Source: Solidesulfovibrio sp.
Lineage (GTDB): Bacteria > Desulfobacterota > Desulfovibrionia > Desulfovibrionales > Desulfovibrionaceae
Direction of reading: 5' to 3'
DNA length: 64,000 nt
Assembly: GCF_038562415.1 (NCBI RefSeq)
Contig: NZ_JBCFBA010000002.1
Coordinates: 206,232-270,231, forward strand
The position numbers and the translations under genes are program-made. Positions within the stretch are counted from its first letter, which is position 1. Every line of letters begins with the position of its first letter. Below, piece after piece: positions 1-64,000 of the stretch. Under the pieces are notes generated by a model, which searched no databases, was not told the origin of the DNA, and saw only the letters and a program-made list of their open reading frames with translations.

Positions 1-276
1 GTTGTCGATTTCGGCGATGTCCAGGGCGAAGGGCACCTTGACCTCGACCAGGGGTTTGACCTGGTGCAGGCCGTAGGTGATGCCGGACACGGACTGGGTC
101 TTGGCGTATTCGATGCGCCCCAGCGGCACGGCGGCGTATTCCCAGCCCAGCGGGCCGGCCACGTCCACCACCCGGCGGGCGGACAGCATGTTGGTCAGGG
201 TCTGGCGGGCGCGGTTGTCCACGGCCAGCCAGGCGGCGGCGGTGATGGGGGCGAGATCGCGCTTCAAAATGTCCAT
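1..276 (-). CDS. Encapsulin shell protein, N-terminal part (gene runs off the window)
   Basis: Encodes the first 92 residues of a family 1 encapsulin (linocin M18/CFP29-like), the HK97-fold protein that self-assembles into a protein nanocompartment. The start MDILKRDLAPITAAAW and the following R-K/R-VVDVAGPLGWEYAAVPLGR segment are the classic encapsulin N-terminus, whose first helix faces the lumen and binds cargo peptides. A Shine-Dalgarno-like aaggag lies just upstream of the ATG at 276. It sits 24 bp downstream of the encapsulated ferritin gene in the same orientation, the usual cargo-then-shell operon. The C-terminal two thirds lie outside the window, so integrity cannot be judged. Confidence 0.9.
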   Translation of the reverse strand, partial: MDILKRDLAPITAAAWLAVDNRARQTLTNMLSARRVVDVAGPLGWEYAAVPLGRIEYAKTQSVSGITYGLHQVKPLVEVKVPFALDIAEIDN

Positions 277-300
277 GGCGTCTCCTTGTCCGTGAAGGAA

Positions 301-678
301 TTAACGGTTGCCCTTGAGGCTGCCGATGCCCAGCGATCCGCCGGAGGCGGGTTTGCCGGCCGGGCCGGCCTCGCCTTCGCCGCCCGTGGCCGCGTCCTCC
401 AGGGCCGTGATGTCGCCGCTGGTGAACAGGTAGGTCCGCATGGTCTCGTCCCATACGGGCATGTTGCGGCGCAGCCACTCCAGGCCCATGACCGCGTGCT
501 CGATCTCCTCGTCGCGGTTGTGGGCCATGATGGCCTTGATCTGCGGGTCGCTGGCCGCGGCCACGCGTTGATGGTACCAGTTGATGGCTTCCAGCTCTTC
601 CTTGATGCTGTTGAGTGCCCGGACGAAATCCCGGTCTTGGGGGGAAAGTTCGGCGATGGGCTCGTGATACTGATCCAT
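301..678 (-). CDS. Encapsulated ferritin-like cargo protein (EncFtn)
   Basis: A 125-residue four-helix-derived ferroxidase that is packaged in the encapsulin shell and mineralises Fe(II). The metal-site motifs are visible: an E in SIKEELEAINWYHQRV (about residues 26-41) and the pair E-x2-H in HNRDEEIEHAVMGLEWLRRN (about 53-72), as in the Rhodospirillum rubrum EncFtn family that forms an annular decamer with inter-subunit iron sites. The low-complexity linker (about 100-115) ends in GSLGIGSLKG, a typical encapsulin cargo-loading peptide. The start at 678 has an aggag site. It is the first gene of a two-gene operon with the shell gene, probably for iron storage and oxidative-stress protection in an anaerobe. 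Confidence 0.93.
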   Translation of the reverse strand: MDQYHEPIAELSPQDRDFVRALNSIKEELEAINWYHQRVAAASDPQIKAIMAHNRDEEIEHAVMGLEWLRRNMPVWDETMRTYLFTSGDITALEDAATGGEGEAGPAGKPASGGSLGIGSLKGNR

Positions 679-731
679 GCGCGACTCCTTGGAATATCCC
701 GCGAAAGGGCGGGGTACGTAGTATTGGCGTC

Positions 732-759
732 ACTATGCCACAGGCGTGGCGGATTGCAA
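732..759 (-). promoter_or_regulatory. Candidate promoter of the encapsulated ferritin operon
   Basis: Reading the minus strand, TTGCAA (754-759) and CATAGT (732-737) are separated by 16 bp and lie about 55 bp before the EncFtn start. The would-be leader contains a small hairpin around 698-714 (cccgc...gcggg). This is a visual sigma70-type match only; no iron- or peroxide-responsive operator was recognised. Confidence 0.4.
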
Positions 760-797
760 CGACAAGGAGCGAAAAAAAGAATCGCGGCGCTGAAGAA

Positions 798-1430
798 TCA
801 GAGGAGGATCAGGTCCTTGAGTTCGTTGGCCTCGTTGTCGCGGGGCGGATAAAGGGGAGCCAGGGCCGCGGCCAGCCGGGCGACGGTTTCCGCGAGCGCC
901 TCGGCCTGCCGCCCCTGCCGGATGCCGTCGGACAGGGCGGCCGCCGCCGTGTCGAGCACGGACCGGTCCAGTTTCCGGGCCAGGCCGCTGTCCGGCAGCA
1001 GGAAGACCAGCCGCTCGAAAACCGAAATGTAGACGAGCAGGGCGTTGCGCTCCCGGGTCTCGGCCAGGCCGTGGACGTAAAAGGCGGCCTGGGCCGCTTG
1101 CAGCGTCTCGTGGCGGGCGCGTTCGGGGGAGACGAACGGCCGTTTGAGCGCCGGCAGGCGCTTGGCGGCCTGGAAACCGGCCAGGGTGAACAGGCCGAAA
1201 TAGACCAGAAAAAGCCACATGCCCCGCGTGCCGCCAAGCAGGCTCAAGACCACGCCGGCCACCAGGCCGACCGTCAGGGCGCAGGCCAACTCGGCCTTGG
1301 GGTAGCTGTCGCTGGCCCCGACCACCATGGGCACGATTTCGGCGGCGGTTTGCGCCTCGGCGGCGCGCACCGCCTCCAAAATCCGCTTCTGTTCGTCGGG
1401 GGAGAAAAACGCCTGGGCCAGTCGTCGCAT
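798..1430 (-). CDS. TPM-domain membrane protein
   Basis: A 210-residue protein with an N-terminal TPM-like region (FSPDEQKRILEAVRAAEAQTAAEIVPMVV, about 9-37), two membrane segments in the middle (about 47-85), and a C-terminal half with the YISVFERLVFLLPD segment seen in short TPM/DUF5130-like proteins. Known relatives accompany YgcG-type TPM proteins and LemA, and have been implicated in envelope maintenance and photosystem assembly in other organisms, with no established biochemical role in proteobacteria. It starts 9 bp after the Gly-rich TPM gene, in the order lemA, TPM, TPM, so it is likely co-transcribed with them. A T-rich stretch follows its stop on the minus strand (about 770-776). 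Confidence 0.75.
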   Translation of the reverse strand: MRRLAQAFFSPDEQKRILEAVRAAEAQTAAEIVPMVVGASDSYPKAELACALTVGLVAGVVLSLLGGTRGMWLFLVYFGLFTLAGFQAAKRLPALKRPFVSPERARHETLQAAQAAFYVHGLAETRERNALLVYISVFERLVFLLPDSGLARKLDRSVLDTAAAALSDGIRQGRQAEALAETVARLAAALAPLYPPRDNEANELKDLILL

Positions 1431-1439
1431 GTCCGCCTC

Positions 1440-2426
1440 CTACCAGCTTCCCGACGAGCCGCCGCCGCCGAAGGAACCGCCGCCGCCGGAGAACCCGCCG
1501 CCCCCGCCGCCGGACGAACCGCCACCAAAATAAAAGCCGCCCCCGCCGCCCCGGCCCGAACTGAAAAGGGCCGGGCCCACGAGCCCGAGCACCACGCCGG
1601 CCAGGCACAACAGCACCAGCAACCCCAGGCCCAGGCCGAAAAGCGCCCCGGCTCCGGGCAAAACCACCCCGGCGATGCCCGCCCGGGCCAGGGCCGGCAG
1701 CCGGGACAGGAAGGCCGTCAGCAGGATGGCCAGGATGAAAAGCCCGAAAAAGGCGTTGTCGTCGTTGTGGGAGCCCTGGCCGCCGCTTCCGGGGTCGGCC
1801 TTGTATTCGCCGCGCACGGCCTCGATGATGGCCGAAACGCCGTTTTCGATGCCGGCGTCGAACTTGCCGGCCTTAAATGACGGCACGATGGCGTAGTCGA
1901 TGATGCGCCCGGACAAGGCGTCGGTCAGCCGCCCCTCCAGGCCGTAGCCCACCTCGATGCGCACCTTGCGGTCGCCCTTGGCGACCAGCAGCAGCGCGCC
2001 GTTGTCCCTGCCCTTTTGCCCGATGCCCCAGGCCTGGGCGACCTTGATGGCATATTCCTCCAGGGATTCGCCTTCCAGGGAGGGGATGGTCAGCACCACC
2101 ACTTGCGTGGAGTCCGTGCGCTCGAATTCGGCCAGCCGCGCGTCCAGGGCGCTGGCCGCCTGGGGCGAGAGCAGGTGGGCGTTGTCCACCACCCGCCCCG
2201 TCAGCTTGGGCACGCCCAGGGCCTGGGTGATCGAGGGGATGATGAGGAGGAGGAAGGAAAAGGAGATGAGGAAGAGGAAGAGGCCTCCGGCGGCCAGGAG
2301 GGGGTGACCCCCTCCTGGACCTCCCCGACGGGGGGGAAGGGGCTGTCGGGCCCTAAGGGGCGCGGCGACAACGGCGTGACGCGGTGTGGCGGGCATCCGT
2401 GCTCCGTGTAAAGCAATGGGCTTCAT
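1440..2426 (-). CDS. YgcG-like TPM-domain protein with Gly-rich tail
   Basis: The recognisable protein begins with a hydrophobic segment (about residues 48-69), then the TPM domain: LTGRVVDNAHLLSP, followed by VVVLTIPSLEGESLEEYAIKV and GALLLVAKGDRKVRIEVGYGLEG. Two or three hydrophobic segments follow, then a tail made almost only of Gly, Ser and Phe ending in SGSW, the hallmark of YgcG proteins. It is predicted exported and membrane anchored. The start is uncertain: the only upstream ATGs (2426 and 2396) lie beyond an inverted repeat (2294-2318) that would be translated as a Pro/Gly/Arg-rich extension before the signal-like segment. A repeat element may therefore have been inserted into the 5' end of the gene. 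The partner genes lemA (upstream) and a second TPM gene (downstream) support the assignment. Confidence 0.8.
   Translation of the reverse strand: MKPIALHGARMPATPRHAVVAAPLRARQPLPPRRGGPGGGHPLLAAGGLFLFLISFSFLLLIIPSITQALGVPKLTGRVVDNAHLLSPQAASALDARLAEFERTDSTQVVVLTIPSLEGESLEEYAIKVAQAWGIGQKGRDNGALLLVAKGDRKVRIEVGYGLEGRLTDALSGRIIDYAIVPSFKAGKFDAGIENGVSAIIEAVRGEYKADPGSGGQGSHNDDNAFFGLFILAILLTAFLSRLPALARAGIAGVVLPGAGALFGLGLGLLVLLCLAGVVLGLVGPALFSSGRGGGGGFYFGGGSSGGGGGGFSGGGGSFGGGGSSGSW
2283..2326. repeat. REP-like hairpin repeat, copy A
   Basis: Contains GCCTCCGGCGGCCAGG (2283-2298) followed by a perfect 11-bp inverted repeat (2294-2304 and 2308-2318, loop tga). The same 16-base core occurs in the opposite orientation at 2488-2503. 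It lies inside the coding frame of the Gly-rich TPM protein, upstream of its hydrophobic segment. Such elements are normally intergenic. Confidence 0.7.
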
Positions 2427-2434
2427 AAAGTCCC

Positions 2435-2503
2435 CCCTTGAAGGGGTCCAGGGGGATTATCCCCTGGTGGGGTCCAGGGGCAAAGCCCCTGGCCGCCGGA
2501 GGC
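2435..2503. repeat. REP-like hairpin repeat, copy B
   Basis: The minus strand reads GCCTCCGGCGGCCAGG (2488-2503), then an 8-bp stem with loop aaa (2474-2481 / 2485-2492), and a second ccaggggg/cccctgg pair around 2448-2466. It fills the gap between lemA and the TPM gene and is the inverted partner of copy A. It could act as a transcript-end or mRNA-stability hairpin for lemA. Similar GGGTCCAGGGG-type repeats are common between Desulfovibrio genes, as far as I recall; this was not checked. Confidence 0.7.
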
Positions 2504-2531
2504 ATTCTTCCCTCGCCTTCCTTGCCGCCCC

Positions 2532-3116
2532 CTAGAACTTCACCTTGGGCGCTTGCTGGGCGGCTTCGTCGGCCTTGAAGTATTCTTTGGCCTTGAGGTG
2601 CAGGAGCAAGGAGTTGGTAATGAAGTTGGGAAAGGTGCGGATGGAGGCGTTGTAGGTTTCCACGGCCTGGTTGTAGCGTTGCCGGGCCACGTTGATGCGG
2701 TTTTCCGTGCCTTCGAGCTGGTTTTGCAGGTCGCGGAAGTTCTGGTCGGCCTTGAGCTGCGGGTAGTTTTCCACCACGGCCAGAAGGCGCGACAGGGAGG
2801 ACTGCATCTGGCCCTGGGCCTGCTGGAAGGCGGCCATGGCCTGGGGGTCGGACAGGGTGTCGGGGGTGATTTTGACTTGCGTGGCCTTGGCCCGGGCGTC
2901 GACCACGGCGGTCAGGGTGTCCTTTTCGTGGCTGGCGTAGCCCTTGACCGTCTCCACCAGGTTGGGGACGAGGTCCGCCCGGCGCTGCAGGGCCGATTCC
3001 ACGTTGCCCCAGGCGGATTTGACCGCTTCCTCGTTGGTCTGCATCTGGTTGTAGCCGCAGCCGGCGAGGCCTGGCAGGAGGAGCAGGGCGAAAAGGAAAC
3101 TCGAAAAGCGTGTCAT
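2532..3116 (-). CDS. lemA: LemA family lipoprotein
   Basis: A 194-residue LemA protein with a lipoprotein signal (lipobox LAGC, Cys20), then the long helical LemA domain including the typical [25 protein letters not shown] and [17 protein letters not shown] blocks and the conserved [19 protein letters not shown] near the end. LemA proteins are envelope proteins of unknown biochemistry that very often precede TPM-domain genes, as here. The family usually has an uncleaved N-terminal membrane helix, whereas this copy has a recognisable lipobox. It is probably the first gene of lemA-TPM-TPM. The gap to the next gene holds a hairpin repeat. Confidence 0.92.
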
Positions 3117-3236
3117 GGGTGCTCCTTGATGGATAGGACTCGTGATGCTCCAGCTGTAAGCCCATTAGGGGCGGGAGGCAAGGGGGAGAGGCGAAACGGA
3201 AGGGCGGTACGGGAAGCCCCCGGCGCGGGGGAAACC

Positions 3237-3264
3237 GGGGCCGGTCCGGCGGCGGACCGGCCCC
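3237..3264 (-). terminator. Candidate terminator of the receiver gene
   Basis: A perfect 12-bp GC stem with a 4-base loop (3237-3248 / 3253-3264) begins 9 bp past the stop of the response regulator on the minus strand and is followed by ggtttccc. The weak T tail leaves open that it is a processing hairpin. Confidence 0.55.
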
Positions 3265-3272
3265 GCGGATGA

Positions 3273-3629
3273 TTATTCGCCGCAGGCTTTCTTGACGGCC
3301 GTCAGCACGGCCTCGGGTTCGAAAGGCTTGTGGATGGCGGCCACGGCCTTGCGGATGGCCATGTCGTGGCCGGTCAGCCCGCTGATGACCACCACGGGCA
3401 GGTTCTTGAACTCTTCCTTCTGGGAGAATTTGCGGTAGAAGCGCGGCCCCCATTCGTGGGGCATCTCCAGGTCCAGGGTGATGCAGTCCGGGCGTTCCCG
3501 TTCCAGCACCTCCATGGCCTTGTCGCCATCGGACGCGCTGCAGGTTTCGAATCCGTTGTCCCCAAGCAGCGTGACGAGATAGGAGACGATCTGGGGATCG
3601 TCGTCCACCACCATGATCTTCTTGGCCAT
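3273..3629 (-). CDS. Single-domain response regulator (CheY-like receiver)
   Basis: A 118-residue receiver domain with nothing attached. The acidic pocket D9-D11, phosphoacceptor D53 in CITLDLEMP, the Ser/Thr site in VVVISG and the Lys in IHKPFEPE are all present. The ATG at 3629 is preferred over the earlier in-frame start because an aggag site precedes it and it begins directly with the receiver fold (MAKKIMVVDDDP). It is closely similar in layout to the Rrf1-like receiver at 14981 (shared ITLD-x-EMP and KPFE). It lies downstream of the haem-motif histidine kinase, 229 bp away, so that kinase is the likely partner. The gap has an AT-rich stretch (about 3810-3858) that may hold its own promoter. 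Confidence 0.9.
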   Translation of the reverse strand: MAKKIMVVDDDPQIVSYLVTLLGDNGFETCSASDGDKAMEVLERERPDCITLDLEMPHEWGPRFYRKFSQKEEFKNLPVVVISGLTGHDMAIRKAVAAIHKPFEPEAVLTAVKKACGE

Positions 3630-3858
3630 GTCCGACTCCTTGGTGGGCTCGCGGCCGGCTGCGGACGCGTTCCCGATGCGGTTGGTCGCGGTCTTCGCCA
3701 TTGCCTGTCGGAAATACCGGGTGGCGCCCTGCTGCGGGTGCCGCCCCGGGGAGGGCGGACGCCATCGCGTTGCGTCCGTTTGCCGCCGCTTTTTCCCGCC
3801 GCCCCTATTTCCAAATATAATAGTCTGAAATTACTTCCGAAAGTATATACATCTTTCG

Positions 3859-6222
3859 TCAGTCGCGCAACTGCCGTCCCGATTGTCCGTTCTCGCCCAG
3901 GTGGCGGGGGAGGCGGACGACGAACCGGGCGCCCTGTCCGGGCCGGGAAACGATGTCGATGGCGCCGCCGTAGTCCTTGACGATGCCGTAGCTGATGGAA
4001 AGCCCCAGGCCCGTGCCCTTGCCCACGGCCTTGGTGGTGAAAAAGGGTTCGAAGGCCTTGTCCTGGATCTCCGGGGCGATGCCCGCGCCGGTGTCGCCGA
4101 TTTCCGCCCTGACCCAGTCGTCGTCGGCAAGGACGCGCAGGCTGATGCGCTTGTCGGCCCCCGGGGACGCGGCGGCGTGGTCCTCGATGGCGTCGCGGGC
4201 GTTTAAAAGCAGGTTCATGAAGACCTGCTCCAGCCGGTTGCCCTCGGCCGCGACCGGGGGCAGGTCCGGGACGATGTCGCAGGTGACCTCGATGTTGCGG
4301 ACCTTGAGCTGCTGGCTGAACAGTTCCAGGGTGCGCGTGAGGACCTCGCCGAGGTCCACGGGCTCGACCTTCATTTCCGATTTGCGGCCGAATTCGCGCA
4401 TGTGGCTGATGATGCGCGTGGCCCGGGCGATGTGCTTGCCGATGCCTTCGGCCATTTCCCTGAAGAGTTCCCTGGGCGGGCTGGCGTCGCCCCGGGTCTT
4501 GCGCGCGAGCAGGTCGGCGATGGTCTGGATGACGGTCAGCGGCTGGTTGAGTTCGTGGGCGACGCTGGTGGCCATTTCGCCGAGGGTGGCCATCTTGCTG
4601 GCCTGGATGAGCTGCTGCTCGGTTTCCAGGCGCCGGGTGATGTCCGTGGCCGAGACCAGGTAGACTTCGTTGCCGGGAAACGCGGCCGTGGAGACGCGCA
4701 CGGAGACGTAGATGATCTCGCCGTTTTGCTTCTGGTGACGGGCCCGGTCGATGGCGGTTTGGCCGCGGATGCGCCGTTCGTAGCCGATCCGGTCGCGGTC
4801 GGCGAAGAAGTCCAGGAAGTTGCGGCCGATCAGTTCGCTTTGCCGGCAGCCGTAGACCTCCTCGGCCGTGGCGTTGCATTCGAGGATGGTCAGGCTCGCC
4901 CGGTCGAGGACGAACAGGGCCGTGGGGATGCAGCTGAAGATCGCCAGGTACTTGCGGCGCGAACGTTCCAGTTCTTCTTCAAGGAATTTGCTGTCCGTGA
5001 TGTCGAGGCTGATCTCCATGACCGCGTTGACGTTGCCGGCGGCGTCGGTCATGGGCGCGGTGCTGACGAAAAAGGAGCGCGTGCCGCCGTCCTTGGCCGT
5101 GGTGATCTCCTCGGTGGCGTGGGGCGCCCCGTCCTCGAAGGTGCGGATGACCGGGCAGTTGCGGCAGGGCGCGTCCAGGCCCTTGTAGACCTTGTAGCAG
5201 TATTCGCCGGGCCGGGCGTGGAACTCGTCGGCGAACTGGCGGTTGTAGCTGATCAGGCGCAGGTCGCGGTCCTGCACGGTGATGGTGCAGGGCACGTGCT
5301 CGAAGAGGTCCTGGTAGCGCTTCATCTGGCGGGCCAGCTCCGCCTGCTTGATGAGCACCTCGCGGCCCATGGCGCCGATGGCCCGGCCGAGCTCGCCCAT
5401 CTCGTCGGACTGGCGCAGGTCCAGGCCCTCGAAGCCCACGCCCGCGGCGATGGCCCTTGTGGCCCGCATCATCTTGCGCACGGGCCGGTTGACGAGCAGG
5501 TGCAGGCACAGGACCAGGATGAGGAAGACGGCGGCGGCGATGGCCAGGGCCATGAGGAAATTGATGCGCGAGAAGCGGGCCAGGTTGGCTTGCGGAGCCT
5601 CCAGGGAGACCACCATGTCGAGCAGGCCCAGGATCTTCTTGCCCGGCGAGTGGACGTGGCAGGGGTCGCCGGAGCAGGAGGGGTCGTTGCCGATGGGGAA
5701 GATGATGCCGATGCATTGGCGGTCGGCGTCGTCGGTGAAGACGCGGGTGCGCTCCCTGATGTCCAGGCGCACCAGGGGCGGCTCCACGCGGTGGCAGACG
5801 TAGCAGGCCTCCTGCTTGATGTCCGTGACCGTGCCGATCTCGCTGGTCAGGTTGGAATACTTGATTTCGCCGCGTTTGTTGTAGACGCGAATGGACTTGA
5901 TGGCCCGCTGGGTCCCGATGTTGCGCACGATCTCCTGGGTGGCGTCCGGGGCGTAGGTCAGCATGGAGTCGTGCAGCCCCAGGATGATGGTCGTGCCCAG
6001 GCGGTCGATGTCGGAGACGGTGTTGGCCATGGACAGGGCTTCCATGGCCTCCATGTTGAGGGAGGACCACAGGAAGAAGAAAAACATGAGCGCCGCGCCG
6101 CAGATGATGGCCAGCTTGGTGATCAGCGAGCGCCGGATGCGCGTGAAAAGACCGCCGGCCGCGGCGGCGAACCGGGGCAGGGGGCCACCTGGGGCGGCAT
6201 GGTTGTTTTCCGGCCTCGCCAT
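3859..6222 (-). CDS. Membrane sensor histidine kinase with two c-type haem motifs
   Basis: A 787-residue kinase. Order: membrane helix (about 34-54), a periplasmic domain of about 165 residues, a second helix (about 222-243), HAMP (244-297), PAS1 (301-411), PAS2 (424-530), a HisKA H-box with His556 in SVAHELNQPLT, and HATPase (655-772) with intact N, G1 and G2 boxes. The periplasmic domain carries CYVCH at 140-144 and CSGDPCH (CX4CH) at 183-189, both c-type haem attachment patterns; the CX4CH form is well known from Desulfovibrio cytochromes. PAS1 has C342, C353 and C356 in a C-X10-PC-X2-C pattern. The protein probably senses periplasmic redox state or a haem ligand and phosphorylates the receiver encoded downstream. 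Haem attachment is inferred from the motifs only. Confidence 0.9.
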   Translation of the reverse strand: MARPENNHAAPGGPLPRFAAAAGGLFTRIRRSLITKLAIICGAALMFFFFLWSSLNMEAMEALSMANTVSDIDRLGTTIILGLHDSMLTYAPDATQEIVRNIGTQRAIKSIRVYNKRGEIKYSNLTSEIGTVTDIKQEACYVCHRVEPPLVRLDIRERTRVFTDDADRQCIGIIFPIGNDPSCSGDPCHVHSPGKKILGLLDMVVSLEAPQANLARFSRINFLMALAIAAAVFLILVLCLHLLVNRPVRKMMRATRAIAAGVGFEGLDLRQSDEMGELGRAIGAMGREVLIKQAELARQMKRYQDLFEHVPCTITVQDRDLRLISYNRQFADEFHARPGEYCYKVYKGLDAPCRNCPVIRTFEDGAPHATEEITTAKDGGTRSFFVSTAPMTDAAGNVNAVMEISLDITDSKFLEEELERSRRKYLAIFSCIPTALFVLDRASLTILECNATAEEVYGCRQSELIGRNFLDFFADRDRIGYERRIRGQTAIDRARHQKQNGEIIYVSVRVSTAAFPGNEVYLVSATDITRRLETEQQLIQASKMATLGEMATSVAHELNQPLTVIQTIADLLARKTRGDASPPRELFREMAEGIGKHIARATRIISHMREFGRKSEMKVEPVDLGEVLTRTLELFSQQLKVRNIEVTCDIVPDLPPVAAEGNRLEQVFMNLLLNARDAIEDHAAASPGADKRISLRVLADDDWVRAEIGDTGAGIAPEIQDKAFEPFFTTKAVGKGTGLGLSISYGIVKDYGGAIDIVSRPGQGARFVVRLPRHLGENGQSGRQLRD

Positions 6223-6244
6223 GGCGTTCTCCCCGCCGGACGCC

Positions 6245-7324
6245 CTACGGCGCGCTGACCGTGATGGAAAAGGCCCCGGTCATGGCCCAGACGGTTTCCC
6301 CGACCTCAAGGTGCATGTTGGCCAGGCTTTCGGGCGTGATGACCGAACAGACCCTGGCTCCGTCCTCGAGCTGCACCACCACCTCGGCCGTGTCCGCGCC
6401 GACCATGATGCGTTCCACCACGCCCCGGAAGCGGTTGGGGCCGGCGGCGGCGCCGCCGGCGTCGTCGCGGGTCAGCCGCGGCGGCCGGATGCGGGCCGTG
6501 ACCGGGCTGCCGCGGCGCAGTTCCATGGCGCGCAGGTGATCGTTGGACAGTACCGAAACCAGGCGGTGGCCGCCAGGTGTTTCCACTTCCACCAGGGATT
6601 GCAGGTCGCCGGGGCTGATGGCCGCCACCTTGCCGGAGAAGGCGTTGCGGCCGTCCTCGGCCGGGAGTTTCTCGCGGTCGAGCAGGGCCATGTCCAGGGC
6701 GGCCGTGTCCTCGGTGGACAGTTCCAGGAAGGCGGCCGTGGAATTGGCCGTCAAGTGCCCCAGGCTGCGCTGGATGGCCACCAGGGGCACGCCGCCGCGC
6801 AGCAGCTCGATGCCCCGCGAGCGGCGCAGCGTGTTGGGGTTGGCCAAATGCTTGGCCAGGCCGCATTCGGTCGCCCGCTCGTAGAGCACGCGGCGCACGT
6901 AACCCTGGTCCAGGGCGAACAGCGCGCCCCGGAAGGGGGCGTAGTCGGCGTCGCGCAGGATCAGCCCCAGTTCGGCGTGCAGCTCGTGGGGCATGTAGAC
7001 CTCGCGCCAGGGCCGCGCTTCCTCGCCGCGTCCGCCCAGGCGGACCTTGCGGGCCACCAGGTCGAAGTCCTCGACGTCGCTTATGGCCAGGACCTCGCCC
7101 AGCTTGGCCCCGGTGTGACGCAGCATCAAAAACACGAGTCGGCAACGGTTTCGTGATATTCTCGAGCGCTTCCCCCGCGCGGCCGCCACCCAGGCGGCAA
7201 AGGTCTGGTCGAGTAAAACCAGCTGTTCCGTGGTCAGGAATTTGGCCCCAACCCCTTCCTCCGACCCTTGGGCCGGGTCGTCGTCGCTGGACATAACCTT
7301 ATTATTTTGAGGAGTTAACCCCAT
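6245..7324 (-). CDS. tunR: TunR-like regulator: inactive integrase fold plus two TOBE domains
   Basis: A 359-residue protein. The N-terminal half (about 28-210) is a tyrosine-recombinase catalytic fold, but the active site looks dead: Lys74 replaces the first Arg (TGAKLGE), Asn164 stands where His is expected, and Phe199 replaces the Tyr nucleophile, while R167 and H190 (LGH) remain. The C-terminal half has two TOBE/molbindin-type domains (about 226-282 and 296-357). This architecture matches TunR, the tungstate-responsive transcription factor described in Desulfovibrio, where the integrase fold serves only for DNA binding. The ATG at 7324 is chosen because ggagg precedes it; a second ATG at 7294 is possible. 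It ends 22 bp before the haem-kinase gene and is divergent from hmcA, so it may regulate either or act in trans. Confidence 0.83.
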   Translation of the reverse strand: MGLTPQNNKVMSSDDDPAQGSEEGVGAKFLTTEQLVLLDQTFAAWVAAARGKRSRISRNRCRLVFLMLRHTGAKLGEVLAISDVEDFDLVARKVRLGGRGEEARPWREVYMPHELHAELGLILRDADYAPFRGALFALDQGYVRRVLYERATECGLAKHLANPNTLRRSRGIELLRGGVPLVAIQRSLGHLTANSTAAFLELSTEDTAALDMALLDREKLPAEDGRNAFSGKVAAISPGDLQSLVEVETPGGHRLVSVLSNDHLRAMELRRGSPVTARIRPPRLTRDDAGGAAAGPNRFRGVVERIMVGADTAEVVVQLEDGARVCSVITPESLANMHLEVGETVWAMTGAFSITVSAP

Positions 7325-7611
7325 TTTCTCCACGCCTCCGATGCGTTGCGCCATGGCGGTCGCCGATTTTATGCCGACTTGGCTCGTAGGAATTCAAAAA
7401 ATCAGGTGACAAGTTTCACAAAACTCGCTAAGGACGTACCTCACGTATTGCAGGCAAATCGTGATAATTTTTCAGGGCGCTGTCAAGGGCCTTTTTCAAG
7501 GCCGCCCGCGCGGACGGGGAACTTCCGCCAACGGGCGTCCGGACGCGCCCGGGGACCGAGGCCAAGGGAGATGGGTGAAGTGAACATGTCAAGCAGAAGG
7601 TCAGTAATCGT
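7325..7611. promoter_or_regulatory. Divergent control region between tunR-like gene and hmcA
   Basis: This 287-bp gap, more AT-rich than its surroundings at 7370-7470, must hold the promoters of both genes. A GATAAT at 7463-7468 could be a -10 element for hmcA, but no convincing -35 was found. A small 6-bp hairpin (7488-7503, ggcctt/aaggcc) lies between it and hmcA. AGAAGG at 7595-7600 serves as the hmcA ribosome site. No sigma54-type site or clear operator was seen. Confidence 0.4.
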
Positions 7612-9378
7612 ATGAAAAATGCAAAACGGCGCACGGGAACACTGCTGGTCGCCCTGGCCCTGCTCGGGGCCGGCGGCTTGCTGACGCTGACGGCGGGACA
7701 GGGCGCGGCCAAGGACCAGGGCGACGACAAGCTACGGGCCGACATCCTGTCCATCGACGAACTCAAGCAGTTTGGCCCGCTCACCCAACCTCCGGTCGTC
7801 TTCCTCCACGACAAGCACACGGCGGCCCTTGGCAAGCAGCAGAAGTTCTACCAGAAGGAATGCGGCACCTGCCACCTGTCCACCAAGGACGGGACCATGT
7901 TTTTGGCCTACCAGCGCGACGACGCGCCCGCCTCGGCCGAAACCATCAAGAATACCTATCACAACAACTGCCTCAAGTGCCACATGGACATGTCCGCCGC
8001 CGGCCAGAAGTCCGGCCCCTCGGACGTCCAGTGCAAGGGCTGCCACAACGGCACCCCCGACGTCTCCTCCAACTGGCAGCCCATCACCGTGGACAAGCGC
8101 CTGCACTTCCGCCACGCCGCCACCCAGGAGAAGGCCGAGAACAAGTGCGGCGCCTGCCACCACCTCTATGACGAGGCCGCCGGCAAGACCGTGGCCGCGC
8201 CCGCGCCCGAGAAGGTCGCCGGCGCCTGCGTCTACTGCCACACCGCCTCCGGCTCCACCGTGCCCGGGCGCAAGCCGGAAAAGATCCGCTCCCTGCGCCT
8301 GGCCGCCCACGGCGAGTGCGTGACCTGCCACCGCGCCGTGGCCGCTTCCGGTGGCAAGGACGTCCCCACCGGCCCGTCCACCTGCGCCGGCTGCCACGGC
8401 CCCCTGGACCAGAAGGCCATCGCCGAGACCTCGCTTAAAAAGGTCCCGGCCGACGCCGACCTGCGCATCAAGCGCGGCCAGCCCGACTTCGCCATGATCC
8501 GCCCGGCCGCGGCCGACAAGCCGGTCATCGGCGCCGACGGCAAGCCCGTCAAAGCCTACGGCATGCCGCCGGTCCCCTTCGACCACAAGTACCACGAGGC
8601 CAAGAGCGAGACCTGCGTCTCCTGCCACCACGCCGCCCTGACCTCCTGCGCCGCAAAGTGCCACACCGTGCCCGGCGCCAAGGACGGCGGCAACGTCACC
8701 CTGGAAGCGGCCATGCACAAGGTCGAGGCGCCCCAGAGCTGCGCCGGCTGCCACGCCGCCCTCCAGAAAAAGCCCGAGTGCGCCGGCTGCCACGCCGCCA
8801 TGAAAAAGGGCGTGGGCGACAAGGCCCAGTGCGGCTCCTGCCACGTGGTGCCGACCGACGGCCTGGACAAGGCCGTCGCCGAATTCATGGGCCGCAACGA
8901 CAAGGAAGCCGCGGCCATGGCCCCGGCTCTGGCCGAGAAGCTGCTTTCAGGCAAGCGCCAGGCCACCGCGACCTTCGCCGCCGACGACATTCCCGAAACC
9001 GTGACCATCGGCTCCCTCGCCAAGGACTACGAACCGTCCGTCCTGCCCCACCGCAAGATCGTGCTGTCCATGGTGGCCGGCATGAAGGACAGCAAGCTGG
9101 CCGGCGCCTTCCACGCCACCGACGCGGCCGTGTGCCAGGGCTGCCATCACAACAGCCCCGCCTCCAAGACCCCGCCGCGTTGCGGCAACTGCCATCCGGC
9201 CGTCGAAGGCACCGCCGCCTCGCCGCGCCCGGCGCTCAAGGCCGCCTATCACAACCAGTGCATGGGCTGCCACACGGCCATGGGTATTGACGGCAAGGTG
9301 GTGGACAAGGCCCCCGGCGCCAAGCCCGTGCCCAAGGCCACGGATTGCTCCGGCTGCCACGCGGAAAAAAAGAAGTAG
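7612..9378 (+). CDS. hmcA: High-molecular-weight cytochrome c HmcA (16 haems)
   Basis: A 588-residue periplasmic multihaem cytochrome with a Sec signal peptide (MKNAKRR, hydrophobic stretch to about residue 28). I count 16 haem-attachment motifs: fifteen CXXCH and one CX3CH (CAAKCH), the number known for Desulfovibrio HmcA, which is built of cytochrome c3-like units. It is slightly longer than the 545-residue D. vulgaris protein. It accepts electrons from periplasmic hydrogenases through type I cytochrome c3 and passes them to the membrane partners HmcB-F, the next five genes. It is the first gene of the operon, and hmcB starts 28 bp downstream. Confidence 0.97.
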
Positions 9379-9406
9379 CACCCCAACCAGTCGAGGTCGC
9401 GATACG

Positions 9407-10459
9407 ATGAAACGAAGACACTTTCTGGGCCTTTTGGGCGCGGCCGGGGTGAGCCTCACCACGGGCGTTTCGGCCAAGGCCGCCTCCGGCGCCGATGTCG
9501 CCGGCATGCCCAACGTCGGCGGCGTCCTGTTCGACGCCTCCCGGTGCATCGGCTGCCGCAAGTGCGAAGCCGCCTGCAACAAGGTCAACGACCTGCCGCA
9601 GCCGGCCAAACCCTTCGACGACCTCACGGTCATGGACACGGCGCGCCGCACCGACGCCGCCTCCTACACCGTGGTCAACAAGTACCAGCCCAAACCGGGC
9701 GAGAACCCGGTCTTCCGCAAGATCCAGTGCAACCACTGCATGGAGCCGGCCTGCGCCTCGGCCTGTTTCGTGAAAGCCTTCAAGAAGACCGAGACCGGCG
9801 CCGTGGTCTACGACGCCTCGGTCTGCGTCGGCTGCCGCTACTGCATGGTGGCCTGCCCGTTCAACATCCCGGCCTACGAGTACCACAAGGCCCTCGCCCC
9901 GCGCGTCATGAAGTGCACCCTGTGCCACCCGCGCCTGCTCGAAGGCAAGCTCCCGGGCTGCGTCGAGGCCTGCCCCAAGGAGGCCCTGCAGTTCGGCAAG
10001 CGCCGCGAGCTCATCAACATCGCCTGGGACCGCGTGACGGCCAGCCCCGACAAGTACGTGCAGCACGTCTACGGCGAGCACGAGATGGGCGGCACGAGCT
10101 GGCTGTACATCGCGCCCAAGCCGTCGTTTAGCGCCATCGGCATGGACGAGCACCTGGGCACGACCTCGGCGCCGGAACTGACTTCCGGGGCCCTGGCCGC
10201 CGTGCCGGCCGTGGCCGGCATCTGGCCGGTGCTGCTCACCGGCATCTACGCCATCAGCAAGCGCAAGGACAAGATCGCCGAGGACGAGAAGAAGGCGGCC
10301 GTCGAGGCGGCCATCGCCAAGGCCAGCGCCGACGCCGAAGCCAAGCTGGCCGAGGAACTGTCCAAGGCCGAGGTCGCGGGCAAGCGGCGCATCGAAGTCG
10401 AGGTCAAAAAGGCCCTCGAAGCCGCCGCCAAGGAACAAGAAGGCGGGGAGGACGCGTAA
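9407..10459 (+). CDS. hmcB: HmcB, four-cluster iron-sulfur protein
   Basis: A 350-residue DMSO-reductase beta-type ferredoxin subunit. It starts with a Tat-like signal ([11 protein letters not shown]). The 16 cluster cysteines are visible in four groups: [35 protein letters not shown] and [20 protein letters not shown], binding four [4Fe-4S] clusters. After these come a membrane helix (about 259-281) and a charged, probably coiled-coil, Lys/Glu/Ala-rich tail to the C-terminus. The twin-arginine-like signal and the anchor agree with a periplasm-facing protein between HmcA and the membrane subunit HmcC. The ATG at 9407 is chosen for that signal. Its stop overlaps the hmcC start by one base (TAATG). 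Confidence 0.95.
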
Positions 10460-11634
10460 TGTCGACGGAACACGCCAAAAACGGCTCCCTGATCACGCCG
10501 TTTAACATTGTCGCCGGCATCATCCTGGCCGCGGGCGTCGTGGTGACCATCATGCGGTTCACCATGGGCCTGGGCTCGGTCACCAACCTCTCGGACAACA
10601 ACCCCTGGGGCATCTGGATCGGCTTCGACCTGCTGTGCGGCGTCGCCCTGGCCGCCGGCGGCTACACCACCTCGGCCGCCTGCTACATCTTCGGTTTCAA
10701 GCGCTTCCACGCCGCCGTGCGCCCGGCCATCCTGACGGCCTTTCTGGGCTACGCCCTGGTCGTGTTTGCGCTCAACTACGACGTCGGCCGGCCCTGGCGC
10801 CTGCCGTACCCCATCTTCTACCAGCAGGGCACGACTTCCATCCTCTTCGAAGTCGGCCTGTGCGTGTTCATCTACCTGACGGTGCTGTTCCTGGAGTACC
10901 TGCCGGCGGCCATGGAGTGGAAGGGCGGCTTCGACAAGTACCGGGGCATCCTGGTCAAGCTGACCATGGTGCTGACCATCTTCGGCGTCATCCTGTCCAC
11001 CCTGCACCAGTCCTCGCTGGGCGCCCTGTACCTCATCGTCCCCTCCAAGCTGCACCCCCTGTGGTACACTCCCTACCTGCCGGTCATGTTCTTCATGTCC
11101 AGCATGTTCGCCGGCCTGTCCATGGTCGTCTTCGAGGGGACGCTGTCGCACAAGTACTTCCATCACAAGATGGACGAGGACTACAACGCCAACTACCTGG
11201 ACCTGCAGTTCGCCTTCGCCAAGGGGGCGGCCTGGATCATGGCCGGCTACCTGGCCATGAAGCTCCTGGGCCTGTCCATGGACAACCGCTGGGCCTACCT
11301 CTTCACCGGCTACGGCGCCTGGTGGCTGCTGGAAGTGGTCGGCTTCGTGGTCCTGCCGTGCTACTGCTACGCCGTGGGCTACCGCGACCGCAACATCGGC
11401 CTGGTGCGCCTGGCCGCCCCGTGGACGGTCATCGGCATCATGCTCAACCGCTTCGACGTGAGCCTCATTGCCTTCAACTGGCAGTTGCCGAGCGCCGAGC
11501 GCTACTTCCCGAGCCTGGGCGAGATCATCATCTCCCTGTTCGTGGTCACCATCGGCATCATCGCCTTCAAGTTCATCGTCACCCGCATGCCGATCTTCTA
11601 CGCGCATCCGGCGTACAAAGACTCGTCCCACTAG
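10459..11634 (+). CDS. hmcC: HmcC, NrfD-type integral membrane subunit
   Basis: A 391-residue integral membrane protein of the NrfD/PsrC family with about ten hydrophobic segments, starting at an ATG that overlaps the hmcB stop. Motifs typical of Hmc/Hyb/Dsr membrane subunits are seen, such as NPWGIWIGFDLLCGVALAAGG near residues 36-56 and the LHQSSLGALYLI loop at about 179-190. Known relatives bind quinone and pass electrons to the FeS partner, though proton translocation is not proven for Hmc. It is part of the transmembrane module with HmcD and HmcE. Confidence 0.95.
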   Translation: MSTEHAKNGSLITPFNIVAGIILAAGVVVTIMRFTMGLGSVTNLSDNNPWGIWIGFDLLCGVALAAGGYTTSAACYIFGFKRFHAAVRPAILTAFLGYALVVFALNYDVGRPWRLPYPIFYQQGTTSILFEVGLCVFIYLTVLFLEYLPAAMEWKGGFDKYRGILVKLTMVLTIFGVILSTLHQSSLGALYLIVPSKLHPLWYTPYLPVMFFMSSMFAGLSMVVFEGTLSHKYFHHKMDEDYNANYLDLQFAFAKGAAWIMAGYLAMKLLGLSMDNRWAYLFTGYGAWWLLEVVGFVVLPCYCYAVGYRDRNIGLVRLAAPWTVIGIMLNRFDVSLIAFNWQLPSAERYFPSLGEIIISLFVVTIGIIAFKFIVTRMPIFYAHPAYKDSSH

Positions 11635-11654
11635 GATGAAAGGGGAGATACGCG

Positions 11655-11789
11655 ATGTTTAACACCCTGCAAGACCTGATGCTGCACAACAAGAGCATCA
11701 CCTATGTCCTCATGGGCCTGGTGCTCGTCTGCTTCATCGGCTTCTGGCGTTTTCTGACGGGTCGCGAAGAACGCAACCGGCGCTACTAG
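11655..11789 (+). CDS. hmcD: HmcD, small single-helix membrane protein
   Basis: A 44-residue protein, MFNTLQDLMLHNKSITYVLM and onward, with a single membrane helix (about residues 15-33) and a basic C-terminus ending in RRY. Size and position between hmcC and hmcE match HmcD of D. vulgaris, a small accessory subunit of unknown role. A ggggaga site precedes the ATG. It is easily missed because of its length. Confidence 0.88.
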   Translation: MFNTLQDLMLHNKSITYVLMGLVLVCFIGFWRFLTGREERNRRY

Positions 11790-11827
11790 GCCGGCCGGAC
11801 CTCGACTAAGGATTGAAGGAGAACACC

Positions 11828-12505
11828 ATGTATGCATTCCTGACGGGGCCGATGCTGTGGCTGTCGTTCGCCATATTCGTCATCGGCTGCGCCTGGCGCG
11901 TCGTCAAATACGTCAAGGGCCTCAGTTGGCAGCTCGACCGCGTGCCCTACGGCTACTACCGCGAGCTGGCCTGGAAAGGGGCGCTCAAGTCCATCTTCCA
12001 CTGGATCACCCCCTACGGCTCGCGCAGCTGGCGGTTCAAGCCGCTGTATGCCGCGGCCTTCTTCCTGCTGCACATCGGCCTGGTCATCGTGCCGCTGTTC
12101 CTGTTTGCCCACGTCATGCTCGTGTCCGAGCGCTTCGGCATCTCCTGGCCGACCCTGCCGGCCGGGCTGGCCGACGCCTTGACCATCCTGGCCCTGGCCG
12201 CCGGGGCGTTCATCCTGCTGCGCCGCTTCGCCCTGCCGGAAGTGCGCATCATCACCACGCCCCATGACCTGTGGATCATGGCCATCAGCCTGGCGCCGCT
12301 TTTGACGGGCTTCGTGGCCGCCCACCAGGCCGGCGAGGGCAACGGCTGGCTGCTGGCCCACATCGTGACCGGCGAGATCTGGCTTGTCGCCATCCCGTTC
12401 ACCAAGCTCTCCCACGTGGTGCTGTTTTTCTGTTCCCGGGCGCAAATCGGCGTGGACTTCGGCGTCAAGCGCGGCGGCCAGCGCGGCCGCGGCATCGTCT
12501 GGTAG
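11828..12505 (+). CDS. hmcE: HmcE, cytochrome b-type membrane subunit (NarI-like)
   Basis: A 225-residue integral membrane protein with about five or six hydrophobic segments, of the nitrate reductase gamma/DsrM type. Histidines in membrane segments (for example in LLHIGLV and in the TKLSHVVLFF helix) are likely haem b ligands. The ATG at 11828 has a perfect aaggag 7 bp upstream; a TTG 15 bp earlier overlaps that site and is rejected. With HmcF it forms the pair homologous to DsrM-DsrK, carrying electrons across the membrane to the cytoplasmic subunit. Confidence 0.93.
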   Translation: MYAFLTGPMLWLSFAIFVIGCAWRVVKYVKGLSWQLDRVPYGYYRELAWKGALKSIFHWITPYGSRSWRFKPLYAAAFFLLHIGLVIVPLFLFAHVMLVSERFGISWPTLPAGLADALTILALAAGAFILLRRFALPEVRIITTPHDLWIMAISLAPLLTGFVAAHQAGEGNGWLLAHIVTGEIWLVAIPFTKLSHVVLFFCSRAQIGVDFGVKRGGQRGRGIVW

Positions 12506-12541
12506 AAACGGCCGACGCCATACCGCCAAGGAGAATTCGAC

Positions 12542-13945
12542 ATGCCTGAAGGTATCTACTGCAACAAGACGCCGATCACGACCGAGGAGGCCTTAAAGGC
12601 CCTGCTCTCGGACACGCGCGGCACGAAATACTACGCGGAAATGGAACAGCTGGAGGTGGACCGCGAAAAGCTGTGGGCCACCATCCAGAAAACCTTCAAA
12701 TCCCGCATGCAGACCTGGCTCGACGTCTGCGCCCGCTGCGGGCTGTGCGCCGACTCCTGCTTCCTGTACCTGGTCAACGACCGCAACCCCGAGCAGGTGC
12801 CGTCGTACAAGATCCATTCGACCCTGGGCGAGATCATCAAGCGCAAGGGCGACGTGGATGGCGCCTTCATGCGCCACGCCATGGAAGTGGCCTGGTCGCG
12901 CTGCACCTGCTGCAACCGCTGCGCCCAGTTCTGCCCCCACGGCATCGACATCGGCGTCATGATGGGCTACACCCGCGGCCTGCTCTATTCCCAGGGCTTC
13001 GTGCCCTGGGAGCTGAAAATCGGCGCCGGCATGCACCGCGTCTACCGGGCCCAGATGGACGTGACCACCGAGGACTGGGTCGAGACCTGCGAGTGGATGG
13101 CCGAGGAGCAGCAGGACGATTGGCCCGGGCTCGAGATCCCCGTGGACAAGGAAGACGCGGACATCATGTACACCTGCAACGCCCGCGAGCCCAAGCACTA
13201 CCCCGAGGACCTGGCCGAGGCGGCCATCCTCTTCCACATCGCCGGGGAAAACTGGACCGTGCCGTCCGAGGGCTGGGAGCAGACCAGCCTGTCCATGTTC
13301 GCCGGGGACTGGGAAGCCTGCAAGCTGCAGGTGCAAACCGTCTACGCCGCCATCGAGCGCCTGCGCCCCAAGCGCGTGGTCGGCACGGAATGCGGCCACG
13401 CCCACCGGGCCACGGTCGTCGAGGGCCCCTACTGGGCCGGCCGGCCCGACGGCCAGCCGCCGGCGCCCTACATCCACTACGTCCAGTGGGTGGCCGAGGC
13501 CCTGCGCGAAGGCAAGCTCAAGATCGATCCGGCCAAGCGCATCAAGCAGCCCGTGACCTACCAGGACTCCTGCAACTATATCCGCAACTGGGGCCTGGCC
13601 GAAACCGCCCGCGAGATCCTGTCCTACATCGTCGAGCCGGGCTACCTGGTCGAGATGACGCCCAACAAGGAATACAACTACTGCTGCGGCGGCGGCGGCG
13701 GCTTCAACGGCATCGGCAAGTTCCGCCCCATGCGCAACAAGGCCTTGCTCACCAAGCGCGACCAGATTCTCGCCACCGGGGCCAAGCTCGTCATCGCCCC
13801 CTGCCACAACTGCTGGGACGCCATCCGCGACCTCGAGGAAGAGTACCACATCCACATCGACTGGTCCTTCCTCAAGCCGCTCCTGCTCAAGATGGTCATC
13901 GTGCCCGAGCACTTGTTGCCCAAGGACGAGGACAGCGAGGAATAG
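12542..13945 (+). CDS. hmcF: HmcF, cytoplasmic HdrD/DsrK-like iron-sulfur protein
   Basis: A 467-residue protein. Two [4Fe-4S] ferredoxin motifs lie at the N-terminal side ([12 protein letters not shown] at about 61-72 and [14 protein letters not shown] at about 121-134). The C-terminal half has the CCG-type cysteine-rich region of heterodisulfide reductase HdrD and DsrK: a Cys in YQDSCNY, the double Cys in [11 protein letters not shown] and the CHNCWD site, which bind the non-cubane catalytic cluster in relatives. There is no signal peptide, so it sits on the cytoplasmic side and is probably the electron exit or entry of the Hmc complex. An aaggag precedes the start. It is the last of the six hmc genes; the universal stress protein follows after 53 bp. 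Confidence 0.95.
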
Positions 13946-13998
13946 GGCGGGCGCTTCGCCCATCGGCAAGACACCTCTCACGCCCCAGGGGGTTCGCA

Positions 13999-14934
13999 AT
14001 GTTTGGGAAAATAGTGTTTGCGACTTCGGGAGCGCCGGATTGCGACAGCGCCGCCCGCGTGGCCTTCGACATGGCCGGCCGTTACGGCTCGGAAATCATC
14101 GTCTTCCATTGCCTGGGCATCCCGGGCAAGGGGGACAGCAACCTGGTCCTCGACGTGCGCACGGGCGAGGAAGTGGACGCCGACGAGGAATACCTGGAGG
14201 GCGTGCGCGAGGAACTGCGCACCACCTACGCCATCCAGCTCTCGGGCTGCAAGAAGGCCGGCATCGAGATCGCCGTGGGCAATCCCTCCCGCGAGGTCCT
14301 GCGCCTGGCCCGCAAGGCCGACGCCGACCTCATCGTCATGGGCGCCCGCGGCCAGGGCCTGGAGGTCGGCGGCTTCTACAAGCGCGGCGTCATCGGCGGC
14401 ACCCACGAGAAGGTGGCCAAGGCCGCCCGCTGCCCGGTGCTGACCGTGGCCCGCCCGGCCGCCTCGTTCTGGGGCGGGTTCTCCAACATCGTCTTCGCCA
14501 CGGACTTCTCCAAGGCCTCGGAGTCGGCCTTCAAGCTGGCCGAGGCCGTCGCCCGGGACGTGCAGGGCGATTTGCACCTGTTCCACTGCCTGGACCTCGA
14601 CAAGCTCCAGTCGCCCATCGCCCTGACCCAGGAGGGCATCGAGGGCCGCCTGGCCGAGGCCCGGCGCAAGATCCAGGTCAACTACGCCTCCAAGCTGGGC
14701 GAGCTGGCCAAGCGGACCTCCATTGAGGTCTGGGAAGGATCGCCCTATGTGGAGATCGTCAAGTTCGCGCGCGAGCGGCAGGCCGACCTCATCGTCATGG
14801 CCCACCACACCCGCGAGCTCGATCCCGACGAGCGGCCCTTCGGCAGCACCCTGGAACAGGTCCTGGTGCGGGCCACTTGTCCCGTGATCAGCATCAACCG
14901 CCCGGACAAGCTGCCGCAGGCGGGTGATGCCTAG
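13999..14934 (+). CDS. Tandem universal stress protein (two Usp domains)
   Basis: A 311-residue cytoplasmic protein of two UspA domains (about 1-150 and 156-305). The first has the ATP-binding pattern GARGQG...GG-T (G-x2-G-x9-G-S/T type) near residues 115-134. The second has a degenerate glycine loop (AHHTRELDPDERPFGST), so perhaps only one half binds ATP. It begins 53 bp after hmcF in the same direction and is followed by an Rrf1-like receiver, so it is probably part of the extended hmc transcript. A gcgcgcc/ggcgcgc palindrome straddles its stop region (14936-14951). D. vulgaris has no Usp gene at this place, as far as I recall. Confidence 0.9.
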   Translation: MFGKIVFATSGAPDCDSAARVAFDMAGRYGSEIIVFHCLGIPGKGDSNLVLDVRTGEEVDADEEYLEGVREELRTTYAIQLSGCKKAGIEIAVGNPSREVLRLARKADADLIVMGARGQGLEVGGFYKRGVIGGTHEKVAKAARCPVLTVARPAASFWGGFSNIVFATDFSKASESAFKLAEAVARDVQGDLHLFHCLDLDKLQSPIALTQEGIEGRLAEARRKIQVNYASKLGELAKRTSIEVWEGSPYVEIVKFARERQADLIVMAHHTRELDPDERPFGSTLEQVLVRATCPVISINRPDKLPQAGDA

Positions 14935-14980
14935 CGCGCCAAGGCGCGCCAGCACCTCCACGCAAAGGAGCAGTGGAACC

Positions 14981-15340
14981 ATGACCAAGAAAACCATTCT
15001 GACCGTGGACGACGATCCCAATATCCGCGACTACCTGGAAGCCGTGTTCACCGACAACGGCTACAACGTGGTCCTGGCCGAAAACGGCGACAAGGCCTTG
15101 GAGATCTTAAAGGACCTGCGGCCCGACCTCATCACCCTGGACGTGGAGATGCCCGACAAGTCCGGCCCCTGGGTCGGCCGGGCCATCCAGAAGGACACCT
15201 CCCTGGCCACCATCCCCATCGTGGTCATCACCGGCCACAGCGAACTGACCTACATCATCCCCAAGGCGGCGGCCTTTCTGGCCAAGCCCTTCGAGGCCGA
15301 CGAGGTCGTGCGCGTGGTGCGCGGCATCCTCGGCGAGTAA
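14981..15340 (+). CDS. rrf1: Rrf1-like single-domain response regulator
   Basis: A 119-residue stand-alone receiver with acidic pocket D10-D12, phosphoacceptor D54 in LITLDVEMP, and Lys in AFLAKPFEAD. Placed after hmcF, it corresponds to Rrf1, the response regulator encoded at the end of the hmc operon in D. vulgaris. It has no output domain, so it must act by protein contact. It resembles the receiver at 3273 more than the CheY at 28173. An aaggag lies 10 bp before the ATG. Its likely kinase is the receiver-PAS-PAS protein encoded next, separated by a large hairpin. The symbol is by position and family, not by sequence comparison. Confidence 0.8.
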   Translation: MTKKTILTVDDDPNIRDYLEAVFTDNGYNVVLAENGDKALEILKDLRPDLITLDVEMPDKSGPWVGRAIQKDTSLATIPIVVITGHSELTYIIPKAAAFLAKPFEADEVVRVVRGILGE

Positions 15341-15343
15341 CCT

Positions 15344-15385
15344 CCGGTCGGGGGAAGCCGCCCGATGGCGGCTTCCCCCGACCGG
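15344..15385 (+). terminator. Very stable hairpin between rrf1 and the hybrid kinase
   Basis: A perfect 19-bp stem (15344-15362 / 15367-15385) with loop cgat begins 3 bp after the rrf1 stop. No T-tract follows, and the downstream kinase starts 33 bp later in the same direction. It may be a partial terminator, an attenuator or an mRNA 3'-end stabiliser that lowers kinase expression relative to hmc and rrf1. Confidence 0.6.
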
Positions 15386-15418
15386 CCATCCCGCCCGTCG
15401 GGACAAGGCAGGCAGTCC

Positions 15419-17383
15419 ATGAGCGAATCCCTGCTTCTCGTCGACGACGAGGAAGACATCCGCCGCTTCCTGGGTCTCTTCCTGGCCGACCTCGGCTACG
15501 ACGTCCACGCCGCCGCCAACGGCGAGGAAGCCCTGGCCGTCTTCGACGCCGTGGCCCCTTCCATCGTGCTCACCGACATCAAGATGCCGGTCATGGACGG
15601 GCTGGAACTCCTCAAGCGCATCAAGGCCAGAAGCCCGGAGACGGAAGTGGTCATGATCTCCGGTCACGGCGACATGGACCTGGCCATCAGCTGCCTGCAG
15701 TACGACGCGGCGGATTTCGTCACCAAGCCCATCAACCACGACATCCTCGACGCCGCGCTCAAACGCATCGACGAAAAGCTGGCCATGCGCCGGGAGCTGC
15801 GCCAGTACACGCAGAACCTGGAAAAGCTCGTGCGCGAGAAATCCAGCCGCGTGGTGGAGCTCGAACGCCAGCTGGCCGCCGGCCAGATGGCCGAGACCAT
15901 GTGCCAGGCCATCTCCGGCCTCTCGGCCGACCTGGGCGAGGGCGCCGGCTATTTCAACGAGATGCCCTGCTTCGTGGCCGTGCACAACGCCTCCCTCGAA
16001 GTCGTGGCCACCAATCAATTGTACAAGGACCGCCTGGGCGACATGGTCGGCCGCCACAGCTGGGAGGTCTACGCCGGCCAGGCCCTGCGCGGCTTCGACG
16101 GCCCCATCTGGAAGACCTTCGAGACCGGCAAGGGCCAGCGCTCCCGCGAGACCATGCTGTGCAAAAACGGCCGTGAGCTGCCGGTCATGGTCCACACCTC
16201 GCCCATCGCCGCCACCAACGGCAAGGTCGAGCTGGTGCTGGAAATGGCCGTGGACGTCAGCGAGATCAAACGCCTCCAGGAAGAGCTGCGCGTCACCCAG
16301 CAGAAGTACATGGACCTCTTCGACGCCACCCCGTGCTCCATCGTCGTGCGCGACCGGGCGGGCACGGTCGTGGCCAACAACCGCCGCTTCGTCGAGGATT
16401 TCGGCGAGGCCGTGGGCCGGCCCTGCTACGACGTCTTCAAGCACCGCGGCGAACCCTGCGCGGACTGCCCGGCCGAACAGACTTTCGCCGACGGCGAACC
16501 CCATTTCCAGGAGACCGTGGTCACCACCCGCGACGGCCGCCAGCTCAACGTGCTCATCTCCACGGCCGCCATCCGCAACGCCGCCGGGGACGTGATCGAG
16601 GTCATGGAGATGTCCGCCGACATCACCAGCATCCGCCAGTTGCAAAGCCACCTGACGTCGCTCGGGCTCATGCTCGGCTCCATCTCCCATGGCGTCAAGG
16701 GGATGCTCACGGCCCTGGAGGGGGCGGTCTACCGCGTGGAATCGGGCCTCAAGCGCGGGGACGTGGCTCGGTCCCAGGCCGCGGCCGAGGCGGTCAGGGC
16801 GCTGGTCGGCCGGGTGCGGGCGCTGGTGCTCAACGTGCTCTACTACGCCAAATCCCGGGAGCTGGCCCCGGAGAGCGTGGACGTGGCCGCCTTCGCCACC
16901 TCCCTGGCCCAGACCGTGGCCCCGAAAGCCGCCCGGGAAGGCGTGACCCTGACAGCCGACATCGGTTCCGACCTCGGCGCCATGGCCGTGGACGCCGTCA
17001 ATTTGCAGGCCGCCCTGGTCAATATCCTGGAAAACGCCGTGGATGCCTGCCTGGCCGACACGGCCAAGCCCGAACACCATATCGCTTACCGCGTGCGCCG
17101 CGAGGGCGCGGTCATCGTCTTCGACATCGAGGACAACGGCATGGGCATGGACCAGGAGACCCGGGAAAAGGCTTTTACGCTCTTTTTCTCTTCCAAGGGC
17201 CTCAAGGGGACCGGGCTGGGCCTTTTCATCGCCCACGACATGGTGGCCAAGCACGGCGGGAGCATTGACCTCACCTCCGAGTCCGGGCTGGGCACCCGCT
17301 TCGTGGTGCGCATTCCGGACACGCCGCCGGCGGCCACGGACACGCCGGCCGTTCCCGGACAGGCCGAGGGCCGCCCGGCGTAG
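15419..17383 (+). CDS. Soluble receiver-PAS-PAS histidine kinase
   Basis: A 654-residue protein with no membrane segment. Order: N-terminal receiver (about 3-118, phosphoacceptor D53 in LTDIKMP, Lys103), coiled coil (about 120-160), PAS-like region (about 172-284), a second PAS (about 295-405) with the C336-X10-C347-X2-C350 pattern, an H-box with His424 in GSISHGVKGML, and HATPase (about 525-632, DNGMGM and GTGLGLFIAHD). The H-box type (SHGVKG) is typical of a delta-proteobacterial kinase subfamily. It probably phosphorylates the Rrf1-like receiver upstream, forming the signalling pair of the hmc locus. The ATG at 15419 is chosen because the receiver fold begins there and aaggcagg precedes it. 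Confidence 0.9.
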   Translation: MSESLLLVDDEEDIRRFLGLFLADLGYDVHAAANGEEALAVFDAVAPSIVLTDIKMPVMDGLELLKRIKARSPETEVVMISGHGDMDLAISCLQYDAADFVTKPINHDILDAALKRIDEKLAMRRELRQYTQNLEKLVREKSSRVVELERQLAAGQMAETMCQAISGLSADLGEGAGYFNEMPCFVAVHNASLEVVATNQLYKDRLGDMVGRHSWEVYAGQALRGFDGPIWKTFETGKGQRSRETMLCKNGRELPVMVHTSPIAATNGKVELVLEMAVDVSEIKRLQEELRVTQQKYMDLFDATPCSIVVRDRAGTVVANNRRFVEDFGEAVGRPCYDVFKHRGEPCADCPAEQTFADGEPHFQETVVTTRDGRQLNVLISTAAIRNAAGDVIEVMEMSADITSIRQLQSHLTSLGLMLGSISHGVKGMLTALEGAVYRVESGLKRGDVARSQAAAEAVRALVGRVRALVLNVLYYAKSRELAPESVDVAAFATSLAQTVAPKAAREGVTLTADIGSDLGAMAVDAVNLQAALVNILENAVDACLADTAKPEHHIAYRVRREGAVIVFDIEDNGMGMDQETREKAFTLFFSSKGLKGTGLGLFIAHDMVAKHGGSIDLTSESGLGTRFVVRIPDTPPAATDTPAVPGQAEGRPA

Positions 17384-17526
17384 GCCACGGGCGGTGGCCC
17401 AGGGGGACCGCAGCGGCCGAAACGGCGGGGGCTGACGGCCATCCCGCCACCGCCGGCCGAATTTTCTTGTCCGCGATCGGCCGAGAGTGCTATCCTTTCC
17501 GTATGGTTGCCGAAGAGGAAAGGGGA

Positions 17527-19167
17527 ATGCCCGATCCGACCGGGCTTGACGACGCGGTGGGCCTGCTGCGGGCCTTGCCCGACCGGGAAGCGTTCCTGCG
17601 AAGCGTGCTTGGCCTGCTGCGCCGCTGGACGGGCTGCCAGGCCGTGGGCGTGCGCCTGGCCCGGGACGGCGATTATCCGTATTTCTCGACTCAGGGTTTT
17701 GCCGCGGATTTCGTCCGGGCCGAGTCGCGCCTGTGCGACGGCGACCCGACCCCGGTCGGGCTGACCGGCCGGACGCCCCTGGCCTGCATGTGCGGCGCGG
17801 TCATCGACGGCCGCCTCGATCAGGCCTGGCCCTTCGCCACGGCCGGGGGCTCGTTTTTCACCGGTTCCACCAGCCGGCTGCTGGCCGGGCCGGGCGAGCT
17901 GCCGTTTACCACCCGCAACCGCTGCAACGCCGCCGGCTACGAGACCGTGGCCCTGGTTCCCCTGCGCGTGGACGGCCGGTGCCTCGGGCTCATCCAGGTC
18001 AACGACCGCCGCCGCGACCGCCTGGGCCGCGAGGGCGTGGCCGCCCTGGAACGGCTGGCCGACGGCGTGGCCCTGGTCCTGTCGCGCCAGGAGGCCGACC
18101 AGGCCCTGGCCGCCGCCGAAGTCCGCTACCGGGCCATGTTCTCCGCCAATATCGCCGTGAAGCTGCTCATCGACCCGGAAACCGGCCGGATCGTCGAGGC
18201 CAATCCGGCGGCCTGCGACTTCTACGGCTATCCACCGGAAATCATGGAAACCCTGTCCATCTGGGACATCAACATCCTGGGGCCGGAAAAGACCCGGGCG
18301 GAAATGCGGGCGGCCCAGGAGGAGGGCCGGCGGTTTTTCCGCTTCACCCACCGCCTGGCCGACGGGAGCCTTCGGGAGGTGGAGGTCTATTCCGGGCCGG
18401 TGGCCTTTCCCGGGCGGACGCTGCTTTTTTCCATCATCCACGATGTCACGGACCGGGTGCGGGCCGAACAGGCCCGGGAACGGGTGGAGCAGATGCTGCG
18501 CCACGACCTGCGTTCGCCGTTGGCGGGCATCGTGGGCCTGTCCGCGCACCTGGTAAGCGACCGCCTGTGCCCCGAGGGCGCGGCCATGGCCGAGGTCATC
18601 CGTGAAACCGCCGAACGCCTCTACACCATGGTCGAGCGCAACCTCGACCTGCTCAAGATCGAGCAGGGGCGCTACGTGCTGGCGCCCGAACCCGTGGAAC
18701 TGGCGCCGCTTTTGCGCCGCCTGGAACGGGAGAAAGCCTCCCTGGCCGGCTCCAGGAAGCTGACCATGCGTTTTCTCGGCCCCGGCCTGGACAGGGCCGG
18801 GGACGGGCCGACGGTGCTCGGCGAGGCCGGGCTTTTGGCCGCCATGTTCGCCAACCTGCTGGCCAACGCCCTGGAGGCCGCGCCCGCCGGCTCCACCGTG
18901 ACCGTGGCCTTGTCCGAAGCCCCGGGCGAAGCCCGTATCGCCCTGCACAACCAGGGTGTCGTACCCGAGGACATCCGGCCCCGGTTCTTCGCCAAATACG
19001 CCACCAGCGGCAAAAAAGGCGGCACGGGCCTGGGCGCGTTCCTGGCCCGAAGCGTGGCCCGCCTGCACGGCGGGGACATCGGCATGGAAACCGGCGAGGG
19101 CCTGGGCACGCGCCTCACCGTGCGCCTGCCCGTGACGTGGGCCTGCGCCCTGGATCAGGCCGACTGA
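17527..19167 (+). CDS. Soluble GAF-PAS histidine kinase
   Basis: A 546-residue cytoplasmic kinase: GAF (about 20-185), PAS (about 199-312), HisKA with His326 in RHDLRSPLAGI, and HATPase ending near 540 (GTGLGAFLARS). The GAF domain belongs to a group with CMCG (C87, C89), the GGSF-x5-TS stretch and RNRCN (C133), so three cysteines could bind a cofactor or respond to redox. The ATG at 17527 follows a gagg site 8 bp away, whereas upstream starts lack one. No receiver gene is adjacent, making it an orphan kinase. Its 3' end overlaps the convergent unknown gene by 13 bp. Confidence 0.88.
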   Translation: MPDPTGLDDAVGLLRALPDREAFLRSVLGLLRRWTGCQAVGVRLARDGDYPYFSTQGFAADFVRAESRLCDGDPTPVGLTGRTPLACMCGAVIDGRLDQAWPFATAGGSFFTGSTSRLLAGPGELPFTTRNRCNAAGYETVALVPLRVDGRCLGLIQVNDRRRDRLGREGVAALERLADGVALVLSRQEADQALAAAEVRYRAMFSANIAVKLLIDPETGRIVEANPAACDFYGYPPEIMETLSIWDINILGPEKTRAEMRAAQEEGRRFFRFTHRLADGSLREVEVYSGPVAFPGRTLLFSIIHDVTDRVRAEQARERVEQMLRHDLRSPLAGIVGLSAHLVSDRLCPEGAAMAEVIRETAERLYTMVERNLDLLKIEQGRYVLAPEPVELAPLLRRLEREKASLAGSRKLTMRFLGPGLDRAGDGPTVLGEAGLLAAMFANLLANALEAAPAGSTVTVALSEAPGEARIALHNQGVVPEDIRPRFFAKYATSGKKGGTGLGAFLARSVARLHGGDIGMETGEGLGTRLTVRLPVTWACALDQAD

Positions 19168-20063
19168 TCGTCGAGGGCGGCGAACAGCGCCGCCGCGTCG
19201 GCCGCGACGCCCATGTCCAGGCAACTGGCCGCCGTGTCCGGGGCCGGCCGTCCCGTGGCCGCGACGATGGCCGCCTCGCAAAGGGCCAGCTCCCGGGCGA
19301 TGTCCGGGGCGTGCAGGTAGGGCAGGCGGGCGCCGGTCATGGCGATGGTCTCGAAATTGCTTTTGGAAAAGGCCAGCTCCTGCTGGCGCGCCCGGCGCAG
19401 TTGGGCGGAAAGCCGGCCGTGGCGGGCGATAAGCGCCGGCAGCGGCGGGGCGCCCGCGGCCAGTCCCCCCAGAAAGGCCACCAGGTAGAGCAGCGTGGCC
19501 ACGGCCTCCGGCGCCTCGGCCGGCAGGCGCGAGGCCACGGCGCGCGCAAGCGACACGCCGCCCGGGCTCCAGGGCGCCGGGCCGGACCGCCGGGCGGCCA
19601 CGCCAAGGCGCAGGGCGGTTTCCTCCCCGAAACGCCGGCGGAAAAGGTCGGCCAGCTCCTCGGGCAGGCCGCGTGTCGGTCCCAGGCGCGCAACGAAGCG
19701 CGCGGCGGCCTCGGCGTCCATGGGCACGGCCAGGCGCGTGCCGTCGGGCAGGATGGCCACGGCCCTGTCCACGGCGGCGGCCAGGCGTTCGGCCAGGGCG
19801 GCGGCGCCGTCCCCGTCCAGGCCGGCTCGGGCCAGGGCCGGCTCCAGGGCGCGGGCCGTGTCCTCGCCCGGAAACAGCAGCAGTTCGGCCAGGCTGGCCC
19901 CTTGGGGGTCGTCGCCGTCGGCCAGCAGCGCCGCCAGCCGGTGGGGCGGCAGCGCGCCGTGGGTGGAACGGATGAAATGGGCCACGGCCGCGTCCTGGGG
20001 CAGGCCCTTGGCCAGATGGGCGGCGACGGCCTCGACGAGGCGTTCGATGGCGGGGTCGTGCAT
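19155..20063 (-). CDS. Conserved-looking hypothetical protein, Ala/Leu-rich
   Basis: I do not recognise this family. It is about 302 residues, mostly helical by composition and rich in Ala, Leu and Arg, without a signal peptide, clear membrane helices or cysteine motifs (one Cys in SCLD and one in ALCEA). A central region contains FFR/LFRRRFGEETALRLG, and a segment GGVSLARAVASRL precedes a mildly hydrophobic stretch LLYLVAFLGGLAAG. The start is uncertain: ATG at 20063 or GTG at 20099. Codon use matches neighbouring genes and the frame is open over the whole length, so a real gene is likely. It converges on the GAF-PAS kinase, overlapping its end by 13 bp, and is divergent from the ATP-grasp operon. 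Confidence 0.6.
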   Translation of the reverse strand: MHDPAIERLVEAVAAHLAKGLPQDAAVAHFIRSTHGALPPHRLAALLADGDDPQGASLAELLLFPGEDTARALEPALARAGLDGDGAAALAERLAAAVDRAVAILPDGTRLAVPMDAEAAARFVARLGPTRGLPEELADLFRRRFGEETALRLGVAARRSGPAPWSPGGVSLARAVASRLPAEAPEAVATLLYLVAFLGGLAAGAPPLPALIARHGRLSAQLRRARQQELAFSKSNFETIAMTGARLPYLHAPDIARELALCEAAIVAATGRPAPDTAASCLDMGVAADAAALFAALDDQSA

Positions 20064-20127
20064 GGCGCCGTGGTAAGCCGGGGACGGGTTTCTGTCCACC
20101 GCCCGTCCGCTGGCGGGCGGTTTGCCG

Positions 20128-20156
20128 TTGACAGGGCGGCGCCGCTTGGTTTACCA
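20128..20156 (+). promoter_or_regulatory. Candidate promoter of the Anbu operon
   Basis: TTGACA (20128-20133) and a weak -10 TTACCA (20151-20156) with 17-bp spacing, 102 bp before the ATP-grasp start. The -35 is perfect, the -10 poor. Confidence 0.4.
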
Positions 20157-20257
20157 AAAAAGTCAATTAGGCCCAGAAGCTACGGTCTCGAACAGGGCGG
20201 TGCCGGGTGATCCGCGCGCCCGCATAGCACGTCCCCTTCGGTCAGCGAGGCAGCGCC

Positions 20258-21712
20258 ATGTCGCAGAAAATGGACTTTTCCGGCTACGACCTCGGCCCCT
20301 TTTACGACGAGATGTTCGAGGCGGACGGCTCGCCTAGGCCCGGCTGCCGGATGCTTTACGAAAAAATCATCTCCCTGCCGCCCGGCGAGATATCGGCCCG
20401 ACAGGCCACCGCCGAACAGGCCCTCTACGACATGGGCATCACCTTCACCGTCTACGGCCACGAGGACGGCACGGAGAAGATCTTCCCCTTCGACATCGTC
20501 CCCCGGGTCATCGCCGCCGCCGAGTGGGACGCCCTCGAGAAGGGGCTGGCCCAGCGCATCGCGGCGCTCAACCTGTTTATCGCCGACGTCTACGGCAAGG
20601 GCCGCATCATGGCCGACGGCGTGGTGCCGCGGGCCGTGGTCGAATCCTCCTCGGGCTATTTCAAGGAATGCCTGGGGCTGTCGCCGCCGCGCGGCGTGTG
20701 GTGCCACATCACCGGCACGGACCTGGTGCGCGACGAGTCCGGCCGGTTCCTGGTGCTGGAGGACAACCTGCGCTGCCCGTCGGGCGTCTCCTACGTCCTG
20801 GCCAACCGGCGCATCCTCAAGCGGGCCTTTCCGCAGGTCTTCGAGGCCATCCACATCCGGCCCGTGGACGACTATCCGCCGCTTCTGCTCGACATGCTCC
20901 ACTCCATCGCCCCGGTCGGCGATTCCCGGCCCACGGCGGCGCTGCTCACGCCCGGGGTCTTCAATGCCGCCTATTTCGAGCACACCTTCCTGGCCCAGCA
21001 GGCCGGCATCGAACTGGTGGAGGGCCGCGACCTGGTCGTGGCCGACGGCTACGTCCACATGCGCACCACCAAGGGCTTAAAGCGCGTGGACGTGCTCTAC
21101 CGCCGGGTGGGCGAGGACTTCCTCGACCCCACGGTCTTCCGGCCCGATTCCATGCTGGGCGTGCCCGGCATCATGGAGGTCTACAAGGCCGGCCGGGTGG
21201 CCATGGCCAACGCCCCGGGCACCGGGGTGGCCGACGACAAGGTGGTCTACGCCTACGTGCCGCGCATGATCCGCTACTACCTCGGCGAGGAGCCGCGCAT
21301 CGACAACGTGGAGACCTACCTGTGCTGGGAGGACAAGGCCCGGCGCCACGTGCTGGACAACCTCGACACCATGGTGGTCAAGGCGGCGGCGGAATCCGGC
21401 GGCTACGGCATGCTGGTCGGCCCGGCGGCCACGCCCGCGCAGCGCGAGGCCTTCGCCGCCAAGATCGAGGCCAACCCCCGCAACTACATCGCCCAGCCCA
21501 CCATCGGCCTCTCTCGCACCCCGGTCATCGTGGACGACCATTTCGAGGGCCGCCACGTGGACCTGCGGCCCTACGTGCTCTACGGCGAGGACATCCGGGT
21601 CATCCCGGGCGGGCTCACGCGGGTGGCGCTCAAAAAGGGTTCGCTGGTGGTCAATTCCTCCCAGGGCGGAGGCAGCAAGGACACCTGGGTGCTGGGCGGC
21701 CCGGTCGCCTGA
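20258..21712 (+). CDS. Circularly permuted ATP-grasp protein of the Anbu operon
   Basis: A 484-residue protein of the DUF404/DUF407 circularly permuted ATP-grasp type. Typical blocks are GVVPRAVVESSSGYFKEC near 127-144, LVLEDNLRCPSGVSYVL near 164-180, and the C-terminal VVKAAAESGGYGMLVGP nucleotide-loop stretch near 375-390 with PYVLYG near 440. The family is predicted to form amide or peptide-like bonds using ATP. It is the first gene of a four-gene operon with alpha-E, Anbu and a transglutaminase, a linkage described by comparative genomics and thought to make and process a peptide tag or small peptide. The substrate is unknown. Confidence 0.92.
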   Translation: MSQKMDFSGYDLGPFYDEMFEADGSPRPGCRMLYEKIISLPPGEISARQATAEQALYDMGITFTVYGHEDGTEKIFPFDIVPRVIAAAEWDALEKGLAQRIAALNLFIADVYGKGRIMADGVVPRAVVESSSGYFKECLGLSPPRGVWCHITGTDLVRDESGRFLVLEDNLRCPSGVSYVLANRRILKRAFPQVFEAIHIRPVDDYPPLLLDMLHSIAPVGDSRPTAALLTPGVFNAAYFEHTFLAQQAGIELVEGRDLVVADGYVHMRTTKGLKRVDVLYRRVGEDFLDPTVFRPDSMLGVPGIMEVYKAGRVAMANAPGTGVADDKVVYAYVPRMIRYYLGEEPRIDNVETYLCWEDKARRHVLDNLDTMVVKAAAESGGYGMLVGPAATPAQREAFAAKIEANPRNYIAQPTIGLSRTPVIVDDHFEGRHVDLRPYVLYGEDIRVIPGGLTRVALKKGSLVVNSSQGGGSKDTWVLGGPVA

Positions 21713-21761
21713 GGGGCTGTCGCCGCAACCGCTTTCGCCGCCAAACCGCAAGGAGCCTGCC

Positions 21762-22736
21762 ATGTTAAGCCGCGTGGCCGACGCCATCTACTGGATGAGC
21801 CGCTATCTGGAGCGGGCCGAGAACATCGCCCGGTTCATCGACGTCAACTGGCACCTGACCCTGGACACGCCCGGGGCCACGACCGAGCAGTGGACGCCGC
21901 TGGTGCGGGCCATGGGCGACTGGGACGCGTTCATCGAAAAGGGCACGCCCCAGGATCGAAGCGGCGTCATCCGCTTCCTGGCCTTCGACGCCGCCTCGTC
22001 CAATTCCATCGTCTCCTGCTTGGCCCACGCCCGGGACAACGCCCGCACCATCCGCGAGATCATCCCCACCGAGATGTGGGAGCAGATCAACACCTTCTAC
22101 CATCTGGCCCGTGACGCCTCGGGCCGCTGCGAGGCCCTGCTGGCCAACCCCTACCAGTTCTGCGACGAGGTCAAGCGCCGGGACCTGACCATAAGCGGCA
22201 TCGCCGGCGACGCCATGTCCCACGACGAGGCCTGGGACTTCTTCCGCCTGGGCAAGCTGCTGGAGCGCGCCGACAAGACCTCGCGCATCCTCGACGTCAA
22301 GTACTTCATCCTCCTGCCCCACCCGACGGACGTCGGCTCCAACCTCGACTACGTGCAGTGGGCGGCGCTTTTAAAGGCCATCAGCGCCCTGGAAGCCTAC
22401 CGCCGCCGCCACGGCCGCATCCAGCCCGACCGCATCGTGGAGTTTCTGCTCCTCGACCACGACTTTCCCCGCTCGGTGCTGTGCGGCCTGACCAAGGCGC
22501 AAGAGTGCCTGCACGCCATCACCGGCACGCGCATGGGCTATTTCAGCAATCCGGCGGAAAAGCGCCTGGGGCACCTGTGCAGCGACCTGGCCTACAGCAG
22601 CGTGGACGAGATCTTCGCCGCCGGGTTGCACGAATTCACGGACAATCTCCAGACCCGGATGAACCAGGTGGACGAGGCCTGCTACGCCACGTTTTTCTCG
22701 GTCTTTCCGGCTATTGACGGCGCCAGTCAACAATGA
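21762..22736 (+). CDS. Alpha-E domain protein (DUF403)
   Basis: A 324-residue all-helical protein of the alpha-E family. It begins MLSRVADAIYWMSRYLERAE, the family signature, and contains the conserved LLEDRADK-like segment LGKLLERADKTSRILDVKYF (about 163-182). The family always occurs with circularly permuted ATP-grasp proteins and probably acts with them, but no reaction is known. aaggag precedes the ATG. The gene follows the ATP-grasp gene by 49 bp and ends 13 bp before anbu. Confidence 0.92.
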   Translation: MLSRVADAIYWMSRYLERAENIARFIDVNWHLTLDTPGATTEQWTPLVRAMGDWDAFIEKGTPQDRSGVIRFLAFDAASSNSIVSCLAHARDNARTIREIIPTEMWEQINTFYHLARDASGRCEALLANPYQFCDEVKRRDLTISGIAGDAMSHDEAWDFFRLGKLLERADKTSRILDVKYFILLPHPTDVGSNLDYVQWAALLKAISALEAYRRRHGRIQPDRIVEFLLLDHDFPRSVLCGLTKAQECLHAITGTRMGYFSNPAEKRLGHLCSDLAYSSVDEIFAAGLHEFTDNLQTRMNQVDEACYATFFSVFPAIDGASQQ

Positions 22737-22749
22737 CAAGGAACAGCCC

Positions 22750-23517
22750 ATGACATTTTGCCTGGGCATCACCGTGGAGGAGGGCCTGGTCGGTATCGCC
22801 GACACGCGCATCACCTCGGGCAACGAGCTGACCAGCGCCCAGAAGGTCACCACCTACCAGAACGGCAACGGCGCGTTTTTCCTCATGACCTCGGGCCTGC
22901 GCTCGGTGCGCGACAAGACGTTGACCTATTTCGACGAGGTCCTGGAAACCTGCCCCTCGCCCTTCGACAAGCTCTACAAGGCCGTCAACGCCTTCACCGC
23001 CGAACTGCGCCGGGTGAGCGCCGAGGACAAGCCGTTCCTGGCCGATTCGGGCCTGCATTTCAATCTGCACGCCCTCATCGGCGGCCAGCTCGCCGCCGAC
23101 GCGTCCCACAAACTCTACCTCGTCTACCCCGAGGGCAACTGGGTGGAGATCAGCCGGGGCACGCCCTACCACATCATCGGCGAGGGGGGCTACGGCAAGC
23201 CGGTGCTCGACCGCACCCTCAAGTTCTCCGATTCGTTGCGCATGGCGCTCAAGGTCGGCTGCCTGGCCTTCGACTCCACCCGCATCAGCGCCTCGGACGT
23301 GGATTTCCCCATCGACGTGGTCCTGTACCGCAAGGGCGGCCAGGAACTGGCCCAACACCGCTACGAGAAGCAGGACCTGGCCGACATCTCGGCCTGGTGG
23401 CAGGAGCACCTGCGCGGCCTGGTCCACGACCTGCCCTCGGAGTGGATCGACAACGTCGCCTCCAAACTGACCAAGGTGTGCGCGCCTCCCGGCTGCTGGT
23501 CCCATCCCGCGAAATAA
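22750..23517 (+). CDS. Anbu proteasome-like peptidase
   Basis: A 255-residue Ntn-hydrolase related to proteasome beta subunits and HslV. After Met comes Thr2 in MTFCLGITVEEGLVGIADTR, the expected nucleophile once Met is removed; the Asp of ADTR (about residue 18) and the Lys of SAQKVTTY (about 33) complete the usual Thr/Asp/Lys set. Family members form open helical or ring-like assemblies in the cytoplasm. The ATG at 22750 is chosen because it places Thr directly after Met; an upstream ATG at 22714 would bury the nucleophile and lies inside alpha-E. Located in the standard Anbu operon. Confidence 0.93.
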   Translation: MTFCLGITVEEGLVGIADTRITSGNELTSAQKVTTYQNGNGAFFLMTSGLRSVRDKTLTYFDEVLETCPSPFDKLYKAVNAFTAELRRVSAEDKPFLADSGLHFNLHALIGGQLAADASHKLYLVYPEGNWVEISRGTPYHIIGEGGYGKPVLDRTLKFSDSLRMALKVGCLAFDSTRISASDVDFPIDVVLYRKGGQELAQHRYEKQDLADISAWWQEHLRGLVHDLPSEWIDNVASKLTKVCAPPGCWSHPAK

Positions 23518-23520
23518 TCC

Positions 23521-24375
23521 GTGCGCTGCCAGCTTTCGCACCACACGCGGTACGACTTCGGCCGGCCCGTGTTTCTCGAGCCGCACCTGGTGCGCCTGTT
23601 GCCGCGTGGCGACGCCGGCCAGCGCCTGCTGGAACTGGCGGTGGACATCGACCCGGCCCCGGCCGGGCGGGCCGCCTGCCTGGACTTTTTCGGCAACACC
23701 GTGCTTTCCGCCTGGTTTTCGAGCCTGACCGACCATCTCGACGTCCGCGTGACGGCCACGGTGGAAACCCTGCGGGCCAACCCGTTCGAGTACCTCATCG
23801 ATACCGGCCAGTGCCGCCTGCCCGTGCCCCTTTCGCCGGCCGAGGCCCTGGCGGCCGCGCCGTGCCTGGCCCCGGTGGGGCTGCCCCACGGCCGGGCCGC
23901 CGCCCTGGCCGAGGCGCTGCGCCGCGACGGCGCCGATACGCCCCAGGGCTTCGCCCTGACCCTGCTCGGCTGGCTGGCCGAGCATGTGGCGACGGTCGGC
24001 CGCGAGGAGGCTGGGCTGCTTTCGCCCGACGCGCTGCTGGCCGCCGGGGAGGGCGCCTGTCGCGACCTGGCCGTGTGCTACCTGGCCGCCTGCCGTCATG
24101 TGGGCCTGCCGGCCCGGTTCGTCAGCGGCTACCACGAGGGCGATCCCGGGCGCGAGGACCGCGACCTGCATGCCTGGGCCGAAGTCTGGTTGCCGGGCGG
24201 CGGCTGGCGCGGCTTCGACCCGTCCCTCGGGCTGGCCGTGGCCGACCGGCACGTGGCCGTGGCCGCCGCCGGCGACCCGGCCGACGCCGCCCCGGTCGCC
24301 GGCACCTTCCGCGGCGAGGCGCCCGCGCCGCGGCTTTCCCACGCCATTCGCCTGACCATGGCTCCCCACGGTTGA
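23521..24375 (+). CDS. Transglutaminase-like cysteine protease of the Anbu operon
   Basis: A 284-residue protein starting at GTG 3 bp after anbu. The N-terminal part (RCQLSHHTRYDFGRPV) is the small beta domain common to bacterial transglutaminase-like proteins. The catalytic core follows: Cys180 in GEGACRDLA, His217 in DLHAWAEVW, and Asp233 in WRGFDPS, a complete Cys-His-Asp triad. Predicted to cleave or transfer peptide bonds as part of the ATP-grasp/alpha-E/Anbu pathway. No signal peptide, so cytoplasmic. A run of eight T follows the stop (24382-24389) but I see no clear stem. Confidence 0.92.
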   Translation: MRCQLSHHTRYDFGRPVFLEPHLVRLLPRGDAGQRLLELAVDIDPAPAGRAACLDFFGNTVLSAWFSSLTDHLDVRVTATVETLRANPFEYLIDTGQCRLPVPLSPAEALAAAPCLAPVGLPHGRAAALAEALRRDGADTPQGFALTLLGWLAEHVATVGREEAGLLSPDALLAAGEGACRDLAVCYLAACRHVGLPARFVSGYHEGDPGREDRDLHAWAEVWLPGGGWRGFDPSLGLAVADRHVAVAAAGDPADAAPVAGTFRGEAPAPRLSHAIRLTMAPHG

Positions 24376-24444
24376 CCCGGTTTTTTTTGTTGGGGAACGG
24401 TCCGTCTTGGTCTACATCTTTTTCCCATGATGTGCGGTGATGCG

Positions 24445-27400
24445 ATGAACCGTGACCGACGTTCCGCCCTTTTCCCGCGCGGGTGGGCCTTGCTTTTCGT
24501 CCTGGCCCTGTGCGGCCTGGCGCTGGCCGGAGGCGTGGCCCGGGCCCAGCCCCTGGAGCTTTCGGCCGAGGAAAAGGCCTTCATCGAGGCCCATCCCGTC
24601 ATCCGCTACAGCGACACGGACTGGCGGCCCCTGTCCATTTTCGACGACGGCCGCATGACCGGCCTTTTCCACGACTACTACGCGCTCATTTCCCACAAGA
24701 CCGGCCTGGCCTTCCAGTTCGAGACCGTGGGCGACGGCCACGATTTCCAGTTTGTCCTCGACGCCTTGCGCGAAAAGCGCATCGACATGATCGACGGCAC
24801 GGGCAGGACGCCGGACCGGGCCACATACGCCCTGTTCGTGGGGCCGTACCTGCGCTTCCCCCTGGCCATCGTCTCCCGCGACGAGGCCACGGCCTATTCC
24901 CTGGCCACCCTGGCCGGCAAGAAGGTCGCCGCCGGCCGGGGCGGCACGGCCTACGAATACATCCGGGCAAATGGCCGCGACATCGAACTGGTGCCGGCCA
25001 GGGACGCCGCCGAGGCCCTGACCCTGGTGGCGCTCGGCCAGGCCGACGCCGCCGTGGAGAACCTGGCCGTGGCCGCCTACGCCATCCGGGCCTCGGGACT
25101 GACCAACGTCAAGATTTCCGGCCAGCTCGACTACACCTTCGACATCTACACCCTGGTGCGCGACGACTGGCCCCAGCTCGCCTCCATTCTGGCCAAGGCG
25201 CAAGCCCTGGTCACCGAGGCCGAGAGGGCGGCGCTGGTGGCCAAATGGCTGCCCGTCTACAAGGACGGGGCCGTCAATCCCGAGGCCGTCCCGGCCGGGG
25301 ACAAGGGCCTTGCCGCCGGGCCGGCCGTGGCCCTGACCGAACGGGAGCGCGAGTACCTGGCCGGGAAAAAAGCCCTGGCCTACTGTGTCGACCCCGACTG
25401 GGCGCCGGTGGAGCGCATCGACGAAAACGGCCGCTACGTGGGCATCGGTTCGGATTTCTTGAAAATCATCGGCGAGCGCCTGGGCGTGCCCATGGTGCTC
25501 GTGCCCACGGCCTCCTGGAGCCAGTCCCTGGAGGCCGTGAAAAAACGGCGCTGCGACTTTTTGCCCGTGGCCGGCGATACCAAGGACCGGCGGCGGTTTT
25601 TGCGCTTCACCTCGCCCTACCTGCGTTTTCCCATGGTGGTGGCCACCCTGTCGAAGGCCCCCTACATCGAGGACCCCCAGAGCCTGGCCGGCAAGGACGT
25701 GGGCGTGGTCAACGGCTACGCCAGCCTGGACATCCTGCGGGCCAAGTACCCGGGGCTTAAGCTCAAGGAAGTGCCGAGCGTCGACGAGGGCCTCAAGCTC
25801 GTGGCCGACGGCCGCCTCTACGGCTACATCGACACCGTGCCGGCCATCAGCCAGGCCCTGGCCAGGGGGCATTTCACCGACCTGAAGATCGCCGGCCGCC
25901 TGGACGCCCACCTGGACCTGTCCATGGCCAGCCGCGACGACGAACCCGAACTGGCCTCGCTGTTCCAGAAGGCCGTCAACACCCTGACCAAGGAGGAGTC
26001 CGATGCCATCCTCAAGAAATGGCTGGCCGTCACCTTCGAGCAGGGTTTCGACTACGCCCTGGCCTGGAAGACCGCCGGCGGCGCGGCCGTCGTGCTGCTC
26101 GTCGTGGTCTGGTGGAACCGCAAGCTTTCGCGCTTGAACCGCGCCCTGCGCCAGGCCAACGAGGCCCGCGACGCCGCCTCCCGCCGCGTGGCGGCGCTGC
26201 TCGACAACGCCGGCCAGGGCTTTTTGTCCGTGGACCGCGACGGCACCGTCGATCCCCTCTACAGCGCCGAGTGCCGCAACCTCTTCGGCGACGACATCGC
26301 CGGGCGCGATGTGTCGCTGTTGCTCTATCCCGACGATGCCGCCGGCCGTGCCGCCATGGCCGTCAACATCCGCCGGGTGGTGGACGAACCCGACGACTAC
26401 CGCCGCGACCTGTACAAGTCGCTGATGCCCGCCCAGATCGTGCGCGGCGGGGCCTCGTTGCGCCTGGCCTACCGGTCCTTGTCCGAGGATCGGCTCATGT
26501 TCGTGATCACCGACGTCACGGGTGAGGTGCGCCTCAAGGACGCCGTGGCCCGGGAACGCAACCGGCTGGCCTGCGTGGTGGCGGCCGTGCGCGAGCAGCG
26601 CGATTTCTTCGACGTCCTGGACGCCTTCGCCGCCTTCCGCCGGGACGGCGCCGCCAAGGCCGCCGCCGCCCCCGACGACCGTGTCGCCCTGGATGAGACC
26701 TACCGGACGGTCCATACCCTCAAGGGGCTTTTCCTCCAGCTCGAGTGCGCCAGCGTGGCCCGGGCCCTGGACGCCCTGGAGGATCGCCTGTCGCGCCTGC
26801 GCCAGGGGGCGGGCCCGGTGCGCGAGGACGTGGTGGCGCTTCTGGAGGAAAAGGACCTGGACGACGCCCTGGGCCTGGACCTGGACGTGGTGCGCGAAGC
26901 CCTGGGCGAGGCGTTTTTCACCCGGCGGGGCGAGGTCTGCCTGGACGGGAACCTGGCCGACGCGCTGTCCGGCCTGGCGGCGCGGCTGCTTGGCCGCCGT
27001 GCCGCCCTGGGCTTCGGGGAGGCCGACGTCCGGTTGCTTCTGGCCGCCCGGTCCCTGCGCTTCGTGGACCTGCGCAAGCTGCTGTCCGCCTATCCCCGCA
27101 CGGCTTTGCGCCTGGCCGAGGCGCAGGGCAAGCGGCTGGCCCCCTTCGGGGTGGAGGGCGACGCCGTCCCGGTCGATCCCGCCCGCCACGCCGCCCTGGC
27201 CAAGAGCCTGATCCACGCCGTGCGAAACGCCGTGGACCACGGCCTGGAGCCGCCGGAGGAACGGGAACGCGCCGGCAAGGACGAGGCCGGCCGCCTGACG
27301 CTTCGGGTCGAGGCCCTGTCCGGCGCGGTCCGCCTGGTGGTTGCCGACGACGGCCGGGGCGTGGATGTGGGCGTGGTGCGCAACCGGGCCTTCGAACTGG

Positions 27401-27651
27401 GCCTGGCCGGCGCCGAGGAACTGGCGGCCATGGACGACGCGGCCATCCTCGACCTGGTTTTCCGCGACGGCTTCACCTCGCGCCGCCTGGCCGGCGACCT
27501 GTCCGGGCGGGGCGTGGGGCTGGCGGCCGTGCGGGCCGAGGCCCGGCGCCTGGGCGGCACGGCCGTCATCGAGAACCAACCCGGCCAGGGCGCCCGGCTT
27601 GTCGTCGAGGTCCCCCTTGCGCCCTATGAAATACCCGTGGAGCCTGTATGA
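24445..27651 (+). CDS. Membrane CheA-like kinase with two periplasmic solute-binding domains
   Basis: A 1068-residue protein: signal peptide (to about 34), two tandem family 3 solute-binding domains (about 47-275 and 305-530), a membrane helix (about 542-562) and a PAS-like region (about 580-695). Next comes an Hpt domain with His757 in TVHTLKGLF, followed by a CheA-type HATPase (about 915-1068) with HAVRNAVDHGLEPPEER, DDGRGVD and GRGVGLAAVR. No CheW-like regulatory domain is visible. Domains of this type bind amino acids or similar ligands, so this looks like a transmembrane sensor in which a CheA-like Hpt/ATPase replaces the normal HisKA core. Start 24445 (MNRD) is preferred; two ATGs at 24427-24432 lack a ribosome site. 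The stop overlaps the cheX-like start as ATGA. Confidence 0.88.
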   Translation: MNRDRRSALFPRGWALLFVLALCGLALAGGVARAQPLELSAEEKAFIEAHPVIRYSDTDWRPLSIFDDGRMTGLFHDYYALISHKTGLAFQFETVGDGHDFQFVLDALREKRIDMIDGTGRTPDRATYALFVGPYLRFPLAIVSRDEATAYSLATLAGKKVAAGRGGTAYEYIRANGRDIELVPARDAAEALTLVALGQADAAVENLAVAAYAIRASGLTNVKISGQLDYTFDIYTLVRDDWPQLASILAKAQALVTEAERAALVAKWLPVYKDGAVNPEAVPAGDKGLAAGPAVALTEREREYLAGKKALAYCVDPDWAPVERIDENGRYVGIGSDFLKIIGERLGVPMVLVPTASWSQSLEAVKKRRCDFLPVAGDTKDRRRFLRFTSPYLRFPMVVATLSKAPYIEDPQSLAGKDVGVVNGYASLDILRAKYPGLKLKEVPSVDEGLKLVADGRLYGYIDTVPAISQALARGHFTDLKIAGRLDAHLDLSMASRDDEPELASLFQKAVNTLTKEESDAILKKWLAVTFEQGFDYALAWKTAGGAAVVLLVVVWWNRKLSRLNRALRQANEARDAASRRVAALLDNAGQGFLSVDRDGTVDPLYSAECRNLFGDDIAGRDVSLLLYPDDAAGRAAMAVNIRRVVDEPDDYRRDLYKSLMPAQIVRGGASLRLAYRSLSEDRLMFVITDVTGEVRLKDAVARERNRLACVVAAVREQRDFFDVLDAFAAFRRDGAAKAAAAPDDRVALDETYRTVHTLKGLFLQLECASVARALDALEDRLSRLRQGAGPVREDVVALLEEKDLDDALGLDLDVVREALGEAFFTRRGEVCLDGNLADALSGLAARLLGRRAALGFGEADVRLLLAARSLRFVDLRKLLSAYPRTALRLAEAQGKRLAPFGVEGDAVPVDPARHAALAKSLIHAVRNAVDHGLEPPEERERAGKDEAGRLTLRVEALSGAVRLVVADDGRGVDVGVVRNRAFELGLAGAEELAAMDDAAILDLVFRDGFTSRRLAGDLSGRGVGLAAVRAEARRLGGTAVIENQPGQGARLVVEVPLAPYEIPVEPV

Positions 27652-28169
27652 CCGAACAGTTGGACATCGGCGCCTTCCTGCGCGCCCTGACCGGACGCAC
27701 CGGGACGTTTTTCCGGGAAGAGCTCGGCATCGCCCTGGCGGCGCCGGCCTTTCAGATCGATGACGTGCAGAAACTCGATTTGCGCCATACCACGGCCATC
27801 ATGAGCGCCGCCGGCGAGCTCAAGCTCTACCTCGCCTACAGCTTCGACGCCGCCCTGCTCGACGCGGCCTTCGTCGCCTACACCAACGGCCTCGACATCG
27901 CCGAGGACGAGCGCGACGACGCCGTCCAGGAGACCGCCGGCGACATCATCAACATCGTGGTCGGCAACGCCCTGGCCGACATCGCCGCCGCCGGCCCGGC
28001 CATCGCCCTTTCCCCGCCCATCATCCTGACCGAGGCCAAGTCCGTCATGCGCCACCGGGCGGCCAAGTTCGCCTCGGCCGAACTGCGCGCCGCCGCCGGG
28101 GCGCTGAGCATCCACCTCATCGGGCCGGGCGAGCTGTTCAACGATACCCTGGATTACGTGAAGGAGTAG
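27648..28169 (+). CDS. CheX-like phosphatase domain protein
   Basis: A 173-residue CheX/CheC family protein. The signature helix reads ETAGDIINIVVGNALADI (about 95-112). In CheX the catalytic pair is E-x2-N; here D99-x2-N102 occupies it, so the acid is Asp rather than Glu, which may reduce or alter activity. A C-terminal LSPPIILTEAK block (about 121-131) is also typical. It probably dephosphorylates the CheY-like protein encoded 3 bp downstream. Coupled by ATGA overlap to the kinase. Confidence 0.85.
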   Translation: MTEQLDIGAFLRALTGRTGTFFREELGIALAAPAFQIDDVQKLDLRHTTAIMSAAGELKLYLAYSFDAALLDAAFVAYTNGLDIAEDERDDAVQETAGDIINIVVGNALADIAAAGPAIALSPPIILTEAKSVMRHRAAKFASAELRAAAGALSIHLIGPGELFNDTLDYVKE

Positions 28170-28172
28170 GGC

Positions 28173-28550
28173 ATGAGACCGCTTCGCATCATGGTGGTGG
28201 ACGACTCGGGGCTGACCGTCAAGAAGATGGTCAAGCTCCTGGAGGAGCTCGGCCACGAGGTGGCCGCCGTGGCCGCCACCGGCCAGCAGGCCGTGGACGA
28301 GTACGCCGCGGTGGCCCCGGACATGGTGGCCATGGACATCACCATGCCCGACCTCGACGGCATCGAGGCCACCCGGCGCATCATGGCCGCCGCCCCCGAC
28401 GCCCGCATCGTCATCGTCACCTCCCACGGCCAGGAGCAGATGGTCATGGACGCCATCGAAGCCGGGGCCAAGGGCTATATCCTCAAGCCCGTCAAACTGG
28501 AAAAGCTCAAGGAAACCCTGGAAACGGTCGCGGCCAAGTACCTGCCATGA
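28173..28550 (+). CDS. CheY-like response regulator
   Basis: A 125-residue single receiver domain: D10-D11 acidic pair, phosphoacceptor D55 in MVAMDITMPDLDG, Thr in IVIVTSHGQE, and Lys in KGYILKPVK. It is of the classic chemotaxis CheY type rather than the Rrf1-like type. The gene sits between the CheX-like protein and a PAS kinase, and its stop overlaps the next start (ATGA). It probably accepts phosphate from His757 of the upstream CheA-like kinase. Confidence 0.92.
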   Translation: MRPLRIMVVDDSGLTVKKMVKLLEELGHEVAAVAATGQQAVDEYAAVAPDMVAMDITMPDLDGIEATRRIMAAAPDARIVIVTSHGQEQMVMDAIEAGAKGYILKPVKLEKLKETLETVAAKYLP

Positions 28551-29698
28551 ACGCCTCCATGCTCGAAAGCACGCTGTTGCAGACGCATTTCGATGTCATC
28601 CCCTTCGGCATCTACGTCGTCGACGTGGCGACCCATGAGCTGGTCTTCGTCAACCGGCACTTCCGCGAGACCCTCGGCGCGGCCGAGGGGCGCCGGTGCC
28701 ACGAGGTCATCTTCGACGAACCCGTCCCCTGCCTGCACTGCCGCATTCCGGAACTGCTCACCGTCGCGGGGATGCCAAACGGCGTCACCGTGATCTACGA
28801 CCACTACAACGAGCGCGAGGAACACTGGTACCAGATGCAGGAAAAGACCATGGGCTGGCCCGATGGCCGGGTGGTCAAGTACGCCATCGCCGTGGATATT
28901 TCCGAGCTCAAGGACACCCAGAACCATCTGGCCGAGGCCCATGCCGAACTGGCCATCCGCAACAAGGAACTGGCGGCCCAGAACCGCATTCTCCAGGAAA
29001 ACATCGAACTGCGCGAACACGTCGAGCGCATCGCCCGGCATGACCTCAAGGCCCCGCTGTCGGCGCTCATCGGCCTGCCGCAGGTCCTGCTCGACAACTA
29101 CGACCTGCCCGAGGACGCCGCCAACGTCGTGCGGCTGATCGAACAGGCCGGCCATGCCATGCTGGACATGCTCAACCAGTCCCTGGTGCTTTATCGTCTG
29201 GAGACCGGCAGCTACGAGCTGGCGGCCAAGGCCCTGGATCTGGCCGATCTGGTGCGCCGCACCGCGGCCCGGCTGTCCACCATGGCCGTGGCCAGGCGTC
29301 GGGCCATCCGCCTGACCCGGCGGGGCCGGCCCCTGGCCCCGGACGAGACCTTCGCCATCGCCGGGGACGAACTGCTCCTCGGCCCCATGCTGCAAAACCT
29401 GCTGGTCAACGCCCTGGAGGCCGCCCCGGCCGGGGGCGAGGTGGGTGTCGACCTGGGCGAGGACAACGGCCACGTCCGGCTGGCCCTGTCCAACGAGGGC
29501 GAGGTGCCGCCGCCCATCCGGTCGCGCATGTTCGAGAAGTACGTCACCATGGGCAAGCGGGGCGGTACGGGCCTTGGCGCCTATTCCGCCTCCCTGGCCG
29601 CCCGGGCCCACGGCGGGCGCATCGAGCTTGACGCCGACAACCCCGGCCGCACCACGGTCACGGTGGTGCTGCCGCGCCGGCCCGGGGGCGCGCCATGA
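28547..29698 (+). CDS. Soluble PAS histidine kinase
   Basis: A 383-residue protein: PAS (about 10-122) with cysteines C51, C62 and C65 in C-X10-PC-X2-C, a coiled coil (about 123-160), an H-box with His165 in RHDLKAPLSALIG, and HATPase ending in GTGLGAYSASLAARAHGG. The PAS domain is strikingly similar to that of the next gene (shared VIPFGIYVVDV, HWYQMQ, WPDGRVVKY-IAVDIS-LKDTQN-LAEAHAELA), indicating a duplication with exchange of the output domain. It is cytoplasmic, and ATGA overlaps exist on both sides. Confidence 0.9.
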   Translation: MNASMLESTLLQTHFDVIPFGIYVVDVATHELVFVNRHFRETLGAAEGRRCHEVIFDEPVPCLHCRIPELLTVAGMPNGVTVIYDHYNEREEHWYQMQEKTMGWPDGRVVKYAIAVDISELKDTQNHLAEAHAELAIRNKELAAQNRILQENIELREHVERIARHDLKAPLSALIGLPQVLLDNYDLPEDAANVVRLIEQAGHAMLDMLNQSLVLYRLETGSYELAAKALDLADLVRRTAARLSTMAVARRRAIRLTRRGRPLAPDETFAIAGDELLLGPMLQNLLVNALEAAPAGGEVGVDLGEDNGHVRLALSNEGEVPPPIRSRMFEKYVTMGKRGGTGLGAYSASLAARAHGGRIELDADNPGRTTVTVVLPRRPGGAP

Positions 29699-30594
29699 TG
29701 GAAAACGCGCTTTTCGAGAGCCATTTCGACCTCATCCCCTTCGGCATCTACGTGGTGGACGTGGTCTCCTACACGCTCATCCACAGCAACCGGGCCTTCC
29801 GCGAACGCTTTGGCGACCATGCCGGCCGGACCTGCCACAAGGTCCTGTACGAGCGCGACACGCCTTGCGACTATTGCCGCATGGCCGAGCTGCTCGGCCC
29901 GGACGGCCGCCCGGGCGGCAATACCGTGGTTTTCGAGCACTTCAACGAAGTCGACGACCGCTGGTATCAGATGCAGATCCGGGCCATGACCTGGCCCGAC
30001 GGCCGGGTGGTCAAGTATTCCATCGCCGTGGACATCTCGGCCCTCAAGGACACGCAAAACCGCCTGGCCGAGGCCCATGCCGAGCTGGCGCTCAAAAACA
30101 TCGAACTGACCCGCCTGTCCACCACGGACATGCTGACCGGGCTGGCCAACCGGCAGCGCATCGATGCGCTGCTCACGTCGGAACTGGCCGCCCTGGCCGG
30201 GGACGGCCGGCCCTTGAGCCTGGTCATGCTGGATATCGACCGCTTCAAGGACATCAACGACCGCCACGGCCATCTGCGCGGCGACGCGGTGCTGATCGCC
30301 CTGGCCGGGCTGTTGCGGGAGCGCTGCCCCGCCGGCTGCACCGCCGGGCGTTGGGGCGGGGAGGAGTTCCTGCTGCTGTGCCCGGGCCTGTCCCTGGAAG
30401 CGGCCTCCAACCTGGCCGAGGGCCTGCGCGAGGCGGTCATGGCGTTACGCCTTCCCGGCCTCGCCGGCGTGACCTGCAGCTTCGGCGTGACCCTGGCCCG
30501 GCCCGGCGAGGGCGGCGAACGCTGCATGGCCCGGGTGGACCGGGCCCTTTACGCGGCCAAGGATCTTGGCCGCAACCGGGTCGAGGCCCGTTGA
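29695..30594 (+). CDS. PAS-GGDEF diguanylate cyclase
   Basis: A 299-residue protein: PAS (about 7-118) with C47, C58 and C61 in the same C-X10-PC-X2-C pattern as its neighbour, then GGDEF (about 135-297). The active-site loop is GGEEF (221-225), and the substrate-binding MLDIDRFKDINDRHGH is intact, so c-di-GMP synthesis is expected. The residues before the loop do not give an RxxD inhibitory site. It is the final gene of the coupled operon, so c-di-GMP is probably one output of the pathway. A weak hairpin with a T-rich tail (30594-30619) follows the stop. Confidence 0.92.
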   Translation: MMENALFESHFDLIPFGIYVVDVVSYTLIHSNRAFRERFGDHAGRTCHKVLYERDTPCDYCRMAELLGPDGRPGGNTVVFEHFNEVDDRWYQMQIRAMTWPDGRVVKYSIAVDISALKDTQNRLAEAHAELALKNIELTRLSTTDMLTGLANRQRIDALLTSELAALAGDGRPLSLVMLDIDRFKDINDRHGHLRGDAVLIALAGLLRERCPAGCTAGRWGGEEFLLLCPGLSLEAASNLAEGLREAVMALRLPGLAGVTCSFGVTLARPGEGGERCMARVDRALYAAKDLGRNRVEAR

Positions 30595-30913
30595 CGCCGC
30601 CTGGCGTTTGTCACGTTTTTACACGCCCCTTCAAAATCCCTGCCGCCCGTCAAGGCACGCCGAGCGGGCTATTTCCCCATCGCGTCCATGGTGCAGGCCG
30701 GGCCGACGTCCGAGGCGTTCGTGGGCTGGTCCCTGTTTGGGTGGGGACTTTTCACGTTTTTCTTGTCCCTGGAAATCTTGAAGGCCAATTTCGTGCTGCA
30801 AAGGGACTGGCCGGAGTCCCCGGCCATCGGCCCTCCGGCCGGCTTCGGCCTGGAAATTCCGACCCGAACCGGGTATGGCAGCAGCGGGCCGCCAACCGGC
30901 CGACCGAGGTTCC
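30595..30913. other. Intergenic stretch without a recognisable gene
   Basis: A 319-bp gap between the GGDEF gene and eboD. Its start holds a weak terminator-like element (acgcc/ggcgt stem at 30594-30607, then a T-run near 30615). The middle is moderately AT-rich (30720-30800) and may carry the eboD promoter, but I could not pick a convincing -35/-10 pair. No RNA gene or repeat was seen. Confidence 0.5.
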
Positions 30914-32074
30914 ATGACCCAGACGTTTACGCAGCGCATCGCGCTCGATTTCGCCTTTCCCGTCGTTTTCACCCGTCACGCCCTCGACCCGGCCAATCCC
31001 GTCCTGGCCGAGACGCTCCTGGCCGCCGGCCCTGGGCCGCACCGCCTGGCCGTGGTGGTGGACGGCGGATTGGCCGCGGCCGACCCGGGCCTGCCGGGCC
31101 GGCTGGACACCTATGTGCGCGCCCATGCCGACGCGGCCGTGCTGGCCGCGCCACCGCTGCTGGTGGCGGGCGGGGAGCGGGCCAAGGCGGATTTTGCCGT
31201 GCTCGAGGCCGTGTGGCGCCTGACCTTCGAGGCCAGGCTGTGCCGCCAGTCGTTCCTGCTGGCCATCGGCGGCGGGGCGGTCCTGGACGCGGCCGGCTTC
31301 GCCGCGGCCACGGCCCATCGGGGCGTGCGCCTGGTGCGCATGCCGTCCACGGCCCTTGGCCAGAACGACGCCGGCGTGGGCGTCAAAAACGGCGTCAACG
31401 CCTTTGGCCGCAAGAACTACCTGGGCACGTTCGCGCCGCCCTATGCCGTCATCAACGATCACGCCCTGCTTGCCAGCCTGCCCGAGCGCGACCGCCGGGC
31501 CGGGCTGGCCGAGGCGGTCAAGGTGGCGGCCCTGCGCGACGCGGCGTTTTTCGCCAGGCTCGTGGAGCTTGCCCCGCGCCTGGCCGTCCTCGACGACGAC
31601 GCCCTGGAGGAGGCCGACCGGCGCTGCGCCCTGGCCCACCTGGCCCACATCGCCGGCGGCGGCGACCCCTTCGAGTTCGGTTCGGCCAGGCCGCTCGATT
31701 TCGGCCACTGGGCCGCCCACGCCCTGGAAGAGGCGACGGGCGGGGCGCTGCGCCACGGCGAGGCCGTGGCCGTGGGCCTGGCCCTGGACACGGTCTATTC
31801 CGGCCTGGTCGGGCTTGCCGACGCGGCGACGGTCGAGGCCGTGCTGTCGCTTTGCCGCGCGTTGCGCCTGGCCGTGTGGCATCCGGCCCTGGACGGCCTT
31901 GCCATGCCGGCGGCGGTGGAGGCGTTTCGCGAACACCTGGGCGGCCGGCTGCACCTGAGCCTTTTGACCGGCATCGGCTGCCGCGTCGAGGTCCACGAGG
32001 TGGATTTCGCCCGCATGGGACAGGCCCGGGACAGGCTGCGCCGGGCCGGCGCCCCCGGCGGACGGCAACCCTGA
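30914..32074 (+). CDS. eboD: EboD-like 3-dehydroquinate synthase homologue
   Basis: A 386-residue sugar-phosphate cyclase fold protein. It shows the NAD-binding GGGAVLD block (about 119-125) and the MPSTALGQNDAGVGVKNGVNAFGRKN stretch (about 144-169). Candidate metal ligands are present: the Glu of GLAEAVKVA, His in DFGHWAAHALE and His in RHGEAVAVG. It differs from AroB in the substrate-loop wording and matches EboD, part of the ebo/EDB cluster of cyanobacteria and other bacteria that is linked to export or processing of secondary metabolites. The next gene is eboE, which supports this over a housekeeping aroB. A gagg site precedes the ATG. Confidence 0.82.
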   Translation: MTQTFTQRIALDFAFPVVFTRHALDPANPVLAETLLAAGPGPHRLAVVVDGGLAAADPGLPGRLDTYVRAHADAAVLAAPPLLVAGGERAKADFAVLEAVWRLTFEARLCRQSFLLAIGGGAVLDAAGFAAATAHRGVRLVRMPSTALGQNDAGVGVKNGVNAFGRKNYLGTFAPPYAVINDHALLASLPERDRRAGLAEAVKVAALRDAAFFARLVELAPRLAVLDDDALEEADRRCALAHLAHIAGGGDPFEFGSARPLDFGHWAAHALEEATGGALRHGEAVAVGLALDTVYSGLVGLADAATVEAVLSLCRALRLAVWHPALDGLAMPAAVEAFREHLGGRLHLSLLTGIGCRVEVHEVDFARMGQARDRLRRAGAPGGRQP

Positions 32075-32123
32075 CACCCGGGCGGCCGGCCCGTCACGGC
32101 CGGCGCGGGGACGGAGGACGGGC

Positions 32124-33275
32124 ATGGAGGCCACGGGCGGTTGCGATTTCCGGCATCCGGTCACCTACTGCACCAACATCCATCCGGGCGAGACCCTGGA
32201 CGAGGTGCGCCGGGGTCTGGCCGCGCAGGCCACGCGGGTCCGGGCGGCCCTCTCGCCCGAGGCGCCGTTTCCCCTGGGCCTGCGCCTGTCGGGCCGGGCC
32301 AGCCTGGAACTGGCAACCGGGGACGCCGCGGCGCGGTTTGGCGCCTGGCTTGCCGCCAACGGCTTCTCCGTGCCGACCATAAACGCCTTTCCCTACGGCC
32401 GGTTCCACCACGCGCCGGTCAAGGAGGCGGTCTACCTGCCGGACTGGCGCGATCCCGAGCGCCTGGCCTACACGGTGCGCCTGGCCCGGGTGCTGGCCGG
32501 CTGGCTGCCCGAGGGCGGGACGGGCTCGCTGTCCACGGTGCCGGTGGGGTTTCGCCGGGGCTTTCCCGAGGCCGACCTGCCGGCGGCCCTGGCCAACATG
32601 CGCCTGGCCCTCGAGGCCTTGCGGACGATCTTCCGGGACACGGGCCGGCGGCTGCGGCTGGCCGTGGAACCCGAGCCGGGCTGCCTGGTCGAGACCACGC
32701 CGCAGTTCGTGGCGCTGTGCGACCGCCTCGACCCCGACGGCGAGTACCGGGCGCATCTGGGCATCTGCTACGACTGCTGCCACCAGGCCCTGCAGTACGA
32801 GGACCCGCGCCGGTCCCTGGCCCGGCTGGCCTCGGCCGGGCTCACGGTTGCCCATGTCCAGGTCTCCTCGGCCCTGCACCTCGAGGGCGGCGACTTGGCG
32901 CGCCTGTCCCGCTTCGTGGAACCCGTCTATCTGCACCAGGCTGTGGCCAGACTGCACGACGGCCGTCTAGTTCGGTTCGACGACTTGCAGCTTGCCCTAT
33001 CCGCAAGGCTTTCCGACGTAGAATCCTGGCGTGTGCATTTTCATTTGCCCGTCTTTTTGCGGGAACTTCCCGACTGTGGCACGACACAGCCTTTTTTGAA
33101 GGCAATATTGCCCCTTTTTTCGGCGGATGCCCTTCTGGAAGTCGAGACATACACCTGGAGTGTTTTGCCGGACGACCTCAGGACAACGGATGTGGCCGAC
33201 TCCATCTGTCGTGAAATCCGTTGGGTGCGCCAGGCCAGGCAGGCGGGCCTTGACGTTGCCGGGACGCCTTATTAA
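32124..33275 (+). CDS. eboE: EboE-like TIM-barrel metabolite traffic protein
   Basis: A 383-residue TIM-barrel (xylose isomerase-like) protein. It opens with HPVTYCTNIHPGETLDEV, typical of EboE, then FPYGRFHHAPVKEAVYLPDW (about 92-111) and the metal-binding style LGICYDCCHQALQYEDP (about 212-228). Its role in the ebo pathway is unknown; mutants in other organisms mis-localise precursors. A ggagga site precedes the ATG, 49 bp after eboD. The last 300 bp (from about 32960) are less GC-rich and more irregular in codon use than the rest of the gene, although the reading frame stays intact. Confidence 0.82.
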   Translation: MEATGGCDFRHPVTYCTNIHPGETLDEVRRGLAAQATRVRAALSPEAPFPLGLRLSGRASLELATGDAAARFGAWLAANGFSVPTINAFPYGRFHHAPVKEAVYLPDWRDPERLAYTVRLARVLAGWLPEGGTGSLSTVPVGFRRGFPEADLPAALANMRLALEALRTIFRDTGRRLRLAVEPEPGCLVETTPQFVALCDRLDPDGEYRAHLGICYDCCHQALQYEDPRRSLARLASAGLTVAHVQVSSALHLEGGDLARLSRFVEPVYLHQAVARLHDGRLVRFDDLQLALSARLSDVESWRVHFHLPVFLRELPDCGTTQPFLKAILPLFSADALLEVETYTWSVLPDDLRTTDVADSICREIRWVRQARQAGLDVAGTPY

Positions 33276-33354
33276 TTGCAGTCCAAGGAACGAGAAGCCG
33301 ACGCGCCGGGTGGCGCGGCAACCGCATCGCCGGATATCCCGGCCCGGAGACGCC

Positions 33355-34803
33355 ATGAACGCCCGCAAGCACTTTGTCCGGACGGTCGCCCTGTTGCTTG
33401 GCGCGCTTTTCTGGATGCCCGCCGCCCTTCCGGCGGCGACCAGCGGCACCCAACTGTCGACGACCAGCGACACGGACTATCAGACGGCCCTGGCCGCCAT
33501 CGACGCCCAGGACTATAATACGGCGCTCGTTTCCCTCAACCAGGCCCTGACGACCAACCAGAACAACGGCTACGTCTATCTGGTGCGGGCCAGGCTCGAC
33601 CTGCTCTACTATCTGTCGTCCAATGCCGTTTCCGACGCCGTGACGGCCGTTTCCCTGCTGCGTTCCTCGGACATCTGCGACCAGTTCCTGGCCGAGAACA
33701 GCCCGTTGCTCCTCTATACCACGAGTCCTTCCTCTTACGGCCTGACCGGGCTTTCCTCCTACGGCAGCATCCTGAACCTGACCACGATATCCGGGTATCC
33801 GTCTTCCACCGCCACGACCGCCACGGGTACGGCAGGTTCCTCGACGACAGGCACGACCACGACGGGGACATCGACCACGACGACGGGGACCACCTCCTCG
33901 ACCACCGGGACCGCTTCCTCCTCCAAGTCCACGACATCGTCCACGTCTTCCCTGTTCACCTCCTCCAAGGGCAGCCAAAACCTCCCCGTGGCCGAGGACT
34001 TGACGGACAAGGACAAGCAGAAAAATGAGACGATGAACGAATACAACGAGATGCTGACGCAGATGAACCTGTATACGGCTTTTTGCGGCGGCATCTATCT
34101 CAACAACCTGACGAGCCTGGTGGAGGGCTACACCCTGGTGGGCAAGGGCTACCTGCTCGGCACCAGTTATGCCCAGGCCCAGCAGGGCTTCGCCGCCGCC
34201 CTGGCCCTGGATGACGACGACGCCAAGGCCGTGGCCGGGCTGGGTCTGGCCTACCTGGGGCAGGGCGCCTCGTCGGCGGCGTTGTCGGAACTCAATCTGG
34301 CCGTGGGCTACGCCCCCCAGGAACCGGCCGTGTACGTGGCCCGGGGAGCCTACTGGGTCAGTGTCGGCGACTGGGGCCGGGCCAACGAGGAGTACGAGGC
34401 GGCCCTGGCCCTGGATGCGTCCTATCTGCCGGCCTATGCCAGCCTCGGCCTGTTGCGGGCCTTGCAGGGAAACAACCAATCCGCTGTGGAGGCCTACGAC
34501 AAGGCCCTTTCCATCAATGCCAACTACGTGGTGGCCCTGGTCGGCCGGGCGGCGGCCTGGACCGCCCTGGCCGCCGCGACCTCCAATGCGAGTCAGGCCG
34601 CGACCTACCAGCAGAATGCCCAAAACGATCTGAATCAGGCCCAGAAGCTGCAGCAAAACGTCACCAGTTCCGCCACCGCGACGTATTCCTCCTCCACGTC
34701 GTGGCTCGGCGGCTATACGCCCACGACCACCACGACGCCCACGACCACCACGACCACCACGACGACTACGCTCACCACGCCGACGATCGGCACGTTCTAT
34801 TGA
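33355..34803 (+). CDS. Exported TPR protein with Thr/Ser-rich linkers
   Basis: A 482-residue protein with a Sec signal peptide (MNARKHFVRTVALLLGALFW, Ala-x-Ala cleavage near 28). One TPR-like pair (about 40-75) is followed by a Thr/Ser low-complexity linker (about 155-205), a helical part, and three or four TPR units (about 265-430). The C-terminal tail is almost all Thr and Pro before ending GTFY. The low-complexity DNA (33820-33960 and 34720-34790) is built of acc/acg codon repeats. Such linkers are common in secreted or surface proteins. It converges with gspM, only 9 bp away, but is on the opposite strand. Function unknown; it might be an envelope assembly factor or a T2SS client. Confidence 0.72.
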   Translation: MNARKHFVRTVALLLGALFWMPAALPAATSGTQLSTTSDTDYQTALAAIDAQDYNTALVSLNQALTTNQNNGYVYLVRARLDLLYYLSSNAVSDAVTAVSLLRSSDICDQFLAENSPLLLYTTSPSSYGLTGLSSYGSILNLTTISGYPSSTATTATGTAGSSTTGTTTTGTSTTTTGTTSSTTGTASSSKSTTSSTSSLFTSSKGSQNLPVAEDLTDKDKQKNETMNEYNEMLTQMNLYTAFCGGIYLNNLTSLVEGYTLVGKGYLLGTSYAQAQQGFAAALALDDDDAKAVAGLGLAYLGQGASSAALSELNLAVGYAPQEPAVYVARGAYWVSVGDWGRANEEYEAALALDASYLPAYASLGLLRALQGNNQSAVEAYDKALSINANYVVALVGRAAAWTALAAATSNASQAATYQQNAQNDLNQAQKLQQNVTSSATATYSSSTSWLGGYTPTTTTTPTTTTTTTTTTLTTPTIGTFY

Positions 34804-34812
34804 GGCCGCGCC

Positions 34813-35316
34813 TTAACGGGGCCGGTCGAGGATGACGGCGATGGACAGGTCGGCGTCGAGCCCGCCTTTTTGCGCCGGCTGCAGGATGAGTTGGCGCACG
34901 CGAACACCCATGTCCGGTGATTCCACCCGCTGCAGAAAGGCCAGGAACTGCGGCATGGACAGGCCCGACAGGCGCAGGTCCACGGCCATCTCCCGCCGGC
35001 CGCCGCCGAGGTCGCGGCTGGCCGGGCGCATGAATTCCACGTGGTCCTTGACGCCTTCCTTGGTGGCCGCGTTTTCGACATAGGAGAAGATGGCGAAGCC
35101 TTCCGGGCGGTTGGGGGCGGAGGGGCCTTTTTGCGCCCGTTCGATGGCCCCGGCCAGGCGCGTGGCCTCGGCCTCGATGCCCCGGGCGTTTTCCAGGCGT
35201 TTTTCCCGGGCCGTGATGCCGTCGAAAAGGGGCGTGACCACCCACAGGAAGACGCCGGCCAGGACCGCCAGGGCGCCGGCGGCCAATATCCACGGATTGG
35301 GGGTCGCGGTTTTCAC
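34813..35316 (-). CDS. gspM: Type II secretion protein GspM (PilO-like)
   Basis: A 167-residue inner-membrane protein: one N-terminal helix (about 9-28), a coiled coil (about 32-62), then a ferredoxin-like PilO/GspM domain (VEFMRPASRDLGGGRREMAVDLRLSGL, about 93-119, and FLQRVESPDMGVRVRQLILQ). It starts at GTG overlapping the gspL stop (GTGA). GspM partners GspL in the inner-membrane platform. It is the last gene of the minus-strand gsp block. Confidence 0.85.
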   Translation of the reverse strand: MKTATPNPWILAAGALAVLAGVFLWVVTPLFDGITAREKRLENARGIEAEATRLAGAIERAQKGPSAPNRPEGFAIFSYVENAATKEGVKDHVEFMRPASRDLGGGRREMAVDLRLSGLSMPQFLAFLQRVESPDMGVRVRQLILQPAQKGGLDADLSIAVILDRPR

Positions 35317-36752
35317 GAGGCCCCCGCCTCCTTGCGGCCGAAGCGAATATCAAGCTGGAATTCCACTTGTTTTTTTTCCGGAACGTTTTTGGCGCCCTTG
35401 ATTTCCACATCCGAGAAAAACGGTGTGGCGGACAGGCGGCGCTTGACCTCGTCCACGGTGTTGTAATCGTCGGCCGTGGCGTCGATGGTGGCGTGCTGGT
35501 CGTCGAGGGCGATACGCCGGGCCCGGACACGGTCGTCCATGCCCAGGGCCGTGTGGATGGCGGCCAGGAACTCGATCGTCGTGCCCGAGGTTGCGGCCCG
35601 GTTTCTGGAGGCGCCGTCCAACTCGGCGAGCCGGCCGCGCAGCACGGACAGCTTCTGGGACAGCGTGAGCCCCGGGGCGGCATCCGGCGCCACCGTGTCC
35701 ACCAGGGCGGCCGTGCGGGCCTGGGCGGCGGCGATGGCCGTATCCAGGCGGTTGTAGGAAACGAACAGGCCCAGGACGGCGCTGGCCACAAGCGCGGCCA
35801 GGCTGCCCCCGGCCATGGTCAGCCCCCGTCGCCGCAGCCCCGCGGGCATGGGCGGGGTCAGGGCGCCGCGCAGGAAATTCAGGGAACCGGCGCCGTCACG
35901 GGACAGCAAGGCCAGACCGTAGACGGCGGCGAAACGGTCGGGAAGCGCCGCCCCGTCCGGAAGGCGCGGCCAGGTCGGCATTTCGGCCGCGGGTGTCGCC
36001 GGCACGGCCAGGGCCTCGCCAAGGCTCGCTCGCGTGGCCGCGTCGCCCGGTCCGACCAGTACGACCCGCAACGCCGGCAGGGGCCGCGTCGTTATGGCCG
36101 ACAAGGTCAGCAGGGCCTCCCGGGCCAGGAAACCGGGCAGGTCGCCGGCCGGGACGGGCAGGCTGCGCCAGATGGCCGGGCTGCCGCCCAGGCGGCAGAC
36201 GAACGCGGCGTGTCCGCCGTCGAGGCAGACCAGAAGCGAGGCGCCGCTGGGATGCATGCGGGCAAGCACGGCGTCGAGGCCGGCCAGATCCAGGCATGCC
36301 TCCGTCGCCGGCAGCAGGTGGCCGGCGAGGGTTTCGAGCATGGCCGCAAGGGGCCCGAGCGGATAGGCCGCGGCCAGGGCCACGGCGGCGGGCGGCGGTT
36401 CCAGGGCGGTCCTGGCCCAGGACAGGGCGGCTTCGCTTAAGGGAAAGGGCAGATGCGGCTCGAACTCCGGGCCCAGGACCAGATCGATCTTGCCCCGGGC
36501 GGTGAAGGGAAAGCGCAGGCGGCGCAGGCAGGCGGCGTTTCCGTCGAGTCCCAGCATGAGCCGCTCGGCGCCGAGGCCCTCGGCCAGGGCCGTGCGGGCG
36601 CCAAGGGCCGCCAAGGCCGCCGGCGTGGTTTCGCCGTCGCCGGGGCTGGCCTCGGCCAGGTTCGCGATCCGCATCCGGCCCCTGGGGCCGGCCAGGCGCA
36701 GCAGGCGTACCCCGTCGGCGCGGCAGAGCATGGACAGGATGGAGGCGGGCAT
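35313..36752 (-). CDS. gspL: Type II secretion protein GspL (PilM/PilN-like)
   Basis: A 479-residue fusion-type GspL: the N-terminal actin-like cytoplasmic domain (about 1-325, PilM-like, with CRADGVRLLRL at the start), a membrane helix (about 345-365), then a coiled coil and a periplasmic ferredoxin-like domain (about 400-475, PilN-like, ending in VEFQLDIRFGRKE). It links the ATPase GspE to the membrane platform. The ATG at 36752 lies 26 bp after gspK; the ribosome site is weak. The frame is open further upstream, but that part overlaps gspK. Confidence 0.85.
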   Translation of the reverse strand: MPASILSMLCRADGVRLLRLAGPRGRMRIANLAEASPGDGETTPAALAALGARTALAEGLGAERLMLGLDGNAACLRRLRFPFTARGKIDLVLGPEFEPHLPFPLSEAALSWARTALEPPPAAVALAAAYPLGPLAAMLETLAGHLLPATEACLDLAGLDAVLARMHPSGASLLVCLDGGHAAFVCRLGGSPAIWRSLPVPAGDLPGFLAREALLTLSAITTRPLPALRVVLVGPGDAATRASLGEALAVPATPAAEMPTWPRLPDGAALPDRFAAVYGLALLSRDGAGSLNFLRGALTPPMPAGLRRRGLTMAGGSLAALVASAVLGLFVSYNRLDTAIAAAQARTAALVDTVAPDAAPGLTLSQKLSVLRGRLAELDGASRNRAATSGTTIEFLAAIHTALGMDDRVRARRIALDDQHATIDATADDYNTVDEVKRRLSATPFFSDVEIKGAKNVPEKKQVEFQLDIRFGRKEAGAS

Positions 36753-36778
36753 GGACGGGTTGTGGCACGCCGGGAGGC

Positions 36779-37780
36779 TCAGCGCAACTCCCTGTAGAGG
36801 ACCTCGCAGACCGGCCCCTTGTTGCCGCGCTTGGACTGGCCGAGCCGCAGCACGGCGTAAAGGCGCTTGGTGGCGGCTCCGGAACGGCCCTCCAGGGTCA
36901 CGGAAAAATACCGGCTCCTGCTGGTCATGATCGCCATCGGCCATTGGATTCCCTGGTCGGGGACGGCCTTTTGGAGCCAGTCCGTCGCGCCGAGGCTGTC
37001 GCGGCGCACGGGATCGCGACGGTAGGCGTCGGCGGCTTCGGCCACGGACCGGGCCCTGGTGGCATCGACGTTGGTCGGAAGGGCGGCCAGTACCGGCAAG
37101 GGCGCGGTGTTGACGTTGATCAGTCCCGGCCCCCACACGGTCAGCACCTCCATGAGCCCGGCGGCGCCGTCGCGGCCGTAGAGGAGGTCCCGGGAAAAGC
37201 CCCGCACCAGGAGCAACTCGGCCAGGGTGTCCAGGGAGTCGTTCCTGGTTTTGTAGGGAAGCCGGTCCGCGGCGTAGACGGCGTCCTCGGCGCCGCCGGC
37301 CCTCAACGCGTCGTCGGGATCGAGCCAGTCGACCAGGGCGGCCAGGAGGGCGTTGGCCCGTTGTGGCGGCAGGGCGTAGGGGGCGCCTGTCAGCAGGCGC
37401 AGGAAAATCGCCTCGAAGATCTCGTGGCCGCTCAAGTCCGGGTGCAGGCTGTTGACCGGAAACTTGCCGGTTTCGTCCTGGATGGCGCCCCGCAGGTGGC
37501 CGTCGAGGAACCAGCGGCCGGGATAGCGGGGGAGGTCGGGGAAATAGGCCCAGTCCTCGGTGAGGTTGACGGTCGTGGTATCGCGCAGTTCCGAGGAGAG
37601 CAGGAGTTCGCCGGCGGCCAGGAGACCCGATTCGGCCATGGCTTCGGCCTGGTCGGCGTAAATGCCGGCATAGGAGGCGAAGACCTCCAACTGGGAGGTG
37701 CGCACGGCCTGCACCGCCAGGGTCGAAAGCACCGTCACCAGGATCAGGACGAAAAGCAGTACCGCGCCGCGCCCGCTCAT
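36779..37780 (-). CDS. gspK: Type II secretion minor pseudopilin GspK
   Basis: A 333-residue GspK. The prepilin leader MSGRG is short and followed by AVLLFVLILVTVLSTLAVQ, then the large alpha-helical domain characteristic of GspK (FPVNSLHPDLS, DWLDPDDALRAGGAED, and INVNTAPLPVLAALP near 205-220). GspK caps the pseudopilus tip together with GspI and GspJ. The ATG overlaps the gspJ stop (ATGA). Confidence 0.9.
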   Translation of the reverse strand: MSGRGAVLLFVLILVTVLSTLAVQAVRTSQLEVFASYAGIYADQAEAMAESGLLAAGELLLSSELRDTTTVNLTEDWAYFPDLPRYPGRWFLDGHLRGAIQDETGKFPVNSLHPDLSGHEIFEAIFLRLLTGAPYALPPQRANALLAALVDWLDPDDALRAGGAEDAVYAADRLPYKTRNDSLDTLAELLLVRGFSRDLLYGRDGAAGLMEVLTVWGPGLINVNTAPLPVLAALPTNVDATRARSVAEAADAYRRDPVRRDSLGATDWLQKAVPDQGIQWPMAIMTSRSRYFSVTLEGRSGAATKRLYAVLRLGQSKRGNKGPVCEVLYRELR

Positions 37781-38496
37781 GAGCGGCCCACCGCCTCGAT
37801 GGCCCGCGCCGGCAGGTTGACCCGCACGTCCACGGGAAACCGACGGCCGGCGACGACGAGGCTGGCGGTCAGGCGCACCTGGGCCGGCAGGGGCGGGAGC
37901 CGGTCGCGCTCCCGGGTCGGGCTGTCCCAGTCGGTGAAGGGCCCGGAGGCGGCCGGGCCGTAAAAGGTGACGGCCGCGTCCTCGATGCGGGGGCAAAGGA
38001 CCGTCTCGTTGACGGGTTCCTCCTGGCCGGGGCGGCGCGGGACGGTGGCCGCGATCCGTTCGCGGCGCACGAGGCTGGTGCGCCCCGGTTCGCCCTGGGA
38101 CGGCTCCTGGACGCGCAGCACGTATTCGATCCGGTTGAAGCCGTGGGAGGGAAAGGGCTGGCCGGGGTCGAGGCTGGCGGCGCTGGCCAGGGCCAGGAGC
38201 CGACGGTCCGTTTGCCCGGACACGTCCGCCGCGGAAAGGCCGCCGAGAAAGGTCATGGCCTCGGCGGACTTGGTCCTGGCCCCTTCCACGTAGATGACCG
38301 ATCCCAGGTCGTTGGCCAGGGCCAGGCGCAGGATGGCCTGGGTGGATTCCACCTCCAGCCGCGTCCCGGCCTCCTCGGAAAGGCGCATGACCTGGGAGGC
38401 CACGGAATAGCTGCCGACCATGACCAGGCCGGCGAGCAGCACGGCCAGGAGCACCTCCACCAGGGTGAAACCCGCGTCAGGGCGCGTGGCGGTCAC
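37777..38496 (-). CDS. gspJ: Type II secretion minor pseudopilin GspJ
   Basis: A 239-residue minor pseudopilin with a prepilin peptidase site G-FTLVEVLLAVLLAGL after a nine-residue leader; the Glu5 needed for assembly is present. The beta-rich C-terminal domain follows. It starts at GTG overlapping the gspI stop (GTGA), so it is translationally coupled. Confidence 0.88.
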   Translation of the reverse strand: MTATRPDAGFTLVEVLLAVLLAGLVMVGSYSVASQVMRLSEEAGTRLEVESTQAILRLALANDLGSVIYVEGARTKSAEAMTFLGGLSAADVSGQTDRRLLALASAASLDPGQPFPSHGFNRIEYVLRVQEPSQGEPGRTSLVRRERIAATVPRRPGQEEPVNETVLCPRIEDAAVTFYGPAASGPFTDWDSPTRERDRLPPLPAQVRLTASLVVAGRRFPVDVRVNLPARAIEAVGRS

Positions 38497-38861
38497 GGCT
38501 TGGGCTCCAGGCGCGACAGGCGCACGGAGAGGTTGTCGGACCCCTTGGCCCGCACCTCCACGGTCAGGACCCGAAAGACGGTGTCGGGCGCGGCCGCGAC
38601 CTCCACCTTCCAGGCAAAGGCGTCGTTGGGGGCGGGAAATTCGCCCGTGGCGTTGGCCATGGCCGATTCACCGGCGAGCAGCACCGTGGCCAGCTTGTCC
38701 GCGGCCAACTGGCCGGCCTGGCGCGTGCGGGCGGCCTCGATGCGGCGGTCCTGGAGCTGGACCATGCCGGCCAGAAGCGACACCATGGCGATGGCCAGGA
38801 TGGCCACGGCAATGAGCGTTTCGAGCAGGGCCTGGCCCGACGGGGGCGGCGTGGACGTCAC
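38493..38861 (-). CDS. gspI: Type II secretion minor pseudopilin GspI
   Basis: A 122-residue minor pseudopilin with leader ending SG and mature start QALLETLIAVAILAIAM, with Glu at position 5. This is the usual short GspI length. The GTG at 38861 lies 5 bp after the gspH stop; other upstream starts would overlap gspH deeply. Order H, I, J, K matches known T2SS operons. Confidence 0.85.
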   Translation of the reverse strand: MTSTPPPSGQALLETLIAVAILAIAMVSLLAGMVQLQDRRIEAARTRQAGQLAADKLATVLLAGESAMANATGEFPAPNDAFAWKVEVAAAPDTVFRVLTVEVRAKGSDNLSVRLSRLEPKP

Positions 38862-38866
38862 GGCCC

Positions 38867-39523
38867 TCAGCCCTTGCCCCCGCCGTCGGGGACGTCGGCC
38901 CAGGGCAGGCGGGGTTGGCCATGGTTTTTTTCGAAGCGTTCCTGGGCGGCCTCCAGGTCGGACTGGAGCAGGTCCACCCGGCAGCCCACGGCGGAAACGA
39001 CCAGGGCGGCGCTTTTGCCGCCGGCAGCGGCCAGGCGCACGAAGGCCGGCTGGCACAGGCCCTGGGGCCGCAGTACCAGGCTCGTGACGTCCGGCCGGCG
39101 GGTGATCCCCGAGGACGTGACGGCCAGCAGGGGCCGTTCGACCTGGGGCAGGGCGGCCGAAACGGCCACGCCCCGTCCCTCCTTGGGGGCGGGCGCCTTC
39201 CGCAGGGGGGCGCCGACGGAAGCGGCCGTGTCGTTGGAGGGCGGCGGCACGTCCTGCTCGACCTGGGCGGCCCGGCACTGGCCCTTGGCCCAGTCGATGT
39301 CCACCCGCCAGTCCCGGCCGGAGAGCAGGGCCTCGGCTTGGGTTCGCCGCAACACGCCCTGGATCACCCGGGCGGCGGTCTTTTCCCCCTCGCGCGGGAG
39401 CATGGCCGAGAGCATGGGCAGGCTCAGGCCGGCGGCCACGGCCATGACCACCAGGGCGATGGTCAGCTCCACCAGGGTGAAGCCGGCCGCCCGGAGAGGA
39501 GACGGGCGCGGCCTATCCGCCAA
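38867..39523 (-). CDS. gspH: Type II secretion minor pseudopilin GspH
   Basis: About 218 residues with a prepilin cleavage site G-FTLVELTIALVVMAV preceded by a short Arg/Pro-rich leader. The likely start is TTG at 39523, which overlaps the gspG end by 11 bp; no ATG or GTG fits close to the leader, so the start is uncertain. The C-terminal domain is longer than usual, with a Pro/Ala-rich insert (about 110-135). Confidence 0.78.
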   Translation of the reverse strand: MADRPRPSPLRAAGFTLVELTIALVVMAVAAGLSLPMLSAMLPREGEKTAARVIQGVLRRTQAEALLSGRDWRVDIDWAKGQCRAAQVEQDVPPPSNDTAASVGAPLRKAPAPKEGRGVAVSAALPQVERPLLAVTSSGITRRPDVTSLVLRPQGLCQPAFVRLAAAGGKSAALVVSAVGCRVDLLQSDLEAAQERFEKNHGQPRLPWADVPDGGGKG

Positions 39524-39989
39524 GGTCCCAGCTCTTGATGTCGGCGTTGACGCCCTCGCCGCCTTCCTCGCGGTCGGCGCCGAGCGAGATGAGGTCGAAG
39601 TCGCCGTGCTCGCCGGGGCAGAGGTAGACGAAGTCGAGGCCCCAGGGGTCCTTGGGCAGGGTGTCGACATAGCCCTTGGCCGGGTAGTTCTGGGGGACGC
39701 GGCCGATGCTGGGCTTGTCCTTGAGCGCCCGGAGCCCCTGTTCCGTGGACGGGTAGAAGCCGTTGTCGAGCTTGTATTGCTTCAGCGCCATGGACAGGCT
39801 CTCGATCTGCATCCTGGCCTTGACCACCCGGGCCTTGTCCGGCTGGTCCACGATGCGCGGCAGCACCAGCCCGGCCAGCACGCCCAGGATGACGATGACC
39901 ACCATCAGTTCGATCAGGGTGAAACCGGCGGCGTCGCGCCGGCGGGCCCGCACGGCCGGGGTCGGTAGGGGAAAGGCGCCTGCCTTCAT
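39513..39989 (-). CDS. gspG: Type II secretion major pseudopilin GspG
   Basis: A 158-residue major pseudopilin: leader with an RARRRDAAG basic end, then FTLIELMVVIVILGVLAGLVLPRI with Glu5, and the conserved GspG features KQYKLDNGFYPSTEQGLRAL and DPWGLDFVYLCPGEHGDFDL, where acidic residues bind calcium in the family. The leader is longer than typical (about 21 residues). It lies 34 bp after gspF. Confidence 0.95.
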   Translation of the reverse strand: MKAGAFPLPTPAVRARRRDAAGFTLIELMVVIVILGVLAGLVLPRIVDQPDKARVVKARMQIESLSMALKQYKLDNGFYPSTEQGLRALKDKPSIGRVPQNYPAKGYVDTLPKDPWGLDFVYLCPGEHGDFDLISLGADREEGGEGVNADIKSWDLGG

Positions 39990-40023
39990 GGCTCCTCCTT
40001 GGGCGCGGGCAGCCGGGAATCGG

Positions 40024-41253
40024 TCATCCGATCAGGCTGCTCATTTCGAAGATGGGCAACAGCACGGCCAGGACCATAAGCCCCACCATGCCGCCAAGCA
40101 ACAGGATCATCACCGGCTCGAACAGGGCGCTGGCCGCCTTGATGCGCGTGCCCACGTCGGCCTCGAGCATCCGGGCCAGGGTGACCAGCAGTTCGCCGAG
40201 CCGGCCGCTCTGTTCGCCGGCCGAGACGAGCTGGATGACGATGGGCGGGAAGATGTCGGCCTCGCGCATGGGGTCGGTCAGCCCCCCTCCCTGGCTGGCC
40301 TCGTCGCGGATGCGCTCCATGGCCTGTTCGAAGGCCACGTTGCCCGAGACCGAACCGGCGATGCGCAGGGCCGCGAGCATGGTCACGCCCTGGAGCAGGC
40401 AGGTGCCCAGCGTGCGGCACAGCCGGGCCGTGGCGGCGTGGCGGGCGATGGGGCCGATAACGGGCAGGGACAGGGCCAGTCGGTCCTTGACGGCCCGGCC
40501 ACGGGCCGTGCGGGACAGGCGCAGGGTCAGGAAACCGAGGCCGACGCAGCCGCCGAGGATGGCCGGCCACCAGGTGCGAAAAAAATCGCTGACCGCGATG
40601 AGGATGACCGTGGGCAGGGGCAGCGACCGCTTGAGGTCCACGAAGATGCGGGTCACCTCCGGGATGACGTAGGTTAAAAGCAGCCCGAGCACCAGGATGC
40701 CGAAAAAGAACATGAAGGCCGGATAGGCCAGGGCGGCTTGCAGGGTGCGGGCCAGGGCCAGCTGGCGGTCCATGTATTCGGCCAGGTTGGCCAGCACGAT
40801 GGGCAGCATGCCCGTGGCCTCGGCGGAGCGCACCATGCTGATGTAGGTGGGGGGGAACACCCCCGGATAGGCGGCCAGGGCCGAGGAGAAGTCCTGGCCC
40901 TCGCGGATGCGCTCCAGGATGTGGGAAAAGACCCACTTGGCCCGGCCGGGGCGCATCTGGTCGATCAGCGAGGTCAGGGCCTTGTCCAGGGGCAGGCCGG
41001 CCTCGAGCAGGGTGGCCAGGACTTGCGTGGCCGTCAGCAGCTGGGCCCGGCTGACGCGGCGGGAAAAAAGCGGCGCGTGCCGGGCGCCGGCCGCCGGGGT
41101 GGCCGGTCCGCCGCCCCTGGCCTCGGTCATGGCGCTGACGTAGAGGCGCTTGGCCCGCAGCAGCTGGCGGGCGGCCTGGGCGCTTTCGGCCGTGAGGATG
41201 CCCTGCCTGGCCCGGCCCTTGGCGTCGACGGCGGTGTATTCGAAAACGGGCAT
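40024..41253 (-). CDS. gspF: Type II secretion inner-membrane platform protein GspF
   Basis: A 409-residue polytopic protein with two repeated T2SSF domains (about 72-195 and 275-398), three main membrane helices, and the typical start MPVFEYTAVDAKGRARQGIL and SAEQSGRLGELL motif of GspF. It couples the ATPase to pseudopilus assembly. It follows gspC by 30 bp. Confidence 0.95.
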   Translation of the reverse strand: MPVFEYTAVDAKGRARQGILTAESAQAARQLLRAKRLYVSAMTEARGGGPATPAAGARHAPLFSRRVSRAQLLTATQVLATLLEAGLPLDKALTSLIDQMRPGRAKWVFSHILERIREGQDFSSALAAYPGVFPPTYISMVRSAEATGMLPIVLANLAEYMDRQLALARTLQAALAYPAFMFFFGILVLGLLLTYVIPEVTRIFVDLKRSLPLPTVILIAVSDFFRTWWPAILGGCVGLGFLTLRLSRTARGRAVKDRLALSLPVIGPIARHAATARLCRTLGTCLLQGVTMLAALRIAGSVSGNVAFEQAMERIRDEASQGGGLTDPMREADIFPPIVIQLVSAGEQSGRLGELLVTLARMLEADVGTRIKAASALFEPVMILLLGGMVGLMVLAVLLPIFEMSSLIG

Positions 41254-41283
41254 GGCGGCCTGATCCTTGGGGTCCCGCGTCGG

Positions 41284-41754
41284 CTAGGGCTTCATGGACA
41301 GGATCTCCTCGCGGCCCTGGCGCGAGAAGATGACGAAGTTCTTGCCGATGCTCTTGATGGTGGCGTCCTTGACCGAAGCCCCGACGTTGTAGGGTTTCTG
41401 GGTCTTGGCCGAACGGTCGCGCAAAAAGGCCACGTTGCCGGCCGGATCGGCCGTGATCACCGTGCCGGCCAGGTCCATGTCGATTTCCGTCGGCTTGGGC
41501 GGGGCGGTGGATTTGGCCGATTCGGCCGGCGTGGGGCGCAGGCCGAAGATATCGTTGTTGAGGATGGCCCGGGACAGTTCGGCGGCCTGGGGCGGCGGCG
41601 CGGCGGGCTGGGGCTCGGCCGGCGGTTTGAGCGCGGCCCGGGGGGACAGGACGTCGGGGGCGAAGCCGAACACGCGCACGAGCAGGCCAAGGGCGCCGAC
41701 CAGGGACAGGGCGCTGACCAGGGCCACGGCCTGCTTGAAACGGGTTTCGGTCAT
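41284..41754 (-). CDS. gspC: Type II secretion protein GspC, short form without PDZ domain
   Basis: A 156-residue bitopic protein: a membrane helix (about 8-30), a Pro/Ala-rich linker (about 45-60), and the homology region (ILNNDIFGLRP, then DLAGTVITADPAGNVAFLRDR) that contacts the secretin N0 domain. It ends directly after this region, lacking the PDZ or coiled-coil part of long GspC proteins. The ATG at 41754 is preferred because it begins the membrane-proximal part. It is upstream of gspF and 25 bp after a TPR lipoprotein. Confidence 0.82.
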   Translation of the reverse strand: MTETRFKQAVALVSALSLVGALGLLVRVFGFAPDVLSPRAALKPPAEPQPAAPPPQAAELSRAILNNDIFGLRPTPAESAKSTAPPKPTEIDMDLAGTVITADPAGNVAFLRDRSAKTQKPYNVGASVKDATIKSIGKNFVIFSRQGREEILSMKP

Positions 41755-41779
41755 GGCAGCCGCTCGCAAGCGGTCGGCC

Positions 41780-42727
41780 CTACGGGCACAGGCCGAAGTC
41801 CTTGGCCTTTCGGGTCTGGTTGCATTGTCCGAACTCGCAGGCCAGGCCCAGGTCGGCGCAGCCTTCCTTGGTATCGTGCAGCCGCAGGCGCAGCACGCCC
41901 CGGTTGCGGTAGGCCTCGGCGAAGTTGCTGCGCAGCCGCACGGCCCGGTCGTAATCGGCCAACGCCTGGGGATATTGGGACAAGGCCTCCCTGGCCAGGG
42001 CCCGGTTGAAATAGAGGTCCGGGTCGTTTGGGGCGATGGCGATGGCCGCGTCGAGCAGGCTTGCCGCCTCGCCGAAGCGGCGCAGGGTGATGAGGATGTC
42101 GGCCTTGTTGTTGCGGGCCGCCACCTGGGCGGGGTCGGCGGCGATGAGCCGGTCGTAGTCGGCCATGGCCCGGTCCAGGTCGCGCATGGTCTGGTAGGTC
42201 AGCGCCCGGTTGAAAAGCGCCGCCTGTTCGCTTTGGCCGCCGAGGCCGGCGGCGGTGGCGAAGTCGGCCAGGGCCTTGTCGTATTGGCCCAGGGCGAAAT
42301 AGGTCACGCCCCGGTTGTTGTAGGCCCGGGCCAGGCCGCCGTCGGCGGCCAGGGCGTCGCTGAAGTACTGGACGGCCTTGTCGTAGTCCTGGCGCATGTA
42401 GGCGGACGCGCCCAGGTCGTAGAGGGTTTGGGCCGAGCGGCCGCCGGCGGCCTGGGCCTTTTCGAAGTCCTTTTGGGCCAGCTCGAACTGGCGCAGGCGG
42501 TAATAGGCCTCGCCGCGTTCCTGGTAGGCCGCCGCCGGGGCGTTGCCCGAGGCGATGGCCGGGGAGGTCTGGCGGATGACCGCTTCGGGGTTTCCCACGT
42601 CCGGCTCGCCGGACTGGCGCACGGCCGTGGGCAGCCGCTTGTCGGCGCAGCCGGAAAGGACCGCCAGCGCGATCAAAAGGGCCGCGGCGGCCAGGCGCCG
42701 GGTCGACTGCGAATGCGTTGCGGACAT
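41780..42727 (-). CDS. TPR-repeat lipoprotein at the head of the gsp block
   Basis: A 315-residue protein with a lipoprotein signal (lipobox LSGC, Cys27) and about six TPR units from about 65 to 290, for example YNNRGVTYFALGQYDKALADF and YFNRALAREALSQYPQALADYDRA. It ends with a Cys-rich tail (four Cys in the last 35 residues). It is 25 bp upstream of gspC in the same direction, so it may serve as a pilotin or assembly lipoprotein for the secretin, though this is a guess from position only. Confidence 0.78.
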   Translation of the reverse strand: MSATHSQSTRRLAAAALLIALAVLSGCADKRLPTAVRQSGEPDVGNPEAVIRQTSPAIASGNAPAAAYQERGEAYYRLRQFELAQKDFEKAQAAGGRSAQTLYDLGASAYMRQDYDKAVQYFSDALAADGGLARAYNNRGVTYFALGQYDKALADFATAAGLGGQSEQAALFNRALTYQTMRDLDRAMADYDRLIAADPAQVAARNNKADILITLRRFGEAASLLDAAIAIAPNDPDLYFNRALAREALSQYPQALADYDRAVRLRSNFAEAYRNRGVLRLRLHDTKEGCADLGLACEFGQCNQTRKAKDFGLCP

Positions 42728-42789
42728 AACCTCGGAAAAAAGCGGTTGGCTTGGCGACGTGTCCAGGGGCGGACAAAACCCACTCGTTC

Positions 42790-42818
42790 CGCCCCCTCCC
42801 GGGGGCGAGCCGTTTTTT
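42790..42818 (+). terminator. Orphan rightward terminator-like hairpin
   Basis: A perfect 7-bp stem CGCCCCC/GGGGGCG with loop tccc, then agccg and six T on the plus strand. No plus-strand gene precedes it; it lies in the 219-bp gap between the pump gene and the TPR lipoprotein, both on the minus strand. Confidence 0.4.
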
Positions 42819-42865
42819 CAAGTATGCAGCAAACCGCCCGAAGCGACAAGCCGCAATTTGCCGCC

Positions 42866-42887
42866 GGGCCGGGGAAAGGCCCGGCCC
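42866..42887 (-). terminator. Weak hairpin downstream of the RND pump gene
   Basis: An 8-bp GC stem (42866-42873 / 42880-42887) starts 60 bp past the pump stop on the minus strand, without a T-tract. It possibly ends or stabilises the efflux transcript. Confidence 0.35.
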
Positions 42888-42946
42888 GGGCGCCGCGGGC
42901 GGGGGGGAGCCGCGCGACGCCCGGTCGGGCTGGGAGGGAGGGCTTT

Positions 42947-45900
42947 TCAGGGGTGGGCGTTTTTCGCGTCGCCCCGGCCGCCGGCCAGTCGCCTGACCAG
43001 GCCGCCCAGGCTCATGATGAGCTTGAAAAAGACCGGGATGAAAAACGGCGCCAGCACCGTCGCCCCGATCATGCCGCCGATGACGCCCGTGCCGATGGCG
43101 TGGCGGCTGTTGGCGCCGGCGCCGGTGGAGATGGCCAGGGGCAGGCAGCCCAGGATGAAGGCCAGGGAGGTCATGATGATGGGTCGGAAGCGCAGCCGGG
43201 CCGCCGACAGGGCGGCCTCGGCCAGGGATTTCCCAGCCTTGACCTCCAGCACGGCGAATTCCACGATGAGGATGGCGTTTTTGGCCGCCAGGCCGATGAG
43301 CGTGACCAGGGCGATCTGGAAGTAGATGTCGTTGGACAGCCCCCGGCCGAAGACGGCGGCGATGGCGCCGAAGAGGGCGAACGGCACGGCCATGATGACG
43401 GCGAAGGGCAGGCTCCAGCGTTCGTACTGGGCGGCCAGGATCAGGACGACCATGACGATGCCCATGCCGAAAATCAGCGCCGAGGAGCCCTGGGCGGCCT
43501 TTTCCTGGTAGGCCGAGCCGGTCCAGGCCAGCGTGTAGTCCGACGGCAGGGACTTGGCGGCCTGTTCCATGGCGGCCAGGGCTTCGCTGGAGGTATGGCC
43601 GTCGGCGGGCTGGCCCATGATCTTGGCCGCCGGGAAGACGTTGAAGCGTTCCATGACCTCGGGGCCGGTGGACTTCTCGATGCTGGCCAGGGCGGTCAGG
43701 GGGATCATCTCGCCCTTGCTGGAACGGACATAGACGTCGCGCAGATCCTCGGGCCGGTCGCGGAAATCCGACTCGGACTGGATCTGGACCCGGAAGGTGC
43801 GGCCGAACTTGTTGAAGTCGTTGACGTAATAGGCGCCGAACGTGGACTGGAGGGCGGCGTAGACGTCGCTTATGGCCACGCCCAGGGCCTTGGCCTTCTG
43901 GCGGTCCAGGTCGATGCGCAACTGGGGCACGTTGGCGCCGAAGGTGGTGGCCACCCGGCCGAGCACCGGGTTTTTGCGGGCCTCGGCCAAAAGCTTGTCG
44001 GTCATGGCGGCCAGTTCCTGGACGCCGCCCTCGCCGCGGCTTTGCAGGTAGGCCTCGAAGCCGCCGGTGTTGGACATGCCGGAGATCGCCGGCGGGTTGA
44101 ACGCCAGGGTCAGGCTTTTCGGCAGGGCCATGCCGCGCCCGAAGATGCGCTTGACCATGTCAAACGAGCTTTCCCCGGGCTTTTTGCGCTCGTCCCAGGG
44201 TTTTAAGGGAATGAACATGGTGCCGTAGTTGGAGCGGTAGGTGAACGACAGGATGTCGAGGCCGGTGATGGTGATCTGGTACATCCGGGCCGGGTCCGCG
44301 GCATTGAGGGCGTCCATGGCGTCGTCCACGGTTTCCGTGGCCCGCAGCGACGTGCCGTCGGGCAGGATGTTGACGCCGAGCACGTAGCCCACGTCCTCGT
44401 CCGGGACCAGACCGCCGGGCACGATGCGAAACATCCACAGCGCGCCGGCGCACAAAACGCCGAACAACACCACGGCCAGGAAGCTGCGGCGCAGGAGAAA
44501 GGACACACCGGCGACGTAGCCGTTCGTCACCTTGTCGAAAAGCCTGTTGAAGGCCCGGAACAGGCGGTTGGGCTCGTTGTGGCCGGGTTTGAGCAGCATG
44601 GCGCACAGAGCCGGGGTCAGCGTCAGCGCCACCAGGCCCGAGATGACCACGGACACGGCGATGGTGATGGCGAACTGCTTGTACATCTGGCCGGTCAGCC
44701 CGCCCAGGAAGGCCACGGGCACGAACACGGCGCACAGCACCAGCACGATGGCGATGACCGGCCCGGTGACCTCTTCCATGGCCTTGGCCGTGGCCGCCTT
44801 GGGCGGCAGCTTTTCCGTGCTCATGATGCGCTCGACGTTTTCGAGCACCACGATGGCGTCGTCGACCACGATGCCGATGGCCAGGACCATGCCAAAAAGC
44901 GTCAGGGTGTTGATGGTGAATCCCAGGGCCTGCATGCCGGCGAAGGTGCCGATGATGGACACCGGCACGGCCAGGCAGGGGATGAGCGTGGCCCGGAAGT
45001 TTTGCAGAAACAGGAACACCACCAGAAAGACCAGGATCATGGCCTCGACCAGGGTGTGGACGACCTCCTCGATGGACACGCGCACGAAAGTGGTGGTGTC
45101 CAGGGCGATCTTGTAGTCCAGGCCGTCGGGAAAGCGCTTGGACAGTTCGGCCAGCTTGTTTTTGACCAGGTCCGCCGTATCCAGGGCGTTGGCCCCGGGG
45201 GAGAGGAAGATGCCCACGCCCACCGACGGGTTGCCGTTGAGCTTGGACACGGAGTTGTAGTCCTTGGCCCCGAGCTCCACCCGGGCCACGTCCTTGAGCC
45301 GCAGCACCGAGCCGTCGGGCTGGGCCTTGAGGATGATGTCCTCGAACTCCTCGGCCGTGGCCAGCCGGCCCTTGGTGGTGACCATGTAGTTGAGCGCCAC
45401 GGGCTTTTCGGGGTCGGTGGGTTCGGCGCCGATGCGGCCGGCGGCGAACTGGGCGTTCTGTTCGGCGATGGCATTGGCCACGTCGCCCGGGGTGAGCTTG
45501 AGCTGGGCCAGCTTGTCCGGCCGCAGCCACACGCGCATGGAATAGTCCTTGGCCCCGAAGATGGAGGCGTCGCCGACGCCGGGCAGGCGCTTTAATTCGT
45601 CGAGGACGTTGACCAGCACGTAGTTGCTGATGAAAACCGCGTCGTAGCGCTTGCTCGGCGACTCGAAGACCGGAATCTGCAGGATGTTGGAGGAGCGTTT
45701 GCGCACCGTCACGCCCTGGCGCTGGACCTCGCTGGGCAGGGTGGTGAGCGCCGCCTGGACGCGGTTGTTGACGTTGATGGTCGCCTGGTCGGGGTTGGTG
45801 CCCACGGCGAAGGTGACGGAGATGGACAGGGACCCGTCGCCGGAGCTGGTGGAGCGCATGTAGAGCATGTTGTCCACGCCGTTGATCTGCTGCTCCAGCG

Positions 45901-46093
45901 GCGCGGCCACGGTTTCGGCGATGACCTCGGGGCTGGCCCCGGGATAGGCCGTGGCCACGCTGACCTCGGGCGGAATGATGTCCGGGTACTGGGCGATGGG
46001 CAGGCTGCGGATCGCCGCCAGGCCGGCCAGGATGATGACCAGCGAGATGACGATGGAAAAGACCGGGCGGCCCAGGAAAAAGCGTGAGATCAT
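42947..46093 (-). CDS. RND efflux pump inner-membrane transporter (AcrB/MexB family)
   Basis: A 1048-residue HAE1-family transporter with twelve membrane helices and two large periplasmic loops. It starts [24 protein letters not shown] and has the proton-relay aspartates in [13 protein letters not shown] (about 403-415). Full family length with no break visible. It exports hydrophobic drugs or similar compounds using proton motive force. Its start overlaps the adaptor stop (ATGA). No TolC-like outer-membrane gene is in the operon, so it must use one from elsewhere. Confidence 0.96.
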
Positions 46094-47343
46094 GAACGGG
46101 GCTCCTTGGCCGGGGCGGCGGCGTCGGCCTTCTGGGGCGCCTGGCCGTCCGTGACGGGCTCGGCCGAAGCGGCGGCCGGGGCGTCCTCGCGCAGGCGCAC
46201 GGTCATGCCCGGGCGCACCTTGATGACGCCCTCGGCCACGATGCGTTCGCCTTCGGACAGGCCCTTTTCGATCAGGTAGTTGTTGCCCACGGCCTCGCCC
46301 AGCACCACCGGCCGGGGCGCGACCTGGTTGTTGCCGTCGAGGACCCAGACCATGGCGCCCTGCTGGGTGTTGAGCACCGCTCCCTGGGGCACGGACAGGA
46401 CGTCCTTGTAGCGGGCGCCTTCGAGGCGCACGCGCACGAACTGGCCGGGCAGCACCGCGCCGTCGGGGTTTTTAAATTCCGCCCGCACCTTGACCACGCC
46501 CGTGGTCGGGTCGACCTGCGTGTCGGTGAAGTTGATGCGCCCGGGCAGCTTGTAGTCGGCGCCGTCGGGCAGGGTCAGGCGGACCACGAAATCGCCCTCC
46601 TGGCCGAGCACCACCCGGCCCTCGGCCATCTGCTTGCGCAGCCGCAGGGTCTCCTGGCCGGACATGGAAAAGTTGACGTAGAGCGGATCCACGCGGTTTA
46701 TCGTGGTGAGAAGGCTCCCGTCGCTGGTGGTGGTGACGAGGCTGCCCTCGGAGCGGGCCTCCTTGCTGGTCAGGCCCGAGATGGGCGCCGTGACCTTGGT
46801 CCACTCGAGGTTGAGCGAGGCCTCGCGCACCTTGCCCTTGGCGGCCTCCACGGCCGCCGTGGCCGAGGCCAGGGTGGTCCGCGCGTCGTCGAAGTCCTTC
46901 TTGGCCACCACGTCGCCCTTGTAGAGCGTCTCCATGCGGGCGGCGTCGCGCCGAGCCTGGTCGATGGTGGCCTCGGCCTGCCCCAGCGCCCCCTTGGCCT
47001 GTTCCAGGGCGGCCTGGTACGGGGCCGGGTCGATCTCGAACATGAGCTCGCCCTGGCGCACGGGCCGGCCTTCCTCGTAGTTGCGGCGAAGCAGGATGCC
47101 GCCGACCCGGGCCCGGACCTCGACCTCGCGCGAGCCGGCCGTCTGGCCCATGAAGGCCATGTTCAGGGGAATGTCGGCGTGATGCACGGCATGGGCCACG
47201 ACTTCCGGGGGCGGCGGCGCCTGGCCGGCCGAGTCCTGGCCGGAGCTGTCCGTGGCGCAGCCGGAAAGGGTGGCCGAAAGCGAGGCCGCAACGGCCAGGC
47301 CGGCCAGCACGCGGGAAAGGGAAGCGAAACGGAACACGGTCAT
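46090..47343 (-). CDS. RND efflux periplasmic adaptor (AcrA family lipoprotein)
   Basis: A 417-residue membrane fusion protein: lipoprotein signal (lipobox LSGC near residue 29), lipoyl halves ([24 protein letters not shown] and [11 protein letters not shown]), an alpha-hairpin, and the beta-barrel/MP domains ([26 protein letters not shown]-like). The C-terminal tail is Ala/Pro-rich. The ATG at 47343 has an ggagg site 6 bp upstream. It forms the tripartite pump with the transporter encoded next. Confidence 0.95.
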
Positions 47344-47410
47344 ACATCCTCCGAACGGCGCCATCCCCCTGCCAAGGCACGGGAAGGCGCGCGGTCATGG
47401 TGGCGTTGCG

Positions 47411-48403
47411 TTAGTTGGACGGCCGGGCCTTGCGTCCGTCACGGGCCAGAAGCGGCATCCAGGCCTCGGCGAACCGGTCGGCGGCTTGAGCCGTGAAGTG
47501 GTAGCCGTCGTTGCGGTCGAACCAGGGGACGAGCAGGTCGGTGTTGGGGCCGCGGTAGACGCGCCGGTCCGGGTCGGCGGCCTGGGTCTGGGCGGCGGTG
47601 ATGGCCGGGCAGGCGGCGTAGCAGGCGGGATCGTGCCGGTCGCCGCAGGCCGGGTCCAGGTAGAGCGAGGCCCGCGAGACGAAGATGTCGCTGTCCTGGC
47701 CGCCATGGGCGCGGATATCGCCCAACACCGCCTCCAGCATGACGCCGTATTCCTCCCGGGAAAGCCCACGGGCGCAGTCGGCCTCGCCCTGGTGGAAAAG
47801 GACGTGGGTCGGGCGCATGTCTTTCGCCGCAAGGGTGTCGAGGGTCTCGGTCAGCAGGGCGTTCAACTGCCCGCCCGGCCCCCAGTGCAGGATGGACGAG
47901 CCGCCCCGGGCGATGTCCGCGAAGATCACGGCGTCGTACAGGCCGCTATCGATGACCCGGTCGCCCAGGCGCGCCCAGCTGCTGCCCTTGTCCCCGGTCG
48001 CCCCGGGCACGGCGTCGCGGACCCGGTGGCATTGGCCGTCGGCATAGGCAAAGACGGGCCGGGTGGCGGCGTAGCCCGGGTCCACGGTGTTGGAGGCGTT
48101 GGACTGGCCAAGGACCAGGGCGATCATGGTGCGCGGCCCGAGCAGCCCGCCGCAGTCCACGGCTGGTTCGTCGGTCGGGCCGGCGTAGACGGCCAATTCG
48201 CCCCGGCTGCCCACATCCGGCGTCACCGCGGCGTATTTGGCCCGTACCTCCTGGGGCGTGGGCCGGGGCGGGGCGGCCGGCGAGAACTCGACGGTAAACG
48301 CCGCCAGCACGCTCAGGCCGGCGACCAGGCCGGCCCAGCGCGGCCGTTGTGGCGTGAACGGGCGTTCACCTCGGCCGGAAAAAAAATCAGCGCGCGACAG
48401 CAT
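47411..48403 (-). CDS. SGNH-type sialate O-acetylesterase-like protein
   Basis: A 330-residue protein with an N-terminal signal or anchor helix (about 22-40) and an SASA/DUF303-type SGNH esterase domain. The nucleophile motif is GQSNAS (Ser101), the HQGEAD block at 204-209 is present, and the Asp-x2-His pair is D299/H302 in NDGYHF. Predicted to remove acetyl groups from sugars outside the cytoplasm. Its ATG lies inside the TetR gene (17-bp overlap), and the efflux adaptor follows after 67 bp, so it appears to be in the efflux operon, an uncommon companion for an RND pump. Confidence 0.8.
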   Translation of the reverse strand: MLSRADFFSGRGERPFTPQRPRWAGLVAGLSVLAAFTVEFSPAAPPRPTPQEVRAKYAAVTPDVGSRGELAVYAGPTDEPAVDCGGLLGPRTMIALVLGQSNASNTVDPGYAATRPVFAYADGQCHRVRDAVPGATGDKGSSWARLGDRVIDSGLYDAVIFADIARGGSSILHWGPGGQLNALLTETLDTLAAKDMRPTHVLFHQGEADCARGLSREEYGVMLEAVLGDIRAHGGQDSDIFVSRASLYLDPACGDRHDPACYAACPAITAAQTQAADPDRRVYRGPNTDLLVPWFDRNDGYHFTAQAADRFAEAWMPLLARDGRKARPSN

Positions 48404-48980
48404 CGGCGAAAAGCTCCCAGTTGGCGGCGATTTGGCGGTCCATGTCCACGTCTTCGGGACTGCGCGCGCACATCAGCGCCGGCATGGCCACAAGGCCGAT
48501 GTAATAGTTGACGAGTTCCAGGGGCCGGATGTCGCCGCGTATTTCCTCCTGTTCCTGAGCCTTGGCGAGCAGGTCCAGGAGGATGGCGCGAAGGGCGGCG
48601 TGCTGGCGCATTTTGAGGTCGCGCAACCGCGTCTCCTCGAACCAGACCACGTCGGACAGGAAAATGACGGGCAAGGCCCGGAACCGGGCCACGAGCTTCA
48701 TGGTGCTGAGGTAAAGAAGCCGCAGGGAATCCATCGGGCCGTGCCCTTCGGCCAGGGCCCGGCGGGCGTTGGCCATGTGGAATTCGTGGTGCTCCTCGAT
48801 GACCGCGGCCAGGATATCGCCCTTGTTCTTGTAGTGCCGGTAGAGCGCCGCCGCCGAGATGCCCACGGCCTCGGCCACGCGGCGTACGGTCACCGCGCCG
48901 ATGCCCTGCTCCACCACGATGGCGAGCGCCGCCTCGGCGATCTGCTCCCGGCGCAGGGGGGATTCCAAGCGTTCGGCCAT
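48387..48980 (-). CDS. TetR-family regulator of the efflux operon
   Basis: A 197-residue regulator: HTH domain (about 10-57: REQIAEAALAIVVEQGIGAVTVRRVAEAVGISAAALYRHYKNKGDIL), then an all-helical ligand-binding domain. Being the first gene of the run TetR, esterase, adaptor, pump, it probably represses the operon and itself in response to a pump substrate. The ATG at 48980 gives the usual N-terminus; there is almost no ribosome site, see the promoter entry. Confidence 0.9.
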   Translation of the reverse strand: MAERLESPLRREQIAEAALAIVVEQGIGAVTVRRVAEAVGISAAALYRHYKNKGDILAAVIEEHHEFHMANARRALAEGHGPMDSLRLLYLSTMKLVARFRALPVIFLSDVVWFEETRLRDLKMRQHAALRAILLDLLAKAQEQEEIRGDIRPLELVNYYIGLVAMPALMCARSPEDVDMDRQIAANWELFADAVAR

Positions 48981-48985
48981 GAGGG

Positions 48986-49013
48986 ATGTTAACGCCTGTT
49001 TACGAAGTGTCAA
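48986..49013 (-). promoter_or_regulatory. TetR operon promoter with inverted repeat in the spacer
   Basis: On the minus strand a perfect TTGACA (49008-49013) and TAACAT (48986-48991) are 16 bp apart. The palindrome AAC-gcct-GTT (extended TTAAC/GTTTA, 48989-49002) lies in the spacer and could be the repressor site. The -10 is so close to the ATG (48980) that transcription should begin at or next to it, predicting a leaderless mRNA. Confidence 0.5.
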
Positions 49014-49148
49014 GAAAAAATCGGACGGACCTGTCCGGAAAGCGCCGGGAGATAGCCGCCTCGGCCGGAAAGGTCAAGGCGGCGCGCAGGCCGGCCGGGA
49101 CGACCCGGGGCGCGGGGGGAGGGGCCCAACGCCGGGGAGTGGCGCCGC

Positions 49149-49553
49149 TTAGGGGATCGGGTTCACGTTTCGGGCGCCATAGCGCCGCCGCGACGCGACG
49201 ATCAGGCGGTGATGGCTGTCGGCCCAGGCGATGAGCGTGCGCAAGGGCTCCAGGAACGACCGGCCGAGTTCGGTCAGGGCGTATTCCACCCGCGGGGGGA
49301 TTTCCCCGAACAGCGTGCGTGACACGAAACCGTCCTGCTCCAGCCGCTTGAGGGTCGTTGAGAGCATCTGTTTCGAGATGTCGCCGATAGCGCGCAGCAA
49401 TTCGTTGAAACGCCGGGTGCGGCCGTCCAGGGCCTCCAGCACGAGCAGGCTCCATTGGTCGCCGATGCGGTCGAGGACGTCGCGGATCGGGCAGGGCTGC
49501 TCCAAGGGGAGGCCGACGGCCGCGCCCCGTTTTTGCGGCCTGGCTTCGTTCAT
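49149..49553 (-). CDS. HxlR-family winged-helix regulator
   Basis: A 134-residue HxlR (MarR-like) regulator: C26-P-I-R-D-V near the start, IGDQWSLLVLEAL, RFNELLRAIGDISKQMLSTTLKRLEQDGFVSR, and PPRVEYALTELGRSFLEPL. The single Cys in the EQPCPIRD stretch is the redox or aldehyde-sensing position in several family members. ggagg precedes the ATG. It is divergent from an NAD(P)-binding oxidoreductase, the common arrangement for HxlR control. Confidence 0.92.
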   Translation of the reverse strand: MNEARPQKRGAAVGLPLEQPCPIRDVLDRIGDQWSLLVLEALDGRTRRFNELLRAIGDISKQMLSTTLKRLEQDGFVSRTLFGEIPPRVEYALTELGRSFLEPLRTLIAWADSHHRLIVASRRRYGARNVNPIP

Positions 49554-49635
49554 ACGGTCCTCCCCGGTCACGGCGCGCTGACCCGATCAGGCGCCGATGA
49601 CTTCTTGCGCCCAACCCGTGGCTGGCCTACATGCT

Positions 49636-49652
49636 GGTCCAAACTGCGGACC
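49636..49652. promoter_or_regulatory. Candidate HxlR operator
   Basis: Inverted repeat GGTCC-aaactgc-GGACC in the 131-bp divergent gap, 33 bp before the oxidoreductase start. The arms are only 5 bp, so this is a weak prediction. Confidence 0.3.
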
Positions 49653-49684
49653 TTGTCGCAAAAACAAACCTGGGAGGTCAAGTC

Positions 49685-50296
49685 ATGGCTCACATCGCGC
49701 TCATCGGCGCCTCCGGCAACGCCGGCTCGCGCATCCTCAAGGAACTGTCCGACCGGGGGCACCGGGTGACCGGCATTGCTCGCCACCCGGAAAAAATCGC
49801 GAACCTGCCGGGCGTGACGGCCGTTATGGGGGACGTCTTCGACAAGGACGGCCTGGCGGCGCTGCTGCGCGGCCACGATGCCGTGGTCAGCGCCGTCCAC
49901 TTCACGGCCAGCGATCCCCGCGGCCTGGTCGAGGCGGTGCGCGCGTCCGGGGTCAGGCGCTACCTCGTGGTGGGCGGGGCCGGCAGCCTGGAGGTCGCTC
50001 CGGGGCGGCGCCTCATCGACGCACCCGATTTCCCCGAGGCCTACAAGGAAGAAGCGTCCAAGGGCGCGGCCTTCCTGGAGCTTCTCAAAACCGTGGACGA
50101 TCTGGACTGGACGTTCCTGTCGCCCTCGGCCCTGTTCCTGCCGGGCGAACGCACGGGCACCTTCCGCCTGGGCCGGGACCGGCTCCTGACGAACGAAGCT
50201 GGTTCCCGCATTTCGTTCGAGGACTACGCCGTGGCCCTGGTCGACGAAATCGAGCAGCCGACCCATGTCCGGCAGCGTTTCACCGTCGGGTACTGA
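49685..50296 (+). CDS. NmrA/YwnB-like NAD(P)-binding oxidoreductase
   Basis: A 203-residue atypical short-chain dehydrogenase: Rossmann start HIALIGASGNAGSRI (GASGNAG at 8-14), then RHPEKI, a VVSAVHF strand, RRYLVVGGAGSL and the WTFLSPSALF block of the NAD(P)-binding PF13460 group. It lacks a Tyr-x3-Lys active site, as do many quinone-reductase-like or sensor members. Probably induced through the divergent HxlR regulator in response to electrophiles or quinones. gggagg precedes the ATG. It lies convergent with gspE, 57 bp from its end. Confidence 0.88.
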   Translation: MAHIALIGASGNAGSRILKELSDRGHRVTGIARHPEKIANLPGVTAVMGDVFDKDGLAALLRGHDAVVSAVHFTASDPRGLVEAVRASGVRRYLVVGGAGSLEVAPGRRLIDAPDFPEAYKEEASKGAAFLELLKTVDDLDWTFLSPSALFLPGERTGTFRLGRDRLLTNEAGSRISFEDYAVALVDEIEQPTHVRQRFTVGY

Positions 50297-50353
50297 CGCC
50301 TGCAAGCAGCGGAGGGCGGCCTGGGCAATCCGTCGAGGGCAACGGGCGCAACC

Positions 50354-52171
50354 CTAGACCAGGGTGGCCCGCACGACCTCGTCCACGGTGGTGACGCCGG
50401 AGAGGATCTTGGCCAGGCCGTCGCCGCGCAGGGTGATCATGCCGGAATCGACGGCCTTGGCCCGGATGCGGCCGGCGTCGGTGCCGTGGAGGATGGCTTC
50501 GGCCATGTCTTCGTCCACGACCAGGACCTCGTGGATGGCCGTGCGGCCGCGAAAGCCGGTGTGCATGCACTGGGGGCAGCCCACGGCCCGGTTGATGGGC
50601 CGGCCGATGAGGCTGCGGCCGGCCGGGCCCAGGGGCAGCAGGTCCTCTTCGGTGGCCGCGACGGCCAGGCGGCAGCGCGGGCACAGCACCCGCACCAGGC
50701 GCTGGGCCACGATGGCCCGCAGCACCGAGGCGGCCATGTAGGGCTCGATGCCCATGTCCACCATGCGGGTGACGGCCGAGGCGGCGTCGTTGGTGTGCAG
50801 GGTGGAAAAGACCAGATGGCCGGTCAGCGCCGCCTGGCAGGCGATCTGCGCCGTCTCCTCGTCGCGGATTTCGCCGACGAGGATCACGTCCGGGTCCTGG
50901 CGCAGGATCGAGCGCAGGCCGTTGGCGAAGGTCAGGTCGATTTTCGCGTTGACCTGCATCTGGCCCACGCCCTCGATCTGGTACTCCACCGGGTCCTCGA
51001 TGGTGAGGATGTTCTTGTCGGCGGAGTTGATGTGGTTGACGGTGGCGTAGAGCGTGGTGGATTTGCCCGAGCCGGTTGGGCCGGTGACCAGGACGATGCC
51101 GTGGGGCATGGCCACGAGCTTTTTGAGCACGGCCAGGTTGGTCGGGGCCAGGCCCAGCTCCTCGAGGCTTAAGATGCGGGTGTTTTTTTCCAGCAGGCGC
51201 AGCACGAGGCGCTCGCCGAACTTGGTGGGAAACACCGAGACGCGGATGTCCACGGTGCGGTTGCCCAGGCGGATGTCGAAGCTGCCGTCCTGGGGCAGGC
51301 GCCGCTCGGCGATGTCGAGCTTGGAGCGGATCTTGACGTGGGAGACCACCGGCGGGTGCCAGCGCTTGTCCAGGGTCTTGATGTCGTAGAGCACGCCGTC
51401 GAGGCGGAAGCGGATTTTCAGCGAATTCTGGTAGGGCTCGATATGGACGTCGCTGCACAGGTCCTTGACGGCCTGGGTGAGGAGCTGGTTGACGAGGCGG
51501 ATGACCGGGGCGTTGCTGGTCTCGTCCAGGAGGTCCTCGGTGGACATGTTTTCCGGGGGCGGGCCGATGAAGTCGTCGAGGCTCACGTCGTCGAGCACGG
51601 GCTGGCTTTCGGCGTCGGCCTCGCCGAAGGCCCGGTTGATGGCCGAGAGGATGACGTCGGGCAGGGCCAGGGCCGGGGCCAGGTCGGGCGCGCCGCACAG
51701 CCGCCGGACGTCGTCGGCCAGCTCCGGGCAGAAGGGGTCGGCCATGGCCAGGCGCATGTCCCCTTCGGGGCCGAAGGGCACGACCAGGTTGCGCTTGAGG
51801 TAGGCGAAGGGCAGGGCGCGCAGGCGGTCGGCGTCGGCGTCGGCGAGGGGGATGGCCTCGAGGTAGGGCATGGCCAGGGCCAGGGCCAGGGACCGGCAGG
51901 CGAGTTGCTGGTCGACCTTGTGGACCTCCGACAGGCGGCGGACGGGGTTTTGGCCCAGGCGGGCCGCCTCGGCGAAGGTCTCCTCCAGGGCCTCCAGGCG
52001 CACGTTGAGGGTCTCGGCCAGGGGTTCGAGCACGGCCGGCAAGGGCTGGCAAGGCGCGGCCGGGGAATGGGCGGCGCCGTTCGGGCCGGATTTCTTGAGC
52101 CAATCCGGCAGGCGGCAGGCGGCGGCCAGGCGCTGGCCGATGGTCGGACCGCCCCGGGGCGTCTGGGACAT
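50354..52171 (-). CDS. gspE: Type II secretion ATPase GspE
   Basis: A 605-residue hexameric ATPase: an N-terminal GspL-binding region (about 45-200), the linker, then the catalytic core with Walker A GPTGSGKSTT (about 347-356), the Asp box ILTIEDPVEYQ, Walker B ILVGEIRDEETA, and the His box STLHTND. A C-terminal zinc site of CPRC and CPQC follows. It powers pseudopilus assembly. It is next to gspD (4-bp gap) but separated by about 8.6 kb from the other gsp genes. Confidence 0.96.
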   Translation of the reverse strand: MSQTPRGGPTIGQRLAAACRLPDWLKKSGPNGAAHSPAAPCQPLPAVLEPLAETLNVRLEALEETFAEAARLGQNPVRRLSEVHKVDQQLACRSLALALAMPYLEAIPLADADADRLRALPFAYLKRNLVVPFGPEGDMRLAMADPFCPELADDVRRLCGAPDLAPALALPDVILSAINRAFGEADAESQPVLDDVSLDDFIGPPPENMSTEDLLDETSNAPVIRLVNQLLTQAVKDLCSDVHIEPYQNSLKIRFRLDGVLYDIKTLDKRWHPPVVSHVKIRSKLDIAERRLPQDGSFDIRLGNRTVDIRVSVFPTKFGERLVLRLLEKNTRILSLEELGLAPTNLAVLKKLVAMPHGIVLVTGPTGSGKSTTLYATVNHINSADKNILTIEDPVEYQIEGVGQMQVNAKIDLTFANGLRSILRQDPDVILVGEIRDEETAQIACQAALTGHLVFSTLHTNDAASAVTRMVDMGIEPYMAASVLRAIVAQRLVRVLCPRCRLAVAATEEDLLPLGPAGRSLIGRPINRAVGCPQCMHTGFRGRTAIHEVLVVDEDMAEAILHGTDAGRIRAKAVDSGMITLRGDGLAKILSGVTTVDEVVRATLV

Positions 52172-52175
52172 GCCG

Positions 52176-54230
52176 TTACCCGCCGACGCCGGCCGAAAAA
52201 AAGACCGGGGCCTTGCGGATGGGCGTGGCCAGCTCCGGTTCGCCGAACTCGATCTGCCGTTCGATGTCCATCTGCTTGTCGCGCAAAAGCTTGTCGCTGT
52301 CCGGGCCCGGCGAGGTGATGCGCGGCGTGATGAAGACGTAGAGGTTGGTGCGGTCGTCGACCACGGACTTGTTTTTGAACAGCCAGCCCACCACCGGCAC
52401 GTCGCCCAGGCCCGGCACCTTGCTGTTGCCCTCGCTGCGGCTTTTGCCGATCAGCCCCGAGAGCACGATGGTCTCGCCGTCGTGGCACATGACCGTGGTT
52501 TCGGTGACGCGCTTGCGCGTGGTGGGCTGGAGCGTGCCGGTCTCCTTGGTCACGGTCTCGTCGATGCGGCTGGTTTCCTGCTTGATCTTGAGCTTGATGG
52601 CGTTGCCCTGGTTGATTTGCGGCGTGACCTTGAGGGTGGTGCCCACGTCCTTGTAGTCGAAGCGCTGGTAGGGCCGGTCGGTGGTGGACTGGCCCACGTC
52701 CTGGCTGGTCAGGTAGGGGCGGTTTTCGGCCACGGTGATGGTGGCTTCCTCGTTGTCCAGGGTCATCAGCTGCGGCGTGGCGATGATGTTGAAGCTGTTG
52801 TCGGACTTGGCCGCGCCGATCATGGCCTGGAGGTTGGAATAGACGACCTCGCCGATTTTCACCGGAAAGGCCAGGGCCCCCAGGCTCCCGCCGGCCGGCG
52901 GCACGAAGGCGCCCGAGGAATTGTACAGGGATTCGTAGCCGGACGGGTTGGACGAACCGTAGATGAGCCCGCCGTACTTGCTGTCGCCCAGGGCCTTCTG
53001 CTTGTTGGCCACGTTGATGTTGACGCCGAAGGACACGGACTTGTCCGTGGACACTTCCATGATCAGCGCCTCGACGTAGACCTGCTTGCGGGCGGCGTCG
53101 AGCTTTTGGACCACGCTGTCCACGAAGCCGAAATCCTCGGGCGCGGCCGTGACCAGCAGGCTGTTGGTGGCCTTGTCGGCCACGAAGTTGAAGCCGCCGG
53201 CGATGGTCGGCGCGGCTTGCGCCTTGCCGTCGCCGCCGGTGGTCGTGCCGCCGCCCTTGGTGAACAGTTCGTTTAAGACCTTGCTCAGGTTCTCGGCGTC
53301 GGCGTGCTGGAGCTTGTAGACGCGCAGGTTGCCCTGTTCGGTCTGGTTGGGCACGTCGAGGCGGGCCAGCAGCGCCTTGACCTGGCTGACGTACTGGGGT
53401 TCGGCCATGACGATGATGGAATTGGTGCGTTCCTCGGCCACGACGTTGAGTTTGGCCTGGCCGCCGCCTTCCTTGCGGGCCTCCTGGGTCAGGACCTTTT
53501 CGATCTTCTGGGCCAGCTTGCTGGCCGAGGCGTGCTTGAGGGGGAACATGTACAGCGAGGCCTTGGCCGAGGCGGCGTCGAGCTGGTTGACGATGCCGAT
53601 GATGCGCTGGATGTTGGGCCGGTAGTCGGTGATGATGAGCGTGTTGGTGTCGGCGTAGTCGGCTAAAAGGCCGTCCGGGGAGACCAGGGGGGCCAGGACC
53701 TTGCGCACTTCCGGCGAGCGGGCGTTGGTGAGGTTGAGGACTTGCGTCACCATGTGGTCGTTGGGCGAGGCCTCGGTCTTGTTGCCGTCGATGAGCGGCA
53801 TGCTGCGCGAGCGGCTGGTCTTGGCCGGCACGATCTTGACGAAGTTCTCCGTGGGCAGGGCCGTGAAGCCGTTGACCTCGAGCACGGACTCGAAGACCTT
53901 GTAGACTTCCTCCAAGGTCAGCGGCGCCGGGGAGATGACCGTGACGTTGCCCTTGACGGCGTCGTCGATGACGAAATTCCTGCCCGTGACCTGGCTGATG
54001 TACTTGATGAAGGCGCGCAGGTCCACGCCGTCGAAATTGAGGCTGATGGATTTGGCGCCGGCCGGGGCGGGCGCGGGGGTATCGGTGGCGTTTTCGGCCG
54101 CGGGCGCGGCCTTGGCCGCGAAAAGGGCCGGCTGCCCCAGGGCCAGGAGGCAGACGGCGCACACAATGGCCCGGGCCAGGCGGCCGGGTGTGATCTGGGT
54201 GTGAAGGCGTTGGCGCAAGGGACAATCCAT
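52176..54230 (-). CDS. gspD: Type II secretion secretin GspD
   Basis: A 684-residue outer-membrane secretin: signal peptide (about 1-40), an N0 domain beginning ISLNFDGVDLRAFIKYISQVTGRNFVIDD, N1-N3 KH-like repeats (for example NARSPEVRKVLAPLVSPDG, PLKHASASKLAQKIEKVL, KLQHADAENLSKVLNELF), then the secretin barrel (about 400-640) with TTLKVTPQINQGNAIKLKI and a GLIGKSRS gate region. A Gly-rich insert (about 335-350) lies in N3, as usual. It forms the exit pore for folded proteins. The ATG at 54230 begins the signal peptide. Confidence 0.95.
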   Translation of the reverse strand: MDCPLRQRLHTQITPGRLARAIVCAVCLLALGQPALFAAKAAPAAENATDTPAPAPAGAKSISLNFDGVDLRAFIKYISQVTGRNFVIDDAVKGNVTVISPAPLTLEEVYKVFESVLEVNGFTALPTENFVKIVPAKTSRSRSMPLIDGNKTEASPNDHMVTQVLNLTNARSPEVRKVLAPLVSPDGLLADYADTNTLIITDYRPNIQRIIGIVNQLDAASAKASLYMFPLKHASASKLAQKIEKVLTQEARKEGGGQAKLNVVAEERTNSIIVMAEPQYVSQVKALLARLDVPNQTEQGNLRVYKLQHADAENLSKVLNELFTKGGGTTTGGDGKAQAAPTIAGGFNFVADKATNSLLVTAAPEDFGFVDSVVQKLDAARKQVYVEALIMEVSTDKSVSFGVNINVANKQKALGDSKYGGLIYGSSNPSGYESLYNSSGAFVPPAGGSLGALAFPVKIGEVVYSNLQAMIGAAKSDNSFNIIATPQLMTLDNEEATITVAENRPYLTSQDVGQSTTDRPYQRFDYKDVGTTLKVTPQINQGNAIKLKIKQETSRIDETVTKETGTLQPTTRKRVTETTVMCHDGETIVLSGLIGKSRSEGNSKVPGLGDVPVVGWLFKNKSVVDDRTNLYVFITPRITSPGPDSDKLLRDKQMDIERQIEFGEPELATPIRKAPVFFSAGVGG

Positions 54231-54359
54231 GGCGACTACCCGTCGTCGTCCGGTTCCGGCGCGCCGAGGCGGCCGGTGTTGCGTTGCTTGGGGAGGCAAG
54301 CCCCGCACCGAAACGCGACGTCCCCGGGCGCCTGGCGCATCGGGGACGCGGCGAAAGGG

Positions 54360-54417
54360 CGCCGCAAGCCTGAAGCGACCTTACCACGGGGGGGGAGGTG
54401 CGTCCAGGCTTGCGGCG
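54360..54417 (-). terminator. Long-loop inverted repeat after the porin gene
   Basis: Perfect 13-bp arms CGCCGCAAGCCTG/CAGGCTTGCGGCG (54360-54372 / 54405-54417), 32-base loop, starting 9 bp past the porin stop on the minus strand and followed by ccctttcgcc. It probably ends or stabilises the abundant porin mRNA; a second 7-bp stem lies at about 54320-54348. Confidence 0.5.
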
Positions 54418-54426
54418 ACGGGCGTT

Positions 54427-55857
54427 TTAGAAGGTGTAGAGGAAGCCGAGGGAGCCCATGAAGGCGTTCTCGGCCTGCTGGGTGAAGCGGTGGCCCCAGA
54501 TGCTGGTCTTGAGCCCCTGCGGCGAGGCGAAACCGGTCTGCATCGTGAGGCTCAATTGTTCGGTGATGGCGTAGCTGTTGTCGAAGTTGACGCCGATGAG
54601 CCATTCGCCCTCGGCCAGGTTGCGGCCCATGGTCACGTATTCGCCGACGCCGCCCGTGGCGACGACGGCCTTTCGCAGGCCGGCCACGCTGTTGGTGCCG
54701 GCGATGACGGCCACGGTCAGCCGGCTTTTGAGGGCCTCGATGAAACTCACGTCGCGAAGGCTGGCCGCCAGGCCCCAGGTGCCGGTCGGGTCCACGCCGA
54801 TGCTGTTGTTGGCGAACTCCTGGTCGCAGTCGAACAGGAACGACGTGCCCGGGCCCCATTTGGGGGTGATGATGGGCAGGCGCTCGCTGCCGTTGCCAAG
54901 GCTCGAATCCTCGCCGCTGGCCACCCAGCCGAAGACGCCGGGCAGCATCCAGTCGAAGCCGGAATAGGTGACGCCGGCGTCGAAGAACCAGCCCCGGCGG
55001 CGGTTGCGCTCGCGGTCGGCCGGGGCGGCGTCGCCGTAGATGCCGTCGAAATAGAACTTGACCGGGTCGGCCGCTTCCACGGTCAGGGCCAGGCCGGCCC
55101 ACCACATGGCGTTCTGGTTGTCCTTGTAGGGGTAGCCGCTCTCGCTTAAGTAGCTCGCGGCCGAGCGCAGGCCGGCGGCGAAGAGGTTTTCGGGATCGGA
55201 CCCCTTGCCGTAGACGCCGAGCAGGCCCCAAGGCGTGGCCGCGAAACCGTCCAGGGTCACGGGCAGGGCCAGCTGGTAGGTGTCGAAGGCGTCGCCGACC
55301 TGGGTGGTGGTCTGCTGGAAGGTCCGGTTGGCGGACAGCAGCCGGGCGTAGGCGGCCTGGACCGAGAGGTTTTCGCCGACGGGAATGTTCAGGTGCAGGG
55401 CGGCGCTCGACTGGTCGCCGTCGTCGGCGGCGAGCACGATGCTGTCGTAGAAGACCTCGGTGTGGGGCACGGACAGGGGTTGGTAGCCGGCCGTGACCTC
55501 GATGTCGGTGCCGGGCCATTTGAATTGCAGGTAGGCCAGGTAGGGTTCGATGGCCACCTGCGGGTTGGCGGCGGTCAGGTAGCCGTGGCCCCAGGCCTCG
55601 TCGTCGATGCGCAGGCCGAGGCGGAACTTGAGGTTCTCGTTGGCGACGAAATCGCTGCGCAGCCGCAGGCGCTGCCAGATGGTCATGCGGTCCTCGGTCT
55701 GGGTGCCGGTCTCGTCCCAGCCGGTGAAGTTGCGGTTGGCGAAAAAGACGCCGTAGACGCGGGCGTCGCCGGCCATTCTGACTTCGGTCGCCGCCGCGGC
55801 CTCGGTGGCGAAGGCGGCCAGAAACAGCAGGGCGGCAAGAAAACGTTTGCCTCGCAT
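54427..55857 (-). CDS. Outer membrane porin of Desulfovibrio type
   Basis: A 476-residue outer-membrane beta-barrel protein with signal peptide (MRGKRFLAALLFLAAFATEAAAA). It has alternating aromatic/polar strands, the family wording RMAGDARVYGVFFANRNFTGWD near the mature start and WQRLRLRSDFVANENLKFRLGLRIDDEAWG, and it ends in a C-terminal aromatic (FLYTF) as needed for barrel insertion. Matches the homotrimeric porin family abundant in Desulfovibrio. The ATG at 55857 has a ggaga site; an in-frame upstream ATG at 55902 would precede the signal peptide with a non-typical extension. The 113-bp upstream gap is unusually AT-rich near 55905-55930, consistent with a strong promoter. Confidence 0.9.
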   Translation of the reverse strand: MRGKRFLAALLFLAAFATEAAAATEVRMAGDARVYGVFFANRNFTGWDETGTQTEDRMTIWQRLRLRSDFVANENLKFRLGLRIDDEAWGHGYLTAANPQVAIEPYLAYLQFKWPGTDIEVTAGYQPLSVPHTEVFYDSIVLAADDGDQSSAALHLNIPVGENLSVQAAYARLLSANRTFQQTTTQVGDAFDTYQLALPVTLDGFAATPWGLLGVYGKGSDPENLFAAGLRSAASYLSESGYPYKDNQNAMWWAGLALTVEAADPVKFYFDGIYGDAAPADRERNRRRGWFFDAGVTYSGFDWMLPGVFGWVASGEDSSLGNGSERLPIITPKWGPGTSFLFDCDQEFANNSIGVDPTGTWGLAASLRDVSFIEALKSRLTVAVIAGTNSVAGLRKAVVATGGVGEYVTMGRNLAEGEWLIGVNFDNSYAITEQLSLTMQTGFASPQGLKTSIWGHRFTQQAENAFMGSLGFLYTF

Positions 55858-55970
55858 AAGGATGTCTCCCTTGGTGTGGACGGTCAGACAAAAGCGTTTC
55901 ATGTAACACTAAAATTTATTTATTATGCTGTCCAGGTGCTCCTTCCTCCATTCGATGGTTTGCGCGCAGG

Positions 55971-58157
55971 CTACCAGATCCGGGCGATCTGGAAGACGGC
56001 CACGGCCACGGCAAAGCCCAGCGCCGTGTTGGCGACCACGGCGAAGGCGGCCCATGTCCAATCCGTCTCCCGGGCCATGACGGCCACGGTGACGAAACAG
56101 GGGGCGTAGAGGATGGTGAAGGCCATCAGCGCCAGGGCGACGGCCGGCGTGAAGCGGGGATCGGCGGCCAGCCGCTCGGACAGGGCCTGGGGCGCCTCGG
56201 GCGAGGCCTCGCCCAGGTCGTAGGCCGTGCCCAGGGTGGAGACCACCACTTCCTTGGCGGCCAGCCCGCCGAAAAGCGCGATGTTGACGCGCCAGTCGAA
56301 GCCGGCCAGACGGCTGAGCCCTTCCAGGGCGACACCCAGGCGCCCGGCCAGGGACCGGCGCAAGGCTTCCTCGGCCTGCCGGTTGTCCAGGGCGCCGAGC
56401 CGGGCATCCAGGGACGCGCGCGCGGCGGCGGCCGCCACGTCGTCCGGCAGAGCCCGGCGTTCGGCCGCCAGGGCGGCGCGGTCGGCCTCGAAATCGGCCA
56501 GGCGCTCGGGCGGCAGCCCCGGGAAGGTCATGGCCGCCCACATGACCACGGAAATGGCCAACACGATGGTGCCGGCCTTCTTGATATACTGCCAGGCCCG
56601 TTCGCCGGTGTGGATCGCAAGGCCGCGCAGGGTGGGCAGGCGGTAGGGCGGCAGTTCCATGAGAAAGGGGGTCGAGTGCCCGGCGATGACCGTGGCGCGC
56701 CAGAGCTTGGCCACGCACAGCGCCGCCGCCCAGGAGGCCACGGTGACGGCGAACATGACCAGGCCCGGATGTTCGGGGAAAAAGGCGGCGATAAGGAGCA
56801 GGTAGACGGGAATTTTCGCGCCGCAGGCCATGAACGGGGCGCTTAAGATGGTGGCCAGGCGCTCCTTGGGGCTGCGCAGGGTCCGGGCGGCCATGACCCC
56901 GGGCACGGCGCAGCCGCCGGGAATGCCGCCGGAAATGATGAAGGGCATGACCGAGGCGCCGTGCAGGCCAAACGCCCGGAACACCCGGTCGAGCATGTAG
57001 GCCATGCGCGCCGTGTAGCCCAGGTCCTCCAGGCAGGAGAGCAGGAAGAACATCACGCAGATAAGCGGCACGAACCCCAGCACCCCGCCCACCCCGGCGA
57101 TGACCCCGGAAACCACCAGCGACCTGAGCAGCCCGTCGGGCAGGGCCGCCCCGGCCGCCTCGCCCAGCCAGGCGAACCCGGCCTCCAGCCAGTCCATGGG
57201 ATAGCGGCTGGCCAGAAAGGTCAGCTGGAACATGCAAAAAAGCACGGCCAGCATGATGACCGGTCCGGCCACGGCGTGGGTGAGCACCCGGTCCACGGCG
57301 TCGGAGAGGGCGATGCGGTCCGGGCTGTCGGCGCGTTGCAGCACGCCCCGGCGCAGCAGGGCGGCGATGAAGCCGTAGCGGTAATCGGAGATGACGGCCT
57401 CGGGATAGGTGTCGCTGGTGTCGCGGATGTGGCGGGCCAGCGCGGCGGCGGCCTGCTCCAGGAACCGCGCCGTGGGCCCGCGCCCGCGGCCCAGGGCCAT
57501 GACGTCCTCGTCGGCCTCCAGGTATTTGAGGGCCAGCCAGCGGGCCGGGAAGCGGTCGGTCAGGAAGCGGTCGGCCTCGATGCGGGCGGCCATGGCCCCG
57601 AGCGCCCGGTCCACGTCCGGGCCGTAGGACAGTTCCAGCGGCCTCCAGTGGCCACGCCGGGACTTGGCGAACTCCAGGGCCTGGCGCACCAGGGCGTCCG
57701 TGCCCTCGCCCAGCCGGGCCACGGTTTCGACCACGGGCACCCCGAGCAGGCGGGCGAGCAGGCCCGCGTCCAGCTTGCAGCCACGGCGGCGGACCTCGTC
57801 CATCATGTTGAGCGCCAGGACCACGGGCGCGCCCAGTTCCAGCAACTGCACCGTCAGGTACAGCCCCCGCTCCAGCGTCCCGGCGTCCAGGACGTCGATG
57901 ACGCAGCTGGGCTTTTCCTCGACGAGGAAGCTTCGGGCGGCCCGTTCGTCGGCGGAGTAGGCGGTCAGCGAGTACATGCCCGGCAGGTCGACCAGGATCA
58001 TGTCGCGGCCGGCGGCGCGCAGGCGGCCCTCGCGTTTTTCCACGGTGACGCCGGGGTAGTTGCCCACGTGCTGGCGCGCGCCGGTGAGGCTGTTGAAAAG
58101 TGTCGTCTTGCCGCTGTTCGGGTTGCCGGCCAGGGCGAAGGTCAGGGTTGGCGACAT
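55971..58157 (-). CDS. feoB: Ferrous iron transporter FeoB
   Basis: A 728-residue inner-membrane transporter. The N-terminal GTPase has G1 GNPNSGKTTLFN, G3 VDLPGMYSL and G4 LNMMDE, followed by the helical GDI-like part. Two Gate motifs and core helices follow (ISGGIPGGCAVPGVMAARTL, GLAAKEVVVSTLGTAYDLGE). It imports Fe(II). No feoA is adjacent, which is unusual but not rare. It lies 10 bp after a GGDEF gene and is the third gene behind a strong Fur-box match. The ATG at 58157 begins directly at the G domain. Confidence 0.96.
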   Translation of the reverse strand: MSPTLTFALAGNPNSGKTTLFNSLTGARQHVGNYPGVTVEKREGRLRAAGRDMILVDLPGMYSLTAYSADERAARSFLVEEKPSCVIDVLDAGTLERGLYLTVQLLELGAPVVLALNMMDEVRRRGCKLDAGLLARLLGVPVVETVARLGEGTDALVRQALEFAKSRRGHWRPLELSYGPDVDRALGAMAARIEADRFLTDRFPARWLALKYLEADEDVMALGRGRGPTARFLEQAAAALARHIRDTSDTYPEAVISDYRYGFIAALLRRGVLQRADSPDRIALSDAVDRVLTHAVAGPVIMLAVLFCMFQLTFLASRYPMDWLEAGFAWLGEAAGAALPDGLLRSLVVSGVIAGVGGVLGFVPLICVMFFLLSCLEDLGYTARMAYMLDRVFRAFGLHGASVMPFIISGGIPGGCAVPGVMAARTLRSPKERLATILSAPFMACGAKIPVYLLLIAAFFPEHPGLVMFAVTVASWAAALCVAKLWRATVIAGHSTPFLMELPPYRLPTLRGLAIHTGERAWQYIKKAGTIVLAISVVMWAAMTFPGLPPERLADFEADRAALAAERRALPDDVAAAAARASLDARLGALDNRQAEEALRRSLAGRLGVALEGLSRLAGFDWRVNIALFGGLAAKEVVVSTLGTAYDLGEASPEAPQALSERLAADPRFTPAVALALMAFTILYAPCFVTVAVMARETDWTWAAFAVVANTALGFAVAVAVFQIARIW

Positions 58158-58167
58158 GGGGCGGTCC

Positions 58168-59235
58168 TTAGCAGCGGTTACCGGCCTGGGCGCGCCGCGC
58201 CCTGCCGGAGGGGGGGACGTCCTGGGGGTCGGCGGCCACGCGGTCGCCGCCGCCGGCCTTGGCCGCATACAGCGCGGCGTCGCAACGCGCGGTGAGGGAC
58301 GCGGCGTAGGGCTTGGCGTCGCGGGCCGGGTCGAGCCTGGCCAGGCCGAGGCTGGCCGTGGTGCCGTGGGCGTTGGCCGCCGCGAAGCGGGCCCGGATGC
58401 GTTCGGCCACGGACAGGGCCGCCTCCGCCGGCAGGCGGGTGAGGACGACGGCGAATTCGTCGCCGCCGAGCCGGAAGGGCATGTCCAGGCCGTCGCGGGT
58501 GGAGTCGAGGAGCGCGCGGCCCATGGCGGCCAGGACGGCGTCCCCGGCCGGATGGCCGAACCGGTCGTTTACGCCCTTGAAGGCGTCGCAATCGATGAGC
58601 GCCAGCCACAGCGGATGGCCGGAGGCGGCGGCTTCGGCGGCAAGCTCCGGCAGGGCCTCGTCGAAGCGGCGGCGGTTGAAAAGGCCGGTGAGGGCGTCGG
58701 AGCGCGAGAGGTCGGCGAAATGGCGCTCGCGGCGCTTGGTCTCGTCGAGAAGGGCACCCAGCCACGTTTCGCGGGTCTCCACGCCGTGGGCCAGCCAGTT
58801 GAGGTCGCGCATCAGGCGCAGCACCTCGTGCTCGTCGTCGCCCTGGGCGGGCAGGGGCAGACGGCGGTGGTATTCGCCCCGGCGAAGCCCGGCGCAAAAG
58901 CGGTTGATGGCGGCGATGTCGCCCAGGACCACGAACCGGGCCGCCAGCCGGGACAGGGGCAGGACCAGGACCAGGGAGGCCGCCAGCCAAAGCCCCAGCA
59001 TCCGGCCCGGCGAGGCGATGAGGCCCGTTTCCAGGCAGTACAGCCCGATGCCCGGCGGCAGGGCGAAAACGAGCAACAGCACCAGGCGCATGCGGGTCGT
59101 GACGCCGAATACGGCGAGGCGGTCCGCCTTGCCGGCCTCCCGGGGCCGGGTTTCGGCGGCCGCGCATTCCTTGTCCGTGGCCGAGGCGGTGCTTGTGGTG
59201 GCAAACATGGGACCGTCCTTCGTCTTTTGCGTCAT
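58168..59235 (-). CDS. Membrane GGDEF diguanylate cyclase
   Basis: A 355-residue protein with two membrane helices (about 49-66 and 78-97), a HAMP-like linker (about 98-155) and a GGDEF domain (about 172-340) with intact GGDEF at 257-261 and the LIDCDAFKGVNDRFGHPAGD substrate block. The inhibitory RxxD site is absent (DGLD at that position), so product feedback may be lacking. The start at 59235 overlaps the HD-GYP stop (ATGA); an ATG at 59208 with an aagga site is an alternative. Makes c-di-GMP, opposite to its partner gene. Confidence 0.9.
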   Translation of the reverse strand: MTQKTKDGPMFATTSTASATDKECAAAETRPREAGKADRLAVFGVTTRMRLVLLLVFALPPGIGLYCLETGLIASPGRMLGLWLAASLVLVLPLSRLAARFVVLGDIAAINRFCAGLRRGEYHRRLPLPAQGDDEHEVLRLMRDLNWLAHGVETRETWLGALLDETKRRERHFADLSRSDALTGLFNRRRFDEALPELAAEAAASGHPLWLALIDCDAFKGVNDRFGHPAGDAVLAAMGRALLDSTRDGLDMPFRLGGDEFAVVLTRLPAEAALSVAERIRARFAAANAHGTTASLGLARLDPARDAKPYAASLTARCDAALYAAKAGGGDRVAADPQDVPPSGRARRAQAGNRC

Positions 59236-59939
59236 GAAAAAGACGGGCTTCGTTCGGGGCCGGCGTCGCGCAACGTCGTGGCCAGGAGGCGCAGCCGGTC
59301 TTCATGGGCCAGGAAAACCGCGACCACGGCCGGATCGAACTGGCTGCCGGCGCAGGCGACGATTTCGCGCCGGGCTGCCTCGAAATCCATGGCCGGCCGG
59401 TAGGGGCGGCGCTGGAGCATGGCCGACAGGCTGTCGGCCACGGCGATGATGCGCGCCCCCAGCGGGATGGCCGTCCCGGCCAGGCCGTTCGGGTAGCCCT
59501 TGCCGTCGAAGCGTTCGTGGTGGGCCCGCACCATGGCCACCACGCCCATGGCCGACAGGCAGGACAGCGGGGCCAGGATGTCGGCGCCGGTTGCCGGGTG
59601 GGACTGCATGCATCGCCATTCCTCGGGAGTGAGCCGGCCGGGCTTGCCGAGCACGGCATCGGGCACGCCGATCTTGCCGATGTCGTGGAGGTGGCCGGCC
59701 ACGTGCACGGCCTGGACGTGCGCCGGGGGCAGGCGCAAGCCGGCGGCCAGCACCTTGGCCACCTCCGCCACCTCCTCGGAGTGGGCCATGGTGTGGCTGT
59801 CCTTGGCGTCGATGGCCCGGCCCAGGGCGGCGGCCAGTTCGTGCACCTGGGCGAGGAGGGTGTGGTGACCGTCCGTGGCGGCGGAAAAGACAGCGGCCTG
59901 GAGCGCGCTTTCGGGAAAGGGAATTTTGAGCACGGACAT
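59232..59939 (-). CDS. HD-GYP c-di-GMP phosphodiesterase
   Basis: A 235-residue soluble HD-GYP domain: H53, the H85-D86 pair in GHLHDIGKIGVPD, H114, H140-H141 and D145 in HHERFDGKGYPNGL, so the metal site and GYP loop are complete. It degrades c-di-GMP to GMP or pGpG. The first gene of an operon with a diguanylate cyclase and feoB. The ATG at 59939 is chosen; the frame stays open upstream to 60170 but that portion has no conserved features. Confidence 0.9.
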   Translation of the reverse strand: MSVLKIPFPESALQAAVFSAATDGHHTLLAQVHELAAALGRAIDAKDSHTMAHSEEVAEVAKVLAAGLRLPPAHVQAVHVAGHLHDIGKIGVPDAVLGKPGRLTPEEWRCMQSHPATGADILAPLSCLSAMGVVAMVRAHHERFDGKGYPNGLAGTAIPLGARIIAVADSLSAMLQRRPYRPAMDFEAARREIVACAGSQFDPAVVAVFLAHEDRLRLLATTLRDAGPERSPSFS

Positions 59940-60160
59940 CTCGCAAGGTTCACGCGTCAAGGCCGGCCATGGGATCCCGGCCAAGCGGGATCCGGGCCTC
60001 GCCATCGCGGGCCGGCCGCCGGTGACGGCGGGGTTATTCGGTTCGGGTCGTCTGAGCGCACGCATGCAAGGCCAATTTCCGGTTGCGGACGGAGGGATCC
60101 CGTCGGTTTCGCGTCGCCTGGCGGCACCATGCCGTGGCGGACGCAGTCGTTGTGCGCTAC

Positions 60161-60177
60161 TTGATAACAATTGTCAA
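60161..60177. promoter_or_regulatory. Fur box over the feoB operon promoter
   Basis: TTGATAACAATTGTCAA contains TGATAAC-A-ATTGTCA (60162-60176), matching the 7-1-7 Fur consensus TGATAAT-N-ATTATCA at 12 of 14 arm positions. Read on the minus strand it provides a perfect -35 TTGACA (60171-60176), so bound Fur would block RNA polymerase. An outer 7-bp inverted repeat CTTGATA/TATCAAG (60160-60166 / 60178-60184) surrounds it. It lies about 220 bp before the HD-GYP start and downstream of the cydB terminator; no clear -10 is seen. Confidence 0.7.
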
Positions 60178-60205
60178 TATCAAGAACGGGGTGACGGGCA
60201 AAACG

Positions 60206-60239
60206 AAGGCCGCCGACGGGCGAACCCGTCGGCGGCCTT
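60206..60239 (-). terminator. Rho-independent terminator of cydAB
   Basis: A perfect 15-bp stem (60206-60220 / 60225-60239) with a four-base loop, beginning 24 bp after the cydB stop, followed on the minus strand by cgtttt. A classic intrinsic terminator. Confidence 0.9.
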
Positions 60240-60262
60240 GGCACGGTCGTAACCGGATGGGG

Positions 60263-61291
60263 CTAGTAGGCCTCGTCGTAATCCAGGTCGTCCTGGGTCA
60301 CCGGATGGCGGAAGGTGTGGAAGGCCCAGAACTGGTAGATGATGACGATGGGCACGAAGACGAGGGCCACGCCGAGCATGATGGACAGGGTCAGCGGCGT
60401 GGAGGCGGAGTTCTCGATGGTCATGGAATAGGCCGGGTTGAGGCTCGACGGCAACAGGGCCGGGAAGATGCCGACCACGCCGAACAGGGCGGCGCCGCCG
60501 ATGAGCAGGGCCGAGCCGACCCAGGCGGCCAGGGCGCGGCCGGCGCGGCGGTACTTGCAGGTGAGTAGCAGTCCGGCCACGGGCACGAGCAGGATGGCGA
60601 AAAGGATCGGATGAACCAGGTAGTTGGTGAAAAGCGGCGTCATGCCCCAGGACATGGCCAAAAACAGCACCACCAGCGCGGCCACCACCGGCCACAGCTT
60701 GCCGGCCAGGCCCATGGCCCGGTCGCGCAGGTCGCCCTCGGACTTGAACGCCAGCCACAGCGCGCCGTGATGGGCGAAAAGAGCCACGAAGAGCAGGCCC
60801 CCGGCCAGGCCGTAGGGGTTGAGCAGGGTGAGGAGGTTGCCCTGGAGGATGCCGTCCTGGTCGATGGGCACGCCCTTGAAGATGTTGGCGAAGGCAACGC
60901 CCAGCAGCAGGGCCGGCAAAAAGCTGCCCAGGAAGTTGCAGGTGTCCCACAGCTTGCGCCAGCCGGCGCTGTCGACCTTGGAGCGGAATTCCAGGGTGAC
61001 GCCGCGCAGGATCAGCGAGAAAAGCAGGAGCATCAGCGGCGTATAGAGGGAGGAGAACATGACGGCGTAGGTTTTGGGGAAGGCGGCGAAGGTCACGCCG
61101 CCGGCCGTGATGAGCCAGACTTCGTTGCCGTCCCAGAAGGGCCCCATGGCGTTGTACATGATGCGGGTGTCGGTGTCGCTTTTGGAGACGACGGGACGGA
61201 TCATGCCGATGCCGAAGTCGAATCCGTCCAGGACGAAATAGATCGCCCAGAGTACTCCCCAAAGGATAAACCAGGTGGTTCCGAGATCCAT
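60263..61291 (-). CDS. cydB: Cytochrome bd oxidase subunit II
   Basis: A 342-residue integral membrane protein with about eight or nine helices; begins MDLGTTWFILWGVLWAIYFVLDGFDFGIGM and contains the YNAMGPFWDGNEVWLITAGG block (about 46-65) of CydB. Forms the quinol-oxidising oxygen reductase with CydA. The ATG at 61291 has aaggag at proper spacing; the upstream ATG (61297) is too close to it. Ends with a terminator. Confidence 0.95.
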   Translation of the reverse strand: MDLGTTWFILWGVLWAIYFVLDGFDFGIGMIRPVVSKSDTDTRIMYNAMGPFWDGNEVWLITAGGVTFAAFPKTYAVMFSSLYTPLMLLLFSLILRGVTLEFRSKVDSAGWRKLWDTCNFLGSFLPALLLGVAFANIFKGVPIDQDGILQGNLLTLLNPYGLAGGLLFVALFAHHGALWLAFKSEGDLRDRAMGLAGKLWPVVAALVVLFLAMSWGMTPLFTNYLVHPILFAILLVPVAGLLLTCKYRRAGRALAAWVGSALLIGGAALFGVVGIFPALLPSSLNPAYSMTIENSASTPLTLSIMLGVALVFVPIVIIYQFWAFHTFRHPVTQDDLDYDEAY

Positions 61292-61373
61292 GGCCATTCT
61301 CCTTTCCAGTGCAACCGGCGTGGCCGGGTTCGGGCTCGTGCGCGTTTTACGGTTTCCCTGTTGCCGCCGCTGC

Positions 61374-62675
61374 CTAGGCCGGTGTCTTGCGGGCGTATTT
61401 GGCCAGAAGGAAGATGTCCAGGGCCGCGAGCAGGATGTAGACCACGAAGAAGGCGGCCAGGCTGATGGCCACCTGCTCCACGGCCAGGGGCGAGACGGCG
61501 TCCTTGGTGCGCATGAGGCCGTAGACGATCCAGGGCTGGCGGCCGACCTCGGCCACGGCCCAGCCGGCCTGCAGGGCGATGTAGGGCAGGGGGATGGCCC
61601 ACACGAGGATCTTGAGCAGCCTGGGCGAGCTCTCCGCGGGCTTGTGGCGGGCGATGAAGGCCAGCACGGCCAGCACGAGCATGAGCGTGCCGAGGCCCAC
61701 CATCAGGCGGAAAGCGCCGAAGGTCAGGGCCACGGGCGGGCGGTCCTCGGCCGGGAAGTCCTTGAGGCCCTTGACCGTGGCCGAGGGGTCGTTGAAGGCC
61801 ATGAGGCTTAACATGCTCGGAATGCGGCCGATTTCGATGCTGTTGCCTTCCTTGGCCGGGTCGGGCACGGCCAGGAGGTACATGGGGGCGTTTTTCTGGG
61901 TCGTCCAGTGGGATTCCATGGCCGCCAGCTTGGCCGGCTGGAGCTCGGCCACGATGTTGCCCTGGCGGTGGCCGACGAGGGCCACGAGGATGGTGAAGAT
62001 CAGGGCAAAGGCGGCGCCCACGCGGAAGGACTTGGTGAAAAAGTCGATATCGCTCTTGCGCAGCAGGTGCACGGCCGACACGCCGACCACGAAGAAGCCG
62101 GCCAGGGCCCAGGAGCCGGTCACGGTGTGGAAATATTCGTTCCAGGCGTAGCCGTTGGTGAGCACGTCAAGGAAGCTCGAAAGCTCCGCCCGGCCGTTTT
62201 GGATCACGTAGCCCACCGGGTGCTGCATGAAGCCGTTGGCCAGGATGATCCACAGGGCCGACAGGTTGGCGGCGAAGGCCACGATCCAGATGCAGGCGGC
62301 GTGGGCCTTGGGCGAGAGCTTGTTCCAGCCGAACACCCACACGGCGACGAAGGTCGATTCCAGGAAGAAGGCGGCCGTGGCCTCGATGGCCAGAAGCGAG
62401 CCGAAAATGTCGCCGACGAAGGCCGAATAGCGCGACCAGTTGGTGCCGAACTGGAATTCCAGGGTGAGTCCGGTCACCACGCCCAGGGCGAAGTTGATGA
62501 GAAACAGTTTGCCCCAGAACTTGGCCATCCGTTTGTACGTTTCGTCGCCCGTGCGCACGTACTTCGTCTCCATGACCGCCACGATGAAGGACATTCCCAG
62601 CGTGAGCGGCACGAAGATGAAGTGAATGAATGTGGCGAAGGCGAACTGCAACCGGGAAAGCATCAATACGTCCAT
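61374..62675 (-). CDS. cydA: Cytochrome bd oxidase subunit I
   Basis: A 433-residue haem-bearing subunit: His18 in ATFIHFIFVPLTLGM, NGFMQHPVGY near 168-177, and the GRQPWIVYGLMRT quinol-site block near 381-393. The Q-loop is short, as in most non-enteric bd oxidases. Reduces oxygen with quinol electrons; in sulfate reducers it protects against oxygen. aaggag precedes the ATG. cydB follows after 82 bp. An Rrf2-family gene lies upstream in the same direction. Confidence 0.97.
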   Translation of the reverse strand: MDVLMLSRLQFAFATFIHFIFVPLTLGMSFIVAVMETKYVRTGDETYKRMAKFWGKLFLINFALGVVTGLTLEFQFGTNWSRYSAFVGDIFGSLLAIEATAAFFLESTFVAVWVFGWNKLSPKAHAACIWIVAFAANLSALWIILANGFMQHPVGYVIQNGRAELSSFLDVLTNGYAWNEYFHTVTGSWALAGFFVVGVSAVHLLRKSDIDFFTKSFRVGAAFALIFTILVALVGHRQGNIVAELQPAKLAAMESHWTTQKNAPMYLLAVPDPAKEGNSIEIGRIPSMLSLMAFNDPSATVKGLKDFPAEDRPPVALTFGAFRLMVGLGTLMLVLAVLAFIARHKPAESSPRLLKILVWAIPLPYIALQAGWAVAEVGRQPWIVYGLMRTKDAVSPLAVEQVAISLAAFFVVYILLAALDIFLLAKYARKTPA

Positions 62676-62848
62676 GATCCGTCTCCTTTTCCTCCGTCTG
62701 GTCCAAAGGTCCCTTGCTGCATCGTCCCTGGCGCCGGCCGGGCCGCCCCCCTCGGGGAAGCGGTGTTGCGACCCTGGCCGTACCTAGCATCCCCCCAGGG
62801 AAAATGCATCAGCCCCACAACGATTTTTACTTCCGCGTCCCCGTATGT

Positions 62849-63286
62849 TCACGGTCCGGGCGACCGATTCGCGCAGCCTTGCGACTCCTCCTCGACCAGC
62901 CTGGCCAGCGTGGTGCCGGCCAGGGTGTCCCGCAGTTGCCGGCGGGCTTTCTCCCACACCAGGTGCACCGAGCAGTACCCCTGCCGGTCGCAGGAGTCGG
63001 GCCGGTGGATGCAGTCGTTCAAAAAGATTTCCCCGTCGATGGCCTCGACCACGGCCAGCAGCGTGATCTCCTCCGGCGCGGCCACCAGTTCGTAGCCGCC
63101 GTAGGCCCCCTGGCGGATGGCGATGAGCCCGGCCCTGGCCAGCTGCTGCGCCACCTTGCCCAGGAACTGGGCCGGGATGTCCATGGCCTCGGCGATTTCC
63201 TTGCGGGAGATGGTCGGCCGGTCCCGGTGCTGGGACAGGTAGAGCAGGCAGCGGATGGCGTATTCGCCGGCACGGGTCAATCGCAT
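62849..63286 (-). CDS. Rrf2/IscR-family regulator with three cysteines
   Basis: A 145-residue winged-helix regulator: start MRLTRAGEYAIRCLLYLSQH, the recognition helix in IPAQFLGKVAQQLARAGLI, and C92, C99 and C105 in the CIHRPDSCDRQGYC loop, the site where IscR/NsrR/RsrR proteins bind an [Fe-S] cluster. Probably senses oxygen, NO or redox state and controls cydAB, encoded 173 bp downstream, and itself. The family was named after rrf2 of the D. vulgaris hmc operon; this window's hmc operon has no rrf2 next to it. The ATG at 63286 has gagg 7 bp upstream. Confidence 0.92.
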   Translation of the reverse strand: MRLTRAGEYAIRCLLYLSQHRDRPTISRKEIAEAMDIPAQFLGKVAQQLARAGLIAIRQGAYGGYELVAAPEEITLLAVVEAIDGEIFLNDCIHRPDSCDRQGYCSVHLVWEKARRQLRDTLAGTTLARLVEEESQGCANRSPGP

Positions 63287-63300
63287 GGGCGGCCTCAAAT

Positions 63301-63352
63301 AGGATTAGTAGGACTTTATTAATCCTGTATAGGGGCCGCCGGACCCTGTCAA
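63301..63352 (-). promoter_or_regulatory. Rrf2-type operator and promoter of the regulator gene
   Basis: Inverted repeat AGGATTA-N12-TAATCCT (63301-63307 / 63320-63326) lies in an AT-rich stretch directly before the start codon region. On the minus strand TTGACA (63347-63352) and TATACA (63326-63331) form a promoter with 15-bp spacing; the repeat begins at its downstream edge, which suits autorepression. Confidence 0.55.
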
Positions 63353-63376
63353 CGGATTTCCCGCCGGCGCAAGCCC

Positions 63377-64000
63377 TTATTTCCGGGCCAGGGCGGCGGC
63401 GACCATGTCCGGGGCGTGCAGGTCCATGAGCCGCCGGGCGATGCTCGAGGCCGGGGGCAGCACCAGCGGCGGGTTTTTCGCCGAAAACCAGGCCGCCGCC
63501 TCCAGTTCGGTGGTGTCGACCCGCAGTTCGCCGCCGGCAAAGCCGGCGGTGAAGCCGGCCATGAGCTGGCTGGGGAAGGGCCAGTTCTGGCTGCCGACGT
63601 AGCGGATGTCGTCCACGGCCAGGCCCGTTTCCTCGGCGACCTCGCGTACGACGCATTCCTCCAGGGATTCGGCGAATTCCACGAAGCCGGCCACCATGCC
63701 GTACTGGCCGGCCGGCCAGCCGGGCTTGCGCACCAGCAGGTACTCCTCGCCCCGGCGGATGAGCACGATGACGGCCGGGTGCAGGCGCGGGTAGTATTCC
63801 CGGGCGCAGGCCGGGCAGCGGGCGCCGAAGGTGCCGGGAATCTCGCGCGGGGCGCCGCCGCAGGCCGGGCAGATGCGGCTGCGGTCGCGCCAGTGCAGGA
63901 CCTGGCGGGCGATGCCGGCCAGGGTGAGCAGCTTCTCGTCGAGCCCGGCGTAGCGGTAGCCGGCGGGTACGGCCACAAGCCCCGGGGCCACGGCGGCCTC
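63377..64000 (-). CDS. nudC: NAD(H) pyrophosphatase NudC, N-terminally cut by the window edge
   Basis: The last 207 residues of a NudC Nudix hydrolase. Visible are the four-Cys zinc ribbon (CPAC...CPAC in RICPACGGAP and ARCPACAREYYPR), the Nudix box GFVEFAESLEECVVREVAEETGL, and the SQNWPFPSQLMAGF block specific to NudC. It hydrolyses NAD(H) and removes NAD caps from RNA. The frame is still open at the window end, so the start and N-terminal domain lie beyond. Only 25 bp separate its end from the Rrf2 promoter. Confidence 0.92.
   Translation of the reverse strand, partial: EAAVAPGLVAVPAGYRYAGLDEKLLTLAGIARQVLHWRDRSRICPACGGAPREIPGTFGARCPACAREYYPRLHPAVIVLIRRGEEYLLVRKPGWPAGQYGMVAGFVEFAESLEECVVREVAEETGLAVDDIRYVGSQNWPFPSQLMAGFTAGFAGGELRVDTTELEAAAWFSAKNPPLVLPPASSIARRLMDLHAPDMVAAALARK

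Follow-up and report, generated by a model that had tools for sequence, protein, structure and literature searches.

The best reading of an HD-GYP gene, a GGDEF gene and feoB in this Solidesulfovibrio genome is that they form a joint operon predicted to be repressed by Fur, to which we assign a probability of about 0.75. The sequence itself holds the box, the gene order, the catalytic motifs and their conservation in relatives, and from these we infer binding of Fur and the existence of a single transcript. Below, the window denotes the whole stretch of 64,000 nucleotides that was analyzed.

Gene order and operon structure

All genes of the locus lie on the minus strand. The features that matter here are the following.

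62675-61374, minus strand: cydA, named from sequence
61297-60263, minus strand: cydB, named from sequence
60206..60239, minus strand: intrinsic terminator hairpin after cydB, a 15-bp stem followed by CGUUUUG
60167..60183, no strand assigned: second Fur-type site of 13.9 bits, overlapping the main box with a 6-bp shift
60161..60177, no strand assigned (read on the plus strand): main Fur box TTGATAACAATTGTCAA, a 17-bp Fur-type palindrome
60172..60177, minus strand: TTGACA, candidate -35 element, with a possible -10 element CACAAC at 60154-60149
59939-59232, minus strand: stand-alone HD-GYP protein of 235 aa, Pfam HD_5 at 7.3e-39, start codon inferred
59235-58168, minus strand: GGDEF diguanylate cyclase of 355 aa, Pfam GGDEF at 4.3e-32 as its sole Pfam domain
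58157-55971, minus strand: FeoB ferrous iron transporter of 728 aa, FeoB_N at 3.5e-63, TIGR00437 at 508 bits, above cut-off
54427..55902, minus strand: porin-like protein, 68 bp past feoB, termed a porin from the look of its sequence only

As the original prediction had it, the HD-GYP and GGDEF genes are joined by an ATGA overlap and the GGDEF gene and feoB by a gap of 10 bp, and the Pfam assignments agree with the three gene identities. With a common strand, short gaps and no strong internal terminator, the three genes have the layout of a single operon, and it is from this spacing that co-transcription of feoB with the c-di-GMP genes is predicted. A terminator scan returned weak stems of 5-6 pairs within the HD-GYP and feoB genes, nine in 5.9 kb where 3.6 were expected, and an Rfam search of 55900-60400 gave no match up to an E value of 1. 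The transporter contains the G domain as well as the Gate and FeoB_C domains. The reported lack of feoA holds for the locus but not for the genome, where FeoA is matched six times, once next to a second feoB.

On the upstream side the hairpin after cydB separates cydAB from the HD-GYP/GGDEF/feoB operon. Its folding energy of -34.9 kcal/mol (z -5.2) was attained by none of 200 shuffled sequences. The composite box (60183-60161) is found approximately 20 bp past this terminator and is followed by a leader of about 220 nt and then the HD-GYP gene. On the downstream side, a porin-like protein with 79-89% identity follows feoB in five of the six congeners that have the cyclase-feoB locus, so that its gene is a possible last member of the operon or a conserved neighbor. 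The protein itself may be an outer-membrane iron channel.

The Fur box and its promoter

For scoring we used a matrix of 20 published Desulfovibrio Fur sites (Rodionov 2004), which themselves range from 17.7 to 32.7 bits and of which four are the published gdp/hdd sites. On this scale the main box reaches 23.6 bits, inside the range of the training sites and the top score of the 64 kb; the next independent site has 11.4 bits, and the highest value in 40 simulated windows was 20.0 bits. The match of 12 in 14 positions between TTGATAACAATTGTCAA and TGATAATNATTATCA, found at 60162-60176, is real: with up to two mismatches TGATAATNATTATCA occurs a single time in the window, where 0.01 occurrences are expected from 100 dinucleotide shuffles. 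A looser pattern with up to three mismatches again matched only the place of the main box, on both strands, against 0.58 matches expected, and two or more matches arose in 18 of 100 shuffles. A 17-bp palindrome of the WTGAAAATNATTTTCAW type, by which members of a Fur regulon are recognized, is thus present upstream of the genes. In an alignment of the window with five congeners, the composite box holds 16 of the 21 invariant columns. Pairs of sites offset by 6 bp, as seen here, are described as distinctive of Desulfovibrio in the available text of Rodionov 2004 (PMC545781).

The TTGACA that was said to overlap the box is present at 60177-60172 on the minus strand and is part of the Fur palindrome, but the corresponding -10 element of the window, CACAAC, is weak (three of six positions, at a 17-nt spacer), and a consensus promoter scan found no promoter. 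At the place of the -10 element three of the five aligned congeners carry TAAAAA, TAAACC or TAAGAC, at equal spacing.

Conservation of the box in related genomes

A search with the N-terminal part of the cyclase in 199 genomes of the family gave 78 rows of matches, in 72 of the genomes. These could not all be taken as cyclases, since the query also matches SpoIIE-type phosphatases of Sia-like clusters, and a true cyclase was defined as the N-terminal part plus GGDEF in one reading frame. By this definition the 78 rows comprise 39 true cyclases, 20 Sia phosphatases and 19 unfetched rows that were left unclassified, and a count of feoB linkage in 42 of 72 genomes, which had mixed the two protein classes, was dropped and redone over the 39. 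The true cyclase is confirmed in 39 genomes from 11 genera, the window included.

In 32 of these 39 genomes, again with the window, a site of at least 20 bits precedes the HD-GYP or the GGDEF gene, a figure composed of the window, 22 of 29 loci and 9 of 9 further ones that were judged by a slightly different rule. For the 29 loci the rule for the upstream gene permitted an HD-GYP/GGDEF overlap and start codons were rough; 20 of them have the box at p <=0.01 and 22 at 20 bits or more, a score also reached by 17 of the 613 remaining tiles in these loci. In the g8 genomes, which are AT-rich, tiles elsewhere at times score equally high. The proposal that the same order and box should recur in related genomes is borne out by these counts.

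Variations on the arrangement were found in several groups. In the g38 loci the box is situated just inside the called HD-GYP start, and in five more genomes (L057, L058, L062, L063 and L064) the site lies further upstream, before an inserted stretch. In the two congeners G167 and G080 (L057:7304-9953 and L058:7250-9917) the box and the HD-GYP gene are separated by genes for a P-type ATPase and for an HMA_2-type protein. Distant relatives of this ATPase were observed in the genome of the window itself, on contig C28, where a further Fur-type box lies upstream of them. The g41 genomes have approximately 1.1-1.2 kb between box and genes, which in L063 holds a TPR-like frame that stays below the Pfam cut-off. 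Neither of the two g11 genomes has a box before the cyclase, and in one of them, L076, the cyclase is located downstream of a feoA-feoB set that carries a 20.4-bit site. What looked like a fusion of GGDEF and FeoB in L058 proved to be a script artefact. A search of genome_contigs gave six loci with distant GGDEF proteins only.

The box was also found with HD-GYP genes that do not adjoin the cyclase. Among 16 genomes searched for an ortholog of the HD-GYP protein, 13 had a clear one, and in 12 of these 13 the 600 bp ahead of the match contain a site of at least 20 bits; the sole exception, L162, is about 4 kb from its cyclase. None of 17 HD-GYP paralogs has such a site, a weak control as their upstream regions are mostly coding.

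Some relatives have additional boxes closer to the transporter. Between the GGDEF gene and feoB the congeners L058 and L059 carry a box of lower score (17.9 and 19.5 bits), and in the three g41 genomes feoA is preceded by a box of its own. Such boxes are what would be expected if Fur governed both c-di-GMP genes while feoB was transcribed from a promoter of its own, the apparent operon being mere neighborhood. In the window, however, the gap spans 10 bp and the 15 top-scoring sites all lie away from it, and even with a promoter for feoB both units would be under Fur. We consider separate transcription of feoB rather unlikely and favor the joint operon.

The HD-GYP protein

The HD-GYP protein was compared with PmGH, a tri-iron HD-GYP phosphodiesterase, as far as that enzyme is described in the available part of PMC4159591. 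Of its eight metal ligands seven are kept in all 16 sequences analyzed (H53, H85, D86, H114, H140, H141 and D169 in the window), and the HD and HH motifs, equivalents of the D183/K225 pair and the GYP at positions 148-150 are likewise retained in 16 of 16, so that the HD...HHExxDGxGYP motif is present together with metal ligands. The differences concern the eighth ligand E185, which is H49 in the window and H, C, R or S among the 16 sequences, D308, which is S172 in all 16 and leaves the protein without an equivalent Asp, and K317, which is R181. In place of the tri-iron signature E/D-T-G the window reads H49-T-M. The protein probably has a two-metal center, unlike PmGH, and Pfam reports no GAF domain. 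According to the same text (PMC4159591) the E185A variant of PmGH showed lower activity and the D308A variant behaved like loss of a metal ligand, and the outer metal sites accept other metals under iron shortage.

Given that H49 replaces E185 and S172 replaces D308, the sequence makes it likely, but not certain, that the protein is a c-di-GMP phosphodiesterase. The antagonistic pair of the original prediction presumes an active HD-GYP protein, in which two positions important in PmGH differ. With one of them changed in all 16 sequences, the protein might instead be weak or inactive and serve as a c-di-GMP receptor or cyclase partner in an operon that is still under Fur, and low iron would then raise c-di-GMP. 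A precedent is DvhD of Desulfovibrio, whose degenerate HD-GYP domain is described as a c-di-GMP receptor in the available text of PMC13090378; the present protein differs from DvhD in that its HD and HH motifs are conserved throughout, as are seven metal ligands, GYP and the D183/K225 pair. We regard the receptor role as unlikely and retain the phosphodiesterase as the preferred assignment.

Fur sites and Fur proteins in the same genome

Genome-wide, a related box pattern with up to one mismatch gave 17 sites, the operon box included, versus two in the reversed control. Boxes of the same type stand ahead of feoA-feoB2, of a feoA pair and of a flavodoxin-like gene. In the second feo locus (L088:5254-9309, G000:C9), feoA and feoB2 follow a Fur-type box and are themselves followed by a gene for a PAS-HD-GYP protein, which gives both feoB loci of the genome an HD-GYP neighbor. 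At L107:1326-1556 (G000:C13) a small Cys-rich membrane protein has a frame that overlaps a Fur-type site; the protein resembles the FeoB-associated Cys-rich proteins.

Boxes of different Fur-family regulators, PerR and Zur types among them, can be alike, and the genome has four Fur-family matches, the best of which, at 127 bits, falls below the NCBIfam equivalog cut-offs; the protein encoded at G000:C3:40438 is taken as the candidate Fur. A regulator of the PerR or Zur type could in principle bind the box, in which case the signal would be peroxide or zinc, but like sites precede feoAB and the flavodoxin-like gene and the locus itself is linked to feoB. Iron-responsive Fur is the far better candidate, and regulation by one of the other types is improbable.

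The diguanylate cyclase

In the cyclase the GGDEF motif (G257-F261) as well as D215, N223 and D232 are identical in 30 of 30 sequences. With GG(D/E)EF and the substrate and metal residues in place, the protein is predicted to be an active diguanylate cyclase. The canonical inhibitory site, an RxxD placed five residues ahead of GGDEF, is lacking, as had been noted from the window alone, and at that place an RxxxD (R247, D251) is found in 29 of the 30 aligned sequences; one ortholog, L061, keeps RxxD. The RxxD site is not required for cyclase activity.

An AlphaFold model of the cyclase (mean pLDDT 85, pTM 0.61) predicts a pair of long N-terminal helices with a link of about six residues and the GGDEF domain after them. 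The helices probably form a membrane hairpin that runs into HAMP-like helices, and Pfam detected no HAMP domain in the cyclase. With only about six residues between the long helices, the model suggests a cyclase devoid of a periplasmic sensor domain. A Foldseek search with the model returned GGDEF-domain proteins exclusively among the best 50 matches listed. NCBIfam NF007423 places residues 84-326 close to the DgcN/YfiN-type cyclases, but the match of 114 bits is far under the cut-off of 325, and the periplasmic sensor domain of that type is absent from the model.

GGDEF enzymes that make cGAMP exist in related groups, and the best PDB sequence match of the HD-GYP protein is 5z7c, a cGAMP phosphodiesterase, so that the pair might handle 3'3'-cGAMP rather than c-di-GMP. 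However, cGAMP makers alter the Asp that contacts the second guanine, and here the Asn and Asp concerned (N223 and D232) are unchanged in all 30 sequences. A role in cGAMP turnover is accordingly very improbable, and c-di-GMP is taken as the product in what follows.

Linkage to feoB and wider distribution

In 25 of the 39 genomes (8 of 11 genera) the cyclase gene is found within 10 kb of feoB, in 23 of these at less than 1.4 kb, and relative to feoB it is upstream and co-oriented in 10 cases, divergent in 13 and downstream in 2. Other GGDEF genes come within 10 kb of feoB only twice among the matches listed (150 of 241 for PF00990, in seven genomes). That a constitutive c-di-GMP pair stands beside feoB by chance is very improbable: the cyclase is indeed away from feoB in 14 of 39 genomes, but the linkage in the other 25 far exceeds that of the other GGDEF genes listed, and boxes are retained in g38, g27 and g10, which have lost the linkage.

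A search at class rank, in 297 genomes, found the cyclase in 13 genomes of other families, all within the same order, and in all 13 it adjoins an HD-GYP gene. In L154 and L155 cyclase, HD-GYP, feoA and feoB form one run on the same strand, the cyclase match of L155 being weak (27%). A box of 20 bits is found in 4 of the 13 loci, which indicates that the enzyme pair is distributed more widely than its control by Fur.

The Sia-like clusters that appeared in the family search (L121:3641-7440, L123:3637-6645, L119:8977-12329, L132, L133, L136, L137, L111 and others) consist of PAS-GGDEF, SpoIIE phosphatase, DUF6272 and SiaC, with domains checked in L121, and are often situated near a long FeoB of about 840 aa. 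In 13 of the 20 fetched loci a Fur-type site of at least 20 bits is present within some 600 bp upstream of the siaD/siaA match. Like the operon of the window, these SiaABCD clusters are a c-di-GMP module that in relatives is often near feoB and behind Fur-type sites; unlike it, they are built from other proteins, SpoIIE phosphatase, DUF6272, SiaC and PAS-GGDEF. They are a second predicted link between Fur and c-di-GMP.

Proposed mechanism

With sufficient iron, Fur-Fe(II) would occupy the composite box at 60161-60183, cover the candidate -35 element and block transcription. In iron shortage the box would be freed and the HD-GYP protein, the cyclase and FeoB made together, the first two by translational coupling, so that the enzyme pair would set c-di-GMP while FeoB refills the iron pool. 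A feedback may be envisaged on top of this: an HD-GYP protein with an iron center would be poorly active when iron is short, the cyclase would dominate and c-di-GMP would rise, until FeoB restores iron; with its metal center filled, the phosphodiesterase would lower c-di-GMP, and Fur would shut the operon down. This is the feedback step that we prefer, but the activity of the HD-GYP protein, the direction of the change in c-di-GMP and gating by iron are put forward tentatively and with far less confidence than the operon. Just as speculative is the extension to a dedicated module throughout the order, in which a sensorless membrane cyclase, perhaps coupled to FeoB, and an iron-reading phosphodiesterase would both be under Fur. 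If such a module existed, c-di-GMP would report cytoplasmic iron and would be reset once FeoB had done its work.

Relation to earlier work and biological meaning

In many bacteria the supply of iron is linked to the formation of biofilms. A study of a D. vulgaris fur mutant was reportedly published in 2007. Predicted Fur boxes before gdp (GGDEF) and hdd (HD-domain) genes were described for two Desulfovibrio species by Rodionov et al. 2004 (PMC545781). As in the present operon, GGDEF and HD-domain genes are placed behind Fur boxes that often occur as overlapping pairs with a 6-bp shift; unlike here, the available text concerns single genes, without feoB and with no c-di-GMP role stated, and the comparison is one of gene type. 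The D. vulgaris gdp box was searched in 288 genomes and was not found. In Vibrio cholerae, Fur is reported to exert direct control over the c-di-GMP genes cdgD and vieSAB (PMC7641913), a regulation of the same kind, but the available text describes opposite signs, calls the effect iron-independent and leaves linkage to Feo unstated. As a kind of regulation, the direct link between iron and c-di-GMP that was originally proposed has precedents, predicted in Desulfovibrio (PMC545781) and reported for V. cholerae (PMC7641913).

Our literature searches retrieved no report of an HD-GYP/GGDEF/feoB operon, and none appears in the accessible portions of PMC8846402, PMC8586430 and PMC13090378. The one paper retrieved for feoB, HD-GYP, GGDEF and Fur together deals with Zetaproteobacteria stalks, and feoB of D. 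vulgaris is given as needed for biofilm integrity at high iron, in work cited by a text-mining paper. As far as these searches reach, the combination of the c-di-GMP genes with feoB in one gene set, its wide occurrence and the tie to Feo are new, the idea itself being partly known.

A single promoter would govern iron import together with the turnover of c-di-GMP, the latter through a retained pair of cyclase and HD-GYP protein. The locus is a compact, testable circuit that names a cyclase family tied to Feo, and it suggests that iron supply sets c-di-GMP, a signal often tied to biofilm life, in apparent sulfate reducers, which are relevant to corrosion through the biofilms they form on steel.
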